From NCBI RefSeq assembly GCF_004115975.1, contig NZ_SDDZ01000001.1, positions 434,001 to 498,000 on the forward strand: 64,000 bases of DNA, read 5' to 3'. Positions 1 through 64,000 of this stretch are shown here, piece after piece. Made by a program: the position numbers and the translations under genes. Origin of the DNA: Gelidibacter gilvus (GTDB lineage Bacteria; Bacteroidota; Bacteroidia; Flavobacteriales; Flavobacteriaceae). Position 1 is the first letter of the stretch. Every line of letters begins with the position of its first letter. The notes under the pieces are model-generated. The model saw only the letters and a list, made by a program, of their open reading frames with translations, was not told the DNA's origin and made no database searches.

Positions 1-2
1 GC

Positions 3-464
3 CGTCTGTACGGATTTGAAGCTTATAAAGAGGGTGTGAATTATATCGCTTTAAACTTTCCAAATTCTGAAGAGGGCAAACGCGCTCAGGAAATCATGAA
101 AAACGTTATTCCTGCATTATCAGACAGGGAATTTAAAACAGATTCCATTGGCTCCAAATTCAATGTTCTGTACAAGTTTGAAAATACCAGCAATGAAGAT
201 TTAGATGCCTTTTTAAAGACATTGAATGATGAGGTCACCCAAATCCGATATTTCGATTTGAGCGTTTCCAAAGATGTTTATGATATTAACACTACTTTTA
301 TAGTGGTACATGGCCTAAAGAGTATTTACGGAGCAAGCGGATTTGCCGATTTGCTAAGAGAACGAAAAGCCAATATTACACGACCTTATATTGCCATTTC
401 ATCACCTAACTATGAAATTGTGCAAAGACATAAAAACCTCAAAGACTACCTAGAAAATCAATAA
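3..464 (+). CDS. sprE: C-terminal end of a large TPR-type gliding/T9SS protein (SprE/PorW-like), 5' truncated
   Basis: The reading frame is open from the first base of the window and ends with TAA at 462-464, so only about the last 153 residues are present. The visible part has no signal peptide or membrane segment and ends in an alpha/beta-like tail. Recognition rests on context and resemblance: in Flavobacteriaceae the SprE/PorW lipoprotein, a TPR protein needed for type IX secretion and gliding, precedes a bactofilin gene and the atp operon, as here. The TPR part lies outside the window, so the assignment is an inference. A different TPR protein remains possible. Confidence 0.6.
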   Translation, partial: RLYGFEAYKEGVNYIALNFPNSEEGKRAQEIMKNVIPALSDREFKTDSIGSKFNVLYKFENTSNEDLDAFLKTLNDEVTQIRYFDLSVSKDVYDINTTFIVVHGLKSIYGASGFADLLRERKANITRPYIAISSPNYEIVQRHKNLKDYLENQ

Positions 465-476
465 ACCACCAGAATT

Positions 477-920
477 ATGTTTACAGAAAAACCAAAAAAA
501 GGAAAAACAACCTCAGAATCAGTTAATCAACAAAACACTATAGCAAAAGGTACCACCATTACGGGTGATATCATTAGCGATGGCGATTTTAGAGTTGAAG
601 GAACCATATTGGGCAACGTTAAAACGCCCGGTAAAGTGGTTCTTGGAAAAACAGGAATTATTAACGGCACACTTAAGGGCGCCAATGCAGATATTGAAGG
701 GAAGTTTTCAGGAAAACTTATTCTTTCAGATACCTTATCATTAAAATCCTCAGCTTTTGTTGAAGGCGAAGTAGAAGTGGGCAAATTGGCCGTAGAGCCA
801 GGCGCTGCGTTCAATGCTACCTGTCTAATGAAAGGCACTCTCAAAGACCATAGCAATACAAATACTTCAAAAGCACCAGAAACCAATGCCAGAGCAACCG
901 AAAAAGGGCAACCCGCTTAA
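477..920 (+). CDS. Bactofilin (polymer-forming cytoskeletal protein)
   Basis: A 147-residue protein with a short polar N-terminus (about 1-25), then a repetitive Gly/Val/Ile-rich right-handed beta-helix core (about 26-115) in which small-residue turns recur every 16-18 residues, and a disordered polar tail. This is the plan of bactofilins (DUF583), which polymerise without nucleotide on the inner membrane and organise envelope or cell-shape machinery. It starts 12 nt after the upstream gene and its last 35 nt overlap the AtpZ-like gene in another frame, so the genes are probably co-transcribed. No membrane helix is seen. Family assignment is firm; the cellular role is inferred. Confidence 0.9.
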   Translation: MFTEKPKKGKTTSESVNQQNTIAKGTTITGDIISDGDFRVEGTILGNVKTPGKVVLGKTGIINGTLKGANADIEGKFSGKLILSDTLSLKSSAFVEGEVEVGKLAVEPGAAFNATCLMKGTLKDHSNTNTSKAPETNARATEKGQPA

Positions 921-1119
921 TAGCTATGCAAAATATTCTGGTATAGGCATCCAAATGTTTGCTATTATCGGAATTGGCAGCTTTATAGGCGTCAAGCTTG
1001 ACGACCATTACGGCAATGAAGGCAGTCTTTGGACCATTATATTGTCCTTAACGGCCACTATTGTGGCGGTGGTTTTTGTAATAAGACGTATTATTGCAAA
1101 TTCAAAAGACGATAATTAA
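886..1119 (+). CDS. AtpZ/AtpI-family small membrane protein
   Basis: A 77-residue protein with two predicted transmembrane helices (about 19-37 and 47-67), a Gly-rich first helix and a KLDD motif in the loop, typical of AtpZ/AtpI-like proteins encoded upstream of F0 genes. Family members are implicated in c-ring assembly or cation supply for the synthase. The ATG at 886 lies inside the bactofilin gene (35-nt overlap), suggesting translational coupling. The protein precedes a second membrane protein and atpB. Function is inferred from family and position. Confidence 0.8.
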   Translation: MPEQPKKGNPLNSYAKYSGIGIQMFAIIGIGSFIGVKLDDHYGNEGSLWTIILSLTATIVAVVFVIRRIIANSKDDN

Positions 1120-1147
1120 AGCCCATAACAAATAATCTATGGTTTTA

Positions 1148-1183
1148 TTCCCTTGTACATTGCGCTTGTCGAAATGAAGGGAA
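1148..1183. repeat. Hairpin with nested TTGTCGAAATGAAG-type repeat
   Basis: Arms TTCCC (1148-1152) and GGGAA (1179-1183) enclose a segment containing GCGCTTGTCGAAATGAAG. The same inner family appears inside the loops of hairpins at 34051-34091 and 40737-40777. The surrounding 1120-1317 gap holds no other recognisable feature. Confidence 0.6.
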
Positions 1184-1317
1184 GTGCTTGTCCCGTTTTT
1201 TGGTAGGACTTAAATTCCGTGTTGTAATATAAGTGCTATCTACCAACAGGCAGATGCATGCGTTTTTTGAAACACCGTGCGGAATAATCATAACATCCAA
1301 TAAATTTTCCTTATTTA

Positions 1318-1719
1318 ATGAATCCAACCTTTATAAAAAGACAAGTTAATTTCTTACTTCTCATCACTGTTTTAAGTTTAGTACTTTATGGTATGCATAG
1401 TTATTTGCTGACCTATTTTGGAACGGAACTGAAATTGTTTTTTCCCGTGTGGCACATTTATGTCTTTCATTTTGTCGTAACCACCTTGTTGTACACTGCG
1501 GTAAACTATAAGTTTTCAACTGGTAAAACGGATATTTTTATGTTGTTCATGATTTGTACCTTCATTAAAATGTTTCTGGCTATTTTGTTTTTGTTACCTA
1601 TCATATTATCAGATTTTGAGAAGAAACAACCCGACATTTTTAACTTCTTTATTCCTTATTTTATCTTTCTGGGCTTTGAGGTTTACTCCATTACAAAATT
1701 CCTCCAAAAAGCACCATAA
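1318..1719 (+). CDS. DUF6168-like four-helix membrane protein preceding atpB
   Basis: A 133-residue protein made almost entirely of four predicted membrane helices (about 10-30, 42-63, 73-95 and 106-127) with few conserved polar residues. Small proteins of this kind (DUF6168) are commonly encoded directly before atpB in Flavobacteriaceae, where they occupy the place of AtpI. No enzymatic motif is visible. The gene is separated from atpB by a strong promoter-like sequence, so it may be read both with the upstream genes and independently of the main operon. Role in ATP synthase assembly is only an inference. Confidence 0.7.
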   Translation: MNPTFIKRQVNFLLLITVLSLVLYGMHSYLLTYFGTELKLFFPVWHIYVFHFVVTTLLYTAVNYKFSTGKTDIFMLFMICTFIKMFLAILFLLPIILSDFEKKQPDIFNFFIPYFIFLGFEVYSITKFLQKAP

Positions 1720-1751
1720 AGACCCTAGGCTTAATATTGATAAAAAAGTGT

Positions 1752-1781
1752 TTGACATTTAACATAATGTACGTACATTTG
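1752..1781 (+). promoter_or_regulatory. Bacteroidota-type promoter of the atp operon
   Basis: TTG at 1752-1754, then 19 nt, then TACATTTG at 1774-1781, an exact match to the -7 consensus TAnnTTTG with a normal spacer. It lies 38 nt upstream of the atpB start. Confidence 0.75.
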
Positions 1782-1819
1782 CACGGAATTTAGAGCAAGG
1801 TATTTTTAAGCTATTTATA

Positions 1820-2905
1820 ATGACATTAAACACTTTAAGAGCCGTATTATTTTTAGTTTTTTCTGTAGCAATCACCAATTCTGGTTTTGCTTCACAAGAT
1901 AACGAAGATCAAGATGAAGGGTTCAATGCCACTGAGATGATTATGCATCACGTTAAAGATGCCCATGAATTTCATATTGTAGATTGGAATAATGAACCTA
2001 TAACTATTGCATTGCCAATCATTCTTTACACCGATAACGGCTTGGTTACGTTCATGTCAAGCGAATTTCATCACGATGATTCAGGATCGCAAATTGTTGA
2101 AAAAAATGGTGAGCGCTTTGTGAAATATCATGAAAAAATCTATCAATTGGGCTCTGGCGTTGATGCCTTGGCTTTTGATGAGGAAGAGCACCCAACAAAT
2201 GCCACTTTGCCACTAGATTTCTCCATTACCAAAAACGTCTTTATGATGTGGGTGTCAGTGCTTGTATTGTTCTTAATATTTATTTCTGCAGCAGGTAAAT
2301 ACAAAAAATCAAATAATTTCATACCAAGAGGCATTGCTTCCTTTGTTGAACCTTTAGTGATTTTCATTAGAGATGAGGTAGCTATCCCTATGATTGGTGA
2401 AAAGAAATACAGAAAATTCATGCCGTTCTTGTTGAGTGTGTTTTTCTTTATTTGGATCAATAATATTTTTGGATTGATTCCTATTTTAAACGGTGCCAAC
2501 GTGAGTGGTAATATTGCATTTACTTTGACTCTGGCCTTGTTCACCTTCTTTATTACCATGTTCAGTGGTAATAAAAATTACTGGAAGCATATTTTCTGGA
2601 TGCCAGGCGTTCCAGTGCCGATGAAACTATTCTTAGCACCGATTGAGCTTATTGGGATGTTTGTAAAACCATTTTCATTAACCATTCGTTTGTTTGCTAA
2701 CATTACGGCCGGACATATTATTATCTTATCGTTAATGTCTCTAATCTTTACCTTTCAAAGCATCGCTATTGCACCGGTATCGGTTGGGTTTTCATTGTTC
2801 ATTTTAATTATAGAAATTGTAGTTGTTGCAATTCAAGCATATATATTTACCGTGTTGTCTGCCTTGTATATAGGTATGGCCACTGCGGAAGAAGACAATC
2901 ATTAA
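1820..2905 (+). CDS. atpB: F0F1 ATP synthase subunit a
   Basis: A 361-residue protein forming the stator half-channels for proton entry and exit next to the c-ring. It has an N-terminal signal-like hydrophobic segment (about 8-25) and a long acidic, His-rich periplasmic extension (about 26-135) as in other Bacteroidota, followed by at least five membrane helices. The essential arginine is in the IRLFANITAGH motif (Arg about residue 290), and the C-terminal IQAYIFTVLSALY helix is conserved. It is the first gene behind its own promoter and is followed after 19 nt by atpE. Beta and epsilon genes are not in this cluster. Confidence 0.97.
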   Translation: MTLNTLRAVLFLVFSVAITNSGFASQDNEDQDEGFNATEMIMHHVKDAHEFHIVDWNNEPITIALPIILYTDNGLVTFMSSEFHHDDSGSQIVEKNGERFVKYHEKIYQLGSGVDALAFDEEEHPTNATLPLDFSITKNVFMMWVSVLVLFLIFISAAGKYKKSNNFIPRGIASFVEPLVIFIRDEVAIPMIGEKKYRKFMPFLLSVFFFIWINNIFGLIPILNGANVSGNIAFTLTLALFTFFITMFSGNKNYWKHIFWMPGVPVPMKLFLAPIELIGMFVKPFSLTIRLFANITAGHIIILSLMSLIFTFQSIAIAPVSVGFSLFILIIEIVVVAIQAYIFTVLSALYIGMATAEEDNH

Positions 2906-2924
2906 TTAATTTAAATTTTATATT

Positions 2925-3134
2925 ATGACTATTACAGGAATTGCAGCATTAGGAGCTGGTATGGCGGTTATTGGAGCAGCTATTGGAATTGGTAAAATTG
3001 GTGAAGCAGCTATGAATGCTATGGCTCGTCAACCAGAAATCCAAGGAAAACTTCAAACTTCAGCGCTTATCTTAGCGGCTTTCGTAGAGGCAGTAGCACT
3101 TTTTGGTGTTGTTGCGGCGATCATCGTTAGCTAG
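2925..3134 (+). CDS. atpE: F0F1 ATP synthase subunit c
   Basis: A 69-residue hairpin protein with two membrane helices joined by the ARQPE loop (residues 34-38); it oligomerises into the rotor ring. The ion-binding carboxylate is Glu55 in the FVEAVALFG segment. Aligned on the loop, the Na+ ligand positions of sodium-type rings are Ile22 and Ala56 here, so proton coupling is expected (inference from alignment by eye). A stable hairpin follows the stop codon, which may help raise c-subunit output relative to the downstream subunits. Confidence 0.97.
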   Translation: MTITGIAALGAGMAVIGAAIGIGKIGEAAMNAMARQPEIQGKLQTSALILAAFVEAVALFGVVAAIIVS

Positions 3135-3149
3135 GTAACTATTAAGAAG

Positions 3150-3187
3150 AACACAGAAATAACGGTTGGTTATTTCTGTGTTTTATT
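3150..3187 (+). terminator. Intercistronic hairpin after atpE (attenuator or mRNA stabiliser)
   Basis: Perfect 14-bp arms, 3150-3163 and 3169-3182 (AACACAGAAATAAC and its complement), with a 5-nt loop, followed by TTATT. It resembles an intrinsic terminator with a poor U-run. It lies within the operon, so partial termination or 3'-end protection of atpBE mRNA is likely. Confidence 0.65.
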
Positions 3188-3249
3188 ACACTTCGAAGTT
3201 GTAAGGTCGAAGAAAAAATTTAAATTATAAAAAATAAAACCTATTATAG

Positions 3250-3744
3250 ATGGATTTAATTACACCAGGGTTAGGACTTGTTTTTTGGTCACTCATTACT
3301 TTTTTCATTCTACTTGTAGTATTGAGAAAATTCGCATGGAAACCAATTTTAGGAGCTGTAGATGAACGTGAGAACGGCATTAAGAATGCTTTGGAAGCGG
3401 CTGATAAAGCGCGCAAGGAAATGGAGAATCTTAAGGCTGATAACGAACGTATCCTTAACGAAGCACGTGCTGAGCGTGAAGCTATGTTAAAAGATGCGCG
3501 TGATATCAAAAACAAGATGGTCAATGATGCCAAAGAAGAAGCACAGGAACAGGCCACTAAAATGATCGCTCAAGCTCAAGAAGCTATTGAAAACGAAAAG
3601 AGATCGGCTATGGCTGAACTTAAAAATCACGTGGCAAGCTTATCTATTGAGATTGCTGAAAAAGTAGTACGTGAAGAATTATCCAACAAAGGCAGACAAT
3701 TAGAATTGGTCGAGGCTATGTTAGGTGATGCAAAATTGAATTAA
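3250..3744 (+). CDS. atpF: F0F1 ATP synthase subunit b
   Basis: A 164-residue stator subunit with one N-terminal membrane helix (about 8-27) followed by a long, highly charged amphipathic helix (about 35-150, rich in Lys, Glu and Ala) that dimerises as the peripheral stalk and reaches the delta subunit. The length is normal for the family. It is preceded by the atpE hairpin and followed by a short hairpin repeat before atpH. Assignment from sequence form and operon position is secure. Confidence 0.95.
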   Translation: MDLITPGLGLVFWSLITFFILLVVLRKFAWKPILGAVDERENGIKNALEAADKARKEMENLKADNERILNEARAEREAMLKDARDIKNKMVNDAKEEAQEQATKMIAQAQEAIENEKRSAMAELKNHVASLSIEIAEKVVREELSNKGRQLELVEAMLGDAKLN

Positions 3745-3769
3745 GAGATTAAGTATAATTAAATAAGAT

Positions 3770-3785
3770 CCCTGCCTTCGCAGGG
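3770..3785. repeat. CCTGCCTTCGCAGG hairpin repeat between atpF and atpH
   Basis: Perfect palindromic arms CCCTGC/GCAGGG around a 4-nt loop, a member of the same family as the hairpins at 7285, 31566-32377, 33006 and 62676. It lies 6 nt before the atpH start codon, so it may affect atpH translation. Confidence 0.75.
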
Positions 3786-3791
3786 AGTAAT

Positions 3792-4328
3792 ATGGCACAA
3801 AGAAGAACAGCAATACGTTACGCAAAAGCAGTTTTGGAGCTGGCTAAAGACCAAAAGTCGGCAGAGCTTGTCAATGCTGATATGAAGTCCATTGCTAATG
3901 CTGTAGAAGCAAGTACAGAATTAAAAGACATGCTTTTGAGTGCTGTAATACCTGCTGCAACAAAAAAATCGGCGTTATTGGCAATTTTCAAGGACCTTAA
4001 CAAATTAAGCTCAAGTCTGATTGATACTTTAATTACCAACAAACGAATTAATATATTGGGTGAAGTAGCGCAAAAGTATACAGAGCTATTTAATGAAAGT
4101 CAAGGCAAGCAAGTAGCAAAAGTTACTTCGGCGGTGCCATTAACTGAAGCGCTTCAAGCTAAAGTATTGGCGAAAGTAAAAGAGCTCACCGGGAAGGAAG
4201 CAGAAGTTGTAAACATTGTCGACGAATCCATTTTGGGTGGCTTCATTTTGCGTGTTGGAGATATTCAGTACGATGCAAGTATTTCGAACAAATTAAATAA
4301 GTTAAAAAGAGAATTTACATTAAACTAA
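3792..4328 (+). CDS. atpH: F0F1 ATP synthase subunit delta
   Basis: A 178-residue soluble protein that links the b-subunit stalk to the top of the alpha3beta3 head. The N-terminus (RRTAIRYAKAVLELA) is the conserved six-helix-bundle start, and the C-terminal part includes the family signature ILGGFILRVGDIQYDASI near residues 147-164. Length and order (b, delta, alpha, gamma) are standard. The start codon directly follows a hairpin repeat, an unusual position that could tune translation. Confidence 0.95.
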   Translation: MAQRRTAIRYAKAVLELAKDQKSAELVNADMKSIANAVEASTELKDMLLSAVIPAATKKSALLAIFKDLNKLSSSLIDTLITNKRINILGEVAQKYTELFNESQGKQVAKVTSAVPLTEALQAKVLAKVKELTGKEAEVVNIVDESILGGFILRVGDIQYDASISNKLNKLKREFTLN

Positions 4329-4347
4329 AAGTTTTATTGATTTGTCA

Positions 4348-4367
4348 CACTGAGCGCAGTCGAAGTG
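4348..4367. repeat. CACTGAGCGCAGTCGAAGTG intergenic repeat
   Basis: An imperfect palindrome (CACT...AGTG) in the 76-nt gap between atpH and atpA. It is related to the TGAGCxTGTCGAAATGAAG family found elsewhere in the window. Confidence 0.6.
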
Positions 4368-4404
4368 GTACAAGAAAATCAATGGAAATAATATCTAATA
4401 GAAA

Positions 4405-5985
4405 ATGGCAGAAGTAAAACCAGCTGAAATTTCAGCAATCTTAAAGCAACAATTGTCAGGATTTGAAGCTAGCGCTTCATTGGACGAAGTAGGAACAGTT
4501 TTGACTGTTGGAGATGGTATTGCCCGTGTTTACGGCTTAGCAAACGTTCAATATGGCGAATTGGTTGAATTTGCAGATGGTCTTGAAGGCATCGTACTGA
4601 ATCTTGAAGAAGATAACGTAGGTGTCGTATTGTTGGGACCTTCAGTGGGTGTCAGCGAAGGCTCTATTGTAAAACGTACAGAACGTATTGCTTCCCTAAA
4701 AGTTGGTGAAGAAATCGTAGGACGTGTTGTTGATACTTTAGGAACTCCAATTGACGGAAAAGGTCCTATTGGTGGAACGCTTTATGAAATGCCATTAGAA
4801 CGTAAAGCTCCTGGGGTTATTTACCGTGAACCGGTAACTGAACCATTACAAACAGGTATCAAATCTATTGATGCCATGATTCCTGTAGGTAGAGGACAAC
4901 GTGAGTTGGTTATTGGTGACCGTCAAACTGGTAAAACAGCAGTTTGTATTGATACCATTATCAACCAAAAAGAATTTTTTGATGCAGGTGAGCCTGTATA
5001 TTGCATCTATGTAGCCGTTGGACAAAAAGCGTCAACAGTTGCTTTAATTGCAAAAACATTAGAAGAAAAAGGAGCAATGGCTTACACAACAATTGTTGCG
5101 GCCAATGCATCGGATCCTGCTGCAATGCAAGTATATGCGCCATTTGCTGGTGCTGCAATTGGTGAGTATTTTAGAGATACTGGCCGTCCTGCATTGATTG
5201 TTTTTGATGACTTATCAAAACAAGCAGTAGCCTACCGTGAAATTTCGTTATTGTTACGTCGTCCACCGGGACGTGAGGCGTATCCAGGTGACGTTTTCTA
5301 CCTTCACTCAAGATTATTGGAGCGTTCTGCAAAAATCATCAATAATGATGCTATTGCTAGAGAAATGAACGATTTGCCAGATGTGTTGAAACCAATCGTA
5401 AAAGGTGGTGGCTCATTAACGGCATTGCCTATTATTGAAACACAAGCAGGTGACGTATCGGCATATATTCCTACCAACGTAATTTCTATTACTGACGGAC
5501 AGATTTTCTTGGATGGTGACTTGTTTAACTCTGGGGTTCGTCCAGCAATTAACGTGGGTATTTCAGTATCTCGTGTTGGTGGTAACGCACAGATTAAATC
5601 CATGAAAAAAGTAGCTGGAACCTTAAAATTAGACCAAGCACAATTCCGTGAACTGGAAGCGTTTGCTAAGTTTGGTTCTGACCTTGATGCGGTAACCTTG
5701 AACATTATTGAAAAAGGAAGACGTAACGTTGAGATCTTGAAACAAGCTCAAAACGATCCCTTTAAAGTTGAAGATCAAGTGGCCATCATTTACGCCGGAT
5801 CTAAAAACTTATTGAGAGATGTTCCTGTAGAGAAAGTAAAAGAATTTGAACGTGATTACTTAGAATTCTTAAGAGGTAAGCACAGTGATACACTTGCAGC
5901 CTTAAAGGCAGGAAAACTTACGGATGAGATAACTGATACATTGGCAGCAGTGGCTAAGGAATTATCGGCGAAGTATAGAAAATAA
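4405..5985 (+). CDS. atpA: F0F1 ATP synthase subunit alpha
   Basis: A 526-residue regulatory nucleotide-binding subunit of the F1 head. It has the N-terminal beta-barrel (about 25-95), the P-loop GDRQTGKT at residues 171-178, the [20 protein letters not shown] catalytic-interface segment near 280-300, and the [18 protein letters not shown] region. Length and motifs are normal. It is followed by a 430-nt inserted segment before atpG; the usual spacing is a few tens of bases, so the insertion could change the alpha/gamma expression ratio. Confidence 0.98.
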
Positions 5986-5987
5986 AA

Positions 5988-6411
5988 AGTTATGAGTTTA
6001 GAGTTATGAGTTCAGAGTTAATAATCTCGAATAAAGAATTCATAACTCCACACTCATAACTTGAAAAAAGATGTCATTAGATAGCAGTCCAATTCGCATG
6101 CGAGATTGTTCTTTTTACTGATAAATTAAAACAAAACAAAGACTTTGAGTTAGCATCTCAAATATTAAAGAGTGGAACAAGTATTGGTGCCAATACAAGA
6201 GAAGCTCAAAGAGGTGTAAGTACAAAGGATTTTAAAAATAAATTTGGAATAGCCCTTAAAGAGGCTGACGAAACCAAATATTGGTTGGAAATTCTTGAAG
6301 CAACAGGAAGAGACGTACCAAAAGACCTGAAGGATAAGTGTGAAGAGTTAATTAGAATTTTAGTAGCTATAATTAAAAACTCATAACTCTGCACTGATAA
6401 CTCATAACTTG
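5988..6411. mobile_element. Putative inserted element with AGTTATGAG/CTCATAACT flanking repeats between atpA and atpG
   Basis: The insert begins with AAGTTATGAG and further degenerate copies (5988-6061, itself ending CTCATAACTT) and ends with several CTCATAACT-type copies (6382-6411). The sequence ACTCATAACTTGAAAAA occurs on both sides of the enclosed gene. Such repeats are common around four-helix-bundle genes in Flavobacteriia (recollection, not verified here). Boundaries are approximate. Confidence 0.5.
6062..6386 (+). pseudogene. Degenerate four-helix-bundle protein gene (23S rRNA IVS / Avd-like family)
   Basis: About 100 codons ending at TAA 6384-6386 encode the family's hallmarks: QFACEIV, then LKSGTSIGANTREAQRG, then IALKEADETKYWLEIL. 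This family (TIGR02436, S23-like) is known from 23S rRNA intervening sequences and resembles the Avd protein of retroelements. The N-terminus is broken. A KKDVIR start is read in one frame from 6061, and QFACEIV continues in another frame from 6090, with stop codons between, so at least one frameshift separates them and no start codon is in frame. It was probably inserted into the atp operon and then decayed. Confidence 0.7.
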
Positions 6412-6415
6412 AAAA

Positions 6416-7276
6416 ATGGCAAACTTAAAAGAAATACGTAACAGAATTACATCGGTGTCTTCCACGATGCAGATTACCAGTGCCATGAAAATGGTATCTG
6501 CTGCAAAGTTGAAGAAAGCGCAAGATGCGATTACTGCTATGCGTCCGTATTCTGATAAATTAACGGAACTATTACAAACCTTAAGCGCGACTTTAGATGC
6601 AGATTCTGGAAGTGAATTTGCAGAACAGCGTGATGTCCAAAATGTAACTTTGGTGTCCGTAACTTCCAATAGAGGTTTGGCAGGGGCATTTAACTCAAAT
6701 ATTATCAAAGAAACCAATCGTTTGATAAAAGAAGAATATGCCGGTAAAAATGTTTCTGTTTTTGCAATAGGAAAAAAAACCAGCGATGCTTTTAAGAAAG
6801 GTGATCGAGTGATTGCCAATAAAAGCGATGTTTTTGACGATTTGACCTTTGACAACGTTGCAGAGATAGCAGACTTGTTGATGGAACATTTCTTGACTGA
6901 AAAAACGGATAAAATTGTTTTAGTGTATAACAAGTTTAAGAACGCCGCAACTCAAGAGATCATGAGCGAACAGTTTTTACCAATTGTTCCGATCGAAGGT
7001 GATGAGGAAATTGACACCGATTATATCTTTGAACCTTCAAAAGCAGAAATCGTTAAAGAATTAATTCCTAAATCTTTGAAGACACAGCTTTATAAAGCCC
7101 TTAGAGACTCTTTCGCTTCAGAACATGGCGCGCGTATGACTGCAATGCATAAAGCAACAGATAACGCCACAGAATTGAGAGATCAGCTTAAGTTGACCTA
7201 TAACAAAGCACGTCAAGCTGCCATTACTAATGAAATCTTAGAGATTGTTGGTGGAGCGGAAGCGCTTAATAACTAA
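6416..7276 (+). CDS. atpG: F0F1 ATP synthase subunit gamma
   Basis: A 286-residue central rotor shaft of F1. The N-terminal helix (ANLKEIRNRITSVSSTMQIT) and C-terminal helix (residues about 230-284, with RMTAMHKATDNATELRDQ) form the coiled coil that turns inside the alpha3beta3 head, and an alpha/beta domain lies between. Length is normal. It is the last atp gene in the cluster and is followed by a hairpin repeat and a strong terminator. Subunits beta and epsilon must be encoded elsewhere, as is usual in Bacteroidota. Confidence 0.97.
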   Translation: MANLKEIRNRITSVSSTMQITSAMKMVSAAKLKKAQDAITAMRPYSDKLTELLQTLSATLDADSGSEFAEQRDVQNVTLVSVTSNRGLAGAFNSNIIKETNRLIKEEYAGKNVSVFAIGKKTSDAFKKGDRVIANKSDVFDDLTFDNVAEIADLLMEHFLTEKTDKIVLVYNKFKNAATQEIMSEQFLPIVPIEGDEEIDTDYIFEPSKAEIVKELIPKSLKTQLYKALRDSFASEHGARMTAMHKATDNATELRDQLKLTYNKARQAAITNEILEIVGGAEALNN

Positions 7277-7284
7277 ATAACAAA

Positions 7285-7302
7285 TTCCTGCGAAGGCAGG
7301 AA
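7285..7302. repeat. TTCCTGCGAAGGCAGGAA hairpin repeat
   Basis: Palindrome with 7-bp arms and a 4-nt loop followed by TCTCAT, identical in core to the copies in the 31.6-32.4 kb array. Confidence 0.85.
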
Positions 7303-7313
7303 TCTCATATTGA

Positions 7314-7348
7314 AAAGCCTCACCCTCCAAAGTGAGGCTTTATTTTTG
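7314..7348 (+). terminator. Intrinsic terminator of the atp operon
   Basis: Arms AAAGCCTCAC (7314-7323) and GTGAGGCTTT (7332-7341) with an 8-nt loop, followed by ATTTTTG. Confidence 0.85.
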
Positions 7349-7353
7349 TTCCA

Positions 7354-7416
7354 TTACCGCCACAGAATTGAGCGATCAGCTCAAGTCCAGCTACAACAAA
7401 AACCTACAACAAAGCC
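7354..7416 (+). pseudogene. Vestigial copy of the atpG 3' end downstream of the terminator
   Basis: ACCGCCACAGAATTGAGCGA and the bases after it match atpG 7162-7223 with scattered differences and translate as TATELSDQLKSSYNK against atpG NATELRDQLKLTYNK. It then diverges, so it is a short remnant, not a gene. Confidence 0.65.
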
Positions 7417-7497
7417 TTTTTTCGCCCCCCAAAAAACTTTCCATGTAACATTTTAATGATTTTGTATCTAAAGGGAAAATCATTTAAAATCTCTATC

Positions 7498-8340
7498 ATG
7501 AAAACAATTAAAAACTATGTATTTGCAATTATCGGCCTGGTCAGTTTCTCAGTTTCTGCCCAAAACAAAACTTTTGAAGTTGCTATTGTAGGAACAGGCG
7601 ATCCCATTTTGTTCTTTCCAGGATTTACATGTCCTGGCGAGGTGTGGGAGGATGTAGTTAAGGAATTATCCAAAAACCATACCTGTCATGTCTTCACGTT
7701 TGCTGGATTCGGAACGGTGCCAGCCATTGAAAAACCGTGGTTACCTAAGATTAAAGAAGGTATCTCACAATACATTTCGGAAAATCAATTGGAAAATGCT
7801 ACCATTGTAGGGCATAGTTTGGGCGGTACATTAGGCCTATGGCTAGCTTCTGATAGTCGCTTTGATTTTAAAGAAATAATTGTTGTGGATGCGTTAGCCT
7901 CCACCGGTGCTTTAATGATCCCTAATTTTGATAGTGAAACCATCGTGTATGACAATCCTTTCAATCAAAGTTTACTGACTATGGATGATGACAACTTTGA
8001 AATCATGGCAACGCAAATGGCCTCCGGAATGGCTTTAAATAAGGACAAGCATGACCAAATTAGATCATGGATTTTACAAACCGATCGTGAAACCTATGTT
8101 TACGGGTTCACCGATTTGCTTAAATTAGATTTAAGAGAAACTATCTCCAAAATTACAGTTCCAGTAACTATTTTGGCGGCCACCCAACCTTATGGAGAGG
8201 CAGCAGTTAGGACCATTTATGAGGAGCAATATAAAAACCTTAAAACGTATACCATTAAATATGCGCCTGATGCTGCACATTTCATCATGTACGATCAACC
8301 AGATTGGCTATTAAAAAACATCTCGGAAGCACTGCAGTAA
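7498..8340 (+). CDS. Exported alpha/beta hydrolase
   Basis: About 280 residues from the ATG at 7498, chosen over an earlier in-frame ATG (7456) because it places a clean signal peptide (KNYVFAIIGLVSFSVSAQ) at the N-terminus. The alpha/beta hydrolase signature VGHSLGG gives the nucleophile Ser107, and the DAAHFIMYD segment gives a likely catalytic His261; the acid probably lies in the loop after TVPVTILAAT. The substrate is unknown; an esterase or lactonase-type activity in the periplasm is plausible. It starts an operon: the stop is 3 nt before an ECF sigma factor, so it may be a target or sensor partner of that regulator. Confidence 0.75.
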   Translation: MKTIKNYVFAIIGLVSFSVSAQNKTFEVAIVGTGDPILFFPGFTCPGEVWEDVVKELSKNHTCHVFTFAGFGTVPAIEKPWLPKIKEGISQYISENQLENATIVGHSLGGTLGLWLASDSRFDFKEIIVVDALASTGALMIPNFDSETIVYDNPFNQSLLTMDDDNFEIMATQMASGMALNKDKHDQIRSWILQTDRETYVYGFTDLLKLDLRETISKITVPVTILAATQPYGEAAVRTIYEEQYKNLKTYTIKYAPDAAHFIMYDQPDWLLKNISEALQ

Positions 8341-8343
8341 CCA

Positions 8344-8832
8344 ATGACACCACAAAAGAAAGCGTTTGAACAGATTTACGAGACCAACTACCCAAAAGTG
8401 TTCCGTCTTTGCCAAGGGTACACCAATGGCGACGAAGCTTTGTCAAAGGATTTGGCGCAGGAAGTCTTTATAAAGTGTTGGCAACATTGGGATTCCTTTC
8501 GAAACCAATCGAATATATCCACTTGGATCTACAGAATTGCCGTAAACACCTGTCTTCTTGAATTGCGCAATAAAAAAACAGTCCCTATTGCCAACCATTT
8601 GAAACATTTGGAGGCATCCGAAGACACCATTTCTGTTTCAAAAGAGTTCCAGTTGCAACAGTTGTATCAGTGCATCGGAAAATTGAATACCGACAATAAA
8701 TCAATTATTTTACTCGAATTGGAAGGCTTGCCTCAAAAGGAAATCGCCGAGATTATAGGACTAAGCCATGAAGCCGTTAGGGTAAGAGTCCACAGAATAA
8801 AAAGCGAATTAACTAAATGTGTTAAAAAATGA
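8344..8832 (+). CDS. ECF-type RNA polymerase sigma factor
   Basis: A 162-residue protein with region 2 (about 10-75: IYETNYPKVFRLCQGY, then DLAQEVFIKCWQHWDSF and STWIYRIAVNTCL) and region 4 (about 105-158: LELEGLPQKEIAEIIGLSHE, then VRVRVHRIKSEL), the minimal plan of extracytoplasmic-function sigma factors. It redirects RNA polymerase to a small regulon. The adjoining downstream gene overlaps by 4 nt (ATGA) and encodes a membrane protein, the usual place of an anti-sigma factor. The upstream hydrolase is 3 nt away. Confidence 0.9.
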   Translation: MTPQKKAFEQIYETNYPKVFRLCQGYTNGDEALSKDLAQEVFIKCWQHWDSFRNQSNISTWIYRIAVNTCLLELRNKKTVPIANHLKHLEASEDTISVSKEFQLQQLYQCIGKLNTDNKSIILLELEGLPQKEIAEIIGLSHEAVRVRVHRIKSELTKCVKK

Positions 8833-9383
8833 AAACATTCGAAGATTTAAAATCGCAATGGGAAGAACAATCGCAACCCGAAATACCTAATGATGGTTCT
8901 AAAATCGTCATGCAAAGAATAAACGATATTCAAAACAAACAGCGGATTACCAATGCGGTCCTTTTGACCACGACCATGGTTTTGATTGGCTTTTTCTTTT
9001 ATGTTAATGCCTATTCAAGCCTTGTGGTAAGCTTAGGACTGCTATTAATGATTGGTTCGTTAATAGTGAGGATCATGATTGAGTTTTTCAGTATTAAAGC
9101 CCTTGAGCGCATAGATTTTACAAAGGACGCCGTAACTTTTAAAACCGATATGATCAGCTACTATAAAAAAAGGATAACCACACATTACGTGGCAACACCC
9201 ATAATTCTTGCGCTTTATGCCACTGGGTTTATCCTACTATTGCCTTCATTTAAACAAAACCTGTCACAAGGGTTTTACAGGTATATTGTGGTTTCGGCAA
9301 TAGTCATTTTAATCGTCATGGTGTTTTTTATCTGGAAGCAGATTCAAAAGGAATTGAACAGCTTAAAACAACTTAAAAGTTAG
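8829..9383 (+). CDS. Membrane protein coupled to the ECF sigma factor (possible anti-sigma)
   Basis: A 184-residue protein with a soluble N-terminus (about 1-38) and four predicted membrane helices in two pairs (about 40-58, 62-85, 118-136, 148-170). No zinc anti-sigma His/Cys motif is visible, and the soluble part is short. The 4-nt overlap with the sigma gene suggests coupled translation, which favours a membrane-tethered regulator of that sigma factor, but this is inferred from position only. An intrinsic terminator follows at 9407. Confidence 0.55.
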   Translation: MKTFEDLKSQWEEQSQPEIPNDGSKIVMQRINDIQNKQRITNAVLLTTTMVLIGFFFYVNAYSSLVVSLGLLLMIGSLIVRIMIEFFSIKALERIDFTKDAVTFKTDMISYYKKRITTHYVATPIILALYATGFILLLPSFKQNLSQGFYRYIVVSAIVILIVMVFFIWKQIQKELNSLKQLKS

Positions 9384-9406
9384 GCACCCAACCAACTTTC
9401 TTTATT

Positions 9407-9437
9407 AAGCCTTTTAAATCATTTTAAAAGGCTTTTT
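9407..9437 (+). terminator. Intrinsic terminator after the sigma-factor operon
   Basis: AAGCCTTTTAAA, 3-nt loop, then TTTTAAAAGGCTTTTT. Confidence 0.8.
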
Positions 9438-9826
9438 AGATGATAATACTGAAATTGGATGTGCGAGTTTTGTAATAGCAAGGTGAAGCTTAAAAATGCT
9501 GGAACGCGTTTGCATCTCGTAGCTCCGCTCCGATAAAACAGCGAGCCATGTCACAACCCCAAAGTTTACAAATTATAAACCTTCAAGATGATGAAATTTA
9601 TAGTTACAGCGCATACGTTAACGATTGGTATTTGCGCAAGCGTAGGAAGAGAATAGTGTGCCAGGGGATACATTGGCGCGTGAGCGGGGCAACAAGCTCT
9701 TAAAACAAGCTTTTGCAATTGCAATAGTGGGATTGGTATATGATGAGGCGCATAGAAGTACTTTGGTGGAAATTAAATACATTTTTACTTGTTTTTCAGC
9801 ACCGTACTTTATTGTATGTGGTTTTT
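9438..9826. other. Gap without a convincing gene
   Basis: Holds a 51-codon open frame on the plus strand (9548-9703, beginning MSQPQSLQIINLQDDEIYSY) and overlapping frames on both strands, none matching a family I recognise. The segment 9610-9800 is richer in G+C than its surroundings and its codon use is unlike coding sequence. It may be a decayed cassette or non-coding repeat. Confidence 0.4.
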
Positions 9827-10543
9827 TTATCCAAGATTCACATTGAACAAATAACCCACTAAAGCAGTCAGTCCCATGGCGACAGTTCCCCAAAATGTAA
9901 TTCTGATAATTGCTTTTGCGATACTTGAACCACCAGTTTTAGCTGCTAAAGCTCCTAAAATTATCAGAAAAAACAGTGCGAAACCGTAAAGAGAATATTC
10001 CAGACTTTTAAAAGGAAGAAAGAGCGTTACTAAAAATGGAAGTAAACCTCCTACTGTAAATGCAGCACCAGATGCAAATGCAGCTTGTATAGGTTTAGCC
10101 TGACTAATTTCATTAATTCCTAACTCGTCTCTAATATGAGCACCCAATGCATCGTGTTCCGTTAACTCTTTAGCTACTGTTAATGCCGTATCTTTTTTTA
10201 GACCTCTTTTTTCATAAATTTCTGCTAGTCGTTGTAATTCCAGTTTGGGCATTTCTTTCAATTCAATTTTTTCACGCTCAATATCAGCCTTTTCTACGTC
10301 TGTTTGTGAACTTACCGAAACATATTCTCCAGCAGCCATTGATAAAGCACCAGCAACTAGTCCAGCCAATGTTGCCAAAATAACAGGCTCTCGTAAATCA
10401 CTTGCAGCAGCAACTCCAATCGCGATACTCGCAGTAGATAAAATTCCATCGTTAGCTCCAAGGACAGCGGCTCTCAACCAATTACTTCTGTGTATATAAT
10501 GATTGTCTAAATAACTATCTAATTCCTCTGTTTTTTCTGACAT
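9827..10543 (-). CDS. VIT1/CCC1-family iron/manganese transporter
   Basis: A 238-residue membrane protein. The N-terminus has the VIT signature (LRAAVLGANDGILSTASIAI) in helix 1 and the conserved SMAAGEYVSVSSQTD motif after helix 2; a charged cytoplasmic segment rich in Glu and Lys (about 80-150) corresponds to the metal-binding domain, followed by three more helices (about 155-235). Family members export or sequester Fe2+ and Mn2+, using a proton gradient. It stands alone on the minus strand between a gap and the flavin oxidoreductase. The metal preferred is not readable from sequence. Confidence 0.88.
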   Translation of the reverse strand: MSEKTEELDSYLDNHYIHRSNWLRAAVLGANDGILSTASIAIGVAAASDLREPVILATLAGLVAGALSMAAGEYVSVSSQTDVEKADIEREKIELKEMPKLELQRLAEIYEKRGLKKDTALTVAKELTEHDALGAHIRDELGINEISQAKPIQAAFASGAAFTVGGLLPFLVTLFLPFKSLEYSLYGFALFFLIILGALAAKTGGSSIAKAIIRITFWGTVAMGLTALVGYLFNVNLG

Positions 10544-10814
10544 TTCTAATGTTTGTTCAAATTATATACAACGGTTTGTAAAAGATTAGTAGCCGATGGC
10601 GAATCTCAAATCTTTAATTTATTGCAAAATTCGTATGTAAGCTACAATATTCCTATTACAACCATGCTGGCTATGACTTTTATATTTTGTGACCACCAGT
10701 AATTTTTTCTTTCGTAATGTCTTTATTTTGGTATTTATTGAAGATTTCCGTTCTTATTTATACCGGTCCCATTAGATCAGTTCCGTCAAGCTCCATACGA
10801 GTATCAATAATATT

Positions 10815-12737
10815 TTAAAGTGAATTGGCGGCATCGTATCCAGCTTTGATAGCATGCGAAATATCAGAAACCTTTGAACAGTCGCCTACTTTAACCACCG
10901 AAATGCCGCGGTCGCTCAGAGCTTTCGTGTCGAATTTCTCGGGATGCGAGCCACTAGCCATCACAACATAGTCGCACGGAATTTTTACAACCTTACCATT
11001 CGGTTCTTCGCAGATTAATTCACCCACAGCAATGTTAGTCACTTTGTGTTCTGTAAACTGCGCCACCCCATGCTTGTTAAATAGTTCGAGCATTGTAGGT
11101 AAAACGGTGGGGCCGATCTCGCCTGCAATCTTGTCGCGCATTTCCACTATAGATACTTTACAGCCTTGCTCGGCAAGATATTCAGCAGTCTCACAGCCTA
11201 CCATACCTCCTCCTATAACTGCCACACGACCAGATACGTTCTGCTCGCCTGCAAGCACTTTCCAGGCATCACACACGTTAGAACCATTCACGCCTGGGAT
11301 TGGGGGAATAAAATTTGTTGCGCCTACCGCTACAATCACAGCTTCGGGTGCCATTGCCAGAATACTCTCGCTGGTGGCCTTTTCGCCCAACCGTAGTATG
11401 ACGCCATTGGAGTGTATCGCGTGCTCAAGATCTTCCACTGTACGACGTATTTCACTCTTCCGTGGAGGCTTGTCTGCGATGTTCAATTGCCCGCCCAGCT
11501 TGGTATCTTTTTCGATTAGCGTCACATGATGTCCTTTAATTGCAGAAACGCGTGCGGCTTCAAGCCCAGCTGGACCGCCTCCGATGACCACCACCTTTTT
11601 CTTTAGGTTTGTCTGAGTGATGATTCTCGTTTCTTCAAAGCCGTTTTCCGCATTTACGACACAGGCGATGAACCCGCCGGTCATTACCGCATCTACGCAG
11701 CCCTCGTTGCAACAGATACAGCGAATAATACTTTTTGCCTTTCCGGCGGCAGCCTTGTTTATCCAATCAGGATCTGCCAAGAGTGCACGCCCAATTCCTA
11801 CCATATCAACCTTGCCAGCTTCAAGTAATTCTTCTGCCATCTCAGGATCGATGATTCGCCCTGAGGTGCTGACAGGAATTGTGACCGCTTGCTTAACTGT
11901 GCCTGCGATATCTGCAAAGAAACAATTAGGTTGTACACCCATCGGTGGAATGGTATCTGCCAAATTTCCTGTATGGTTCGCCTGAGCAACATGTAGCATA
12001 TGTACACCAGCTTCTTCAAGCAACTTTGCAAATTGCGGAGCATCAGCCTCATCAATTCCGCCTTTTCCAAGCGCTGGGGTTACTACAGGTAATTTATATT
12101 CGATGATCAAATCAGGCACAGCTTCTCTTAGCGCTTTTACCAACATTAATGCAAATCGGGTTCTGTTTTCTAGGCTGCCTCCAAACTTGTCAGTTCGATA
12201 ATTCATTTTCGTACTACATAGTGCGCCCACAAGCCTGTCACCATGCACCTGGATGGCATCAATCCCCGCTTTTTGAGCGCGTACAGCACAGGCGCACATC
12301 TTTTTAAGGATTTCCATCAACGCTTCTTCCGTCACTTCGTTAACGAAATTGTCCATATCATGGTGTAACCGCGCACGTACTTTGTCCTGTTCACCATTGG
12401 CAAACATTAAGTTGAGGGCATCAACGTCATATTCTGGATGAAAAATCTGTACACCGATTTTTGCACCATACGCATGTACGTTGTCTGCGAGCAATTTAAA
12501 GCTCTCGATTTGACTATCTTCATAGAGCTTTGGCGTTGGAGCAAAACTTCGGATAGGTGCTACATCACCCAGAACGATATAGCCCACACCTCCCTTAGCA
12601 AGTCGGGTATAAAAAGCACGACTCTGTGCACTTATACTTCCGTCCTTAGCTTCATAGCCCGTGGTGAGTGGAGGAAGCAATAGCCGGTTCTTGAACGTAA
12701 GGCCACCAATGGTAATCGGTTCTAATATTTTCATCAT
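10815..12737 (-). CDS. Fe-S/FMN/FAD old-yellow-enzyme family oxidoreductase (2,4-dienoyl-CoA reductase-like)
   Basis: 640 residues with three parts: an FMN TIM barrel (about 1-340, with the conserved QVHGDRLVGALCS segment), a 4Fe-4S site of the form C-x2-C-x3-C-x11-C (CICCNEGC plus the Cys of FIACVVN, around 345-367), and a C-terminal FAD/NAD(P) Rossmann module (GGGPAGLEAA near 390, GGGMVGCETAEYLAEQGC near 510). This is the plan of FadH and trimethylamine-dehydrogenase-like reductases, which pass electrons from NAD(P)H through FAD and Fe-S to FMN. The substrate is probably an activated alkene or enoyl-CoA; which one is unknown. It is transcribed alone, and its Fe-S cluster depends on a system like the suf cluster at 55-63 kb. 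Confidence 0.88.
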   Translation of the reverse strand: MMKILEPITIGGLTFKNRLLLPPLTTGYEAKDGSISAQSRAFYTRLAKGGVGYIVLGDVAPIRSFAPTPKLYEDSQIESFKLLADNVHAYGAKIGVQIFHPEYDVDALNLMFANGEQDKVRARLHHDMDNFVNEVTEEALMEILKKMCACAVRAQKAGIDAIQVHGDRLVGALCSTKMNYRTDKFGGSLENRTRFALMLVKALREAVPDLIIEYKLPVVTPALGKGGIDEADAPQFAKLLEEAGVHMLHVAQANHTGNLADTIPPMGVQPNCFFADIAGTVKQAVTIPVSTSGRIIDPEMAEELLEAGKVDMVGIGRALLADPDWINKAAAGKAKSIIRCICCNEGCVDAVMTGGFIACVVNAENGFEETRIITQTNLKKKVVVIGGGPAGLEAARVSAIKGHHVTLIEKDTKLGGQLNIADKPPRKSEIRRTVEDLEHAIHSNGVILRLGEKATSESILAMAPEAVIVAVGATNFIPPIPGVNGSNVCDAWKVLAGEQNVSGRVAVIGGGMVGCETAEYLAEQGCKVSIVEMRDKIAGEIGPTVLPTMLELFNKHGVAQFTEHKVTNIAVGELICEEPNGKVVKIPCDYVVMASGSHPEKFDTKALSDRGISVVKVGDCSKVSDISHAIKAGYDAANSL

Positions 12738-12807
12738 GATTTTTTATTAATCATAAAAGTCAAGTAATACGCTGACCTTTATCTAATTATTTAAATTTCT
12801 AAAAGGA

Positions 12808-13521
12808 CTACTTGATTCTATTGACATTCCCTAATTTAGATATATCCGTTTTTACTTCTGCGGGGTTGCCATAATAATTTATGTTGCCTAATCCTTTCAT
12901 TGTAATATCGATGCTTTCTTCAGCATAAACAGACATATTCTCCATTCCTTCGCTAACTATTTTTACCCTTTTAGATTTAAATTCTGAAGCATCTATTTCT
13001 CCTAATCCTACCGAATTAATAGAGGTTAAATTTGAGGTTCCTTTTATTTTAATAGAGCCGATAGACTTAGAAGTTAAGCTGAATGTTTCTACTTGGCAAT
13101 CGTCTATTATAATTTCCCCAACCCCTTTGTTACTAATACTTAATTCATCACTAATGAATTTATTCTTAATGTGAAGAGTGCCTATACTTTCAAAGTTTAC
13201 TTTCGCTAAGTGAGGAGAACCTACTCGTACAACAAGTTTCTTTTTGCCGGTAAACTTTCGTTTGTTTCTCATTTCAATAGAAAGTTCACCTTCATCATCT
13301 GATACTTTTAGGGCATCAATTAAAATGGAGCTACCCGAAACATTTAAATAAGCGCTATCGGATTGTTCATAAAAGACTTCTCCGATTAGTTCTAAATTCA
13401 AACTTGTAAATTCGGAAATATCATAAGTCTTTGAAGTATTTGACTCGGACTTCAAATCTTTGCAGGACACCAGAGAGAATAGTGTAAAAACCGCTGTAAT
13501 TAAAATAGTTGCTTTTTTCAT
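12808..13521 (-). CDS. GIN-domain (DUF2807) lipoprotein
   Basis: A 237-residue protein with a lipoprotein signal peptide (lipobox LVSC, Cys about residue 20), then a repetitive beta-helical domain with many Ser/Ile/Gly turns (about 35-230), the head GIN domain often found in Bacteroidota surface proteins. Such proteins are probably exposed on or near the outer membrane; no enzymatic motif is seen. The GbsR/MarR-like regulator lies 115 nt upstream on the same strand, and similar operator-like motifs lie before both genes, so this lipoprotein is a likely target of that regulator. Confidence 0.8.
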   Translation of the reverse strand: MKKATILITAVFTLFSLVSCKDLKSESNTSKTYDISEFTSLNLELIGEVFYEQSDSAYLNVSGSSILIDALKVSDDEGELSIEMRNKRKFTGKKKLVVRVGSPHLAKVNFESIGTLHIKNKFISDELSISNKGVGEIIIDDCQVETFSLTSKSIGSIKIKGTSNLTSINSVGLGEIDASEFKSKRVKIVSEGMENMSVYAEESIDITMKGLGNINYYGNPAEVKTDISKLGNVNRIK

Positions 13522-13597
13522 GATTTGTATTTATTTATTTTTAAATGTAAAGTTTTTCTACGGTCGATAATTTTACTTACAGCATACCATCAGTATT

Positions 13598-13622
13598 ATT
13601 TAGTTTCGAACTTTTAGAACCA
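13598..13622 (-). promoter_or_regulatory. Operator-like motif upstream of the GIN lipoprotein
   Basis: On the plus strand TAGTTTCGAAC and, after a short spacer, AGAACCAA. It matches the TAGTTCTGAAG...AGAACCAA motif at 14111-14134 in the regulator promoter. Shared control is an inference from this similarity. Confidence 0.5.
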
Positions 13623-13636
13623 ACTGAATAAAAAAA

Positions 13637-14086
13637 TTAAGATTTATTCCATTTATCTATAGTTTTTCTAATTTCATCAGATAAATGGGTTTGAAATTCA
13701 TGCAACTGTCTCAAGTCATCGTTGAACTCTTTGCTCTTGGACTCCGCTCTAAATTCCAATACATCTTCAAGAAGCAGATTAAAGGAGCTCATGCTTTTTT
13801 CAAATCCTTTTTTCCAACCATCAACATCTATCATAAAATAGCGTTTCCTATCGCCACTGAAAGTTCGGTAAGTGAGTGTTCCTTCTTTCAAATACATATT
13901 CACGGCATTACTAACCGAGCTTTTACCTGCATTTAAAAATTCTACGATATCGGCGAAGCTACGATAGGGGGGATCTGATAATAACAAATAGGCAAACACC
14001 CTGCCTTCGATGGGCGTTCTACCATACTTTTCTATGGATACTCCCAACTTTTCAACCTTATCTTTCAGTATTGCTTCATCTTTCAT
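13637..14086 (-). CDS. GbsR/MarR-like winged-helix transcriptional regulator
   Basis: A 149-residue protein with an N-terminal helix, a winged helix-turn-helix (about 25-85; GRVFAYLLLSDPPYRSFADI, then AGKSSVSNAVNMYLKEG and a wing SGDRKRYFMID) and a C-terminal helical dimerisation region (about 90-147), the plan of the GbsR/MarR-like family. Members are dimeric repressors, often of transport or envelope genes. The promoter (-7 CAAATATA on the plus strand, 14091-14098) sits only 4 nt from the start codon and overlaps a dyad, which suggests autoregulation and a leaderless or nearly leaderless mRNA. Confidence 0.85.
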   Translation of the reverse strand: MKDEAILKDKVEKLGVSIEKYGRTPIEGRVFAYLLLSDPPYRSFADIVEFLNAGKSSVSNAVNMYLKEGTLTYRTFSGDRKRYFMIDVDGWKKGFEKSMSSFNLLLEDVLEFRAESKSKEFNDDLRQLHEFQTHLSDEIRKTIDKWNKS

Positions 14087-14090
14087 AATG

Positions 14091-14130
14091 CAAATATAAT
14101 AAATATTGTTTAGTTCTGAAGCAACAGAAC
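14091..14130 (-). promoter_or_regulatory. Promoter and dyad operator of the GbsR-like regulator
   Basis: Read on the minus strand: TTG (plus 14122-14124), 23 nt, TATATTTG (plus 14091-14098). The -33 TTG lies inside the dyad GTTCTG-6 nt-CAGAAC (plus 14113-14130), so a bound dimer would block the promoter. The spacer is slightly long. Confidence 0.55.
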
Positions 14131-14371
14131 CAAATAATTATTTAAAGTATCGTAATAACAGATAATCCTTTGCTCGTCAATGGTCTATAATTAAATGTTT
14201 AGTGCTTAGTCAACCTTTTTGAGAAATAGTACATTTTTTTTTGGTGGTAACGGTAAGTGTATGAGCAGTGGCGTGGTTTGGCACGGACAATTGTAAATAT
14301 ATACTTACTATTGGAAAATCTGCAGAGTTTTCAAAGTTGGCGAGAATAAGCCATTGCTTATGCACATCTTT

Positions 14372-14385
14372 GTTGCCAATAGTAC
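14372..14385. repeat. Left inverted repeat of a two-gene cassette
   Basis: GTTGCCAATAGTAC. Its reverse complement matches 15674-15687 at 13 of 14 positions. It ends 2 nt from the stop codon of the DUF1828/DUF1829 gene. Immediately outside lies TTGCTTATGC, similar to TTGCTTATAC outside the right repeat. Confidence 0.6.
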
Positions 14386-14386
14386 T

Positions 14387-15166
14387 TTATGCCACTAAAT
14401 TTAAACTTCGTTTATTTTCTCTTTCCGACCAGAGAATATAATCCGCACTTTTAGATTTTAAAGCTTCTAAAAATTCAGACCTAATTTCTTTTTCAACGTC
14501 GTTTATAATTGCAATAGCCTTTACTTCTTTTTTGGTTGTTTTTTCACGCACCGGTTTTATATCATCCCAAGCGAATAAAAATGTAGATAAATTTGACTTA
14601 TTTATTGTGTTAAAAGATTTTATAACAATTTCGCTATGTTTTTTTGCAATTTGAAAATCGAAATTAAATTCGAGACCAGTTGCCCCTTTTGAAATAAAGT
14701 CAGGAGTGAATATTATATCCTTTGACTCCAAGTAACTCCTAACGTCGTCCTTGAAAATGGAAGCGACATTATGCTGGGAAAGAACATATAAATCGTTAAT
14801 TTCAATTATGGCAGATAAAAAGTTATGTTTAGCTTGGGAAAAGTTTTCTACATTAATATCTATTTTTAGTTCATCACTTTCATTTCTTACTCCATAATTT
14901 AATAAAATAGAATCTAATATATTTCGTCTTTTTTTGGATCCTTGTATGTGTAAACCTTGAAGCTCCAAATTGGACATAGTCTCGCCATTATCACTTAATA
15001 TTATCTGATTTCCGATTTTTTGGGCATAAATTTCAATCGTGTCGTTAAAAGCTCCAACAAAGGGAGTGTTGATTAAAAACCAGTCCGTACTTGTTCCCTT
15101 TTGGATATAAGTTTTTTCTCTTAACCAATTATAATAGTCGTCAACATATGTATTTATCCAATTCAA
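14387..15166 (-). CDS. DUF1828/DUF1829-domain protein of a two-gene cassette
   Basis: A 259-residue soluble protein. The N-terminal half (about 1-90) matches the DUF1828 pattern: a tyrosine-rich start, then WFLINTPFVGAFNDTIEIYA and ILSDNGETMSNLELQG. The C-terminal half (about 110-255) resembles DUF1829. Biochemical function is unknown; such pairs occur as accessory genes in phages and genomic islands and have been suspected to act in toxin-antitoxin-like or defence roles. Its start codon overlaps the stop of the upstream gene by 4 nt, so the two are translationally coupled. AT-rich codon use and the inverted repeats around the pair suggest acquisition as a unit. Confidence 0.65.
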   Translation of the reverse strand: MNWINTYVDDYYNWLREKTYIQKGTSTDWFLINTPFVGAFNDTIEIYAQKIGNQIILSDNGETMSNLELQGLHIQGSKKRRNILDSILLNYGVRNESDELKIDINVENFSQAKHNFLSAIIEINDLYVLSQHNVASIFKDDVRSYLESKDIIFTPDFISKGATGLEFNFDFQIAKKHSEIVIKSFNTINKSNLSTFLFAWDDIKPVREKTTKKEVKAIAIINDVEKEIRSEFLEALKSKSADYILWSERENKRSLNLVA

Positions 15167-15663
15167 AGTATTGCTTGTTGTATTTGTATTATTGAAGTTA
15201 AATTAATTTTATTAGCAAAGCTAATTATTAATTCATTTAAATCAGAAGGGTTTTTAATATCCTTAACTGGAAAATCTGTATCAGATAACGGAATTGCCCA
15301 AGCCAATGGTTTATAATCTTCAACGAATATGTGCATATGAGGTTCTGTTGGCTTAAACCATTTGTCAGCATAAGGTTTGAGGTATTCTGGTAACGTTTCT
15401 TTAATTGTTACTGGGTTATGATGTCCTCCTTTATAGTCAATTCTTAAAAGACCTACGAAGGAATTGCTTTCCAAATGATGAATTGATGTTTTAAGAATTA
15501 TTTTTTGATTTGTAGTTATTTCCAACCAAAATTTATATTCTGAATCCTCGTGAGAAATTAAATCAAGCCTATTTTTTTTATTTCTCAAATCAATTATTTG
15601 ATTTGGATTGGACAGAGTTTTGTCTAATCCTAATAAATAATCTGCCTCTTCTTTTGTTAGCAT
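15163..15663 (-). CDS. DUF6978-like partner protein of the cassette
   Basis: A 166-residue soluble protein, first gene of the two-gene unit. It has a beta-rich middle (about 40-110) with the segment LRIDYKGGHHNPV and the later GxxPHMHIF-like motif EPHMHIFVEDY, whose histidines are the best candidates for metal or catalytic residues. I associate it with DUF6978, with moderate certainty. The function is unknown. Coupling to the DUF1828/DUF1829 gene by ATGA overlap implies that the products act together. It begins 10 nt inside the right inverted repeat. Confidence 0.5.
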   Translation of the reverse strand: MLTKEEADYLLGLDKTLSNPNQIIDLRNKKNRLDLISHEDSEYKFWLEITTNQKIILKTSIHHLESNSFVGLLRIDYKGGHHNPVTIKETLPEYLKPYADKWFKPTEPHMHIFVEDYKPLAWAIPLSDTDFPVKDIKNPSDLNELIISFANKINLTSIIQIQQAIL

Positions 15664-15673
15664 ATCCTTTCTT

Positions 15674-15687
15674 GTATTATTGGCAAC
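15674..15687. repeat. Right inverted repeat of the two-gene cassette
   Basis: GTATTATTGGCAAC, pairing with 14372-14385 (13 of 14). It lies just upstream of the DUF6978-like gene start. Confidence 0.6.
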
Positions 15688-15946
15688 TTGCTTATACCCA
15701 TTAAAACGCTACTTCTATCCTATCACATAAACCGTATTTCAGTAGTATAAGTTTTGAATTCTCCCTTCTGAGTTGTTCTGTATTAGGATCAAATCAATTC
15801 AAATGAGGCCATATATAGAATAAACCATACAGAAAACCTCTTCCATAAAAAATTGATGCATAGGTGCTTAGGGGAAGTCTTACAAACATAATCTTTATTT
15901 ATATAATTCATAATATTTATGTTAAAAAAAGTCAAGCTGCTTATAA

Positions 15947-16213
15947 TTCTGTAGAATTGAATTTCTGTTTTGTGCGTGTGTATCAATTATTTTAAAAAAG
16001 AAACCCTTCCACCAGCGTCTAGTTCATAACGCCAATGGAAGGGCTTCGGCAACATTCGAAATAGGAGATAATCCAGTAACTGCCACTTTCATAACACTAT
16101 TTCTGGTTGGTATTATTTTTTATAAAAAAGGATACTTGAGTTCTTTTCTCTTAAATTTAACTTATTTATCGCTTTCATTGGCGCTCGTGTTTCTTATAAG
16201 TATTCCATTATAA
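15947..16213 (+). pseudogene. Start-less membrane-protein ORF fragment in the 15.7-16.7 kb gap
   Basis: An 88-codon open frame without ATG or a plausible start ends at TAA 16211-16213. Its last 60 codons read like a membrane protein tail (VTATFITLFLVGIIFYKKGY, then a second hydrophobic stretch). The family is not recognised. The gap 15688-16739 also contains a hairpin repeat (16275) and a dead ABC-exporter fragment (16371); the rest shows nothing recognisable. Confidence 0.35.
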
Positions 16214-16274
16214 ATAGTGCGACCAAAACAACACTGAAGCGGGCAATTTCCCCTTGAGTTCAAAAGCTTTGAAG

Positions 16275-16336
16275 ACATCAGACTTCACAGATTTCAACCT
16301 GTCCGCCGAAGGAGGAAAACCTGTGAGGTCTTTCAT
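16275..16336. repeat. CAGACTTCACAG/CTGTGAGGTCT hairpin with an inner palindromic insert
   Basis: Outer arms CAGACTTCACAG and CTGTGAGGTCTTTCATG enclose CCTGTCCGCCGAAGGAGG. The related hairpin at 24325-24386 carries the same inner sequence in the opposite orientation. Confidence 0.7.
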
Positions 16337-16370
16337 GCTTTCCTAATCTCACGATTATAACGTATGCCCG

Positions 16371-16562
16371 TTTAATCTTCGCCTGTTAGGTATACAATTC
16401 ATAATACCTACCTTCTTTGGCAATCAATTGTTCGTGGGTGCCGCGTTCAACAATATGTCCTGCTTCAATAACTAAAATCTGGTCTGCTTTTCTAATCGTA
16501 CTTAAGCGGTGGGCAATTACAATAGTCGTTCGGTCTTAAGTCAATTCAGCCAAACTTTCCCC
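16371..16562 (-). pseudogene. Dead C-terminal fragment of an ABC exporter (copy of the 22.5-24.2 kb gene)
   Basis: About 190 nt match the 3' end of the exporter gene (22474-22670) at roughly nine in ten bases by eye. The fragment covers the last 60 codons, including [20 protein letters not shown] (H-loop region). It has two stop codons relative to the intact copy (in LAELT-stop-D and at the YT-stop end) and nothing of the transporter upstream. Confidence 0.85.
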
Positions 16563-16739
16563 GATTACCTTTCAATTAATTATTAAGATAATAAGCTTCG
16601 GTAGAAAATATTTTGGTTCAACGACGCTATTCGTATATATATTAAGAAACTACGAAAGCTCTTATTAATACTTTCCTGTTTTGATAAATGCAAATAAAAG
16701 ATTAAATTTATAAGTACAAAATACTAATAATCAATCAAC

Positions 16740-18503
16740 TTGAAGAAAATAATCCAAGAGTTACAGCGTCGCAATGTCATAAAATCAGCACTGGCTTATT
16801 TGGTTTTTGCGTGGTTGATTACGCAGGTCATGGCCATTATTATTCCTGCCTTTGATTTGCATACAGCACTATTAAAAACAGCAATAGTTGTGTTGTCGAT
16901 AGGCTTCCCTTTATGGCTCATATTTTCTTGGGTTTATGAAATTACGCCAGACGGCATCAAAAAAACTGTTGATGTCGACCCTGAAGTTTCCATAGCACCT
17001 CAAACGAGCAATCGTCTAAATTACGTCATTATTGCAGGACTGGTTATTGTGATTGGTTTGTTGATTAAAAGCAATTTGTTTCCCAGTGCGAGTGCAGAAA
17101 ACGAACCGAAAGTTGTACCTGTTGAAGTTGAATCAGACAAATCCATAGCGGTTTTGGCATTTGCCGATATGAGCCCAGAGAAAGACCAAGAGTATTTTAG
17201 TGACGGTATCAGTGAAGAGATTTTAAATTTGTTAGTAAAAATTCCAAATTTGAAAGTGATCAGTCGCACGTCCTCCTTTTCTTACAAAGGAAAGGACGTG
17301 AAAATAAAAAAAATAGGTGAGGAGCTCCATGTAAACCATGTACTGGAGGGCAGCATCCGAAAATCTGGAAATACTTTCCGCATCACAGCACAATTAATTG
17401 ATGTCAATACAGGAGCACATATTTGGTCAGAAACCTACGATCGCCAAATGGAAGACATTTTTAAGATACAGGACGAGATTGCTACAAAAGTGACAGAACA
17501 ATTGAAAGTATCCATTTTAGGCACCTCACTGACTTCTGTAAAAGTGGATCCTGAAGCCTACAATTTGTTATTGAAAGCAAGAAAATTATCTAACCAAAAC
17601 TCATCCGAAAGTAATAATAATGCCACAAAGCTAGTTAAGGAATCAATTGCCATTGACAGCACGTATGCCCCTGCATGGGCTATTTTGAGTCATCTTTTTT
17701 ATAGATCTGCTTTCAATTATGGATCGATGCCAATGGACGAAGCGATTAGAGATGGTAAATTAGCTGCGCGAAAGGCGATTGAGCTCGATCCCAACTATGT
17801 TGAAGGTTATCTTAATCTTGTGATATTTGAAACGGCATCATGGGATTTTAAAAGTGCTAGTCTATTAATAGAAAAGGCGAAAAAATTAGAGCCAAATAAT
17901 AGCAGTGTCATATTTGCCCAATCTGATTTTGCAGCAGCTACTGGAAAGATTGATTTGGCAATCGCATTGTTTGCGAAGGCCAAAGATATTGACCCATTGT
18001 TTGAAACACATTGGTACATGGGATATTATTATTGGGTGAAAGGGCAATTCGGTCAGGCCGAAGAAAGCATGAACCAATCTTTGTTCTTACATCCTAATGA
18101 TAATAGTGCCAATACCTTGATGGGAGATATTCAATTAAGTTTGGGACATCCTGAAAAAGCACTGGAGTATTTAGAAAAAGTTACGGAACCATTTTGGCAA
18201 TTATATAAAAAATCCAAAGCAGTTTACGCCATGGGAAACACACAGGAGGCTGATGCTCTCTTGGAAAAGTTAATTGCGGATTGGGGAAATTTGGCATGGC
18301 CCAATATTGCCGATGTCTATGCTTTAAGAGGTGAAAAGGACGAGGCCTTTAAATGGCTAGAGTTGGCGTTTGATAACAAAGATATTTCACTTTTAGAAAT
18401 CCTTAATTATCCATCCATGAAAAACCTTTGGGGTGATTCACGTTGGAATACCTTTATCAATAAATTAGGTCTACCAAAGGATCACGGATTTCATATGGAT
18501 TAA
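16740..18503 (+). CDS. Membrane FlgO/TolB-like plus TPR protein, copy 1
   Basis: 587 residues: an N-terminal helical anchor (RRNVIKSALAYLVFAWLITQ, and IVVLSIGFPLWLIFSWVYEI), a third membrane helix (about 98-115), a FlgO-like domain (about 135-260: DKSIAVLAFADMSPEKDQEY, ISRTSSFSYKG, LEGSIRKSGNTFRITAQLID), then TPR-like helical repeats to the C-terminus. This architecture occurs with adenylate cyclase or CadC-like effector domains, but none is present here. It starts at TTG, the only start after an in-frame stop at 16728. A scaffolding or sensory role is possible; the function is unknown. Confidence 0.75.
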   Translation: MKKIIQELQRRNVIKSALAYLVFAWLITQVMAIIIPAFDLHTALLKTAIVVLSIGFPLWLIFSWVYEITPDGIKKTVDVDPEVSIAPQTSNRLNYVIIAGLVIVIGLLIKSNLFPSASAENEPKVVPVEVESDKSIAVLAFADMSPEKDQEYFSDGISEEILNLLVKIPNLKVISRTSSFSYKGKDVKIKKIGEELHVNHVLEGSIRKSGNTFRITAQLIDVNTGAHIWSETYDRQMEDIFKIQDEIATKVTEQLKVSILGTSLTSVKVDPEAYNLLLKARKLSNQNSSESNNNATKLVKESIAIDSTYAPAWAILSHLFYRSAFNYGSMPMDEAIRDGKLAARKAIELDPNYVEGYLNLVIFETASWDFKSASLLIEKAKKLEPNNSSVIFAQSDFAAATGKIDLAIALFAKAKDIDPLFETHWYMGYYYWVKGQFGQAEESMNQSLFLHPNDNSANTLMGDIQLSLGHPEKALEYLEKVTEPFWQLYKKSKAVYAMGNTQEADALLEKLIADWGNLAWPNIADVYALRGEKDEAFKWLELAFDNKDISLLEILNYPSMKNLWGDSRWNTFINKLGLPKDHGFHMD

Positions 18504-18708
18504 TGTGATAGTCTATGTATAAAAACTTAGGATTCTAAAAATAATGACATGAAAGTGAGTTTGTGGATGTATAATTGCACCACTTCGTTAAAATTCATGC
18601 AATTCGAATCATGACAAGTGAGTTATAAATTTCACGTATCATTTCTTGATTGAAATTTCAATTATAACACTTAAATTGATAAGTACAAAACACTAATAAT
18701 CAATCAAC

Positions 18709-20472
18709 TTGAAGAAATTAATCCAAGAGTTACAGCGTCGGAATGTCATAAAATCAGCATTGGCTTATTTGGTTTTTGCGTGGTTGATTACGCAGGTCAT
18801 GGCTATTATTATTCCTGCCTTTGATTTGCATACAGTATTATTAAAAACAGCAATAGTAGTGTTGTCGATAGGCTTCCCATTATGGCTCATATTTTCTTGG
18901 GTTTATGAAATTACGCCAGACGGCATAAAGAAAACTGTTGATGTCGACCCTGAAGTTTCCATAGCACCTCAAACGAGTAATCGTCTAAATTACGTCATCA
19001 TAGCAGGATTGGTTATTGTGATTGGCTTGTTGATTAAAAGCAATTTGTTGCCCAGTGCGAGTGCAGAAAACGAACCGAAAGCTGCAGCCATTGAAGTTGA
19101 ATCAGACAAATCCATAGCGGTTTTAGCATTCGCCGATATGAGCCCGGAGAAAGACCAAGAGTATTTTAGCGATGGTATCAGTGAGGAAATCTTGAACCTA
19201 TTGGTAAAAATTCCAAATCTAAAAGTGATCAGTCGAACTTCCTCCTTCTCTTATAAAGGAAAGGACGCGAAAATAAAAAAAATAGGAGAAGAGCTCCATG
19301 TAAATCATGTGCTGGAGGGCAGCATTAGAAAATCTGGTAATACTTTTCGAATCACGGCACAATTAATTGATGTCAATACAGGAGCACATATTTGGTCAGA
19401 AACCTACGATCGCCAAATGGAAGACATTTTTAAGATACAGGACGAGATTGCTACAAAAGTGACAGAACAATTAAAAGTATCTATTTTAGGCACCTCACTG
19501 ACTTCTAAAAAAGTGGATCCTGAAGCCTACAATTTGTTATTGAAAGCGAGAAAATTATCTAACCAATATTCATCTATAAGTGTTAAGAATGCTATGAAAT
19601 TGGTCGAAGAATCTATTGCGATAGATAGTACGTACGCTCCTAGTTGGGCTGAATTGAGTAGTCTTTTTTATATGTCTGGATTCAATTTTATAACAATGCC
19701 AATGGACGAAGCGTTGAGAGAAGGTAAATTAGCTGCACAAAAAGCGATTGATCTCGATCCCAACTATGTTGGAGGCTATCTTCGTCTTTCGAAATGTGAA
19801 TTGGCATCATGGGATTTTAAAAGTGCGAGTCAATTAATAGAGAAGGCGAAAAAATTAGAGCCGAATAATATTTATGTGATCTATGCCCAATCTGATTTCG
19901 CAAAGACTATTGGGAAAGTTGATTCGGCAATCGCATTGACTTTGAAGATGAAAGATATTGATCCTTTGGTAGATGTAACTTATGATATAGGATTATATTA
20001 TTGGATGAAAGGAAAATTTGGTCAGGCGGAAGAAAGTATGATTCCTTATGTGTTCTTATATCCTAATGATATCAATGCCAATCACATGATGGGAGAAGTC
20101 CAAATAAGTTTGGGACATCCTGAAAAAGCACTGGAGTATTTTGAAAAAGTTACGGAACCATTTTGGCAATTATATCAAAAATCCAAAGCAGTTTACGCCA
20201 TGGGAAACACACAGGAGGCTGATGCCCTCTTAAAAAAATTAATTGCGGATTGGGGGGATGTCGCATGGCCTAATATTGCAGATGTCTATGCCTTAAGAGG
20301 TGAAAAGGACGAGGCCTTTAAATGGCTGGAATTGGCGTTTGACAACAGAGATGCTTCCCTTTTGGAAATCCTTAATTATCCATCCATGAAAAACCTTTGG
20401 GGTGATTCACGTTGGAATACCTTTATCAATAAATTAGGTCTACCAAAGGATCACGGATTTCATATGGATTAA
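18709..20472 (+). CDS. Membrane FlgO/TolB-like plus TPR protein, copy 2
   Basis: 587 residues, same domains and same TTG start context (AATCAATCAACTTGAAG) as copy 1. It differs from copy 1 at only a few positions in the first 275 residues (for example LLP for LFP in the linker and KDAKI for KDVKI) but at many in the TPR region, such as YLRLSKCELASW for YLNLVIFETASW. The retained open frame despite many substitutions indicates that it is functional. The concentration of change in the concave repeat region suggests altered partner binding. Confidence 0.75.
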   Translation: MKKLIQELQRRNVIKSALAYLVFAWLITQVMAIIIPAFDLHTVLLKTAIVVLSIGFPLWLIFSWVYEITPDGIKKTVDVDPEVSIAPQTSNRLNYVIIAGLVIVIGLLIKSNLLPSASAENEPKAAAIEVESDKSIAVLAFADMSPEKDQEYFSDGISEEILNLLVKIPNLKVISRTSSFSYKGKDAKIKKIGEELHVNHVLEGSIRKSGNTFRITAQLIDVNTGAHIWSETYDRQMEDIFKIQDEIATKVTEQLKVSILGTSLTSKKVDPEAYNLLLKARKLSNQYSSISVKNAMKLVEESIAIDSTYAPSWAELSSLFYMSGFNFITMPMDEALREGKLAAQKAIDLDPNYVGGYLRLSKCELASWDFKSASQLIEKAKKLEPNNIYVIYAQSDFAKTIGKVDSAIALTLKMKDIDPLVDVTYDIGLYYWMKGKFGQAEESMIPYVFLYPNDINANHMMGEVQISLGHPEKALEYFEKVTEPFWQLYQKSKAVYAMGNTQEADALLKKLIADWGDVAWPNIADVYALRGEKDEAFKWLELAFDNRDASLLEILNYPSMKNLWGDSRWNTFINKLGLPKDHGFHMD

Positions 20473-20677
20473 TGTGATAGTCTATGTATAAAAACTTAGG
20501 ATTCTAAAAATAATGACATGAAAGTGAGTTTGTGGATGTATAATTGCACCACTTCGTTAAAATTCATGCAATTCGAATCATGACAAGTGAGTTATAAATT
20601 TCACATATCATTTCTTGATTGAAATTTCAATTATAATACTTAAATTTATAAGTACAAAACACTAATAATCAATCAAC

Positions 20678-22441
20678 TTGAAGAAATTAATCCAAGAGTT
20701 ACAGCGTCGGAATGTCATAAAATCAGCATTGGCTTATTTGGTTTTTGCGTGGTTGATCACGCAGGTCATGGCCATAATTATTCCTGCCTTTGATTTGCAT
20801 ACAGCACTATTAAAAACAGCAATAGTTGTGTTGTCGATAGGCTTCCCTTTATGGCTCATATTTTCTTGGGTTTATGAAATTACGCCAGACGGCATAAAGA
20901 AAACTGTTGATGTCGACCCTGAAGTTTCCATAGCACCTCAAACGAGTAATCGTCTAAATTACGTCATCATAGCAGGATTGGTTATTGTGATTGGCTTGTT
21001 GATTAAAAGCAATTTGGTGCCCAGTGCGAGTGCAGAAAACGAACCGAAAGCTGCAGCCATTGAAGTTGAAGTGGACAAATCCATAGCGGTTTTAGCATTC
21101 GCCGATATGAGCCCGGAGAAAGACCAAGAGTATTTTAGTGACGGTATTAGTGAAGAGATTCTAAATTTGTTAGTAAAAATTCCAAATTTAAAAGTGATCA
21201 GTCGCACCTCCTCCTTTTCTTATAAAGGAAAGGATGTGAAAATTAAAAAAATTGGTGAGGAGCTCCATGTAAATCATGTGCTGGAGGGCAGCATCCGAAA
21301 ATCTGGTAATACTTTTCGCATCACGGCACAATTAATTGACGTCACTACAGGAGCACATATTTGGTCAGAAACCTACGACCGCCAAATGGAAGACATTTTT
21401 AAGATACAGGACGAGATTGCTACAAAAGTGACAGAGCAATTAAAAGTATCTATTATAGGCACCTCACTGACTTCTAAAAAAGTGGATACTGAAGCCTACA
21501 ATTTGTTATTGAAAGCGAGAAAATTATCTGACCAAAACTCATCGGAAAGTTATAAGAACGCTATGAAATTGGTCGAGGAATCTATTGCGATAGATAGTAC
21601 GTACGCTCCTAGTTGGGCTGAATTGAGTAGTCTGTTTTATACATCTGGATTCTATCTTGTAACTATGTCAATGGACGAAGCAATGAGAAATGGCAAATTA
21701 GCTGCACAAAAAGCGATTGATCTCGACCCCAACTATGTTGAAGGTTATCTTAATCTTTCGAGATTTGAAATGGCATCATGGGATTCTAAAAGTGCAAGTC
21801 TATTAATAGAAAAGGCAAAAAAATTAGAGCCGAATAATATCAGTGTGATATATGCCCAATCTGATGTAGCATTATCCATTGGAAAAGTTGATTCGGCAAT
21901 CGCATTGACTTTGAAGATGAAAGATATTAATCCTTTGTTCGAAATAAATTGGTATATGGGATATTATTATTGGATGAAAGGGTAATTTGATCGGGCGGAA
22001 GAAAGTATGAATTCTTATGTGTTCTTACATCCTAATGATCGTAGTGCCAATCACATGATGGGAGAAGTCCAAATAAGTTTGGGACATCCTGAAAAAGCAC
22101 TGGAGTATTTTGAAAAAGTTACGGAACCATTTTGGCAATTGTATGGAAAAACTAAAGCAGTTTATGCCATTGGAAATAAACAAGAGGCTGATAAGCTCTT
22201 AAAGAAATTGATTGCCGATTGGGGAGATGTGGCATGGCCCAATATTGCAGTTTTCTTTGCTTTTAGAGGTGAAAAGGATGAGGCATTTAAATGGCTGGAG
22301 TTGGCGTTTGACAACAGAGATGCTTCCCTTTTGGAAATCCTTAATTATCCATCCATGAAAAACCTTTGGGGCGATCCGCGTTGGAATACCTTTATCAATA
22401 AATTAGGTCTACCAAAGGATCATGGGTTTCATATGGATTAA
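20678..22441 (+). pseudogene. Membrane FlgO/TolB-like plus TPR protein, copy 3, interrupted by a stop codon
   Basis: Same length and frame as the other copies but with TAA at 21983-21985, where copy 1 has CAA and copy 2 AAA (YYYWMKG-stop-FDRAEESM). The frame then runs on unbroken to 22441 with the conserved C-terminus (INKLGLPKDHGFHMD). The 435-residue product would keep the anchor, FlgO domain and part of the TPRs. The intact remainder suggests a recent mutation, a sequencing error or readthrough. Substitutions are again densest in the TPR part. Confidence 0.75.
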
Positions 22442-22475
22442 TTTTCTTTAATTATTCTCTCCGTGTTATTTATAC

Positions 22476-24248
22476 TTAAATCTTCGCTTGATAGGTATAC
22501 AATTCATAATACCTGCCTTCTTTGGCAATCAATTGATCATGGGTCCCGCGTTCAACAATATGCCCAGCTTCAATAACTAAAATCTGGTCTGCTTTTCTAA
22601 TCGTACTTAAACGGTGGGCAATAACAATGGTTGTTCTGTCTTTAATCAATTCTGCCAAACTTTTCTGAATTAACGCCTCACTTTGGGTGTCCAAACTTGA
22701 TGTAGCTTCGTCCAAAATGATGACTTTTGGATTGGCTAAAATAGCACGGGCAATCGCTAAACGTTGGCGTTGTCCACCAGATAATTTGACGCCCCGTTCG
22801 CCAATTAAAGTATCTAATCCTTTATCAAACCGATCCGTAAATTCGTTGACATAGGCGGCCTTTACCGCGTTTTGTAATTCTGCTTCCGTAGCATTTGGCC
22901 TTGGGAACATGATGTTTTCACGAATAGTCCCTTCAAATAAAAATTCATCTTGCAAGACCACCCCTAAATATTGGCGGTAGCTGCTTAATTTTACTTGTGA
23001 TAAATCTTGATTGTCAATAGTGACCTTCCCTAATTGCGGGGTTAAAAATGTAGCGGATAGTCCAGCAATAGTCGATTTACCAGATCCTGAACTGCCCACC
23101 AATGCAGTGACCGATCCCGCTGGCGCTTTAAAATTAATGTTGTGTAAAATTTGTTTGCCTTCTTCATAAGAGAACGACACATCAGTGAATTCGATATCGC
23201 CTTTTAGGGTATCCAATTCAATGGTTCTGTTTTGGTTGTCTTCTTCAGCCGTCATATTCATGAGTTCCTCAGTTCTATCCAAACCAGCCAAAGCCTCGGT
23301 CAATTGACTCCCGATATTGCTCATTTGAACAATGGGAGCGATCATAAATCCAAGGATGAGGGTGAAGAACAGAAAGTCTCCAGTAGTCATTTCACCAATC
23401 ATCATATAATAACCACCCATTCCCATAATGCCCGTGGTGGCCACTCCTATTAAAAACGTTGAAGAGCTGGTCATTAATGCGGTTGCGGTTAAACTCTTTT
23501 TAACGTTTTCATAGAGTCGTTCGACCCCTTTTTCGAAAACAATGTTTTCTTGCGCTTCGGCATTAAACGCTTTAATAACCCGAACGCCTGCAAGTGTTTC
23601 TGTTAATCGACCAGTAACTTCGGCATTAATTTTACCGCGGGTTCTAAAAATTGGACGAATATATTTAAAGGCCTTTAAGGCTATAAAACCAAAGATGGAC
23701 AGTGGCACAAACACAAAAAGTGTCATCCAGGCATTTAGTTTTATTAATATGATTAAGGATACTATGGCCGTAAACGAACCACCAACCAGTTGCACCAAGC
23801 CTGTACCTATAAGGTTTCTGACACCTTCAACATCCGTCATGATTCTTGAAACCAAGGCTCCGGATTTGGTATTGTCAAAAAAACTGATCGGTAAGGAAAG
23901 GACTTTTTTCTGTACTTTCGATCGTAATTCACTGATCAAATATTGCGCTTGCACACTTAATATTCTGGTCAATAAAAATGAGGTTAATGCCTGTACGGTG
24001 ATGGCCGCAATAACTATGGCGATTAGGGTATAGAGTTGGGACATGTCTTTATTTGGAACGACATCGTCAAGCAATACCTTGCTCTGCCAAGGTAAAACCA
24101 ACCCAGACAAACTTCTGATAACAATCAAGATTAAACCGATGAAGACTAAGTTCCTCCGTGGCCAAATGATCGTTTTGAAAGCCTCAACCATCGTCACTTT
24201 TGGCTGCGATTTATTCTTGTCTTTTGTTGTGTCTTTATAATGTTGCAT
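22476..24248 (-). CDS. MsbA-type ABC exporter (fused membrane and ATPase domains)
   Basis: 590 residues. Residues about 30-330 form six membrane helices (type I exporter fold); about 350-588 are the ATPase, with Walker A GSSGSGKST near 384-392, signature LSGGQRQRLAIARAIL, Walker B VIILDEATSSLD and the H-loop IAHRLST. It works as a homodimer (or with a partner) to export lipids or hydrophobic compounds. It converges on the triplicated TPR genes with a 34-nt gap. A dead copy of its 3' end lies beyond the other side of that array, so the locus has been rearranged. The substrate is unknown. Confidence 0.92.
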   Translation of the reverse strand: MQHYKDTTKDKNKSQPKVTMVEAFKTIIWPRRNLVFIGLILIVIRSLSGLVLPWQSKVLLDDVVPNKDMSQLYTLIAIVIAAITVQALTSFLLTRILSVQAQYLISELRSKVQKKVLSLPISFFDNTKSGALVSRIMTDVEGVRNLIGTGLVQLVGGSFTAIVSLIILIKLNAWMTLFVFVPLSIFGFIALKAFKYIRPIFRTRGKINAEVTGRLTETLAGVRVIKAFNAEAQENIVFEKGVERLYENVKKSLTATALMTSSSTFLIGVATTGIMGMGGYYMMIGEMTTGDFLFFTLILGFMIAPIVQMSNIGSQLTEALAGLDRTEELMNMTAEEDNQNRTIELDTLKGDIEFTDVSFSYEEGKQILHNINFKAPAGSVTALVGSSGSGKSTIAGLSATFLTPQLGKVTIDNQDLSQVKLSSYRQYLGVVLQDEFLFEGTIRENIMFPRPNATEAELQNAVKAAYVNEFTDRFDKGLDTLIGERGVKLSGGQRQRLAIARAILANPKVIILDEATSSLDTQSEALIQKSLAELIKDRTTIVIAHRLSTIRKADQILVIEAGHIVERGTHDQLIAKEGRYYELYTYQAKI

Positions 24249-24324
24249 AGGTCTTTATAAATAAAATAATATGCAAAAATACGCATTAAAGCAGGGTTAA
24301 ATGAATACACTTAGTCAAAAGTAG

Positions 24325-24386
24325 CATCAGACCTCACAGGTTTTCCTCCTTCGGCGGACAAGTAAAAACCCGTGAGGTCTTTCATC
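24325..24386. repeat. CAGACCTCACAGG/CGTGAGGTCT hairpin with an inner palindromic insert
   Basis: Arms CAGACCTCACAGGTTTT and CCGTGAGGTCTTTCATC enclose CCTCCTTCGGCGGACAAGT, the reverse orientation of the insert seen at 16275-16336. Confidence 0.7.
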
Positions 24387-24469
24387 ATTACCTTGACTAT
24401 AAAAACAATTCGTGCACCTGCCGACCGAAAAGGAAGGTTCGTAGCAGGAAAAACTGTCTCCAATTGTTC

Positions 24470-24477
24470 TATCTTTG
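24470..24477 (+). promoter_or_regulatory. -7 promoter element of the dus gene
   Basis: TATCTTTG, an exact TAnnTTTG match, 17 nt before the ATG at 24495. It argues against the in-frame ATG at 24372, which would lie upstream of the transcription start. Confidence 0.6.
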
Positions 24478-24494
24478 CCCCACTAAACAAAAAG

Positions 24495-25460
24495 ATGGCT
24501 CTCACTCTCCTTTCATCCCCATTACAGGGTTTTACAGATTTCCGATTTCGCAATGCCTTTAATCATTACTTCGGAGGGATTGATACCTTCTATTCCCCAT
24601 ATATTAGGCTTAATGGAAAACTGAAGATCAAGCAATCCTATGAAAACGATATCCTGCCAGAGAACAACACCAGCCTGGAGGTGATTCCGCAAATCATTAC
24701 CAACGATGCCGACGAGTTTATCTATGTTGCCAAATACGTGCAAAGTTTGGGCTATAAAGAATTGAACTGGAATTTAGGCTGCCCGTATCCCATGGTTGCC
24801 AAATCGGGGATGGGTTCTGGATTGATTTGCAATGTGCCAAAAATTAATGAGATTTTACATAGAGCACACAACGAAACGGATATTTTGGTATCCATGAAGA
24901 TGAGAATGGGCTACGACAACGCTGAAGAAATTCTGGATGTTTTTCCTATTTTAGATCAGTATCCAGTTAAAAACATTGCCATTCACGCCAGGATAGGAAA
25001 GCAACTCTACAAAGGTCCTGTAGATTTGGATGCTTTTGAAAAATGCATCGGCAGTACGAAACACAAGTTGTATTATAACGGCGATATTACCAGCGTTTCT
25101 GCTTTTAAAGCCATAGAAAACCGCTTTCCAAGTCTGGATCATTTTATGATTGGGCGTGGGTTGATTGCTGATCCTTTTTTACCCAGCATGATCAAAAATA
25201 ACACGACAGAATATCCCGAAAACAGATGGGCTATCTTCTCAGAATTTCACGACACCATATACCAGCAATACGATGCCTACTTATCTGGACCAACCCCTAT
25301 AAAACTTAAAATGTTAGGCTTTTGGGAGTTCTTTTCCCAATCCACCTCAAATCCCCAGAAAACATACAAAGCCATAAAAAAAGCTACAAATCCTATGAAA
25401 TACAAACAGGCGGTTGCCCAAATTTTAGATAAGGAAATGAGAACTGGAAGCTCTTTTTAA
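24495..25460 (+). CDS. tRNA-dihydrouridine synthase
   Basis: About 321 residues from ATG 24495, a start supported by the promoter element and by the family N-terminus (LLSSPLQGFTDFRFRNAF). An FMN TIM barrel (about 1-240) reduces uridines of tRNA with NADPH; the catalytic cysteine is in ELNWNLGCPYPMVAKSGMGS, and the flavin-binding HARIGKQLYKG and YYNGDITS / MIGRGLIADP segments are present. A C-terminal helical tRNA-binding domain follows (about 245-318). Which position it modifies cannot be told. A decayed partial duplicate of its 3' end lies at 26823-27090. Confidence 0.9.
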   Translation: MALTLLSSPLQGFTDFRFRNAFNHYFGGIDTFYSPYIRLNGKLKIKQSYENDILPENNTSLEVIPQIITNDADEFIYVAKYVQSLGYKELNWNLGCPYPMVAKSGMGSGLICNVPKINEILHRAHNETDILVSMKMRMGYDNAEEILDVFPILDQYPVKNIAIHARIGKQLYKGPVDLDAFEKCIGSTKHKLYYNGDITSVSAFKAIENRFPSLDHFMIGRGLIADPFLPSMIKNNTTEYPENRWAIFSEFHDTIYQQYDAYLSGPTPIKLKMLGFWEFFSQSTSNPQKTYKAIKKATNPMKYKQAVAQILDKEMRTGSSF

Positions 25461-25493
25461 ATAAAGAATAATAATAAACAATAGAAAATAACC

Positions 25494-26558
25494 CTAGTTT
25501 GTCAATACCCAAAGCTCAATTTCTTCTAAGGCTCGCCAATGTTGATCGCGCTTTGTTTTATTGGAAGCCGCTTTTACTGTTTTCTTAAAACATCTTTCCA
25601 ATTGAAACCTTCCACCTTCGGCGAGTTCCTTTTCTATGGGGTGCTCTTTGGTCACATCTGTTATTTGTGCCAGATTGGAAAAAAGAAGCACTAGTTTTCC
25701 TTCTGGTAAAAGCAGTTCCTTTGCTGCGGCAAAAAAATCTGGGAATAGGCTTTTGTTGTAATAAATAGCTTGGTCAATGTTGGCTATGTTATGGGATGCC
25801 GGCAACCACGGCGGATTGAAGACAATGAGTTCGGTTGGTTTATCAAACCTCCCAAATAGGTTTCCTAAGTCTAGTTCTATCTTTCGCGACAACTTAGTGT
25901 TACCCATAAACTCGGTCAATCCCAAAATTACATTCGGATTTATATCTGTAGCAAAAACTTTTTGAAACCCATGTTTGACCATTTGGAAGGATAGTATGCC
26001 GCTGCCCACTCCAACGTCTATTGCTGTTTTTTTAGGGCCGGTATAACGTTTTAACCAGTTTTCAAAAAGTTCTAAATGATCAAAGCGTGTTGGGAAATAA
26101 GTGCCGTAATAGGGATGTACTTTATTTCGCAATACAGGAACGGAAATCCCGTTTTTATACCACTGCCAAGCACTATTGAGTCCTTGTATTTGAGGAAAGG
26201 ATAAAAAGAAATCGGAAGTATCTGGATATAGTTTTTTTAACCAGCCAATTACAGGTGCTTTTTTAACTATCAATCTATGCGCTACAACTTCTATTAAAAC
26301 AAGGTTTGACAGTTTTTGATATACCGACCGATACTTGCGTTGCTCCTTAAAAGTCTTATTGGGAAGCCTTCTTTTAAGATGCATTTTCAGTTCCTTAAGC
26401 AGTAACAAACCGTCGCTGTAAAATTCTGTTATCAACACCGCTTTATCAGCTTCTAATGTTTTAATGGCAAGTCTAATATCTGTATGACCATCAAATACCG
26501 CTACATCTTTTATAGAAACGATAGGTTCTGGCTTGTTTATTTTTATATCTGTAATCAT
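25494..26558 (-). CDS. Class I SAM-dependent methyltransferase with NPPW motif
   Basis: 354 residues. The C-terminal two-thirds is a Rossmann methyltransferase: motif I AIDVGVGSGILSF (around 178-190), ATDINPNVILGL (motif II), and the catalytic VFNPPWLPAS (motif IV, about 247-256). The NPPW form is typical of enzymes methylating planar nitrogens (HemK/PrmC, RsmC and RlmG/F types). The N-terminal third (about 1-150) is a basic helical domain, perhaps for RNA or protein recognition. The target is therefore probably rRNA or a translation factor, not more exactly known. It converges on dus. Confidence 0.75.
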   Translation of the reverse strand: MITDIKINKPEPIVSIKDVAVFDGHTDIRLAIKTLEADKAVLITEFYSDGLLLLKELKMHLKRRLPNKTFKEQRKYRSVYQKLSNLVLIEVVAHRLIVKKAPVIGWLKKLYPDTSDFFLSFPQIQGLNSAWQWYKNGISVPVLRNKVHPYYGTYFPTRFDHLELFENWLKRYTGPKKTAIDVGVGSGILSFQMVKHGFQKVFATDINPNVILGLTEFMGNTKLSRKIELDLGNLFGRFDKPTELIVFNPPWLPASHNIANIDQAIYYNKSLFPDFFAAAKELLLPEGKLVLLFSNLAQITDVTKEHPIEKELAEGGRFQLERCFKKTVKAASNKTKRDQHWRALEEIELWVLTN

Positions 26559-26822
26559 GTTCTGGTTGTGCTTTAGGATAAAAGGTGGATCTATTTTTTA
26601 CTAATTTGCTATGTCATGGTCTCTTGATAAGAAACATAAGAGCTTAACGAAGAAAGCCTTAACAATTCGATGAAGTAGTGCCAAGAGAATTAATAGCTAC
26701 AGTTAAATAACACCTATTCAAAGGTAGTTTATTAAAACCCAATATATGATTAATACTAAGGCAATTATAAATCTAACAGGTAACGATTAGCATTTAAGGT
26801 TGGCTCAGTTTTTCTGCCTAAT
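26559..26822. other. Intergenic sequence with no recognised feature
   Basis: AT-rich sequence between the methyltransferase start and the dus fragment. No open frame, hairpin repeat or exact promoter element stands out. Together with the fragment it fills the 740-nt gap to the monooxygenase gene. Confidence 0.5.
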
Positions 26823-27090
26823 ATGATCAAAACAACACCACAGAATATACCAAAAACAGTTGGTCTGCTTTCTCAGAATTTCATAACACCATATATCAGT
26901 AATACAACGCTTACTTATCTGGACCAACTTCTATGAAATTAAAATTGTTAGGTTTATGGGAAAACTTTTCTCAATCCACATCAAATCCTTGAGAAACATT
27001 GAAAGTCATAAAAAAAGCTACCAATCCTATAAAATACAAACAGGTTGTTTCTCAAATTTTGGCAAAGGAAATGAGGTCTGAAAAACGTTA
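26823..27090 (+). pseudogene. Decayed duplicate of the dihydrouridine synthase 3' end
   Basis: Aligns base by base with 25187-25455 of dus (ATGATCAAAA through AAGGAAATGAG), but relative to the dus frame has stop codons (CAG-CAA read as CAG-TAA, CCC-CAG as CCT-TGA), an apparent one-base deletion near its start, and many substitutions. No N-terminal part exists, so it is a non-functional remnant of a duplication. Confidence 0.85.
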
Positions 27091-27172
27091 ACTACTTGGT
27101 GTTTTCTAAATTTTATCACACATGTTTTCGGATAATCACTAAAAAAAAGGCGATCGGTTAAAGACACATGAT

Positions 27173-27180
27173 TATCTTTG
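27173..27180 (+). promoter_or_regulatory. -7 promoter element upstream of the FAD monooxygenase
   Basis: TATCTTTG, exact consensus; no TTG at the proper distance. The leader of about 110 nt contains a 26-codon open frame (27218-27298) whose stop is directly followed by the ATG at 27300. Confidence 0.45.
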
Positions 27181-27299
27181 CGCAAAATTTAAAAGCGCTC
27201 GCACTCCATACCCAGTTATGCCAAAAAACACATACTCTTTCTTTATCATATCCAGGACTTATCGTCTGGATTTCTCATTTCTTATGACGTTCCTTTAAG

Positions 27300-28778
27300 A
27301 TGAGGTTATATAATGAAGAAGATGAAAGTCTGGAAAAGAAGCCGACTAATTGGACCGTTTGCAAGGAATGTCAAGGGAGTGGTAAAAAAAGAAGAAGGCT
27401 CCGAAAGAAAGTAAAGCGCCGCTATCAAGAAGCCCTTGAAAGCTTTGAAAATACAACAGGAGAAGAAAAAGCTCCAGTTCCCCCAAAGTGTCACCTCGAT
27501 TTATGCAACAATTGCGACGGCTCTGGGTTAATCCCTTCCTCTAGCCATCGTATTCCCGACATAGAAAACCAACCACATATTGCGATCATTGGTGGTGGCA
27601 TAGGCGGTGTGGCTTTAGCGGTGGCCTGTTTACACCGAGGCATCCCTTTTACACTTTATGAACGCGATAGTAATTTTGAGGCACGCTCTCAAGGTTATGG
27701 CCTCACCCTGCAACAAGCTAGCAAGGCCATTGAGGGTCTGGGTCTTTTATCTCTAAAAGAAGGGGTGATTTCAACCAGACATGTGGTGCATACAACCGAA
27801 GGAAAAGTAATTGGCGAATGGGGAATGAGAAAGTGGATGCAGCCCAATGCTGAATCATTTTCTAAGCGTACAAATGTGCATATTGCGAGGCAATCTTTGC
27901 GTTTAGCGCTACTCGAGCAGCTTGGAGGCCCTGAAATGGTGCAGTGGGACCACCAATTAATTGACTTAAAAGACAGTTTGGGCGAAGGTGTTGAATTGAC
28001 TTTTCAAGTGGATGGGAAAACGAAGACCACTAAAGCAGATCTTGTGGTTGGAGCTGATGGCATTCGTAGTTTCGTGCGAAACATGCTGATAGGTGAACAA
28101 ACGCCTTTACACTATCTAGGCTGTATGGTTATATTGGGTATTTGCCAATTGAAGGATCTTGAAGGTTGTTCGAATAGTGATTTGCTGGACTCGGCTACGG
28201 TGTTCCAAACGGCCAATGGCAATGAGCGCATTTATGTGATGCCTTTCACCTCCGACTCGGTAATGTGGCAACTCAGCTTTCTCATGCCAGAAAAAGAAGC
28301 AAAGAGTTTAAGTGCTCAAGGTGCCCAAGCGCTTAAGAAAGAAGCCTGCAGAAGAACACAGTGGCACGATCCAATTTCTCAGATATTAATGGGCACTTTG
28401 GAAAGTGAAGTTTCAGGCTATCCTGTATATGATCGAGAGCTTTTAGATAAAAAAGTGTTGGAAAAAGCGGGTCAAGTCACTTTAATTGGAGATGCGGCGC
28501 ATCCGATGAGTCCATTTAAAGGACAGGGCGCAAATCAGGCCTTACTTGATGCCTTGGCGCTTGCACGTGGAATTTCTAAAGGATGCAATCCTCGTTCGGA
28601 ATGGAAAAAAGTTGGGATAAGGCAAAGTGTTTTAATGGATTTTGAAGCAGAAATGTTACAACGTAGTGCTTCTAAGGTGAAAGATTCTGCAGAAGCTGCT
28701 CAGTTTCTACATTCAGAAATAGTTCTCCACGAAGCTAATGAGCCTAGAGGCCGATGTCTTAAGAGAAAAGACGGCTAA
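27300..28778 (+). CDS. FAD-dependent monooxygenase fused to an N-terminal DnaJ-type zinc-finger module
   Basis: 492 residues. Residues about 21-76 carry two CxxCxGxG units (CKECQGSG at 21-28, CNNCDGSG at 69-76) separated by a very basic segment, like the zinc-binding repeats of DnaJ. From about 93 follows a flavoprotein monooxygenase: GGGIGGVALA (98-107), the mid-chain VGADGIRS motif (DG), and GDAAHPMSPFKGQGANQALL near residue 400. The enzyme part resembles aromatic-ring hydroxylases such as salicylate hydroxylase. The substrate is unknown. The fusion is uncommon and both Cys pairs are intact, so it probably binds Zn. Confidence 0.8.
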   Translation: MRLYNEEDESLEKKPTNWTVCKECQGSGKKRRRLRKKVKRRYQEALESFENTTGEEKAPVPPKCHLDLCNNCDGSGLIPSSSHRIPDIENQPHIAIIGGGIGGVALAVACLHRGIPFTLYERDSNFEARSQGYGLTLQQASKAIEGLGLLSLKEGVISTRHVVHTTEGKVIGEWGMRKWMQPNAESFSKRTNVHIARQSLRLALLEQLGGPEMVQWDHQLIDLKDSLGEGVELTFQVDGKTKTTKADLVVGADGIRSFVRNMLIGEQTPLHYLGCMVILGICQLKDLEGCSNSDLLDSATVFQTANGNERIYVMPFTSDSVMWQLSFLMPEKEAKSLSAQGAQALKKEACRRTQWHDPISQILMGTLESEVSGYPVYDRELLDKKVLEKAGQVTLIGDAAHPMSPFKGQGANQALLDALALARGISKGCNPRSEWKKVGIRQSVLMDFEAEMLQRSASKVKDSAEAAQFLHSEIVLHEANEPRGRCLKRKDG

Positions 28779-28990
28779 TCGAATACGATAAGTTTTAAAT
28801 TGTCCGAGTAAGGTGCTATAAAATTTAGGGTTTTTGTAAGCCCATGCCGTCTTCCAAATCAGACAATCAATCTTTCTATGCAATATTACGAATAGCCGCA
28901 CTTTTTTATCTGATAATGGGATCGCTCTTCAAACGCGCCATTTTTTTTATGGAATGTTATTTGTTATCTTTAAGTAACAAAAACTACAAT

Positions 28991-29470
28991 ATGAAAACTT
29001 TATATCTCTTCTCAACAATTATCATCATGGCAATTAGTGTATCCAGTTGCTCTGTCGCTAAAAAAATGGATAAAAAAGCCCCCGCAATTATTGGAGAAGT
29101 TTATGTTGAACCCTGGACTTCGGAAGAGGATTCGGGAGGATCTGGGTACAATTTATACATTCCGATGCATTCCCAAGAAAACAAGGACATCCTTTTGGAT
29201 TCGGTCTATTTTAGAAATCAAATCGTAAAACTGGCAAGAATATCAGAAGATGCGAATATCCTATATGTTGGTAGGTTTGGTAATTTAGGAAAATCGAACG
29301 ACGATATCATCATGAGCAGTAATCCGTTGGATGAAATGGCAAATAAACCACCTAGAGTTCCACAAAGCATTCCTTGTCAAATTGAGGATACCGAATGTAT
29401 TGTGAGTTATAAATTTAAGGGCGATATCCGGTATTTCAAGATAGAGAACATCAAGGAAAGATCTTTCTAA
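28991..29470 (+). CDS. Hypothetical lipoprotein
   Basis: 160 residues from ATG 28991, chosen because it places a lipoprotein signal peptide with lipobox VSSC at residues about 16-19; the earlier ATG (28844) adds a hydrophobic extension with no signal-peptide form. The mature part is polar with one Cys pair near the C-terminus (IPCQIEDTEC) that may form a disulfide. The family is not recognised. It lies between the monooxygenase and flippase genes on the same strand, with gaps over 100 nt, so it is probably a separate transcript. Confidence 0.6.
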   Translation: MKTLYLFSTIIIMAISVSSCSVAKKMDKKAPAIIGEVYVEPWTSEEDSGGSGYNLYIPMHSQENKDILLDSVYFRNQIVKLARISEDANILYVGRFGNLGKSNDDIIMSSNPLDEMANKPPRVPQSIPCQIEDTECIVSYKFKGDIRYFKIENIKERSF

Positions 29471-29545
29471 AAATGATAAGAAATCTTAAGCTTGAAGCCT
29501 TCCGTATTTCGTGCGATACAATTTGTAGGACACTTCCCCTCAAAA

Positions 29546-29576
29546 TTGTTTAACTCTTAGGGATTCCCTACTTTTG
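29546..29576 (+). promoter_or_regulatory. Promoter of the flippase gene
   Basis: TTG (29546-29548), 20 nt, TACTTTTG (29569-29576), an exact match to the Bacteroidota consensus, 20 nt before the TTG start at 29597. Confidence 0.7.
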
Positions 29577-29596
29577 ACCTCAAATTAAAAACCACG

Positions 29597-31060
29597 TTGA
29601 GCGGATTTAAAACCCTTTTTAAGCAGACCTTCATTTATGGTTTAGCCACTGTGCTACCACGAATGTTGAGTTTTTTGTTAGTGCGCTTACACACCGATGA
29701 AAGCGTGTTGAAATCGGTGGCGGATTATGGTGATGTAGCTCTAATCTACTCCTATTTTGTAATATTCAATGTTATTTTGGCCTATGGCATGGAAACTGCC
29801 TTTTTTAGGTTCTTCAATAAGGAAGATGATAAGGCCAAGGTTGTAGGAACATCTTCCATCTCATTGATTGCCTCCTCATTTCTCTTTTTTGTTCTGGCTT
29901 TAGCTTTTCAAACCCAAATTGCAAATTTTATAGATATCAAACCGGAATATATTAATCTGGTTATCTGGATTTTACTGTTGGATGCTTTGGTTATTATACC
30001 ATTTGCATGGTTAAGAGCGAATGCGAGACCAGTGAAATATGCCATTATAAAAATTCTTAACGTTGCCATTAACCTAACTTTAAACTTGTTCCTATTGTTA
30101 TGGTTAAAGGATCTAGCAACGGAATCATCGGTGTTGGGAGCCATCTATAAGCCTAATTTTCAAATCAATTATATTTTTATTGCCAATTTAGTCGCCAGCG
30201 CGGTCACGTTGCTATTGATGTCTTCATTTTATTTTAAAATCAAGTACACTTTCGATAGCATCCTTTGGAAACAGATGATGCGTTATGCCTTTCCAGTCTT
30301 AATTGCGGGAGTTGCTTTTTCTATAAACGAAACTTTTGATCGCGTTCTTCTCGACAAACTTCTACCAGAAAATATTGCTAAGACCGAAATTGGAATGTAC
30401 TCCGCATGTTATAAATTGGGGATGTTTATGACGCTTTTTGTAACAGCTTACAAGCTTGGGGTAGAGCCTTATTTCTTCAGTCATGCCAACACGGAAAACC
30501 CTAAAAAGAACTATGCCCGCATTCTCGAGTATTTTGTGATTTTCGGATCTGCAATCCTATTGGGCGTTGTGGTATTTGCAGATCTTTTAAAAGTGATCCT
30601 TATAGGAAATGAAGCCTATTGGAAGGCGATGGTTATTGTACCGATTGTTTTATTGGCCAACCTATGTCTGGGTATTTACCATAATTTATCGGTGTGGTAT
30701 AAGGTCACGGATAGAACCAAGTTTGGGGCTTATATTTCGGTGTTTGGAGCAATTTTAACTTTAGCACTTAATTTTTGGCTCATTCCAATCATCAGTTATG
30801 TAGGATCGGCTATTGCTACTTTATCAGCTTACGCTTGTATGATGTTTGTATCCTATTATTACGGCAATAAATACTATCCAATCCCGTATAATTTAAAAAA
30901 AATGGGGCTGTATCTCTTGGTATCCACGGCATTTTCGGTAATTTCGTTTTATGTTTATCGAGAGAATTATTATGTAGGAATAAGCTTGCTCATCCTATTT
31001 CTGTTTTTGGTAGTGAAGCTCGAAAAAGATCAATTGATACAACTCGTAAAAGAAAAATAG
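29597..31060 (+). CDS. Oligosaccharide flippase (polysaccharide biosynthesis protein, MATE/Wzx-like)
   Basis: 487 residues with about 12-14 predicted membrane helices along the chain. The N-terminus (FKTLFKQTFIYGLATVLPRM) is typical of the Bacteroidota group of Wzx/MurJ-like lipid-linked oligosaccharide flippases. The start is TTG, supported by the promoter 20 nt upstream and by the family N-terminus. The gene begins a block of cell-envelope genes: dut 69 nt on, then a nucleotidyltransferase and envelope lipoproteins. The exact lipid-linked cargo is unknown. Confidence 0.85.
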   Translation: MSGFKTLFKQTFIYGLATVLPRMLSFLLVRLHTDESVLKSVADYGDVALIYSYFVIFNVILAYGMETAFFRFFNKEDDKAKVVGTSSISLIASSFLFFVLALAFQTQIANFIDIKPEYINLVIWILLLDALVIIPFAWLRANARPVKYAIIKILNVAINLTLNLFLLLWLKDLATESSVLGAIYKPNFQINYIFIANLVASAVTLLLMSSFYFKIKYTFDSILWKQMMRYAFPVLIAGVAFSINETFDRVLLDKLLPENIAKTEIGMYSACYKLGMFMTLFVTAYKLGVEPYFFSHANTENPKKNYARILEYFVIFGSAILLGVVVFADLLKVILIGNEAYWKAMVIVPIVLLANLCLGIYHNLSVWYKVTDRTKFGAYISVFGAILTLALNFWLIPIISYVGSAIATLSAYACMMFVSYYYGNKYYPIPYNLKKMGLYLLVSTAFSVISFYVYRENYYVGISLLILFLFLVVKLEKDQLIQLVKEK

Positions 31061-31129
31061 AAACGACACGATTCCGTCTAGATGAGATTCTTAAATAGTC
31101 GTGAATTTGTGGCAAAAAATAAATCATAA

Positions 31130-31564
31130 ATGAAAATCAAAATCATCAACAAATCCAATCACGCCTTGCCCAACTATGAAACCATAGCATCAGCAGGAAT
31201 GGATTTACGCGCTAATTTATCAGAATCAAGAATTTTAAAACCTTTGGAAAGAAGCATTGTAGGTACAGGTTTATTTCTTGAGCTGCCTATTGGCGTTGAA
31301 GCACAGGTAAGACCTCGCAGCGGTCTTGCCGCCAAAAAAGGGATTACCGTTTTAAATGCACCGGGAACTATTGATGCCGATTACAGAGGTGAAATAGGAG
31401 TGATCTTGGTCAATCTGTCCAATGAAGACTTTGAAATCGTCAATGGCGAACGTATTGCACAATTGGTGATCGCAAAACATGAACGTGCGGAGTGGCATGC
31501 TGTGGAAACACTATCTGAAACGGATAGAGGTGAGGGTGGATTTGGGAGTACTGGCGTAGCCTAA
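31130..31564 (+). CDS. dut: dUTP diphosphatase
   Basis: A 144-residue trimeric dUTPase hydrolysing dUTP to dUMP and pyrophosphate, which keeps uracil out of DNA. All five motifs are visible: AGMDLRA (motif 1), [11 protein letters not shown] (2), [17 protein letters not shown] (3), RIAQLVI (4) and [10 protein letters not shown] (5). Length is normal. The stop is followed by the TTCCTGCGAAGGCAGGAA hairpin at 31566, the left edge of the GIY-YIG repeat array. Confidence 0.97.
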
Positions 31565-31698
31565 ATTCCTGCGAAGGCAGGAATCTCGTGTTGAAGAAGC
31601 CAAAACATCGATATTGTCAACATTTATACAGATGAGTAAAATAAAATACTTTCAGCTTGCTGAAAGAAATATAATTTAATTCGAGCACTATTAATCTC

Positions 31699-31827
31699 AT
31701 GTTTGAATTTATGAAGCTGTGGTACATCTATATAATGACCAATAAAATGAATGGTGTTTTATATATTGACATATCGGATAATATTGAAGAAAGAGTAAAG
31801 GAGCACAAATTAAAAGTTTATCCTTAG
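31699..31827 (+). pseudogene. Truncated GIY-YIG copy 1 (42 codons)
   Basis: Encodes the first 42 residues of the nuclease (MFEFMKLWYIYIMTNKMN...) and ends KVYP-stop, where the sequence jumps to the hairpin. Unlike the other copies it has Asp in place of Gly in LYIDIS, within the GIY-YIG core, so even the motif is altered. Confidence 0.8.
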
Positions 31828-31963
31828 AATTCCTGCGAAGGCAGGAATCTCATGATGAAAAATACAAAACATCAATATTGCAGATTTTTATACTTATAGC
31901 TTGTTGAAAGAAAAGGAATTCTTGCTGAAAGCAATATAATTTAAATCGAGCACTATTAATCTC

Positions 31964-32092
31964 ATGTTTGAATTTATGAAGCTGTGGTACATCTTTATAA
32001 TGACCAATAAAATGAATGGTGTTTTATATATTGGCATATCGGATAATATTGAAGAAAGAGTAAAGGAGCATAAATTAAAAGTTTATCCTTAG
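31964..32092 (+). pseudogene. Truncated GIY-YIG copy 2 (42 codons)
   Basis: Same 42-codon frame ending KVYP-stop before the hairpin at 32095, with an intact LYIGIS motif. Reads LWYIFIMTNK where the others have LWYIYIMTNK. Confidence 0.8.
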
Positions 32093-32228
32093 AATTCCTG
32101 CGAAGGCAGGAATCTCATGATGAAAAATACAAAACATCAATATTGCAGATTTTTATACTTATAGCTTGTTGAAAGAAAAGGGATTCTTACTGAAAGAAAT
32201 ATAATTTAAATCGAGCACTATTAATCTC

Positions 32229-32357
32229 ATGTTTGAATTTATGAAGCTGTGGTACATCTATATAATGACCAATAAAATGAATGGTGTTTTATATATTGGC
32301 ATATCGGATAATATTGAAGAAAGAGTAAAGGAGCATAAATTAAAAGTGTATCCTTAG
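32229..32357 (+). pseudogene. Truncated GIY-YIG copy 3 (42 codons)
   Basis: Same 42-codon frame ending in stop before the hairpin at 32360. The open frame is kept in all three copies, so a short peptide could be made from each unit. Confidence 0.8.
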
Positions 32358-32493
32358 AATTCCTGCGAAGGCAGGAATCTCATGATGAAGAATACAAAAC
32401 ATCAATTTTGCAGATTTTTATACTTATAGCTTGTTGAAAGAAAAGGGATTTTTGCTGAAAGAAATATAATTTAAATCGAGTACTATTAATCTC

Positions 32494-32820
32494 ATGTTTG
32501 AATTTATGAAGCTGTGGTACATCTATATAATGACCAATAAAATGAATGGTGTTTTATATATTGGCATATCGGATAATATTGAAGAAAGAGTAAAGGAGCA
32601 CAAATTAAAAGTTTATCCGAAATCATTTACTGCAAAATATAATTGCGACAGATTAGTTTACTTGGAAGAATATAACAACGGATTAGAAGCCTCAAAACGT
32701 GAGATAAGTTTGAAGAAATGGAAAAGGGAGTGGAAAATTAAGCTTATTGAGGAAATTAATCCAAGCTGGATGGATATAAGTTTAAATTGGAATCTGAATT
32801 ATAATAGATTGAGGGAATAG
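32494..32820 (+). CDS. Small GIY-YIG nuclease (UPF0213-like), intact member of the array
   Basis: A 108-residue single-domain protein of the GIY-YIG superfamily. The two-strand motif appears as WYIYIMTNKMNGVLYIGISD with the catalytic Arg in NIEERVKEHK (R about 32), followed by AKYNCDRLVYLEEY and the conserved Glu of SKREISLKKWKREWKIKLI. UPF0213-type proteins of this size are stand-alone domains with poorly known biology. Three truncated copies precede it and a duplicate of its 3' end follows. Related hairpins lie on both sides, suggesting that gene and hairpins have moved or amplified together. Confidence 0.85.
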   Translation: MFEFMKLWYIYIMTNKMNGVLYIGISDNIEERVKEHKLKVYPKSFTAKYNCDRLVYLEEYNNGLEASKREISLKKWKREWKIKLIEEINPSWMDISLNWNLNYNRLRE

Positions 32821-32836
32821 GTTTGGCCTATATAGA

Positions 32837-33023
32837 TACCTGCCTTCTCAGGTATTAAGCTGGATGGATATAAGTTTAAATTGGAATCTGAATTATAATA
32901 AATTTAAAAAATAAGTTTAACCAAAATAGATACCTGCCTACGGAGGTATTAAGTTTAACATAGTAGATACTTGCCTAATGTAAGTAATTATTAACCTAAA
33001 ATAGATACCTGCCTTCGCAGGTA
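32837..33023. repeat. Cluster of four TACCTGCCTTCGCAGGTA-type hairpins and a duplicated GIY-YIG 3' end
   Basis: Hairpins at 32837-32854, 32931-32948, 32968-32986 (degenerate) and 33006-33023, each preceded by ATAGA or GTAGA. Between the first two, 32858-32903 repeats the last codons of the GIY-YIG gene (AAGCTGGATGGATATAAG and onward; original at 32763). Confidence 0.8.
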
Positions 33024-33030
33024 GTTGGAT

Positions 33031-34050
33031 ATGAAAATAATAGTCCCAATGGCAGGACGTGGTTCACGTTTGCGCCCACACACATTAACAGTTCCGAAAC
33101 CATTAATTCCGGTGGCGGGTCAACCCATTGTCCATCGTTTGGTAAAGGATATTGCCAAAGTTTTAAATCAACCAATTGATGAGATTGCCTTCATTTTGGG
33201 CGATCCGGCTTTTTTTGGAGATGATGTGGTAGAAAGTTTAACCGCATTGGCTACAGACTTAGGAGCCAAAGCGTCCATCTATCGCCAAGATCAACCCTTA
33301 GGTACAGGTCACGCCATTATGTGCGCCAAAGATTCACTTTCAGGTCCGGCAGTGATTGCTTATGCCGATACTTTAATCAGAGCCGATTTCAATTTGGATC
33401 CAGAAGCCGACGCCGTGATTTGGGTCAAGCAAGTAGATCAACCAGAAGCGTTTGGCGTGGTCAAATTGAACGACAAAAACGAAATTGTAGAACTTGTAGA
33501 AAAACCAAAGGACTTTGTAAGCGATTTAGCGGTTATTGGGATATACTACTTTAAAGATGTGAACGTTCTTAAACAAGAACTCCAAATAGTTTTGGACAAT
33601 AATATTATTAATGGTGGCGAATATCAAATCAATGATGGGATTAAAGGCATGATGGCGAAAGGCAAGGTCTTTAAAACTGGCGAAGTTGAAGAATGGATGG
33701 ATTGTGGCAACAAAGCGGTTACCGTGGAAACAAACACTAGAATGCTAGGGTTTTTGCAGGCAGATGGCGAAGAACAAATGATAGCTGCTTCAGTAACTTT
33801 AGAAAATTCAAAGATTATTAAACCTTGTTTTATTGGAGAAAATGTCAGCTTAAAAAATGCAACCATCGGTCCAAATGTGTCCATTGGAAACAATTGCACC
33901 ATAACGGATACCACTATAAAAAACAGTTTGATACAAACAAATAGCGTCATAAAAAACGCTAATTTAGATGAGGCCATGATTGGGAATCACGTGCATTATG
34001 ATGGGAATTTTAAAACGATCAGTATTGGAGATTATTCTGTATTAGCCTAA
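33031..34050 (+). CDS. Sugar nucleotidyltransferase with left-handed beta-helix tail
   Basis: About 339 residues from ATG 33031, preferred over an upstream TTG at 33025 because it directly gives the family N-terminus KIIVPMAGRGSRLRPHT. The GxGxRLxPxT nucleotide loop and the following PKPLIPVAGQPI form the NTP-binding site; the middle holds TGHAIMCAKDSL and VVKLNDKNEIVELVEKPKDF; the C-terminal 80 residues are hexapeptide repeats (IGENVSLKNATIGPNVSIGN). It activates a sugar-1-phosphate as an NDP-sugar for envelope glycans; the sugar is not certain. It begins 7 nt after the last hairpin of the repeat cluster. Confidence 0.85.
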   Translation: MKIIVPMAGRGSRLRPHTLTVPKPLIPVAGQPIVHRLVKDIAKVLNQPIDEIAFILGDPAFFGDDVVESLTALATDLGAKASIYRQDQPLGTGHAIMCAKDSLSGPAVIAYADTLIRADFNLDPEADAVIWVKQVDQPEAFGVVKLNDKNEIVELVEKPKDFVSDLAVIGIYYFKDVNVLKQELQIVLDNNIINGGEYQINDGIKGMMAKGKVFKTGEVEEWMDCGNKAVTVETNTRMLGFLQADGEEQMIAASVTLENSKIIKPCFIGENVSLKNATIGPNVSIGNNCTITDTTIKNSLIQTNSVIKNANLDEAMIGNHVHYDGNFKTISIGDYSVLA

Positions 34051-34130
34051 TTCCTGCGAGGTTGCTGAGCTTGTCGAAATAAAGGCAGGAAACCTTTAGG
34101 TACAACGTAGTTAATCTTGTCAATAAATAG
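34051..34130. repeat. Interrupted TTCCTGC/GCAGGAA hairpin with TTGTCGAAAT insert and conserved tail
   Basis: Arms TTCCTGC (34051-34057) and GCAGGAA (34085-34091) enclose GCTGAGCTTGTCGAAATAAA. The tail ACCTTTAGGTACAACGTAGT recurs almost unchanged after the hairpin at 40737. Confidence 0.75.
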
Positions 34131-34221
34131 ATGCCATAAAGTCAATTACAAACTCATAATAATTTCAACAATCCTAGCCAAACATTAGTGCTCCAGATAA
34201 TTATCAGGACATAGAAAAAAA

Positions 34222-35580
34222 ATGAACCACAAGTTCCACATATTAATCATCTTTTTAGGAATGCTTATCATTCCTCAAACCTCTCATGCGCAAGTTGATT
34301 TCAACCAAAAACCAACCGATGACCTTGGGAATGTTGAAGACCAATTTCAAGAGTACTTTTTTGAAGCCTTAAAGCAACAAGGCATTGAAAATTACCAGCG
34401 TGCTATTGATGCCCTTTTAAAGTGTAGAAAACTGGATGATAAACCTGTGGTGTATTATCAATTGGGCAAAAACTACAGCAAACTTAAAAACTTTGGCGCT
34501 GCTGAAGATGCCTTAAAAAGAGCGGTGTCCAAAGAACCTGATAACGAGTGGTATTTGGATGAACTTTATGATGTTTATAACCAACAGGGCGATACTAAAA
34601 ATGCCATAAAAACAGTCAAACAATTAGTGAAATACCATCCAGATTATAGACAGGATCTGGCATCTTTATATATCAAAAACAAAGATTATAAAGATGCTTT
34701 AAAACTGTTGGATGAACTGGATAAAGAATTTGGTATTAGTGCTGATCGAGATTATTTGAGAAATCAGATCTATACCCTCACGGGACGTGAAGGTGCCCGC
34801 ATTGAAAATCTTGAAGGACGTCTTAATCAGGACCCTCAAAATGAAACCAATTATCTGGCGCTTATTTATAGATACAGCGAAACTGGAGAAACAGAGAAAG
34901 CCTATGAAACTGCACAAAAATTATTAGAAGTGCATCCAGAATCGAAGTTGGTGCATTTGGCCTTATACAAGTTTTACTTGGACAGAAATCAGACAGAAAA
35001 GGCAATTGGTTCAATGAAAATAGTTTTGACGGCTCCAGAAATTAATCCCGATGCCAAAACAAAAGTGCTCAATGATTTTATAAACTTTGTGTCCAAGAAT
35101 CCGGAACATGAAAAAGATCTTGTTGATATCACAGCACTGATTGATGAAAATAAAAGCTTTCAAACCTTGGTGGAACTGGCGCAATACTATTTAAAACTTG
35201 AAGATAAACCAAAGGCATTGATGTATTTTGAAGACGCTTTAAAATTGGAACCGAATAATTTTTCGGTCATAAAAGATGCCTTGTTGCTCCAAATAGACTT
35301 AAATCAGGAAGAAAAAGCCATTGCCAAAAGTGAACGGGCTTTAGAACTGTTCCCAGCACAACCGATATTGTATTTGATTAATGGCGTCGCCCATAATAAA
35401 TTGAAACAAGGCAAAAAAGCTATCGCAAGTTTAGAAACTGGGTTGGATTACGTGATTGAAGATCCAAAAATGGAAGCCGATTTTTATACACAGCTCAGTC
35501 TTGCCTACAAACTCAACAATAATAATTCCAAATCTGAAACCTTTGCAAAAAAGGCGGCTGCTTTAACAAATCAAAATTAA
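34222..35580 (+). CDS. Exported TPR protein
   Basis: 452 residues with a signal peptide (about 1-24, ending SHAQ) and then about ten tetratricopeptide-like repeats over the rest (clear units such as VVYYQLGKNYSKLKNFGAAE and LAQYYLKLEDKPKALMYFED). Such proteins act as periplasmic scaffolds. Its stop overlaps the start of the DUF4292 lipoprotein by 1 nt (TAATG), and that gene overlaps the EnvC-like gene similarly, giving a tight three-gene operon of envelope proteins. A specific partner is not known. Confidence 0.8.
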   Translation: MNHKFHILIIFLGMLIIPQTSHAQVDFNQKPTDDLGNVEDQFQEYFFEALKQQGIENYQRAIDALLKCRKLDDKPVVYYQLGKNYSKLKNFGAAEDALKRAVSKEPDNEWYLDELYDVYNQQGDTKNAIKTVKQLVKYHPDYRQDLASLYIKNKDYKDALKLLDELDKEFGISADRDYLRNQIYTLTGREGARIENLEGRLNQDPQNETNYLALIYRYSETGETEKAYETAQKLLEVHPESKLVHLALYKFYLDRNQTEKAIGSMKIVLTAPEINPDAKTKVLNDFINFVSKNPEHEKDLVDITALIDENKSFQTLVELAQYYLKLEDKPKALMYFEDALKLEPNNFSVIKDALLLQIDLNQEEKAIAKSERALELFPAQPILYLINGVAHNKLKQGKKAIASLETGLDYVIEDPKMEADFYTQLSLAYKLNNNNSKSETFAKKAAALTNQN

Positions 35581-36353
35581 TGAGACTTTACAAATTAAGT
35601 ATTTTACTACTTATATTAGGTTTGAGTGTAGGATGTAGATCTACCAAAACCCTAACTTCCAATGCTGTAATTGACAAAAGCATGACCGCAAAACAAATCA
35701 TCCGGGAGAACGGAAAACAGGATGTGCGGTTTAAAACCTTACAAGCTAAAGTCCGTATTGATTATACCGAAGGAAATAAAGTTAATGGAACTACGGTTAC
35801 CCTAAGGATGGAAAAGGATAAGGCCATCTGGATGAGTGCGCCCTTGGGAATGGCTCGTGTGATGATTACCCAAGATAGCGTCAGATTTTATGAGAAACTC
35901 AACAATCAGTATTTTGATGGAGATTTTTCATTGTTGAGTAAAATTTTAGGTACTGATATTGACTTCGAAAAGATTCAGAACATCTTTCTTGGCGAACCAA
36001 TCTTTGATTTGAAAGCAGATACCTATGTCACATCTCCCAACGACGATTCTTATGTGTTGCATCCCAAAGACCAGCGCGCTATGTTTGAGTTGTTCTTTTT
36101 GATAAATCCAGGGTTTTTTAAGTTGGATTCACAACAATTGTATCAACCTTTGGAGAAACGGATGCTACAGATAGATTACAAGAAATATCAAGACGTGAGC
36201 AAGCAAATTTTTCCTGAAAACATTCGTATCATTGCAGTGGAAAAAAACGATGAAATCATCATCGATCTCGATTTTAAATCGATACATCTAAACGGCGAAG
36301 TCCGTTTCCCATTCAACATTCCGTCAGGATATAAAGAAATTGAACTTGAATAA
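35580..36353 (+). CDS. DUF4292 lipoprotein
   Basis: 257 residues with a lipoprotein signal (lipobox SVGC, Cys about 19), followed by a beta-rich domain resembling LolA/LolB-like lipoprotein carriers (LQAKVRIDYTEGNKVNGTTV, then IWMSAPLGMARVMITQDSV), the DUF4292 pattern. Located between the TPR protein and the EnvC-like factor with 1-nt overlaps on both sides, so the three are translationally coupled. A role in outer-membrane lipoprotein or lipid handling is suspected from the fold, not shown. Confidence 0.75.
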   Translation: MRLYKLSILLLILGLSVGCRSTKTLTSNAVIDKSMTAKQIIRENGKQDVRFKTLQAKVRIDYTEGNKVNGTTVTLRMEKDKAIWMSAPLGMARVMITQDSVRFYEKLNNQYFDGDFSLLSKILGTDIDFEKIQNIFLGEPIFDLKADTYVTSPNDDSYVLHPKDQRAMFELFFLINPGFFKLDSQQLYQPLEKRMLQIDYKKYQDVSKQIFPENIRIIAVEKNDEIIIDLDFKSIHLNGEVRFPFNIPSGYKEIELE

Positions 36354-37576
36354 TGCGTAACCGTCCTAACATATTCCGATTGATCTTAGTTTTTTGCTTG
36401 TGCACGTTCGCCATGAACGCACAAAGTAAAAAGCAGCAGGAATTGGAGGCAAAACGTCAGTCTATTCTGAAGGAAATTCAACAGATCAATAACTTGCTCT
36501 TCACCACAAGAAAAGAGGAAAAGTCTATAATTACAACGGTTGAAGATTTGAATTATAAGGTGAATGTGCGTCAAAACCTTATTAAAGTCACCAACGACCA
36601 GGCCAATTTATTGACAAGGGAAATCAATACCAATCAAAAGCAAATAACCAGTCTGCGCGATCAATTGAAATATTTGAAGGAAGATTATGCCGCGATGGTA
36701 GTTAAGTCCTATAAAAGCAAATCAGAACAAAGCCGAGTCATGTTTTTATTGTCCTCAGAGAACTTTAAGCAGGCTTACAAGCGACTTCAGTACATTAGGC
36801 AATATACCGACTACCAAAAGGAGCAAGGCGAGGAAATCAGACGTAAAACTGAGAAACTGCAAGAGCTGAACACTACTTTAGTTAGGCAGAAAAAAGACAA
36901 GGACAAATTGGTGGAAGAAAACCGATTGGCAAAACAAAGGTTGGAGGCTGATGTGAAAGAGCATGAAAAGCTCATGGCTTCCGTAAGAAAAAACATGAGT
37001 ACTTATGCTTCCCAAATTAAGACCAAACAGCAGGAAGCCGATAGAATTGACCGAGAAATTGAAAAGCTCATTAGAGAAGCGATTGCAGCATCTAATAAAA
37101 AAGCAGGTAAATCTGAAACAACTTCCAAAGGATTCGCATTAACACCTGAAGCCAAAGCATTGGAGGCGAGGTTTGAAACCAATAAAGGGAAATTACCTTG
37201 GCCAGTGCGTACCGGAGTCATTAAAGTGCGTTATGGAAAACAACGGTCATCCATTGATAATACCGTTGAAATAAATAGTAGCGGCATCAGGATTGCAACG
37301 GATAAAAATGCCAAGGTGAGAGCGGTTTTTAATGGTGATGTGTTAGCAGTTCAGGGAACAAAAACCGGAAATCCTTGGGTTTTGATCCAACATGGTAACT
37401 ATATAACTGTTTATAAAAATTTATCGAAAGTGTATGTGGTAAAAGGGGACAAGGTGACTACCAATCAAGATATTGGCGAAGTATTTACCGACCCATCCAA
37501 TGGCGAATGCCTCTTGTGGTTTCACATTTATAAAGACTCAAAATTTCAGGATCCTTCCGCTTGGATAGTGAGGTAA
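36353..37576 (+). CDS. EnvC-like murein hydrolase activator (degenerate M23 domain)
   Basis: 407 residues: signal peptide (about 1-23), long coiled coil (about 25-255, rich in Glu, Gln and Lys heptads) and a C-terminal LytM/M23 domain (about 295-405). The zinc ligands of active M23 peptidases are missing: the expected HxxxD is replaced by SSGIRIA and the HxH by LLWFHI. This matches EnvC/NlpD-type proteins, which do not cut peptidoglycan but switch on amidases at division. It is the last gene of the three-gene envelope operon. Confidence 0.85.
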   Translation: MRNRPNIFRLILVFCLCTFAMNAQSKKQQELEAKRQSILKEIQQINNLLFTTRKEEKSIITTVEDLNYKVNVRQNLIKVTNDQANLLTREINTNQKQITSLRDQLKYLKEDYAAMVVKSYKSKSEQSRVMFLLSSENFKQAYKRLQYIRQYTDYQKEQGEEIRRKTEKLQELNTTLVRQKKDKDKLVEENRLAKQRLEADVKEHEKLMASVRKNMSTYASQIKTKQQEADRIDREIEKLIREAIAASNKKAGKSETTSKGFALTPEAKALEARFETNKGKLPWPVRTGVIKVRYGKQRSSIDNTVEINSSGIRIATDKNAKVRAVFNGDVLAVQGTKTGNPWVLIQHGNYITVYKNLSKVYVVKGDKVTTNQDIGEVFTDPSNGECLLWFHIYKDSKFQDPSAWIVR

Positions 37577-37630
37577 TTTCCTAGCAATAAAGCTTTAGAC
37601 GTAATTGATGGGATGTCGTTTTGGTATTAT

Positions 37631-37765
37631 GCCATTGTTGGTGTTTTCCAACTCAAACGCCGTTGTTGGTGTTTTCCGCTAACAACTCAATATGACTCTA
37701 TAAAAATTGGATTTATAAGCCTTTGTTGGTGTTTTGACGCCATTGTTGGTGTTTTTTACCAACAA
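37631..37765. repeat. Four copies of GCCxTTGTTGGTGTTTT
   Basis: Copies at 37631, 37659, 37719 and 37739, with irregular spacing. The last can pair with ACCAACAA (37758-37765) to form a hairpin. It lies between the convergent EnvC-like and thioesterase genes. Confidence 0.75.
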
Positions 37766-37793
37766 TTCCACCAATTTTTTAAACGCTCTATAA

Positions 37794-38303
37794 TTACTGA
37801 AACAAAGCTTTAAGCTCTGTAGCCTCATTTGGCTTCATTTTTCCAGCCAATACCAAACTTAATTGCTTGCGTCTTAGTGCCGCTTCAAACCGTTCTTTTT
37901 CCAAATCAGTTTCAGGAACTATGGGATCGATTGGGGTTGGACGCCCCGTTTCATCTACAGCTACAAAAGTATAAATCGCTTCATTGGCTAAGGATCTAAT
38001 GCCAGATTCGCGATCTTCAATCCACACATCAATATACACTTCCATAGAGGTTTTAAACGCTCTAGAAACCTTCGCTTCAACGGTCACGACACTTCCTAAA
38101 GGAATGACTCTGTTGAACGCAACGTGGTTAACAGAGGCCGTCACAACAATGCGTCGGCTGTGACGTCTTGCAGCAATACTAGCAGCCCGATCCATACGCG
38201 CCAACAATTCTCCTCCAAACAGATTGTTAAGAGGGTTGGTTTCACTTGGGAGTACCAAATCGGTCATTATACAGACGGAATCATTTGGGTGTTTGGGTTG
38301 CAT
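37794..38303 (-). CDS. Acyl-CoA thioesterase, hotdog fold (YciA/BACH-like)
   Basis: About 169 residues from the ATG at 38303 (MQPKHPNDSV); an upstream in-frame ATG at 38324 would lie at or before the transcription start set by the -7 element at 38329-38336. The hotdog signature is TNPLNNLFGGELLARMDRAA with the catalytic Asp, then TASVNHVAF and the long central helix. Enzymes of this type hydrolyse medium- or long-chain acyl-CoA in the cytoplasm. It is monocistronic on the minus strand. The exact substrate length is unknown. Confidence 0.88.
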   Translation of the reverse strand: MQPKHPNDSVCIMTDLVLPSETNPLNNLFGGELLARMDRAASIAARRHSRRIVVTASVNHVAFNRVIPLGSVVTVEAKVSRAFKTSMEVYIDVWIEDRESGIRSLANEAIYTFVAVDETGRPTPIDPIVPETDLEKERFEAALRRKQLSLVLAGKMKPNEATELKALFQ

Positions 38304-38328
38304 GAAAAGTGTTTTTGAATTCAAAGTG

Positions 38329-38336
38329 CAAAGATA
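38329..38336 (-). promoter_or_regulatory. -7 promoter element of the thioesterase gene
   Basis: CAAAGATA on the plus strand, TATCTTTG on the minus strand. It places the transcription start near 38322 and decides for the ATG at 38303. Confidence 0.55.
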
Positions 38337-38571
38337 GGTTGGATTTGTGATTTTTTGCCATAAATGCGCAACTGATGATGAAGTTTTTTAATCAAATTTG
38401 TCGTTGCGGTTTTTGACAGGTTCATAGGAGCCCGCCCAAAAATCAAAGAAGATGCTAACAGTAATGTTCAGGTAAATTCACAAATAATCATGGAATGCAG
38501 CCAGTCGTAACTCGTAAATCAAAAATCGTAAATTTTAGATAGCGCTTGGAAAAATTCAGAAATCGTAAGTT

Positions 38572-39525
38572 CTACTCAAGTTCTCTTACCAACAACCAAG
38601 CCTCCTTGTTATAGTTCTGGCGAATATCACGTAAAGCCACCAAAGCCTCGTTGCTGTTTTCATAACTGGAATAGACCACTTCGTGCAGACCGTATTTGTT
38701 CACACCAATTTTCCTGGCCTTGAATCCGAGTTCTTGGAGTTGTTCCACCTTTTTATCAGAGTTTTCCTCAATTCTAAAAGCACCCGCAATAATATGGAAT
38801 TTGCCCTGTTGTTTTTCAACATTCAAGGTGGCGGCAGGTAATGGGTTTTCAATAACAAAGGTTGCCTCCTGCACTTTGGCATCCAATTGTACGTTGGCAG
38901 CTTCTTGAGCCAGTTGATTATGGGTTTCTACCTGATTATTGTAAAAACTTGACGCCGCAAATCCGCCAATGGTTAAGGCAATAAGTGCCACGGCTGCATA
39001 TTTCAGATAAGGTCTAGAAGACGAGGCTGCTGAAGCCCGTCTTTCTGGAGTGATGGAAATTGGAATCACGTCTTCAAGAGATTCTACTTGTTGCCTATAA
39101 ACTTCACGATTAACGTTGGACGATTTGAATTCCGTAAGGCCAAAAGCATCCGTTAGGTAATTGCTGTTATGGGACGGTTCAAAAACAACCTTGCCATCAC
39201 TGTTTAAAACCAAATCGCCAATAGTACTAAAACTCAGCGTTTCACCTTCAGTTAAAAAGGATTTGATCGATTTGACCTGTTTGCTAATTTTCTGAACGGC
39301 AACTTCATAGGGAATCTTTTCTGCATCGGCAATATAACTAGCCAATAGCCCGTCATTATGCTGTAATTGCTCATTAAATGAAATGACCTTTCTAGGTGGA
39401 AAAAAGGTATGGTTACTCTCATCAATTTTTGCCGAGACACGTTTGGTCAAAAATGCACCAAATTCCGGAATCGTTACGCAGTCGTAACGGTAGAGTAAAT
39501 CGCTTATGTAAGTTTCTATATGCAT
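38572..39525 (-). CDS. HU/CCDC81-like and SPOR-domain membrane protein
   Basis: 317 residues: two N-terminal CCDC81-like prokaryotic HU-related domains (about 1-58 and 60-135), a Ser/Arg-rich linker, one membrane helix (about 176-196), and a periplasmic C-terminal SPOR domain (about 240-316: FHIIAGAFRIEENSDKKVEQ). SPOR domains bind denuded glycan strands at the division septum, so this protein probably links a cytoplasmic partner or DNA to septal murein. The -7 element TAACTTTG (plus 39531-39538) is only 5 nt from the start codon, hinting at a leaderless message. Confidence 0.85.
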   Translation of the reverse strand: MHIETYISDLLYRYDCVTIPEFGAFLTKRVSAKIDESNHTFFPPRKVISFNEQLQHNDGLLASYIADAEKIPYEVAVQKISKQVKSIKSFLTEGETLSFSTIGDLVLNSDGKVVFEPSHNSNYLTDAFGLTEFKSSNVNREVYRQQVESLEDVIPISITPERRASAASSSRPYLKYAAVALIALTIGGFAASSFYNNQVETHNQLAQEAANVQLDAKVQEATFVIENPLPAATLNVEKQQGKFHIIAGAFRIEENSDKKVEQLQELGFKARKIGVNKYGLHEVVYSSYENSNEALVALRDIRQNYNKEAWLLVRELE

Positions 39526-39628
39526 TGAAACAAAGTTATGAATTTTTGATTTTGTTGGAAATTAAACACCTACTATTTATTAACATTGCTTAAGTTTAAA
39601 CTGTTTATCCTCTTAATCAATCCTATAG

Positions 39629-40732
39629 ATGTCAGATCAGGACTTAATTTACATTCTTGCACTTCAAAATGTGCCCAAAATAGGTGATATTACTGCCAAA
39701 AAGTTGATTGCACATTGCGGATCTGCGGAAGCGGTGTTGAAAGAAAAGCGAAATCATCTTCTGAAAATTGACGGAATAGGGAGCAGCATGTTGCAAGATG
39801 TTAATAACAAAGTGCATTTGCTTGCCGCAGAAGCCGAATTGAAATTTATCAGGGACAATGATATCCTATGTTTATATTTTATGGATCACAACTATCCTGA
39901 AAAATTAAAACACTGTATTGACGGACCTATCCTTTTATTTCAATCCGGAAAAGTCAATTTGAAACAACAGCGATTGATCAGTATTGTAGGAACTCGTAAG
40001 ATTACCTCTTCAGGCGTGGCATTTTGTGAACAACTTATTGAGGAATTATCCGTTTTCAATCCTGTTATTATTTCAGGATTTGCCTACGGAACGGATATTA
40101 CGGCCCAAAAATCAGCATTAAAACACCATCTGCAAACCGTAGGCTGTTTGGCGCATGGCCTGAATCAGGTTTATCCAAAAGTACACAAGAGATACGTGGC
40201 AGAAATTGAAAAGAATGGTGGTTTTCTAACCGAATTTTGGAGTACTTCCAATCCTGAGCGAGAGAATTTTTTAAAGCGCAACCGAATCATCGCTGGGATT
40301 AGTGAAGCCACCATCGTTATTGAATCTGCTGAAAAGGGTGGAAGCTTGGTTACGGCTGATATTGCCAATTCCTATAACCGGGATGTTTTTGCCGTTCCTG
40401 GTCGAACCACAGATTCGCAAAGTACGGGATGTAATAACTTGATTAAATTTCAAAAAGCACATCTGTTATCCCTTCCGATGGATGTGCCCTATATTTTAAA
40501 TTGGGAATTGGAAAATGACAAAAAGCCTGCTATCCAAAAACAAATGTTTGTAGAATTGGATGCCGATGAGAAAATCATTTATAATTTTCTAAAAACCATT
40601 GAGCCCCAACTTTTGGATATTATTGCCTTAGAATGTAAAATGCCGATTTTCAAAGTGGCTGGTGTACTTTTGAATATGGAGCTTAAAGGAGTGATTAGGC
40701 CGTTACCTGGGAAATTATTTGAGGTCATCTGA
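39629..40732 (+). CDS. dprA: DNA processing protein DprA
   Basis: 367 residues: N-terminal helix-hairpin-helix domain (about 5-65: NVPKIGDITAKKLIAHCG), extended Rossmann fold (about 100-290) with ISIVGTRKITSSGVAFCEQL, VIISGFAYGTDITAQ and SEATIVIESAEKGGSLVTA, and a C-terminal winged helix (about 305-366). DprA loads RecA on incoming single-stranded DNA during transformation. It is transcribed away from the SPOR-protein gene, about 100 nt apart. Length and domains are complete. Confidence 0.95.
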   Translation: MSDQDLIYILALQNVPKIGDITAKKLIAHCGSAEAVLKEKRNHLLKIDGIGSSMLQDVNNKVHLLAAEAELKFIRDNDILCLYFMDHNYPEKLKHCIDGPILLFQSGKVNLKQQRLISIVGTRKITSSGVAFCEQLIEELSVFNPVIISGFAYGTDITAQKSALKHHLQTVGCLAHGLNQVYPKVHKRYVAEIEKNGGFLTEFWSTSNPERENFLKRNRIIAGISEATIVIESAEKGGSLVTADIANSYNRDVFAVPGRTTDSQSTGCNNLIKFQKAHLLSLPMDVPYILNWELENDKKPAIQKQMFVELDADEKIIYNFLKTIEPQLLDIIALECKMPIFKVAGVLLNMELKGVIRPLPGKLFEVI

Positions 40733-40736
40733 CCAA

Positions 40737-40800
40737 TTCCTGCGTTTACATTGAGCCTGTCGAAATGAAGGCAGCAAACCTTTAGGTTCAACGTAGTTAA
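40737..40800. repeat. Interrupted TTCCTGC hairpin with TTGAGCCTGTCGAAATGAAG insert and conserved tail
   Basis: Arms TTCCTGC (40737-40743) and GCAGCAA (40771-40777, one mismatch). Insert and tail match the copy at 34051. The rest of the gap 40733-41082 holds a further hairpin group at 40911. Confidence 0.7.
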
Positions 40801-40910
40801 TCTCGGGAAACAGAAGTGGAATCTTTATCTCATAGCCAAATCAAAACCTAAATACGTTTGGTTCAGTCATTTCTATAGCTGAAGTTAATTTCAAGAACAT
40901 GATTAAAATT

Positions 40911-40974
40911 CCTTCCCTCTCAAGGGAAGGTGGATTTTAGCTCCAAAGAGAGCTAAAAGACGGAAGGGTTTTTA
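40911..40974 (+). terminator. Compound hairpin with U-run after dprA
   Basis: CCTTCCCTCTCAAGGGAAGG (40911-40930), then TTTTAGCT...AGCTAAAA (40935-40958), then GGAAGGGTTTTT, which can also pair with the first CCTTCC. It may serve as the dprA terminator; it also looks like a dispersed repeat. Confidence 0.5.
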
Positions 40975-41082
40975 TCTTGACTCTGGAATAATTTATAAAA
41001 TCATCGGATATCATCTTGAAATATGGAAGTAAAAACCTTCGTTTTGTTTGTCGTCAGATAGGGCTTAGATTAATGCAAAACT

Positions 41083-42852
41083 TTAAATTATTTCCATCTT
41101 CTTCAACAAGAAACTGGCATTCATGTTTTTGCAAACCCCAGTTTTGAAGGTGTAATCAAAGTAGAGCTCATCATTAATGATTTCTGCATCAAAATAGTAG
41201 TTTTTGACTTCCTCTAGTTCCTTTTCAATTTCGCACAAACTTAAATCGTGGGTAGCAATGATTCCAGTAGCGTTTGACGCCACCAGTTTTTCAACAAATT
41301 TGCGCGAGCCGATAGCTTTGTCGGTACTATTGGTGCCTTTTAAAATTTCATCTAAGATGATGAAGTAAGGTTCATTCTGAATGGCATCTACGATGAATTT
41401 TAATCGTGTCAGTTCTGAAAAGAAGTACGAACTATCATCCGTTAGGGAATCGCTGGTGCGCATGCTTGTAATCAGTTTTACAGGATTGTATTCGCTTGAG
41501 CTGGCACAAACAGGCAGTCCAACATTGGCCATAACTATATGAAGGGAAACCGTTCTTAAGAAGGTACTTTTTCCTGCCATATTAGCACCGGTAACAATGA
41601 AGAATTGTTCATTATCAATGGTTAAATCATTATCGACGCGCTTTTCGGTTTTTAGTAACGGATGGCCTAACTCTTTGGCATTGATAACATGTTCCCCGTT
41701 TGTGATTGTTGGAAACACATAATGTGGGTGGTTAAAGGCATAATTTCCCAAACTATTATAAGCATCAAAAAAAGAAACCACCTCAAACCAATCTTCTACT
41801 TTGTCTTTATAAGCGGCAAGCCATTCCTCCACTTTATAACTGTTTTTTAAATCGGTCAGTAAAAACCCATTTCCAAAAATTGCTGAAATTAAATTGTTCC
41901 GATTGTCTAAGGCATCGAGGGCGTTAGAGAGTTTGGTAAAAATAACCGAGGCTTTTTCTGATTCAGATCGAATGATATTTTGCTTTTCGATTAGTACATC
42001 GGAAGTGAAGACCTCGTTTTCAATTTGCTTCAGCAGTAAGGTGTATTGTTTGAATGTTTCTTTAACTTTCTCAGTATGGAAAGATAAGTCGTTGATTTTC
42101 TTTAAGTACGCACCTGTAATAACCAAACCCAATAACAGCCAATAGCCTATAAATCCAATACTTATGATTTGAAAAAAGAACAATGAGAACATGATGATTG
42201 TTCCTCCCAAAAAGGCGTAAGGAAACCATTTCATTACTTTTGGTAAAAATGATTTGTGATTTTTAAGCCAGCTGATAATTTTTTCTGCAGAGGTTTCCAC
42301 TTTTATCAAACTTGCTGTAGCGGAATAGAGTTGTCGCCACTCCGGTTTTGAAGCGAGTTCTTTAATGGCTTCTTGGCGCTGTACGATCGCGTCTACGGAG
42401 TTTGCTTTAAGTGCGGCTGCTAATTTTTGAGTGCCCTCATCAATAACAGTTCTATTAATGAATTGAAAAAATGACCCCCGTCCAAATAAATCGATGTCTA
42501 AGCTGTAAAAATGTAAAGGATCTTGAAACTTCTGACCTCGATCTCGGTCATGAAAATTGCCTGAACCAATCGCTTGTTCGGTTTCATTAACCTCTATCAA
42601 AGCTTTTTTAAGTGCTCTCTGTGCTTTAATATCGGTGTATTTAGATAATAGTGCTACAAACACGACGATGCCAACAATAGCGATTCCGGCTGATAGTTGC
42701 CAGTTAGAAAATGTAAAGTAAATGCCTAATACCGTAAGTAGAAACACTAGAATACGCAACAAACTTAAGAACGTCGTTTTTTTATATAGGGCATTCGCTT
42801 CGGCCTGGTAGCGCTCAATGTTCTGTTGGTAATAGGTAGTGGGGTGATCCAT
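41083..42852 (-). CDS. Membrane-anchored MutS-like ATPase
   Basis: 589 residues. Two pairs of predicted membrane helices (about 30-70 and 205-250) precede a helical lever region and a MutS-type ATPase domain (about 375-585): Walker A TGANMAGKSTFLRT near 420, then the STxxSxxF-like SLTDDSSYFFSELTRL, Walker B YFIILDEILKGTNSTD and ATHDLSL. The mismatch-recognition and connector domains of MutS are absent. It is related to the small MutS-like families of Bacteroidota. A DNA-repair role is doubtful given the membrane anchor; the function is unknown. Confidence 0.75.
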   Translation of the reverse strand: MDHPTTYYQQNIERYQAEANALYKKTTFLSLLRILVFLLTVLGIYFTFSNWQLSAGIAIVGIVVFVALLSKYTDIKAQRALKKALIEVNETEQAIGSGNFHDRDRGQKFQDPLHFYSLDIDLFGRGSFFQFINRTVIDEGTQKLAAALKANSVDAIVQRQEAIKELASKPEWRQLYSATASLIKVETSAEKIISWLKNHKSFLPKVMKWFPYAFLGGTIIMFSLFFFQIISIGFIGYWLLLGLVITGAYLKKINDLSFHTEKVKETFKQYTLLLKQIENEVFTSDVLIEKQNIIRSESEKASVIFTKLSNALDALDNRNNLISAIFGNGFLLTDLKNSYKVEEWLAAYKDKVEDWFEVVSFFDAYNSLGNYAFNHPHYVFPTITNGEHVINAKELGHPLLKTEKRVDNDLTIDNEQFFIVTGANMAGKSTFLRTVSLHIVMANVGLPVCASSSEYNPVKLITSMRTSDSLTDDSSYFFSELTRLKFIVDAIQNEPYFIILDEILKGTNSTDKAIGSRKFVEKLVASNATGIIATHDLSLCEIEKELEEVKNYYFDAEIINDELYFDYTFKTGVCKNMNASFLLKKMEII

Positions 42853-42868
42853 ACGTGAAAAGTTTTAT

Positions 42869-43801
42869 TTAAAAGCGCATCGCGTCTAATGTACTGAAAA
42901 TTGAAATTATAGTTTTTACAGCGTTTTTGTAAAACTCTGGATGGATATTTTCAAACCTATCGGTAGGCTTATGATAGTCTTTATGGTCTTCTACGCCGAA
43001 GTATAAGAAAGGAATATTTTTTTGATGAAATGGCGCATGATCTGAAGACATCGTCCAGTTTTCTATACCATCCTTACCATCATGTCCCATTAAAAGTGTC
43101 AACTTTTCAGAATTCTCATAGTTTGAAATAACATTTTTTAGGGTGCTATTAAATGCTGTTCCAACGGCATAAAGTTCATTGTTGTCGTTGCGGCTAATCA
43201 TATCCATATTCATATTGAGCTTAATATGCTCAAGTGGGACAATAGAATTTGTAACAAAATAACGTGATCCTGAAAGACCCAATTCCTCTGCATCAAAAGC
43301 AGCCAGAATAACCGAATGTTCAGGCGGATGGGTTTCGAAATATTCAGCAAAGGCAAATAATGCAGCTACTCCTGAGGCGTTATCATCAGCACCATTATAA
43401 ATTTGATTGTTTTTTATGCCTTCATGGTCATAATGTGCACTGATTACAATATAGTCTTTCGGATGTTTTGAACCTTTAACATAGCCCAAAATATTCATGC
43501 CTGAATACGATTTTCCTCTAGAAACAAATGAGAACGATTGCTGAAAGTCCTCAGTAAAAGGTAGCACATTGAGGCTTTTATATTTTCTGATAATATGATT
43601 TTTCGCTTTTTCGGCACCTGCAGTACCTGTACGTCGGCCTTGAAATGCATCAGAAGACAAGGTTTTAATCTGAAAAACCAAACTATCTGGATTAAAAGGA
43701 AACGGTGCTTCAAGTGTGGTTGATCGCTTAAGTTCCTGTGCGTTTGAAACGGCAGTAAAACCAAAAAACGCAAAAATTGTAAGCCATAAAATGTGCTTCA
43801 T
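42869..43801 (-). CDS. Exported M28-family zinc aminopeptidase
   Basis: 310 residues with a signal peptide (about 1-21). The five zinc ligands of M28 peptidases can be placed: His in ISAHYDHEG, Asp in YNGADDNASGV, Glu-Glu in FDAEELGLSG (base and ligand), Asp in MNMDMISR and His in SSDHAPFH. It should cleave N-terminal residues from peptides in the periplasm or outside. It lies 16 nt from the MutS-like gene on the same strand but no functional link is evident. A terminator of the sdh operon precedes it. Confidence 0.9.
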   Translation of the reverse strand: MKHILWLTIFAFFGFTAVSNAQELKRSTTLEAPFPFNPDSLVFQIKTLSSDAFQGRRTGTAGAEKAKNHIIRKYKSLNVLPFTEDFQQSFSFVSRGKSYSGMNILGYVKGSKHPKDYIVISAHYDHEGIKNNQIYNGADDNASGVAALFAFAEYFETHPPEHSVILAAFDAEELGLSGSRYFVTNSIVPLEHIKLNMNMDMISRNDNNELYAVGTAFNSTLKNVISNYENSEKLTLLMGHDGKDGIENWTMSSDHAPFHQKNIPFLYFGVEDHKDYHKPTDRFENIHPEFYKNAVKTIISIFSTLDAMRF

Positions 43802-43829
43802 AGTAGAGGGGATTTAAAAAGATAAAGAA

Positions 43830-43860
43830 ACAAAAAATCCCAATAGTGAATTGGGATTTT
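43830..43860 (-). terminator. Intrinsic terminator of the sdh operon
   Basis: Arms AAAATCCCAAT (43835-43845) and ATTGGGATTTT (43850-43860); read on the minus strand it is followed by TTTGTTTCTTT, downstream of sdhB. Confidence 0.75.
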
Positions 43861-43904
43861 ATGAGTTTTTAACGCCTTCTTTTTTTGGGAAGGTTATGAA
43901 ATGC

Positions 43905-44651
43905 TTATCCTTTTAAACTTGCAGCCAAATATTCGCGGTTCATTCTTGCGATATATTCCAATGAAATACCTTTTGGACATTCCACTTCACAAGCTCCAGT
44001 ATTGGTACAGTTACCAAAACCTTCTTCATCCATCTGTTTTACCATGTTTAAAACACGATCCGTAGCTTCAACCTTTCCTTGTGGTAATAGGGCAAATTGA
44101 GATACTTTGGCAGCAACGAACAACATGGCCGAAGAGTTTTTACAACTCGCCACACAGGCGCCACAACCAATACAGGTAGCTGCTTCAAATGCTTCGTCGG
44201 CATCGTGTTTGTTTATCGGAATGGCATTCGCATCAATGGTATTTCCAGAGGTATTGACTGAAATGAATCCGCCTGCATGTTGGATGCGGTCAAATGAACT
44301 TCTGTCTACAACCAAATCCTTAATTACAGGAAATGCATTGGCTCTAAATGGTTCGATAAAAATAGTATCGCCATCCTTGAACATACGCATATGCAATTGG
44401 CAGGTGGTAATTCCTTTATCGGGACCATGTGGCTCGCCATTAATATGAAGTGAGCACATCCCGCAGATTCCTTCACGGCAATCGTGATCAAATGCTACCG
44501 GCTCTTCATTTTTATTGATTAATTCTTCGTTTAAAATGTCCAACATTTCCAAGAAGGACATATCGCCGTCAATTCCATCGATTGGGTAATCGACTATTTT
44601 TCCTTTCGTGTCAGCGTTTTTTTGACGCCATATTTTTAAAGTTAATTTCAT
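43905..44651 (-). CDS. sdhB: Succinate dehydrogenase/fumarate reductase iron-sulfur subunit
   Basis: 248 residues. N-terminal 2Fe-2S domain with [15 protein letters not shown] (about 58-72) and a later Cys (TCQLH); C-terminal ferredoxin-like domain with [14 protein letters not shown] and CEVECPKGI, providing the 4Fe-4S and 3Fe-4S cysteines. It passes electrons from SdhA FAD to the membrane haem/quinone subunit. Last of the three-gene operon, 11 nt after sdhA. Its clusters are supplied by a pathway like the suf cluster in this window. Confidence 0.96.
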
Positions 44652-44662
44652 AACGTTCCTTC

Positions 44663-46660
44663 TTATTTATAACTTCTTTCTTTCACTTCAATATTTTCGT
44701 ATACCAAGTCCTCCTTATGAAGTACTGCGTCTTTTGGCGCTCCTTTATATTCCCATGCGGCAACATATTGGAATTCCGGACGTCTTAAAGCTTCGCCTTC
44801 TTCAGTTTGGAATTCTTCTCTAAAATGGCCTCCAGCAGATTCTTCTCTTTCAAGAGCATCTTTGGCAAAAAGTTCACCTAATTCTAAATAATCCGCAACG
44901 CGCATGGCTTTGGCCAATTCTTCATTGTACTCGTTTTGGATTCCTGGAACTCTTACATCCTTCCAGAATTCTTCACGAAGCGCTGCAATTTCAACAATGG
45001 CTTCTCTTAAACCTTGAGCATTTCTGGCCATTCCACACTTGTTCCACATGATTTTTCCAAGTCTCTTGTGGAAATGATCAACAGAATGTGCGCCATTATT
45101 ATTGATTAAGTGATCCAAATTGTCTTTTACACTTTTTTCTGCTTCATCAAATTCAGGAGAATCGGTTGGTATTTTACCAGTTCTAATATCTTGTGACAAA
45201 TAATCGCCAATGGTATAAGGCAAAACAAAATAGCCATCTGCCAAGCCTTGCATTAATGCCGATGCACCAAGACGGTTAGCACCGTGATCTGAGAAGTTAG
45301 CTTCTCCAATACAATAAAGCCCAGGGACATTGGTCATCAAGTTGTAATCTACCCAAAGACCGCCCATGGTATAGTGCACCGCAGGATAAATCATCATTGG
45401 GGTTTCATACGGATTCTGATCGACAATCTTCTCGTACATCTGGAAAAGGTTACCATATTTTTCTCTGATAACATCCTGCCCAAGTCTTTTGACGACCTTA
45501 GGGTCTTTTTCATCAAAACCTTTCACGTGCGCACGTTCTTTTCCGTAACGTTCAATAGCTGAAGCGAAATCCAGATAGACAGCTTCGCCAGTTTTGTTAA
45601 CACCGTAACCAGCATCACAACGTTCTTTAGCTGCACGAGAGGCCACATCACGAGGCACCAAGTTTCCAAAAGCCGGATAACGACGCTCTAAATAATAGTC
45701 TCTATTTTCTGCAGGAATATCTGTAGGTTTTAATTTGCCTTCTCTAATGGCCAATACATCATCCATGTTTTTTGGTACCCAAATACGACCGTCATTACGG
45801 AGCGATTCAGACATCAAAGTCAATTTAGATTGATGATCTCCAGAAACAGGAATACAGGTTGGGTGAATTTGCGTGTAACACGGATTTGCAAAGAAAGCAC
45901 CACGTTTGTGCGCTTTCCAAGCGGCAGTTACGTTACTTCCCATGGCATTAGTGGATAAGAAGAACACGTTTCCGTAACCTCCAGTACCCAAAACCACAGC
46001 ATGAGCAGAATGACGCTCAACTTCTCCGGTGACTAAATTTCTTGCGATAATGCCTCGCGCTTTTCCACCAACTACTACAACGTCCAACATTTCATGACGG
46101 TTGTACATGGTAATTTTTCCACGCCCAATTTGTCGGTTCATGGCTGAATAAGCACCTAATAATAACTGTTGACCTGTTTGACCGGCAGCATAAAAAGTAC
46201 GTGACACCAATACCCCACCAAAGGAGCGGTTGTCTAAATAGCCACCATATTCACGTGCAAAAGGAACCCCTTGTGCAACGCATTGGTCAATAATATTTGC
46301 CGAAACTTCGGCCAAACGATACACGTTGGCTTCTCGAGAACGGTAATCGCCACCTTTTACAGTATCATAAAATAATCTGTAGGTTGAGTCACCATCACCT
46401 TGATAGTTTTTAGCGGCATTAATCCCACCTTGTGCGGCAATAGAGTGCGCACGACGTGGTGAATCCTGAAAACAAAAAGCCTTTACGTTATAACCTAGCT
46501 CTGCCAAGGTTGCAGCCGCAGAGCCACCTGCCAATCCTGTTCCCACCACGATAACATCAATGTTACGTTTGTTTGCAGGGTTGACAAGGTCAATGTTGTT
46601 TTTATAATTAGTCCACTTATCAGCAAGTGGACCTTCTGGTATTTTAGAATCTAAAGCCAT
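44663..46660 (-). CDS. sdhA: Succinate dehydrogenase/fumarate reductase flavoprotein subunit
   Basis: 665 residues. FAD domain motif [20 protein letters not shown] near 37-56, covalent-FAD His in [20 protein letters not shown], the capping domain, and catalytic residues in the HPTCIP and [17 protein letters not shown] segments. Oxidises succinate to fumarate on the cytoplasmic face. Length (665) fits the Bacteroidota/epsilonproteobacterial-type enzyme. Second in the operon, 12 nt after sdhC. Confidence 0.97.
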
Positions 46661-46672
46661 ATTAGATGTTTT

Positions 46673-47344
46673 TTAGTTGAAGTGATGATAGAGAGCGATG
46701 AAAATAAATCCTAATGGGATGATGATGGCATAAGCCTTTCCAAATCCTCTTAATCCTCTTGTATATTTATTATTGGCGCCCACCGACTGAAATGCCGAAC
46801 TGAACCCATGTAATAAGTGCAATGCTAAAAACACAAACGCCAAACAATAAAGCGCTACGCGCCATACGTCCACAAATTTGTGCTGTAAGTGCTCAAAATA
46901 GCGATACTCACCATTTGGAAGCAATCCTGACATGTCGCCATCAATGAATTTCATTTGAATTTCTGGAAACCAAAAATCGTAAAAATGAAGTCCCAAGAAC
47001 AATAGAATTACTGCACCTGTGTAAATCATGTTTCTGCTCATCCAAGTAGAATTGGCATTGCCATTATATTTGACATACCCAATACTTCTTGCGTTTCTGT
47101 TTCTTATTTCCAGCACCATGCCCATCGCAAAGTGAAAAAGCACACCCAGAATTAAAATGGGTTGCGCAATATATTGTACGACCCAATTCGTTCCCATAAA
47201 GTGAGATACGTCGTTAAAAACGTCTGCACTGAATACAGAAAGCATATTAATTGCAAAATGTTGTACTAAGAAAATCATAAGGAAGAATGCCGAAAGCGCC
47301 ATGGCAAACTTTCTTCCAACTGAAGAATTAAAAATTCCGCCCAT
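46673..47344 (-). CDS. sdhC: Succinate dehydrogenase cytochrome b558 subunit
   Basis: 223 residues with five predicted membrane helices and several helix-embedded histidines (VQHFAINML, VLFHFAMG, HFYDFW, LHLLHG) that would ligate two haems b. A single b subunit with five helices is the type B form of Bacteroidota; no sdhD exists. It transfers electrons to menaquinone and starts the sdhCAB operon. A promoter with exact -7 match lies 25 nt upstream. Confidence 0.94.
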   Translation of the reverse strand: MGGIFNSSVGRKFAMALSAFFLMIFLVQHFAINMLSVFSADVFNDVSHFMGTNWVVQYIAQPILILGVLFHFAMGMVLEIRNRNARSIGYVKYNGNANSTWMSRNMIYTGAVILLFLGLHFYDFWFPEIQMKFIDGDMSGLLPNGEYRYFEHLQHKFVDVWRVALYCLAFVFLALHLLHGFSSAFQSVGANNKYTRGLRGFGKAYAIIIPLGFIFIALYHHFN

Positions 47345-47369
47345 ATTTTGTAGTTAGTTTAATGTGAGA

Positions 47370-47400
47370 CAAAGATACGTTTCAAACGATTGAATGCCAA
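47370..47400 (-). promoter_or_regulatory. Promoter of the sdh operon
   Basis: On the minus strand TTG (plus CAA 47398-47400), 20 nt, TATCTTTG (plus CAAAGATA 47370-47377). Confidence 0.7.
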
Positions 47401-47594
47401 GAAATAGATTTATTTATACTTATTTGGAATGAGTTTAATTAAAGAGAAGAATTCATCAATTTTGATAATCCAATCGGATCTTAAATACATTTGATTAATT
47501 TTTAAATTTAGCGATTAAGAGAACACCAGCAAAATTTGAGGTTAAAAGTTTCATAAAAAAGAATCTGACTTTTTTAAGCCCCTCTAAATCTGTA

Positions 47595-47602
47595 AATTTG
47601 TG
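47595..47602 (+). promoter_or_regulatory. -7 promoter element of the aminopeptidase P gene
   Basis: TAAATTTG, exact consensus, 14 nt before the ATG at 47617. No TTG at the expected distance. Confidence 0.5.
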
Positions 47603-47616
47603 AAAACGACAAATTC

Positions 47617-48909
47617 ATGAAATACGACAGAATAGATTCCAAGCTTTTTATAAACAACCGAAAAAACTTTATGGCTCAGATGAAGTCGAGCAGTTTGGCG
47701 GTTTTTAATTCCAATGATATCTATCCCATCAGTGCGGACAGTACCATGCCATTTCAGCAACACCGCGATATTTTTTATTTGAGCGGTGTGGATCAAGAAG
47801 AAAGTATACTGGTGCTTTTTCCTGATTGTCCAAAGGAAAAGCATCGTGAAATTTTATTTTTGAAAGAAACCAATGCTCATATTGCCGTTTGGGAAGGAGA
47901 GAAGTTGACAAAGGAAGCTGCTTTTAAAACGTCTGGTGTCAAAACTGTTTATTGGTTGCAAGACATGGAAAAAATCATGTTTGAATTGATGTCGCAATGT
48001 GATACCGTATATATCAATACCAACGAGCATTATCGTGCTAGCGTAGAAACGGAAACACGGGAAGACCGTTATACAAAATGGCTAAAAGAAAAATATCCTG
48101 CGCATTCTGTAGCGAAGAGCAATCCTATTTTGCAGCGTTTACGTTCTGTAAAAGATCAAATAGAACTTGATCTGATGCAAAAGGCTTGTGACATTACCGA
48201 AAAAGGCTTTAGAAGACTTTTAGGCTTTGTGAAACCAGGTGTTTGGGAATATGAGATTGAAGCAGAACTGATGCACGAATTTTTGCGCAACCGCTCCAAA
48301 GGATTTGCCTATACGCCGATTATAGCGGCTGGGAATAATGCGAATGTTTTGCATTATGTGGTCAATAATCAGCAATGTAAGGCAGGCGATTTGATTCTAT
48401 TGGATGTTGGTGCAGAATACGCCAACTATTCGAGTGACATGACAAGAACCATTCCAGTCTCCGGGAAATTTTCAAAACGTCAAAAAGAGGTTTACAATGC
48501 AGTTAACCGTGTGAAAAATGAAGCTCAAAAAATGTTGGTTCCTGGAACTATTTGGGCAGACTATCATATGGAAGTTGGAAAAATCATGACTTCAGAATTG
48601 TTGGGTTTAAAATTATTGGACAAAGCCGATGTTAAGAATGAAGACAAAGATTGGCCAGCCTACAAAAAATATTTTATGCACGGCACCAGTCATAATATTG
48701 GCTTGGATACGCATGACTACGGAATTTTGACCGAGCCAATGCAGGCGAATATGGTGTTTACCGTAGAACCTGGAATCTATATACCTGAAGAAGGCTTTGG
48801 CATTCGATTGGAAGATGATTTGGTGATTCAGAAAAAAGGAGAGCCATTTAATCTGATGGGCAACATCCCTATTGAGGCGGAAGAGATTGAAGAAATCATG
48901 AATTCGTAA
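47617..48909 (+). CDS. Xaa-Pro aminopeptidase (aminopeptidase P family)
   Basis: 430 residues: an N-terminal creatinase-like domain (about 1-160) and a C-terminal pita-bread metallopeptidase domain (about 175-428). Metal ligands are visible as LLDVGAEYANYSSDMTRTIP (two Asp), HGTSHNIGLDTHD (His), TVEPGIYIPEEG (Glu) and IRLEDDLVI (Glu). It removes N-terminal residues preceding proline from peptides, in the cytoplasm (no signal peptide), using two Mn2+ or similar ions. It is monocistronic and ends at a palindrome and an intrinsic terminator. Confidence 0.93.
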   Translation: MKYDRIDSKLFINNRKNFMAQMKSSSLAVFNSNDIYPISADSTMPFQQHRDIFYLSGVDQEESILVLFPDCPKEKHREILFLKETNAHIAVWEGEKLTKEAAFKTSGVKTVYWLQDMEKIMFELMSQCDTVYINTNEHYRASVETETREDRYTKWLKEKYPAHSVAKSNPILQRLRSVKDQIELDLMQKACDITEKGFRRLLGFVKPGVWEYEIEAELMHEFLRNRSKGFAYTPIIAAGNNANVLHYVVNNQQCKAGDLILLDVGAEYANYSSDMTRTIPVSGKFSKRQKEVYNAVNRVKNEAQKMLVPGTIWADYHMEVGKIMTSELLGLKLLDKADVKNEDKDWPAYKKYFMHGTSHNIGLDTHDYGILTEPMQANMVFTVEPGIYIPEEGFGIRLEDDLVIQKKGEPFNLMGNIPIEAEEIEEIMNS

Positions 48910-48913
48910 AATA

Positions 48914-48973
48914 ATTATAGTAGAGGCTCTTTGCAAAGAGCCTCTACACTTTGCAAAGAGCCTCTACTATAAT
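48914..48973. repeat. 25-bp perfect inverted repeat containing a 28-nt perfect palindrome
   Basis: Arms 48914-48938 and 48949-48973 are exact complements. 48920-48947 is itself a palindrome (GTAGAGGCTCTTTG and its complement). Two alternative folds are possible. It follows the aminopeptidase stop by 4 nt. Confidence 0.85.
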
Positions 48974-48976
48974 CCC

Positions 48977-49030
48977 AACCTGATTGGTTTCCAGGCAAAA
49001 TAATGCGGAAACATCAATCAGGTTTTTTTA
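48977..49030 (+). terminator. Intrinsic terminator of the aminopeptidase P gene
   Basis: Arms AACCTGATTG (then GTTTCC) and (GGAAAC then) CAATCAGGTT, followed by TTTTTTA on the plus strand. Confidence 0.8.
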
Positions 49031-50353
49031 TTATGCCGGCACCAAATCAAACACATATCTATTGAGTTTTCTCAAAGTTTCAATCTTATCGCCGGTATTG
49101 ATCAATAAAGAAATATTGTTGCTACTGCCGCCATAAGAAATCATTCTAACGTTGACATCTTGCAGAATCTGGAATAATTTTGGCGTATCTGGGTGATAGA
49201 CGATATGATGTCCAACAAGGCAAACGATCGTTCTAAAACTATCGACTTCTACCTTTGCAAATTTCTCCAATTCAGTTACAATTTCAGACAGATTTTTGGT
49301 GTCATCAATCGTGAGTGATATGGCGATCTCTGAAGTTGTAATCATGTCAATGGACGTTTCGTGTTTCTCGAAAATCTCAAATACTTTTTTTAAGAATCCG
49401 TGTGCCAATAGCATTCTGGCCGATTTTATTTTGATGGCCGTAATACCATCTTTGGCAGCAATGGCTTTAATGCCGTCGCCATGAATGTCATTAGTGATTA
49501 ATGTGCCATGTGCAGCGGGTGAGTTGGTATCCTTTAAACGTACCGGAATGTCTAAGTCACGTACAGGTGTGACCGTTTGTGGATGTAAAATCTTCGCTCC
49601 AAAATAGGCTAATTCTGCCGCCTCATCAAATGAAAGATTAGAAATGGCATGAGTGTCTGGAACAAACCGCGGATCGTTATTATGGAAACCATCAATATCC
49701 GTCCAGATTTGAACTTCTTTAGCGTGTAAAGCAGCGCCAATAATGGTTGCGGTATAATCGCTTCCACCACGCTGTAAGTTGGCAATCTCTCCCTCGGCAT
49801 CCAAACAAATGAACCCTTGGGTAATATAGATATCAGCCTGAGGAAGTTCATTAATGATCCGATTGAAATTTTGACGAATGTAAAAATTGTCGGGTTCATT
49901 GTATTTATCTATCCGCATAAAATCCAAAGCAGGCAATAAAGCAGCATTTAGACCTTCCTGCAGTAAAAATCGGCTAAAAATGAAGGTGGACAACAATTCG
50001 CCTTGGGCTACTATTTTATTAGAAAGCGACGTCGAATAATTGACGTTGACAGTTGCTTTAAGCGTGTCGAAAATGGAACTAACATATGCTTCTGCTTCAT
50101 TTCTTAGATCACTTTGATGGATTAATTGATGCACCGTTTGTATATAAGATTTGTGAAGATCAGAAATCAGATCCAATGCGTTTTCTATCTCTTTAAACTT
50201 TATGCACTCTGAAATAGTGACCAGCGCATTGGTAGTTCCTGACATTGCAGATAATACGACCACCTTACATTGACCATCGTCGATAATGTTTTTGACATTG
50301 GTCATATTTTCTATTGACCCGACTGATGTGCCTCCAAATTTTAATACGAGCAT
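49031..50353 (-). CDS. lysC: Aspartate kinase
   Basis: 440 residues phosphorylating aspartate at the head of the lysine, threonine and methionine pathway. N-terminal kinase signature VLKFGGTSVGS; the substrate/ATP region QRGGSDYTATIIGAAL and WTDIDGFHNNDPRFVPDT near 200-230; two C-terminal ACT-like domains (about 295-440) for allosteric feedback. It is the monofunctional form, not fused to homoserine dehydrogenase. It is divergent from the ACT-like gene at 50456, with a 100-nt shared promoter region. Confidence 0.9.
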   Translation of the reverse strand: MLVLKFGGTSVGSIENMTNVKNIIDDGQCKVVVLSAMSGTTNALVTISECIKFKEIENALDLISDLHKSYIQTVHQLIHQSDLRNEAEAYVSSIFDTLKATVNVNYSTSLSNKIVAQGELLSTFIFSRFLLQEGLNAALLPALDFMRIDKYNEPDNFYIRQNFNRIINELPQADIYITQGFICLDAEGEIANLQRGGSDYTATIIGAALHAKEVQIWTDIDGFHNNDPRFVPDTHAISNLSFDEAAELAYFGAKILHPQTVTPVRDLDIPVRLKDTNSPAAHGTLITNDIHGDGIKAIAAKDGITAIKIKSARMLLAHGFLKKVFEIFEKHETSIDMITTSEIAISLTIDDTKNLSEIVTELEKFAKVEVDSFRTIVCLVGHHIVYHPDTPKLFQILQDVNVRMISYGGSSNNISLLINTGDKIETLRKLNRYVFDLVPA

Positions 50354-50373
50354 AATTTTAATTTTTTATCGGG

Positions 50374-50403
50374 CGAAAATAGGCGCAACATTTCTTTCTA
50401 CAA
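50374..50403 (-). promoter_or_regulatory. Probable promoter of the aspartate kinase gene
   Basis: Minus strand TTG (plus 50401-50403), 19 nt, TATTTTCG (plus 50374-50381; one mismatch to TAnnTTTG). Confidence 0.45.
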
Positions 50404-50455
50404 TGAAAATTAAAAAATTTGACTAATTTTACACAAAATGTTATATATTTAACAA

Positions 50456-51112
50456 ATGCGTACAATTACTGCTTGTGTCAATGAGATTTTAATTGCTCAA
50501 CCTTTTTTGGAAGAAGCATTGTCCAGAGGTATTATCAATTATTCTGCCTTGGCGGAAGAGTTGGTGGTTCCCATTAGTGAGATGTTGAAAAAACCGATAA
50601 AATCTGGAGCCGTTATGATGGCGTTGCGCCGATACCAATCACCTATGGATTTTGGAAACTCCCAAAAACTCAAACGCGTGATTCAAAACTTAGGCGATAT
50701 TACCGTAAGATCCAATTTAACCGATTTCACCTTTCAAAATTCAAAAACCTTAAGCTATAGCCACTCCAAAATACTGGAACAAATGGATAGTTATTCTAAT
50801 GTGTTCTATGCGTTTACTCGGGGTATTTACGAGAGTAATATCATCATCTCAACGTCTCAGAAACATAATATTCTAAAGAGTTTTCACAATGAGATTTTAC
50901 TGGGAGAAAAAGCTGAGTTATCGGCGATTACCATAAGCCTGCCTTCTGATAATTCTAAAGTGACAGGTCTTTATTATCAGATTTTTAAACGTTTGGCTTG
51001 GGAAGGGATTGCACTCTATGAAGTCGTTTCTACAACCAACGAATTTACCATTCTGGTGGAGGATGAAGTGGTAGACAAGGCGTTTTCGGTTATGAAGCGT
51101 TTGAAGGATTAA
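50456..51112 (+). CDS. Uncharacterised regulator-like protein with C-terminal ACT-like domain
   Basis: 218 residues, no membrane helix or signal. The N-terminus (about 1-75: CVNEILIAQPFLEEALSRGI, NYSALAEELVVPISEML) looks like a helical domain similar to winged-helix starts. The C-terminal half (about 80-218) has an ACT-like beta-alpha-beta pattern (VTGLYYQIFKRLAWEGIALY, TTNEFTILVEDEVVDKAFSV) as in ligand-sensing amino-acid regulators. It is divergently transcribed from aspartate kinase and convergent with BrnQ, overlapping its 3' end by 23 nt. An amino-acid-sensing role is inferred; the family is not identified. Confidence 0.55.
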   Translation: MRTITACVNEILIAQPFLEEALSRGIINYSALAEELVVPISEMLKKPIKSGAVMMALRRYQSPMDFGNSQKLKRVIQNLGDITVRSNLTDFTFQNSKTLSYSHSKILEQMDSYSNVFYAFTRGIYESNIIISTSQKHNILKSFHNEILLGEKAELSAITISLPSDNSKVTGLYYQIFKRLAWEGIALYEVVSTTNEFTILVEDEVVDKAFSVMKRLKD

Positions 51113-52373
51113 AGTGTTCAAATCCATTCAAGATCATAAACATTAGAAGTGAAGGTATCATCCAACCCAAATTGAATTGCGCCAATGGAATAAAATCGAT
51201 GACAGCGTTCAAGTTTTCCGAAGGCATCAATATTTTCAGAAAATCAGGGATGCTAAATATAAATGCAGTGATAACAACCCCTCTAAAAACTAAGGATGTT
51301 GCCCATTTTTCTGGAATGGTATTCAGCAAAATTAAAATGACGGTAATGGGATAAATAAACATCAGCGCAGGAATAGCGATGTCAATGATATATCCAACAT
51401 CAAACTGGCCCATCACTACGCCTAATAAACTTCCTATGATTGCGGTTAACGTATACGCCTGTTTAGAGTTATTGAATAAGCCTTTAAAATAATCGGCGGT
51501 ACCTGTGATGATGCCCACGGCAGTGGTAAAACACGCCAAAGCAATTAAAATACTGAGTAAGCTTGCACCTGCGCTTCCGAGTGTTTTATTTCCTAATGCC
51601 AAGAGCAGTTCTGGTCTTGTGATAGTGGATGGAAATTCTGAATTGTGCAATGATCCTATCAAAATAAGACCAGTATAAATAACGAACAATCCAATGCCAG
51701 CTACCAATCCAGCCTTGAAAATTAATTGCCTTTTTACCGCAAAGGATTGTGAATTGTTTAAGTTGATGGAGATGATCAATACGGCTCCTACTACCATGGC
51801 TGCAAGGGCATCAAAGGTTTGATAGCCTTCTAAAATACCATCCACTAAAGGCATTTGGAGTTGTGATGGCTGCATGGTATCTGCAGGTATAAAAACAGCA
51901 ATACCTATGATAGCTAACAATATGGCAATAATGATAGGTGTTAGGTATTTGCCCAAGAGGTCCAAAACTTTTGAGCGATTCATCACAAAAATAAACACCA
52001 AGATAAAATAGATGCTGCTGGTGAGTAAGCCGCTGCTCTTAAAAAATGGCGCAATCGCCATTTCGTGGGTTACGGATGCCGTTCTTGGTGCAGGTAATAT
52101 AATGCAGATGGCATAAACCAATATACAATAGATGATACTGAATACATGGGATACTTTTTTACCAAAATCGTACATCGTGCCCTGTAATCTGGCGTGTGCG
52201 ATAATACCTAATATGGGAATTGCCACTGCAGTAATCACAAAGCCGATGGTCACCAAAAACCAATCAGGACCTGCATTGAATCCTAAAAACGGTGGTAATA
52301 TTAAATTTCCAGCGCCAAAAAACATCGAAAATAATGCGAAGCCGGTAATAAGTATGTCCTTCGTTTTATTCAT
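51090..52373 (-). CDS. brnQ: Branched-chain amino acid transporter (LIVCS family, BrnQ)
   Basis: 427 residues with about 12 predicted membrane helices and the family N-terminus FALFSMFFGAGNLILPPFLG. BrnQ proteins import leucine, isoleucine and valine with Na+ or H+. The 3' end overlaps that of the ACT-like gene by 23 nt, so antisense effects are possible. Next to aspartate kinase and the ACT-like protein this forms an amino-acid neighbourhood. Upstream, its start is 54 nt from the promoter of the next hydrolase gene. Confidence 0.9.
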   Translation of the reverse strand: MNKTKDILITGFALFSMFFGAGNLILPPFLGFNAGPDWFLVTIGFVITAVAIPILGIIAHARLQGTMYDFGKKVSHVFSIIYCILVYAICIILPAPRTASVTHEMAIAPFFKSSGLLTSSIYFILVFIFVMNRSKVLDLLGKYLTPIIIAILLAIIGIAVFIPADTMQPSQLQMPLVDGILEGYQTFDALAAMVVGAVLIISINLNNSQSFAVKRQLIFKAGLVAGIGLFVIYTGLILIGSLHNSEFPSTITRPELLLALGNKTLGSAGASLLSILIALACFTTAVGIITGTADYFKGLFNNSKQAYTLTAIIGSLLGVVMGQFDVGYIIDIAIPALMFIYPITVILILLNTIPEKWATSLVFRGVVITAFIFSIPDFLKILMPSENLNAVIDFIPLAQFNLGWMIPSLLMFMILNGFEHFNPSNAS

Positions 52374-52402
52374 GTCATAATTAATATAATGTCTTCACGG
52401 TT

Positions 52403-52434
52403 TTGCTTCACGCCTCAAACTCTTTATATCTTTG
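52403..52434 (+). promoter_or_regulatory. Promoter of the alpha/beta hydrolase gene
   Basis: TTG (52403-52405), 21 nt, TATCTTTG (52427-52434, exact). It supports the ATG at 52452, 17 nt downstream, over the ATG at 52389. Confidence 0.65.
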
Positions 52435-52451
52435 CCGAATATAGTTCAAAT

Positions 52452-53228
52452 ATGATTTTAGAATACAAAAATATACCAATTTATTATAATGATGAAGGCC
52501 AAGGAAAGGCGGTAGTTTTGCTTCATGGTTTTTTGGAAACCTCTGCCATGTGGAAAGATTTGGTTGCAGAAATTGGAACTAGCCATCGGATTATTACCAT
52601 AGATTTATTGGGGCACGGAAAAACGGGTTGTTTGGGCTATATCCATACTATGGAAATGATGGCTGATGCGGTTGTGTTTGTTTTGGAGCATTTGAAGATT
52701 GAAAAGTCATTTGTTATCGGACATTCTATGGGTGGTTATGTCGCTTTGGCATTTGCTGAAGTTTTTCCTGAAAAGTTTTATGGTCTTTGCTTGATGAATT
52801 CTACCCCATTTGCAGATAGTCTTGAACGTCAAATTAATAGAGGTCGTGCTATTAAAGTTGTAAAACAAAATCATAAGAATTTCATAAGGATGTCAATTTC
52901 CAATTTGTTGAACCCTGAACATAAAGAACAGTTTGTCGATGAAATTGAGTCAATAATGGTGGATGCCATGGATTTGCCAGTTCAAGGAATTGTTGCTGCG
53001 TTGGAAGGAATGAAAATTAGAAAAGACAGAAGATTTGTACTTGAACAACTAGAGGCTAACAAAATGATTATTTTAGGTCGTAAAGACCCTGTTCTTGAAT
53101 TTGATAGCTTAAGCGCACAACTCATTGGATTAGAGGTTGAAATTGTTGAGTTTCCTGACGGGCATATGTCACATATTGAAAATAAACACGAATTTACTTA
53201 CATTATAAAACGCTTTATCGAAAATTGA
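52452..53228 (+). CDS. Alpha/beta hydrolase (cytoplasmic)
   Basis: About 258 residues from ATG 52452. Oxyanion segment VVLLHGFLETSAMWKD, nucleophile in VIGHSMGGY (Ser92), likely acid Asp in MIILGRKDPV and catalytic His in FPDGHMSHIENK. The family includes 2-succinyl-6-hydroxy-cyclohexadiene carboxylate synthases, esterases and lactonases. The plain fold and lack of signal peptide indicate a cytoplasmic enzyme of unknown substrate. It is followed on the same strand by three small zinc-ribbon genes, 60 nt away. Confidence 0.85.
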   Translation: MILEYKNIPIYYNDEGQGKAVVLLHGFLETSAMWKDLVAEIGTSHRIITIDLLGHGKTGCLGYIHTMEMMADAVVFVLEHLKIEKSFVIGHSMGGYVALAFAEVFPEKFYGLCLMNSTPFADSLERQINRGRAIKVVKQNHKNFIRMSISNLLNPEHKEQFVDEIESIMVDAMDLPVQGIVAALEGMKIRKDRRFVLEQLEANKMIILGRKDPVLEFDSLSAQLIGLEVEIVEFPDGHMSHIENKHEFTYIIKRFIEN

Positions 53229-53289
53229 TACGTTTTGACGTTAGTTTGAATTATTATTTTTAAGTTAGGCATCTCTAACTAAGACAACC

Positions 53290-53553
53290 ATGAAAAAAAC
53301 CAGTAATGCCCCAGCTCCTATGAAGCTTTATTGCAGCCTTTTTGGTCACAATTATGAGGTTTCAAAAAAAGTCACTTCGCACGTAAAAGAATATACCTGC
53401 AAGTGTTGTAAAAGACAACTCACCACCAATAGTAACGGTGATTTAACAGAGTTAACACCTAAGTTTAAAGAAATCAATTCTATTTTGGAAGAGATGTACC
53501 TGCGAAGAACGCTCCGTTCACAGGAGAAAGCGTACAGTACATCGATATATTAG
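53290..53553 (+). CDS. Small zinc-ribbon-like protein, copy 1
   Basis: 87 residues; an internal start at 53320 (MKLYCSLFGHNYEV) would match the length of its two neighbours. Pattern: C-x4-H (CSLFGH) then CKCCKRQLTT, giving Cys and His that could hold one Zn, followed by the conserved NGDLTELTPKFKEINSIL and a basic tail. It resembles DUF1660-type small phage-like zinc proteins. First of three tandem paralogues after the hydrolase gene. The function is unknown; a nucleic-acid-binding accessory role is conceivable. Confidence 0.7.
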   Translation: MKKTSNAPAPMKLYCSLFGHNYEVSKKVTSHVKEYTCKCCKRQLTTNSNGDLTELTPKFKEINSILEEMYLRRTLRSQEKAYSTSIY

Positions 53554-53630
53554 AATTTGAGATTGGCTTATTGCTTTGATTTATATATATTTAGATATCC
53601 TCTAAAGTAATAATTAAAACATATAGCCAA

Positions 53631-53864
53631 GTGAAAACAGTTTATTGTTCTATTTTTGGGCATAACTATGTTGTTTCCAAAAAAATCACGTTTCACGTCA
53701 ATGAGTATAAATGTACACATTGCCGTGCACAAATGACCACTGATAGCAACGGCGAATTAACACCGTTGACCCCAAAGTTCAAGGAAATCAACTCTGTACT
53801 TGAACGTATCCATAAAAGAAGAAAAATTAAAAGATTGGAAGGCTTGCTCATTTTTGAGCATTGA
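53631..53864 (+). CDS. Small zinc-ribbon-like protein, copy 2
   Basis: 77 residues starting at GTG. Same signature as copy 1: YCSIFGHNYVVSKK, EYKCTHCRAQMTTDSNGELT, LTPKFKEINSVLERI, with CxxC in place of CxCC. The tail is basic (HKRRKIKRLEG). 77 nt after copy 1, probably the same transcript. Confidence 0.7.
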   Translation: MKTVYCSIFGHNYVVSKKITFHVNEYKCTHCRAQMTTDSNGELTPLTPKFKEINSVLERIHKRRKIKRLEGLLIFEH

Positions 53865-53876
53865 TCTATAGTCTGA

Positions 53877-54090
53877 TTAATTGCTTTCTCCTAAGCTCAG
53901 CTTAAATTCACTTATAACGTGATTTAAAAAGCTTGAAAAATCTGATAGAATTTTCCGCTTTATAAACTCCTCAAACTGGTTTTGAGATGTCTCAGTGTGT
54001 CCAAATTTAAAATCTTAAACTCACCGATCTTCCAGTTCTTAAAATCAATTCTGTATTCCGAACTTGTCGGAATCTGTGGTAGGCTACACT
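53877..54090 (-). pseudogene. Possible decayed coding fragment between zinc-ribbon genes
   Basis: On the minus strand, EYRIDFKNWKIGEFKILNLD is open in one frame (to about 53960), then TSQNQFEEFIKRKILSDFSS in another frame to a stop at 53877. Both segments look like protein sequence, implying a frameshifted remnant. The family is unknown and coding origin is uncertain. The rest of the gap up to 54194 shows nothing. Confidence 0.3.
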
Positions 54091-54194
54091 ACCATAATGC
54101 GTCTCTATATTCGTTTTATTAAAAACTTAACACATAATTTTCTCAATTGTAATTCGTTTTGATTACCATGTCCGTAGTCCTTAAATCTTGAGTT

Positions 54195-54413
54195 TTGAAA
54201 AATATATATTGTAGATTATTTAATCACGATTTCATAGTGAAAAACGAAATTACCAAATTTGTAAAAGAATACAAATGCTTGCGCTGTGGGATGCAATTGA
54301 CCACTAGTGATAAAGGAGAACTTGTTCCTTTGACTGATAAGCGGCGCGAAATCAATAAGGTGTTAAAAAACCTCTACAATAAAAGACGTAAAATAAAACA
54401 AAAAGCCTATTGA
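54195..54413 (+). CDS. Small zinc-ribbon-like protein, copy 3
   Basis: 72 residues from TTG (54195). YCRLFNHDFIVKNE then EYKCLRCGMQLTTSDKGELV and LTDKRREINKVLKNLYNKRR. It has the same Cys/His layout as copies 1 and 2 but is more diverged and separated by a 330-nt gap with a possible decayed ORF. Its 3' end overlaps the convergent thiL stop by 7 nt. The basic C-terminus is kept in all three. Confidence 0.65.
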   Translation: MKNIYCRLFNHDFIVKNEITKFVKEYKCLRCGMQLTTSDKGELVPLTDKRREINKVLKNLYNKRRKIKQKAY

Positions 54414-55456
54414 TCTTTTAAGGCATTCCACCCTTTGGCTATTAATGGAATAAGTGCCTCGCTGCGTGTTATTAAATGCATGCCTTGATCTTTTTCTGTC
54501 ATATAGCCAATCACCGTTAAATTGGGATTCCCTTTAATCTTAGGAAAATCTTCTTGGGAGATGGTCATCAACAATTCATAATCCTCTCCACCATTTAAAG
54601 CAATTGTTGTGCTGTCAATATTGAATTCTTCACAGGTAGATATGACTTGTGGATCTAACGGGATCTTGTTTTCATACAATACAGCACCTACTTCACTTTG
54701 CTTGCATAAATGAATGATTTCTGAAGATAAACCATCACTTATATCAATCATAGAAGTGGGTTTTACTTTTAAATCCTTTAAAAGCTTGACAATATCTTTC
54801 CGTGCCTCTGGTTTCAATTGGCGTTCCACAATGTAGGTGTACGGTTCTAAGTCGGGTTGATTGTTTGGGTTAACCTTAAAGACCTCTTTTTCACGTTCCA
54901 AAATTTGAAGTCCCATGTATGCAGCGCCCAAATCGCCTGTAACTACCAATAAATCGTTGGGTTTTGCACCGCTTCTATAAACAACATCATTTTTGTTGAC
55001 TTCCCCAACTGCAGTTATAGAAATAATTAATCCTGTTGTAGAGGAGGTTGTGTCACCACCAACCACATCCACACCATAAATTTTTGAAGCAGTTTCAATG
55101 CCGGCGTAAAGTTCTTCCAATGCTTCTAACGGGAATCGGTTGGAAATAGCAATGCCAATCGTCACCTGCGTCGCGTTCGCGTTCATGGCGTATACGTCAG
55201 ATAAATTAGCAATCATAGCCTTGTAGCCCAAGTGTTTTAAAGGCATGTAACTCAAATCGAAATGCACATGTTCCACCAATAAATCTGTGGTAATCACAAC
55301 TTGTTTTGATTTAAAATCCAAAACAGCGGCATCATCACCAATGCTTTTGATTGTGGATTTTTGAGTCACCTCAAAATGTTTGGTCAAATGGTCTATGAGA
55401 CCAAACTCACCTAATTCACTAATAGGGGTGCGCGATTGATTTTTATCTTCTATCAT
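54407..55456 (-). CDS. thiL: Thiamine-phosphate kinase
   Basis: 349 residues phosphorylating thiamine phosphate to the active cofactor thiamine diphosphate. N-terminal ELGEFGLIDHLT and GDDAAVLD (ATP/Mg site), TTDLLVEHVHFDL, AMNANATQVTIGIAI, GGDTTSS and DISDGLSSEI in order, ending with GGEDYELL, all family motifs. The -7 element TAAATTTG (plus 55461-55468) is 4 nt from the start codon, suggesting a leaderless mRNA. It is divergent from the suf cluster. Confidence 0.94.
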   Translation of the reverse strand: MIEDKNQSRTPISELGEFGLIDHLTKHFEVTQKSTIKSIGDDAAVLDFKSKQVVITTDLLVEHVHFDLSYMPLKHLGYKAMIANLSDVYAMNANATQVTIGIAISNRFPLEALEELYAGIETASKIYGVDVVGGDTTSSTTGLIISITAVGEVNKNDVVYRSGAKPNDLLVVTGDLGAAYMGLQILEREKEVFKVNPNNQPDLEPYTYIVERQLKPEARKDIVKLLKDLKVKPTSMIDISDGLSSEIIHLCKQSEVGAVLYENKIPLDPQVISTCEEFNIDSTTIALNGGEDYELLMTISQEDFPKIKGNPNLTVIGYMTEKDQGMHLITRSEALIPLIAKGWNALKDQ

Positions 55457-55460
55457 GATG

Positions 55461-55468
55461 CAAATTTA
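55461..55468 (-). promoter_or_regulatory. -7 promoter element of thiL
   Basis: CAAATTTA on the plus strand, TAAATTTG on the minus strand, 4 nt upstream of the ATG. Confidence 0.5.
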
Positions 55469-55593
55469 GCGATATAGCTTAGAAAACACCAATCATTTTT
55501 CGGAATAATTCTAAGCTGTCTGGTATCTAAAAAACCAATAGTGCTATTTAGGAATATATTGAAAAGTTCCATGGAATTACCCTTCTTATATTG

Positions 55594-55601
55594 TATATTT
55601 G
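55594..55601 (+). promoter_or_regulatory. -7 promoter element of the suf cluster
   Basis: TATATTTG, exact consensus, 30 nt before the sufA-like start. No clear TTG at the expected distance. Confidence 0.5.
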
Positions 55602-55631
55602 TGCTCTATTTAGAAATAATCTTAATAAGGA

Positions 55632-55961
55632 ATGATAAAAGTATCTGAAACAGCTAAAAAAAAGGTCATTGAGCTCATGAGTGAAGATGGCTTTAACTGC
55701 GCAACCGACTTTGTACGCGTTGGTGTAAAAAGTGGCGGTTGTTCAGGATTATCATATGATTTGAAATTTGATAAATCACAAAGAGATGAGGATAAGGTCT
55801 TTGAAGATAATGGTGTCAGAATTGTTATCGACAAAAAAAGCTTTTTATACCTCATTGGTACGACCCTTGAATATTCAGGCGGTTTAAATGGTGCAGGGTT
55901 TGTATTTAATAATCCAAACGCAAATCGCACATGTGGATGTGGGGAATCATTTTCTCTATAA
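55632..55961 (+). CDS. sufA: A-type iron-sulfur carrier (SufA/IscA-like)
   Basis: 109 residues with the three conserved cysteines of HesB/IscA proteins: Cys in KSGGCSGLSYDL (about 37) and CGC near the C-terminus (NRTCGCGESF). Accepts and hands on Fe-S clusters made by the SufBCD scaffold. First gene of the suf cluster; sufB follows 47 nt on. Length is normal. Confidence 0.92.
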   Translation: MIKVSETAKKKVIELMSEDGFNCATDFVRVGVKSGGCSGLSYDLKFDKSQRDEDKVFEDNGVRIVIDKKSFLYLIGTTLEYSGGLNGAGFVFNNPNANRTCGCGESFSL

Positions 55962-56008
55962 TCTCATCCCAACCTTCCCAAAAGGAAGGAGTTGAACAAA
56001 TAATGTAA

Positions 56009-57463
56009 ATGACAATGACGAAATACACAGAAGACGATTTAAGAGAAGAATTAAAAACCAAGGAATACGAATATGGGTTTTATACTGATATTGAGTCCGA
56101 TACGTTTGAGCCAGGTTTAAATGAAGATGTTGTCCGCGCCATTTCTTTGAAGAAAGAAGAGCCGGAATGGATGACCGAATGGCGTTTGGAAGCCTTCCGA
56201 GCATGGGAAAAGATGGTTGAACCAGAGTGGGCGAATGTGAAATACCAAAAGCCAGACTTTCAGGCTATTTCCTATTATTCAGCACCCAACACCAAACCAA
56301 AATATGATAGTTTGGATGAGGTGGACCCAGAGTTATTGGAAACTTTCAAGAAATTGGGAATTTCTATGGATGAACAGAAGATGTTGGCGGGCGTTGCTAT
56401 GGATGTTGTAATTGATTCGGTTTCCGTTGCTACAACTTTTAAGAAATCATTGGATGAGAAAGGCATTATTTTTTGCTCTATCAGTGAAGCGATTCAAAAA
56501 CACCCTGAATTGGTCAGAAAATATATTGGTACCGTTGTGCCACGGACCGATAATTTTTATGCGGCTTTAAACTCAGCGGTTTTTAGTGATGGAAGTTTCT
56601 GTTATATTCCAAAAGGCGTGCGTTGCCCAATGGAATTATCAACCTACTTCCGAATCAATCAAGGTGGAACGGGTCAATTTGAAAGAACACTTCTTATTGC
56701 TGATGAAGGTAGTTATGTAAGTTACTTAGAAGGTTGTACAGCGCCAAGTCGTGATGAGAATCAATTGCACGCTGCTGTAGTAGAGTTAATTGCTATGGAT
56801 GATGCCGAAATTAAGTACTCTACGGTTCAAAATTGGTACCCAGGAAATGCTGAAGGAGTAGGTGGGGTTTTCAACTTCGTAACCAAAAGAGGGATTTGCG
56901 AAAAGAACGCGAAAATCTCATGGACACAAGTAGAAACCGGTTCTGCGGTGACTTGGAAATATCCAAGTTGTATTTTGAAGGGTGATAATTCAGTAGGTGA
57001 ATTTTACTCGATTGCGGTGACTAATAATCACCAACAGGCAGATACAGGAACCAAAATGATTCATTTGGGTAAAAACACTAGATCTACTATTATCTCTAAA
57101 GGTATTTCGGCAGGAAAATCGCAAAATTCATATAGAGGTATTGTGCATATTGGAGCGCGAGCTGAAAATGCACGAAACTTTACGGAATGTGATAGTTTGT
57201 TAATGGGTAACGAATGTGGTGCACATACCTTCCCATATATTGAGGTGAAAAACAAATCAGCAAAGGTTGAACACGAAGCGACTACAAGTAAAATTGGGGA
57301 AGACCAAATTTTCTACTGTAACCAACGTGGTATTGATATTGAAAAAGCCATTGCCTTAATCGTTAACGGTTTTAGTAAGGATGTTTTGAACAAATTACCA
57401 ATGGAATTTGCTGTGGAAGCACAAAAACTATTAGAAATAAGTTTAGAAGGATCTGTAGGATAA
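56009..57463 (+). CDS. sufB: Fe-S cluster scaffold protein SufB
   Basis: 484 residues; an alternative start two codons downstream ([12 protein letters not shown]) is equally possible. Contains the beta-helix core of SufB with conserved segments [60 protein letters not shown] and [19 protein letters not shown]. It forms the SufBC2D complex on which clusters are assembled. A small lipoprotein gene separates it from sufC. Confidence 0.96.
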
Positions 57464-57525
57464 CAAATTCTATAAATTCAGTGCAGCTAATCTATTGACC
57501 ATCAGATAACCAACTCAAATAGCCA

Positions 57526-57924
57526 GTGCAAAAATTAATTGTCATTTTATTAATAGCCACACTTTTTATTGGTTGTAAAAAGGATACGAAATCTCCCAGT
57601 TCTGTAGTCGAAAGTGAAGAAGTAAATAGTGATAGAGAAATCTCAGGAAGCTTTTTTTATTTTGATGATTCAGCTGTTTTGCAAACGAATAGAGAATTGT
57701 TCGGGGTTATTATAAATGAAAAATCCCAGGAATTGATTAAAAGAACAAAACCTCTAAAAGAAGCACCAACTGATGAGGTTGCGGTGACTTTGAAAGTAAA
57801 AGTCACTAAAAAACCAGAGCATGAAGAAGGATGGGAAAATAGGGTTGAAATTATTGATATTATAAACGTGTCCAAGGTTGATCAGAAAGACAGTGACATC
57901 ATAAAGTTAAGAACGGAAGAATAA
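57526..57924 (+). CDS. Hypothetical lipoprotein within the suf cluster
   Basis: 132 residues starting at GTG (57526). Signal peptide with lipobox LFIGC (Cys about 17), then a short acidic beta-rich domain (about 50-130; FFYFDDSAVLQTNRELFGVI, KVKVTKKPEHEEGWENRVEI). No family recognised. It sits between sufB and sufC with 62- and 59-nt gaps on the same strand. The mature protein would be outside the cytoplasm, so a direct role in cluster assembly is unlikely. Confidence 0.6.
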   Translation: MQKLIVILLIATLFIGCKKDTKSPSSVVESEEVNSDREISGSFFYFDDSAVLQTNRELFGVIINEKSQELIKRTKPLKEAPTDEVAVTLKVKVTKKPEHEEGWENRVEIIDIINVSKVDQKDSDIIKLRTEE

Positions 57925-57983
57925 GAACTCCAAAAATTTAAATTATAGGAAGTAAGTCCTTAAAAATTGAAAGTTAGAAGCAT

Positions 57984-58736
57984 ATGTTGAAAATTAATAA
58001 TTTACACGCAAGTATTAATGATAAAGCCATTTTAAAAGGCATTAATTTAGAAGTAAAAGCGGGCGAAGTGCATGCGATTATGGGGCCAAATGGTTCAGGT
58101 AAAAGTACGCTTGCATCGGTTATAGCTGGTAAGGATGAGTATGAGATGACGGAAGGTGAAATCCTTTTTGAAAACGAAAATATTAATGAGTTATCGCCTG
58201 AAGAGCGCGCTCATAAAGGTGTTTTCTTGTCTTTTCAATATCCTGTTGAAATTCCAGGTGTTTCAGTAACCAACTTTATTAGAACCGCCATCAATGAAAC
58301 CCGTAAAGCTAAAGGTCTTCCAGACATGCCGGCTAATGAGATGCTGAAAATGATTCGCGAAAAATCAGAGATGTTGGAAATTGATCGTAAGTTTTTATCC
58401 CGATCTTTAAATGAAGGTTTTTCAGGTGGTGAAAAGAAGCGTAACGAAATCTTTCAATTAGCCATGTTGGAGCCAAAACTCGCTATCCTTGATGAAACAG
58501 ATTCAGGATTGGACATTGATGCGCTTCGTATTGTGGCCAGCGGCGTTAACAAAATTAAAAGTGAGGATAATGCTGTAATCATCATTACCCACTACCAACG
58601 TTTGTTGGATCATATTGTGCCAGATTTTGTCCACGTATTACACGAAGGGCGTATCGTTAAATCTGGTGGAAAGGAATTGGCCCACGAGCTTGAAGAAAAA
58701 GGCTACGACTGGATTAAGGAAGAGTTGAACGCATAA
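57984..58736 (+). CDS. sufC: SufC ATPase of the SufBCD complex
   Basis: 250 residues. ABC-type ATPase with Walker [10 protein letters not shown] (about 36-44), Q-loop [13 protein letters not shown], signature [11 protein letters not shown], Walker [17 protein letters not shown] and H-loop ITHYQRL, all with the SufC-specific context. It hydrolyses ATP to drive SufBCD rearrangement during cluster assembly in the cytoplasm. A repeat-like spacer (GCAGTCTACAGT, then AACTGAAAACTGCCAACTGA) separates it from sufD. Confidence 0.97.
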
Positions 58737-58809
58737 TTTAAGTGTGCAGTACACAGTATGCAGTCTACAGTGACTGTTAACTGAAAACTGCCAACTGAAG
58801 ACAGAAAAA

Positions 58810-60123
58810 ATGGAACTAAAAGAAAAACTCATAGCCTCATTTATGGCATTCGAAAACTTGGTGGATATAGATTCGCCAGTTCATGATGTCCGCAGTGAAG
58901 CGATAAAAGAATTTGAAACGCAAGGCTTCCCGTCAAGAAGAGACGAAGCATGGAAATACACCTCGTTAAATAGTATTTTAAAACACGATTATAGTGTGTT
59001 TCCGAAAAGTGAAAACCATATCGATTATAACGATATTAAGAAATATTTCATCCATGATATTGACACTTATAAGATAGTCTTTATCGATGGAAAATATTCG
59101 TCACACTTCTCTGAAACTACTCATGATGGTATTGATGTGTGCTTGATGTCATCGGCCTTGTCTAAACCTAAATACAGACCTATTATTGAAAATTATTTCA
59201 ATAAAGTGGCCACCAAAGACGGTTTAACATCTTTGAATACGGCGTTTTCTCAAGAAGGTGCCTATATTCATATTCCTAAGAATAAATCGGTTGCTAAACC
59301 AATTCAGATTGTTCATTTCTCAACAGGTAATGAAGCGGCCCTGATGTTGCAGCCACGTAATTTGATCGTAGTGGATGAAAATGCCCATGTTCAAATTATT
59401 GAGCGCCATCAAAGTCTGACAGAAAATCCTGTATTGACTAATACGGTTACTGAGATTTTTGCCGACAAACGTGCCATTGTGGATTATTATAAAATCCAAA
59501 ATGATAACGAAAACGCCTCTCTGATTGACAGTACCTTTATCGATCAAAAACAGGAAAGTTGTGCGTCAGTGCATACGTTTTCATTTGGTGGTAAGTTAAC
59601 GCGCAACAATCTTAGATTTTATCAAAATGGCGAGCGTATTGATTCTACCTTAAAAGGTGTAACCATTATTGGCAATAAACAACATGTGGACCACAACACT
59701 TTGGTACATCATATTGAGCCAAACTGCGAGAGTCACCAAGACTACCAAGGTATTTTTGGAGACAGTAGTGTAGGAGTTTTCAATGGAAAAGTGCTTGTTA
59801 ATAAAGAAGCTCAAAAAACCAATGCGTTCCAGGCCAATAATAACATTTTGTTAAGTGATAAAGCAACAATAAATACGAAACCTCAATTGGAGATATTTGC
59901 AGATGACGTTAAATGTTCTCACGGTTGTACCATCGGACAATTAGATGAAAGTGCCATATTTTATATGCAATCAAGAGGTATTCCAGAAAAAGAAGCTAAG
60001 GCTTTACTGTTGTATGCTTTTGGTAATAGCGTATTAAGTTCAGTTAAAATCCCAGAAATTAAGCAACGTATTACGAATATCATTGCAACCAAATTAGGGA
60101 TTAACATTGGATTCGATCTATAA
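58810..60123 (+). CDS. sufD: SufD, partner of SufB in the scaffold complex
   Basis: 437 residues. An N-terminal helical part (FPSRRDEAWKYTSLNSILKH near 38-57) and a C-terminal beta-helix with the family segments HVDHNTLVHHIEPNCESHQD, KTNAFQANNNILLSDKATIN and DDVKCSHGCTIGQLDESAIF. Forms a heterodimer with SufB and helps supply iron. The cysteine and histidine of the KCSHGCT motif are conserved. Confidence 0.95.
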   Translation: MELKEKLIASFMAFENLVDIDSPVHDVRSEAIKEFETQGFPSRRDEAWKYTSLNSILKHDYSVFPKSENHIDYNDIKKYFIHDIDTYKIVFIDGKYSSHFSETTHDGIDVCLMSSALSKPKYRPIIENYFNKVATKDGLTSLNTAFSQEGAYIHIPKNKSVAKPIQIVHFSTGNEAALMLQPRNLIVVDENAHVQIIERHQSLTENPVLTNTVTEIFADKRAIVDYYKIQNDNENASLIDSTFIDQKQESCASVHTFSFGGKLTRNNLRFYQNGERIDSTLKGVTIIGNKQHVDHNTLVHHIEPNCESHQDYQGIFGDSSVGVFNGKVLVNKEAQKTNAFQANNNILLSDKATINTKPQLEIFADDVKCSHGCTIGQLDESAIFYMQSRGIPEKEAKALLLYAFGNSVLSSVKIPEIKQRITNIIATKLGINIGFDL

Positions 60124-60273
60124 ATGTGCCATTCCCACAATCCCGATGACAATCGGGAGGGGATCACTTTAAATTAATTTAAATTTTTTTTGGAGCTATT
60201 TCCAGCTTTCGGCAGTCGCTCTCTGCGAGGAGCTCCAACAATGCCTCAATCTGGGCTATCAAAAAAGATCGCT

Positions 60274-61488
60274 ATGTTCAACGTAGAAACCATAAGAAAA
60301 GATTTTCCAATACTTCAAAGACAAGTCAATGGGAAACCATTGGTGTATTTTGACAATGCTGCCACTTCACAGACACCACAACGAGTTATTGATGCCATTG
60401 TAGATTACTATTCAAATTACAATGCCAATATCCATAGGGGTGTCCATAGTTTAAGTCAGGAAGCAACGGATAAATATGAAGAAGCGCGATTAAAAATCCA
60501 AAAGCACTTTAATGCTAAGAAGTCTCATGAGATCATCATGACGTCTGGCACAACGCATGGTATCAATTTGGTAGCGAGCGGCTTTACTTCACTTCTAAAA
60601 AAAGGTGATGAAGTTATCGTGTCTGCATTAGAGCACCATAGTAATATTGTGCCTTGGCAAATGTTATGTGAACGTAGTGGGGCCGTTTTGAAGGTCATTC
60701 CTATGAATGATGAAGGCGAACTGGTCATGTCGGCGTACGACGATCTTCTTTCAGAAAAAACAAAACTCGTATTTGTCAATCATATTTCAAATGCATTGGG
60801 AACCATCAATCCTATTGAAAGCATCATCAAAAAAGCACATGCCGTTGGCGCAGCAGTTTTGGTAGATGGAGCGCAAGCTTGTCCTCACATAAAAGCAGAT
60901 GTTCAAGCTTTGGATGTTGATTTCTACGTGGTTTCGGCACATAAAATGTGTGGGCCAACCGGTGTTGGAATGCTTTACGGAAAGGAAGAGTGGCTCAGTA
61001 AATTACCGCCATATCAAGGTGGTGGTGAGATGATTGCAGAAGTGTCGTTTGAAAAGACCACTTATGCTGGATTGCCTCATAAGTTTGAAGCCGGTACCCC
61101 AAATATTTGCGGAGGTATTGCTTTTGGCGCCGCCATTGATTATATGAATAACATAGGTTTTAAGAAAATTGATGCCTATGAACATGAACTTTTAGAATAT
61201 GCCACAAAACGACTTTTAGAAATAGAAGGCTTGAAAATCTACGGCACCTCAAAGCATAAAACATCGGTAGTATCCTTTAATTTAAATGGCATTCATCCTT
61301 ATGATGTTGGGACTTTACTCGATAAAATGGGTGTAGCAGTCCGTACGGGACACCACTGTGCACAACCGATCATGGACTATTTTAAAATCCCAGGTACCAT
61401 AAGGGCTTCTTTTGCATTTTATAACACCAAGGCAGAAATTGATGTGTTGGTGGAAGGCGTTAAAAAAGCTAAAATGATGCTGTCCTAA
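60274..61488 (+). CDS. sufS: Cysteine desulfurase SufS
   Basis: About 404 residues from ATG 60274 (FNVETIRKDFPILQRQVNGK). An in-frame upstream start (60190) would add 28 residues encoded by an intergenic repeat-like sequence, so the later ATG is preferred. PLP-binding Lys is in VVSAHKMCGPTGVG (about residue 224), the persulfide Cys in VRTGHHCAQPIM. It frees sulfur from cysteine for cluster assembly and transfers it to SufE, encoded two genes downstream. Length is standard for the SufS group. Confidence 0.95.
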   Translation: MFNVETIRKDFPILQRQVNGKPLVYFDNAATSQTPQRVIDAIVDYYSNYNANIHRGVHSLSQEATDKYEEARLKIQKHFNAKKSHEIIMTSGTTHGINLVASGFTSLLKKGDEVIVSALEHHSNIVPWQMLCERSGAVLKVIPMNDEGELVMSAYDDLLSEKTKLVFVNHISNALGTINPIESIIKKAHAVGAAVLVDGAQACPHIKADVQALDVDFYVVSAHKMCGPTGVGMLYGKEEWLSKLPPYQGGGEMIAEVSFEKTTYAGLPHKFEAGTPNICGGIAFGAAIDYMNNIGFKKIDAYEHELLEYATKRLLEIEGLKIYGTSKHKTSVVSFNLNGIHPYDVGTLLDKMGVAVRTGHHCAQPIMDYFKIPGTIRASFAFYNTKAEIDVLVEGVKKAKMMLS

Positions 61489-61512
61489 GCATCCGGTTTC
61501 AAAATTAAATAT

Positions 61513-62160
61513 ATGAGTTCAAAGTTTTTAGCCATTATTTCAATGGTCGTGTTATTTTTTTCCTGTTCATCAAACAATAAGACAATTCTAATTGCAAATG
61601 CCAAAGTTGATTGCACGGGTGTAGCACCTCAAAAATGTCTTCAAATTAAGGAAGTAGGCGAAACCGATTGGACTTACTTTTACAATCCTATTGAAGGCTT
61701 TGATTATGTTGAAGGGTTCTATTATAAAATAAAAGTTGCGGTTACAGAAGTAGAAAATCCTCCAGCAGATGGTTCCTCATTAAAATATAAATTGATTGAA
61801 GTTTTAGAAAAATCAAAAGCACCTTTAAATTTAGATCAAGGCTCATGGTTGGTCACACGGGTAAAGGACAGGGACAGCTTTGGTAGAAATCCGTTTATTA
61901 AAATAGATCTGTCACAAAATGAAATTAATGGTAACACTAGTTGTAATCGGTTTTCGGCAAAAATTATGGTTACCGATAACAAGGTTGATATCTCTGAGCT
62001 TTCTTCAACAGAAATGATGTGTAGGGATATTGAAGTGGAAACTGCGTTTCTTGATGCCTTGGCAAGTATCACATCGTACACTTTAAAGGATGATAAACTT
62101 CAGTTGTTAGATGAGAATAAAGAACTGCTTATAGAATGCAACTACTTGAAATCGGAGTAG
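61513..62160 (+). CDS. DUF4377/META-domain lipoprotein
   Basis: 215 residues with a lipoprotein signal (lipobox FFSC, Cys about 18). The N-terminal part (about 25-95: LQIKEVGETDWTYFYNPIEG) matches DUF4377; the C-terminal part (about 105-212) is a META domain (NEINGNTSCNRFSAKI, STEMMCRDIEVETAFLDAL). META proteins are small envelope stress or heat-shock-like proteins. It lies inside the suf cluster between sufS and sufE, 24 nt after sufS, so a link to oxidative stress is plausible. A direct role in cluster assembly is not expected. Confidence 0.8.
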   Translation: MSSKFLAIISMVVLFFSCSSNNKTILIANAKVDCTGVAPQKCLQIKEVGETDWTYFYNPIEGFDYVEGFYYKIKVAVTEVENPPADGSSLKYKLIEVLEKSKAPLNLDQGSWLVTRVKDRDSFGRNPFIKIDLSQNEINGNTSCNRFSAKIMVTDNKVDISELSSTEMMCRDIEVETAFLDALASITSYTLKDDKLQLLDENKELLIECNYLKSE

Positions 62161-62221
62161 AAAATTAGATTTAATGGCTTGATATCCATTGTTAAAATGC
62201 TTATTTTGAAGAGATAAATTG

Positions 62222-62229
62222 TAACTTTG
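62222..62229 (+). promoter_or_regulatory. -7 promoter element before sufE
   Basis: TAACTTTG, exact consensus, 14 nt before the sufE start. No TTG at a suitable distance, so an internal promoter is only suggested. Confidence 0.4.
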
Positions 62230-62243
62230 TATAAAATTTTAGA

Positions 62244-62666
62244 ATGACTATAAAAGCGATACAAGAAGACCTTATTGATGAGTTTTCAATGTTTGAAGAT
62301 TGGGAAGAACGCTATCAATACATGATCGATTTGGGTAAGACCTTACCGTTGATTGACGAGCAATACAAAACTCAAGAGAACATCATTAAAGGCTGTCAAA
62401 GTAAAGTTTGGGTACATGCTGAAATGGACGGCGACAAAGTGGTCTTTACTGCAGATAGTGACGCCATTATCACTAAAGGCATTATTGCGATTTTAATTCG
62501 TGTATTTTCAAATCAAAGTCCTCAAGCGATTATAGACGCCGATACTGATTTTATCGATGCTATTGGTCTTAAGGAACATTTATCGCCAACACGTGCCAAC
62601 GGATTGGTGAGTATGATAAAACAATTAAAAATGTATGCTATTGCATACCAAACACAGTTAAACTAA
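62244..62666 (+). CDS. sufE: Sulfur acceptor SufE
   Basis: 140 residues. The active cysteine lies in the loop of ENIIKGCQSKVWVHAEMDGD (Cys about 51), as in SufE/YgdK proteins. It takes persulfide from SufS and passes it to SufBCD. Short alpha/beta fold of normal length. It may be transcribed both with the upstream genes and from its own -7 element. Followed by the hairpin repeat at 62676. Confidence 0.92.
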   Translation: MTIKAIQEDLIDEFSMFEDWEERYQYMIDLGKTLPLIDEQYKTQENIIKGCQSKVWVHAEMDGDKVVFTADSDAIITKGIIAILIRVFSNQSPQAIIDADTDFIDAIGLKEHLSPTRANGLVSMIKQLKMYAIAYQTQLN

Positions 62667-62675
62667 ATTCCTGAA

Positions 62676-62693
62676 TTCCTGCGCAGGCAGGAA
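62676..62693. repeat. TTCCTGCGCAGGCAGGAA hairpin repeat
   Basis: Member of the TTCCTGCGAAGGCAGGAA family, followed by TCTCAAA and a degenerate copy at about 62703-62723 (TTCTTGTG...CAGGAA). Confidence 0.8.
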
Positions 62694-62895
62694 TCTCAAA
62701 CAAATTCTTGTGTAAACAGGAATCACGGAATTGTTATTTCGAAACAGATTGTTATAGCAAGATAAAGCTTGAATGCTTTCTGATTAGAAAATAGATTTTA
62801 TACAAACACAGTACAGTTGAATTAAGTTGATGCGTTGTAGAGTTGAGGTGTTTATCCTAAACTCTTGAACACCTAAACTTCTAAACTTTTGAATA

Positions 62896-63219
62896 ATGAG
62901 TGAAAAAATAGACACGTTCGCCTTAGGCGAAAAGATAGTGAACGTTATAAAAACAGTTTACGACCCTGAAATCCCTGTTGATATCTATGAATTGGGATTG
63001 ATTTACGATGTTTTTGTCAATGAAGATTACGATGTTAAGATCCTGATGACCTTAACTACTCCAAACTGTCCGGTAGCTGAAAGTTTACCATTGGAAGTTG
63101 AAGAGCGCGTTAAATCAATTGACGAGGTGAGATCGGCTATAGTAGAAATGACATTTGATCCACCATGGAGTCAAGATTTGATGAGTGAAGAAGCTAAATT
63201 GGAATTGGGGATGCTGTAG
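62896..63219 (+). CDS. DUF59 (MIP18-type) iron-sulfur assembly factor, SufT-like
   Basis: 107 residues with the DUF59 signature VYDPEIPVDIYELGLIYDVF, the conserved TTPNCPVAESLP (Cys) and VEMTFDPPWSQDLMSEEAK. Members of this group (SufT and Cia2/MIP18-like) help deliver or mature Fe-S clusters in recipient proteins. It closes the suf cluster, 229 nt after sufE. The gap contains hairpin repeats. Assignment as a Suf-associated factor is firm. Confidence 0.9.
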   Translation: MSEKIDTFALGEKIVNVIKTVYDPEIPVDIYELGLIYDVFVNEDYDVKILMTLTTPNCPVAESLPLEVEERVKSIDEVRSAIVEMTFDPPWSQDLMSEEAKLELGML

Positions 63220-63407
63220 TGTTCAGTTGGCAGTTGGCAGCCTTCCCGTCGTAGCAAGAGCTGAAGATGGACGGACAGTTGATTGCCTATGGAAGACGAT
63301 TTGTAAGTTTTTATCTTGGTTTCGGTCACCCGTCATCGGTCACCCGTCCTTAAGATGATCTCCAATTGATGCTTAGAAAACCTAAATCCTACATCCCTCT
63401 TTAAACA

Positions 63408-64000
63408 ATGGCAAGACCAACTCCTAAATCATTAAAAGACAAAGACAAGACAAGTCTAAGAAAGTCTTTCAGTGCTTTGGTATTTATTCCCCGATTCTTT
63501 AAGGAAATCTGGAAGACCAATAAAAAATTATTTCTATTATCGGCGTTTTGCCGACTTGTAGGTGCCCTTTTACCTGTGGTTATCTTATGGGTTGGTAAGC
63601 TTATTATTGATGAGATTATTCTTCAAACTCAGATAGACGCCTCAGATCTAACACAACTGTGGACCTATGTGGGTATTGAATTGGGTCTCATCGTCCTTTC
63701 TGATCTCATGAGTCGCGCCATTTCATTGACCGACGGTCTTTTGGGAGATGCTTACTCCATAGAATCTTCAGTTACCATTATTAAAAAAACCAATCAAATA
63801 GATATCAGTCTCTTGGAAGATTCTGAGTTCTATGATAAATTGGAACGCGCCAGGATGCAAACTGCAGGGCGTGTAGGGCTTTTGTCTAATGCCTTAGGCG
63901 AAGTTCAGAGTTTGATTTCCATTACCACACTCGTTGCAGGATTGATCTACTTTGAACCCTATCTGATTATTTTATTGGTGTTAAGTATCATCCCTTCTTT
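63408..64000 (+). CDS. ABC exporter, N-terminal membrane part (3' truncated by window end)
   Basis: The frame opens at ATG 63408 (MARPTPKSLKDKDKTS) and runs to the window edge, 197 codons visible. It has a basic N-terminus, two predicted membrane helices (about 42-65 and 80-105) and a helical cytoplasmic loop with a coupling-type segment (SLLEDSEFYDKLERARMQ), the pattern of ABC exporter membrane domains. The ATPase part lies outside the window. It follows repeat-like sequence (GTTCAGTTGGCAGTTGGCAG, CGGTCACCCGTC twice). The substrate is unknown. Confidence 0.75.
   Translation, partial: MARPTPKSLKDKDKTSLRKSFSALVFIPRFFKEIWKTNKKLFLLSAFCRLVGALLPVVILWVGKLIIDEIILQTQIDASDLTQLWTYVGIELGLIVLSDLMSRAISLTDGLLGDAYSIESSVTIIKKTNQIDISLLEDSEFYDKLERARMQTAGRVGLLSNALGEVQSLISITTLVAGLIYFEPYLIILLVLSIIPS

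Follow-up and report, generated by a model that had tools for sequence, protein, structure and literature searches.

The locus described here raises the question of what a small GIY-YIG nuclease gene has to do with the hairpins among which it lies. In the window, by which we mean the whole analysed stretch of 64,000 nucleotides of the Gelidibacter gilvus genome, the front of such a gene is repeated in a tandem array, each extra copy of the gene ends at a hairpin, and related hairpins are scattered at a distance. The initial annotation had compared this arrangement with RAYT transposases and their REP hairpins and had proposed that the GIY-YIG protein may recognise or mobilise the repeats.

The array consists of four units of 264 or 265 bp spanning 31564-32622, as delimited by sequence comparison within the window (Table 1), and scores 1835 in TRF. 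As the initial annotation had described, the gene starts at 31699, 31964, 32229 and 32494 are spaced by exactly 265 bp; the first three open reading frames encode 42 amino acids, end in TAG and are followed each time by AATTCCTGCGAAGGCAGGAAT, directly at the hairpin, and the fourth is intact with 108 amino acids. The description also held on the downstream side, where three hairpins lie in the opposite orientation and where the second copy of the gene's 3' end belongs to a duplicated 94-bp segment (3' end plus one hairpin, 32763-32950). Similar 3'-end sequence is also present in the congeners G439 and G444. Over 300 nt, units 2 and 3 are 97% and 96% like unit 1; the 66 nt of unit 1 that start with the hairpin are only 83% like the other units, and their distance to the next such stretch is 264 rather than 265 bp. 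Because the units differ in this way (96-97%, and 83% in the first hairpin part), an assembly error was judged an unlikely origin of the array. The truncated gene copies are unlikely to be active, since the positions of the conserved residues E70 and N89 are absent from them and the first copy has YID for YIG.

Table 1. Features of the array, its neighbours and the dispersed hairpins (positions in the window)
Feature	Position	Strand	Remarks
Dispersed hairpin	3768..3786	-	between two genes taken to be ATP synthase genes; also in congeners G440, G442, G444
Dispersed hairpin	7284..7303	+	downstream of a presumed ATP synthase gamma-like gene; also in G440, G444
Dispersed hairpin, loop GCAG	62676..62694	+	confirmed
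dut gene (dUTPase), presumed from its sequence	31130..31564	+	left neighbour; stop codon abuts first hairpin; from the ORF list
Array unit 1, 264 bp	31564..31827	+	hairpin, upstream DNA, truncated ORF 31699-31827 (42 aa, YIG to YID)
Hairpin 1, ATTCCTGC-GAAG-GCAGGAAT	31565..31584	+	tail CTC, on the gene side
Array unit 2, 265 bp	31828..32092	+	hairpin 31829-31848, truncated ORF 31964-32092
Array unit 3, 265 bp	32093..32357	+	hairpin 32094-32113, truncated ORF 32229-32357
Array unit 4	32358..32622	+	hairpin 32359-32378, 5' part of the intact gene; likeness to earlier units stops near 32618
Intact GIY-YIG nuclease gene, 108 aa	32494..32820	+	Pfam PF01541, E 2.4e-16
94-bp duplication, copy 1	32763..32856	+	gene 3' end and inverted hairpin 32836-32855
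94-bp duplication, copy 2	32857..32950	+	86% alike; inverted hairpin 32930-32949
Further inverted hairpin, TACCTGC type	33005..33023	-	downstream of the gene
Gene taken to be sugar nucleotidyltransferase-like	33025..34050	+	right neighbour of the element; from the ORF list

The window hairpin, ATTCCTGC-GAAG-GCAGGAAT, has a stem of 8-9 bp that opens with AT and a loop of 4-5 nt, and the scattered copies that had been noticed are indeed present, at 3768, 7285 and 62676. The sequence CCTGCNNNNGCAGG occurs 8 times in the window and in none of 100 shuffles. In the genome (4.63 Mb, 42 contigs), the pattern CCTGCNNANGCAGG yields 106 strand-hits, with some sites counted on both strands, and the core pattern TNCCTGCGNAGGCAGGNA yields 76 copies; the reversed control gave 0 in both searches. 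The commonest tail here is CTC (40 of 62 contexts), and no run of T follows the hairpins of the array. GIY-YIG matches in the genome comprise five near full length, one of them with an internal stop, and the three truncated copies. The same hairpin does not accompany every paralogue: no hairpin of the CCTGC type comes within 1.5 kb of L029, L030, L034 or L035. A distinct ATTTCCGC hairpin stands shortly upstream of L030, and L034 and L035 lie beside GTCATTGCGAG-type repeats.

Beyond the window, pairing of the gene with hairpins is general. It was assessed in 79 loci from named genomes, which derive from the best 80 of 570 confirmed candidates and thus represent the near end of the family. Perfect-stem hairpins less than 60 bp from the protein match number 48 upstream and 43 downstream in these loci, or 10.1 and 9.1 per kb; the density is 2.3 and 1.9 per kb at 60-120 bp and 0.21-0.36 per kb at 600-5000 bp. 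The initial annotation had suggested comparing hairpin proximity with chance, and the comparison supports the pairing, with hairpins about 30-fold denser beside the gene family in the 79 loci from the best 80 of 570. At least one hairpin lies within 120 bp in 65 of these 79 loci, and 40 of the 79 have hairpins on both sides; L136 entered the 65 on account of a different sort of long palindrome, and its removal leaves 64 loci for the arm comparison given below. Of the 40 two-sided loci, 34 have both hairpins facing inward and 3 have one facing outward, and the direction is ambiguous in 3. Flanking by inverted REPs is a hallmark of RAYT genes and REPtrons, and with a gene bracketed by inward hairpins and with dispersed copies elsewhere, the comparison with RAYT and REP fits the anatomy seen here. 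Fourteen loci of the same set (best 80 of 570) lack a perfect hairpin within 120 bp, and by eye 13 of them show imperfect, shorter or longer ones.

The pairing was also found in records of a plasmid collection, from which we picked 10 of 33 matching records for variety. Of the 10, 8 have a CGTC-type hairpin no more than 400 bp from the gene, and the stems vary by organism: ATTCCCGC in Neisseria, Aeromonas and Photobacterium, ATCCTCGGG in Shinella and Sinorhizobium, ATCCCAGGG in Rhizobium, ATCCCCGC in Azospirillum and GCCCCGTG in Novosphingobium. None is listed within this distance for the Planktothrix and Spirosoma records. The gonococcal stretch holds nine exact repeat copies in 1.9 kb, and because the repeat is dense there anyway, the Neisseria case counts little for proximity. 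At the DNA level, no match was found in plasmids.

Stem and tag change together with the nuclease lineage, which is what the initial annotation had proposed to look for. Left and right arms of the same locus have a similarity of 0.838 compared with 0.679 after shuffling, and 0 of 2000 shuffles reach 0.838 (40 loci, best 80 of 570). Protein identity correlates with arm similarity with a Mantel r of 0.327 (0 of 2000; 64 loci, best 80 of 570), a value uncorrected for relatedness. Tagged hairpins with a TGCGCA stem occur only 6 times in 149 genomes, and 4 of the 6 flank two GIY-YIG genes, those in G013 and G069; stems of other lineages include ATTGCGGG, AATGCGCA and ACCTCTTT. When 104 flanking hairpins (best 80 of 570) are read towards the gene, 41 start with GTC, 38 end with CTC and 16 end with CCA. 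Relatives in the window lineage have flanking hairpins that lack the GTC tag, and the GTC-tagged form, whose pattern also demands AT and ATC around the core, gives 0 matches against 76 for the core in the window genome and 172 against 344 in other genomes.

Gene and hairpin also tend to occur in the same genomes. The nuclease family is present in 172 of 296 genomes of the phylum (profile search, E 1e-10) and in 72 of 149 genomes of Flavobacteriaceae (single-protein search, E 1e-10). Across these 149 genomes, the CCTGC hairpin was found in 42 of the 72 with the nuclease and in 14 of the 77 without it (Fisher 3.5e-7, uncorrected for relatedness), which upholds the proposed link of gene and hairpin; the other 30 of the 72 have the nuclease and no CCTGC hairpin in the genome. 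Full hairpin lists were available for 16 genomes with the nuclease. Of the 112 hairpins in them, 12 are no more than 150 bp from a nuclease, compared with 0.06 expected, and most are dispersed; the 12 come from 6 of the 16 genomes, and the other 10 have no CCTGC hairpin within that distance. Of nine genomes in the genus, three have an intact close nuclease, defined as at least 63% identical, and contain 76, 60 and 59 hairpins (G000, G440 and G444); the other six contain 31, 13, 9, 3, 0 and 0 (exact p 0.012, uncorrected for relatedness). The awkward case is G442, which has 31 hairpins without an intact close nuclease. In the search at E 0.01, G096 has 20 hairpins and only weak GIY-YIG matches, and G097 has 6 hairpins and no GIY-YIG match. 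G131, with 13 hairpins, has weak matches at E 0.01, none of them near the ten tagged hairpins listed, and a profile search finds three relatives there. The initial annotation had staked the link on the hairpin not being equally abundant in genomes that lack the nuclease; hairpins persist in G096, G097 and G442, where no close nuclease was found, and this runs counter to the clause if it is taken strictly.

The protein itself is matched by profile models of the GIY-YIG type only, and it is thus not the HUH tyrosine transposase that characterises RAYTs and REPtrons. Columns that are invariant among 25 aligned sequences include Y11, Y22, G24, R32, H36, K37, Y49, E70 and N89, and we take the catalytic residues to lie among Y11, Y22, R32, H36, E70 and N89. 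An AlphaFold2 model built from the 25 aligned sequences has a mean pLDDT of 92.1 and a pTM of 0.84; it has a GIY-YIG fold, with the UPF0213 protein 1zg2 as the best Foldseek match (E 0.007, TM 0.52) followed by Slx1 (E 0.027). The best sequence match to a solved structure is 1ywl (E 0.043), and no solved structure fell below E 0.001 by sequence or by fold. UPF0213-type GIY-YIG proteins share the fold and a similar length, yet they are only 22-23% identical to the window protein; the weaker GIY-YIG matches of 18-39 bits in Flavobacteriaceae may belong to this type. Several other assignments were tried and set aside. A GIY-YIG homing endonuclease, which would carry an additional DNA-binding domain, does not fit a single domain of 108 aa that scores 26 bits against TIGR01453, below the cutoff of 56.05. 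A phage origin found no support, with no match for the nuclease in 50,697 phage records, and as a candidate defence system the protein gave weak and partial PADLOC matches (best E 1.8e-4).

Besides the arrays at the locus, the window genome has six further tandem arrays at hairpins, some of which carry the ends of other genes (two were examined). Because it was the even spacing of hairpins that led to these arrays, the sample favours arrays with a hairpin inside. Hand reading placed the unit boundary no more than 3 nt from the hairpin 5' edge for 6 of the 8 arrays of the genome, including the 265-bp and 94-bp arrays; the boundary of L054 is 13 nt off and that of L043 is without a 5' edge. In the congener G444, whose arrays were likewise found by spacing and were read after the rule had been formed, 4 of 4 boundaries lie at 3, 3, 2 and 0-3 nt, although the third array is off by 13 nt at its opposite side; a simple model applied to the hand-read distances gives a chance of about 1e-5. 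The two congeneric genomes together thus have 10 of 12 hand-read boundaries within 3 nt of the hairpin 5' edge. In the hand reading, L327 is off by 2 nt at one side and by 13 nt at the other, and in L047 and L328 shared bases leave several nt of doubt about the boundary. Judged by eye, 11 of the arrays carry the duplicated DNA on the tail side of the hairpin.

We also applied an automatic boundary test, for which a distance of up to 6 nt from either edge of a hairpin suffices, to 30 hand-picked arrays (L188, L192, L195, L200, L248, L249 and the masked L151 were left out). In the window genome 6 of 8 arrays pass compared with 2.3 expected, and these are a different six from those passed by hand, because L043 and L054 pass the test and the 94-bp array and L042 do not. 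Among arrays of other genera, 3 of 22 pass compared with 3.6 expected, 12 of the 22 having a zero null with no scorable hairpin. The boundary rule found no support outside the genus and is therefore claimed for this genus only. Separately, tandem arrays concentrate near the gene in a wider set: in the 79 loci (best 80 of 570) they occupy 3.65% of bases at less than 500 bp, 1.42% at 500-1000 bp and 0.09% at 1-2 kb, and they are absent at 2-5 kb. Ten loci contribute to these figures; the whole 1-2 kb share is due to L151, which is masked (427 N), and without it nine remain.

The gene and the array differ in apparent age. In 13 of 79 named loci (best 80 of 570) the nuclease is flanked by the same pair of neighbours, and this constancy marks the gene as an old resident; the sequence comparison thus favours a long-standing inhabitant of the dut site over a hopping insertion sequence. 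RAYT genes are likewise described as residents. Of the dut loci of 19 relatives, 15 include both neighbours. In this set G439 and G006 have a broken nuclease, G444 has a 3' remnant, and four gaps of 8-57 bp contain no element. The 265-bp array is absent from every stretch examined among these loci, so it looks recent and particular to this genome. We set two hairpin sites against up to 8 congeners and found no clean insertion or empty site with target duplication. For the proposal that the protein recognises or mobilises the hairpins, this means that the link has gained from the computational tests and that mobilisation has not, given that neither site shows a clean insertion and that the gene is an old resident.

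We consider it probable that the locus is a two-part system made up of a single-domain GIY-YIG nuclease and a cognate hairpin related to the CGTC-class REPs, in which the nuclease cuts near the 5' edge of the hairpin. Gene and hairpin recur as a pair in many bacteria and the array seems to have been duplicated from a hairpin edge, which makes the nuclease a good candidate, as far as sequences can tell, for the enzyme that acts on these repeats. Recognition, cutting, a single-stranded substrate and the duplication step are what we infer from this pattern. The nuclease would bind its cognate hairpin as folded single-stranded DNA and would cut near the 5' edge; a strand with its start at this edge and a random end point on the tail side could then be copied back in at the same edge, and the result would be tandem units led by a hairpin. 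In the 265-bp array, the hairpin and the DNA on its tail side, that is, the upstream region and the first 42 codons, would have been duplicated in tandem from the edge, with the hairpin truncating each extra gene copy. Some junctions carry short filler, TTAG in the present case, which fits end joining. Such a system may serve the spread of the hairpin, the limiting of foreign DNA uptake, or both.

The same observations can be read without a dedicated duplicating enzyme. Palindromes promote slippage, and the arrays could have arisen by replication slippage at stable hairpins without any part for the nuclease; short shared bases are present at some junctions, and the six other hand-read arrays of the genome have no GIY-YIG match within 4 kb. 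We regard this account as rather unlikely, because slippage by itself leaves unexplained why tandem arrays crowd around the gene, from 3.65% of bases at less than 500 bp to none at 2-5 kb (79 loci, best 80 of 570), and why the breakpoint in the genus is one-sided, at the hairpin 5' edge. That the gene keeps its two neighbours in 13 of 79 loci (best 80 of 570) would also suit a resident host nuclease that cuts single-stranded DNA, whether incoming or exposed, at hairpins of the chromosome, perhaps to restrain natural transformation, the spread and the arrays being side effects of replication; the Neisseria relative is reportedly a modulator of natural transformation. A purely chromosomal role, however, requires neither that hairpins bracket the gene nor that their stems match it, and the gene decays easily in the genus, being broken in G439 and a remnant in G444 at the dut site; we hold this alternative to be doubtful.

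It is far less credible that the hairpins are transcription terminators or mRNA-stabilising REPs between genes and that the surroundings of the nuclease gene are a chance hotspot. Two of the three dispersed hairpins of the window were examined and both do lie between genes. The hairpins of the array lack a T run, however, and in the loci from the best 80 of 570 the hairpins stand on both sides of the gene, point inward in 34 of 40 cases and co-vary with it, so that we consider a terminator role very improbable as the explanation of the locus.

The reading as a nuclease with its cognate hairpin invites comparison with two described classes of palindromic repeats. The CGTC-tagged REPs, which apparently have no dedicated transposase (Di Nocera et al. 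2013, PMC3733652), are named there in G. forsetii, A. lipoferum, S. meliloti and the Neisseriae, and have stems of 8-9 bp opening with AT, loops of 4-5 nt, short unpaired tails and head-to-head dimers. The anatomy of stem and loop is common to these repeats and the window hairpins, which also seem to have a short tail, and relatives of the window nuclease lie among CGTC repeats in the A. lipoferum, S. meliloti and Neisseriae records. The window hairpins differ in that they carry neither a CGTC nor a TGTC tag (the GTC pattern gives 0 against 76 for the core), in that their tail is mostly CTC (40 of 62 contexts) rather than mostly CCA, and in that they form head-to-tail arrays, whereas head-to-tail dimers are described as negligible and grouped elements as rare in PMC3733652. 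The word GIY-YIG is absent from that paper. With RAYTs and their REPs and REPINs (Bertels and Rainey 2011, PMC3116915), the locus shares the link of gene and palindrome, dispersed copies, inverted doublets, tandem arrays and group-specific pairing; the RAYT is an HUH tyrosine transposase, whereas the enzyme of the window has a GIY-YIG nuclease fold.

A closer parallel comes from Neisseria. A gonococcal ORF that lies among CGTC ATTCCCGC hairpins is 39.5% identical to the window protein over 80% (E 5e-13). Presumably this ORF is Ssn: a 2025 paper in Nature Communications reportedly describes Ssn as GIY-YIG nucleases that cut single-stranded DNA at a Neisseria repeat and that have thousands of homologues. 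We take nucleases of the window type to belong to this Ssn family of site-specific single-strand nucleases, which has the NTS repeat in Neisseria. Both are small single-domain GIY-YIG proteins beside a multi-copy palindromic repeat, and the window nuclease has the GIY-YIG domain, the invariant residues and the cognate multi-copy repeat beside its gene that mark the Ssn type; stem and tag of the Neisseria repeat differ from those of the window hairpins. The core pairing may already be published as Ssn and NTS, which lowers the novelty of the pairing. We found no published link of GIY-YIG proteins to REP or palindromic repeats in the open-licence literature, and the consulted part of a GIY-YIG survey (PMC1564403) does not contain the string 'palindrom'.

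A broader claim, that this GIY-YIG nuclease is the dedicated enzyme of CGTC-class REPs across phyla and that its cut at the 5' edge drives tandem duplication on the tail side, is put forward tentatively, as possible rather than probable. If it is true, the array of the window is the work of a nuclease that duplicated the beginning of the gene encoding it, and ends of ordinary host genes are copied in the same way elsewhere in the genome. The pairing in Bacteroidota and in the named Proteobacteria offers, for every lineage, a candidate enzyme together with its matching hairpin, and the question thereby becomes one for a bench test. Should the hairpin-edge rule hold, it would describe a local and directional way in which bacterial genomes come to duplicate gene ends in tandem.

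A further form of these repeats is the doublet. Doublets in six other genomes were chosen for the closeness of their hairpins, and they therefore show that the form exists rather than how frequent it is: 7 of 8 pairs are head to head at 23-33 bp and the eighth is tail to tail. Head-to-head doublets are known for the CGTC repeats (PMC3733652) and resemble REPINs (PMC3116915).

The loci L126, L127, L128, L132, L136, L145, L174, L175 and L178 represent one chromosomal site with common neighbours on both sides, and the GIY-YIG nucleases located there carry different hairpins. Judging by eye, it looks as if L029, one of the four other near-full-length paralogues in the G. gilvus genome, also lies at this site. 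The hairpin itself occurs in a longer variant in three loci (L044, L046 and L059), where the GGAA and TCTC of the usual tail are separated by a stretch such as ACCTTTAGGTTCAACGTAGTTAA. In two other genomes several GIY-YIG genes adjoin one another, namely G087 (locus L248), with four matches inside 6.3 kb, and G212 (locus L249), with three genes in tandem about 420 bp apart.

In the congeners G439 and G441 (loci L306 and L308), the 3' end of the orthologue of the window gene listed in the table is tandemly repeated several times in units of about 50 bp, and these repeats occupy the position of the single hairpin found downstream of that gene in the window. The segment 5985-6412 coincides with a break in the alignment to most congeners. 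Both of its ends match several further places within the genus, some of them on opposite strands, which suggests that this segment is a mobile element of small size whose ends are inverted.

Coordinates of window features discussed in this part
Feature	Position	Strand	Description
Candidate mobile element	5985-6412		about 425 bp
Gene	6416-7276		3' end repeated in congeners
Hairpin	7284-7303	+	dispersed copy
Tandem repeat	48929-48967		20 bp, CTTTGCAAAGAGCCTCTACA, two exact copies

Two records from the gonococcus in the plasmid collection (L260), each about 2.17 Mb long, appear to be complete chromosomes that were deposited as plasmids.
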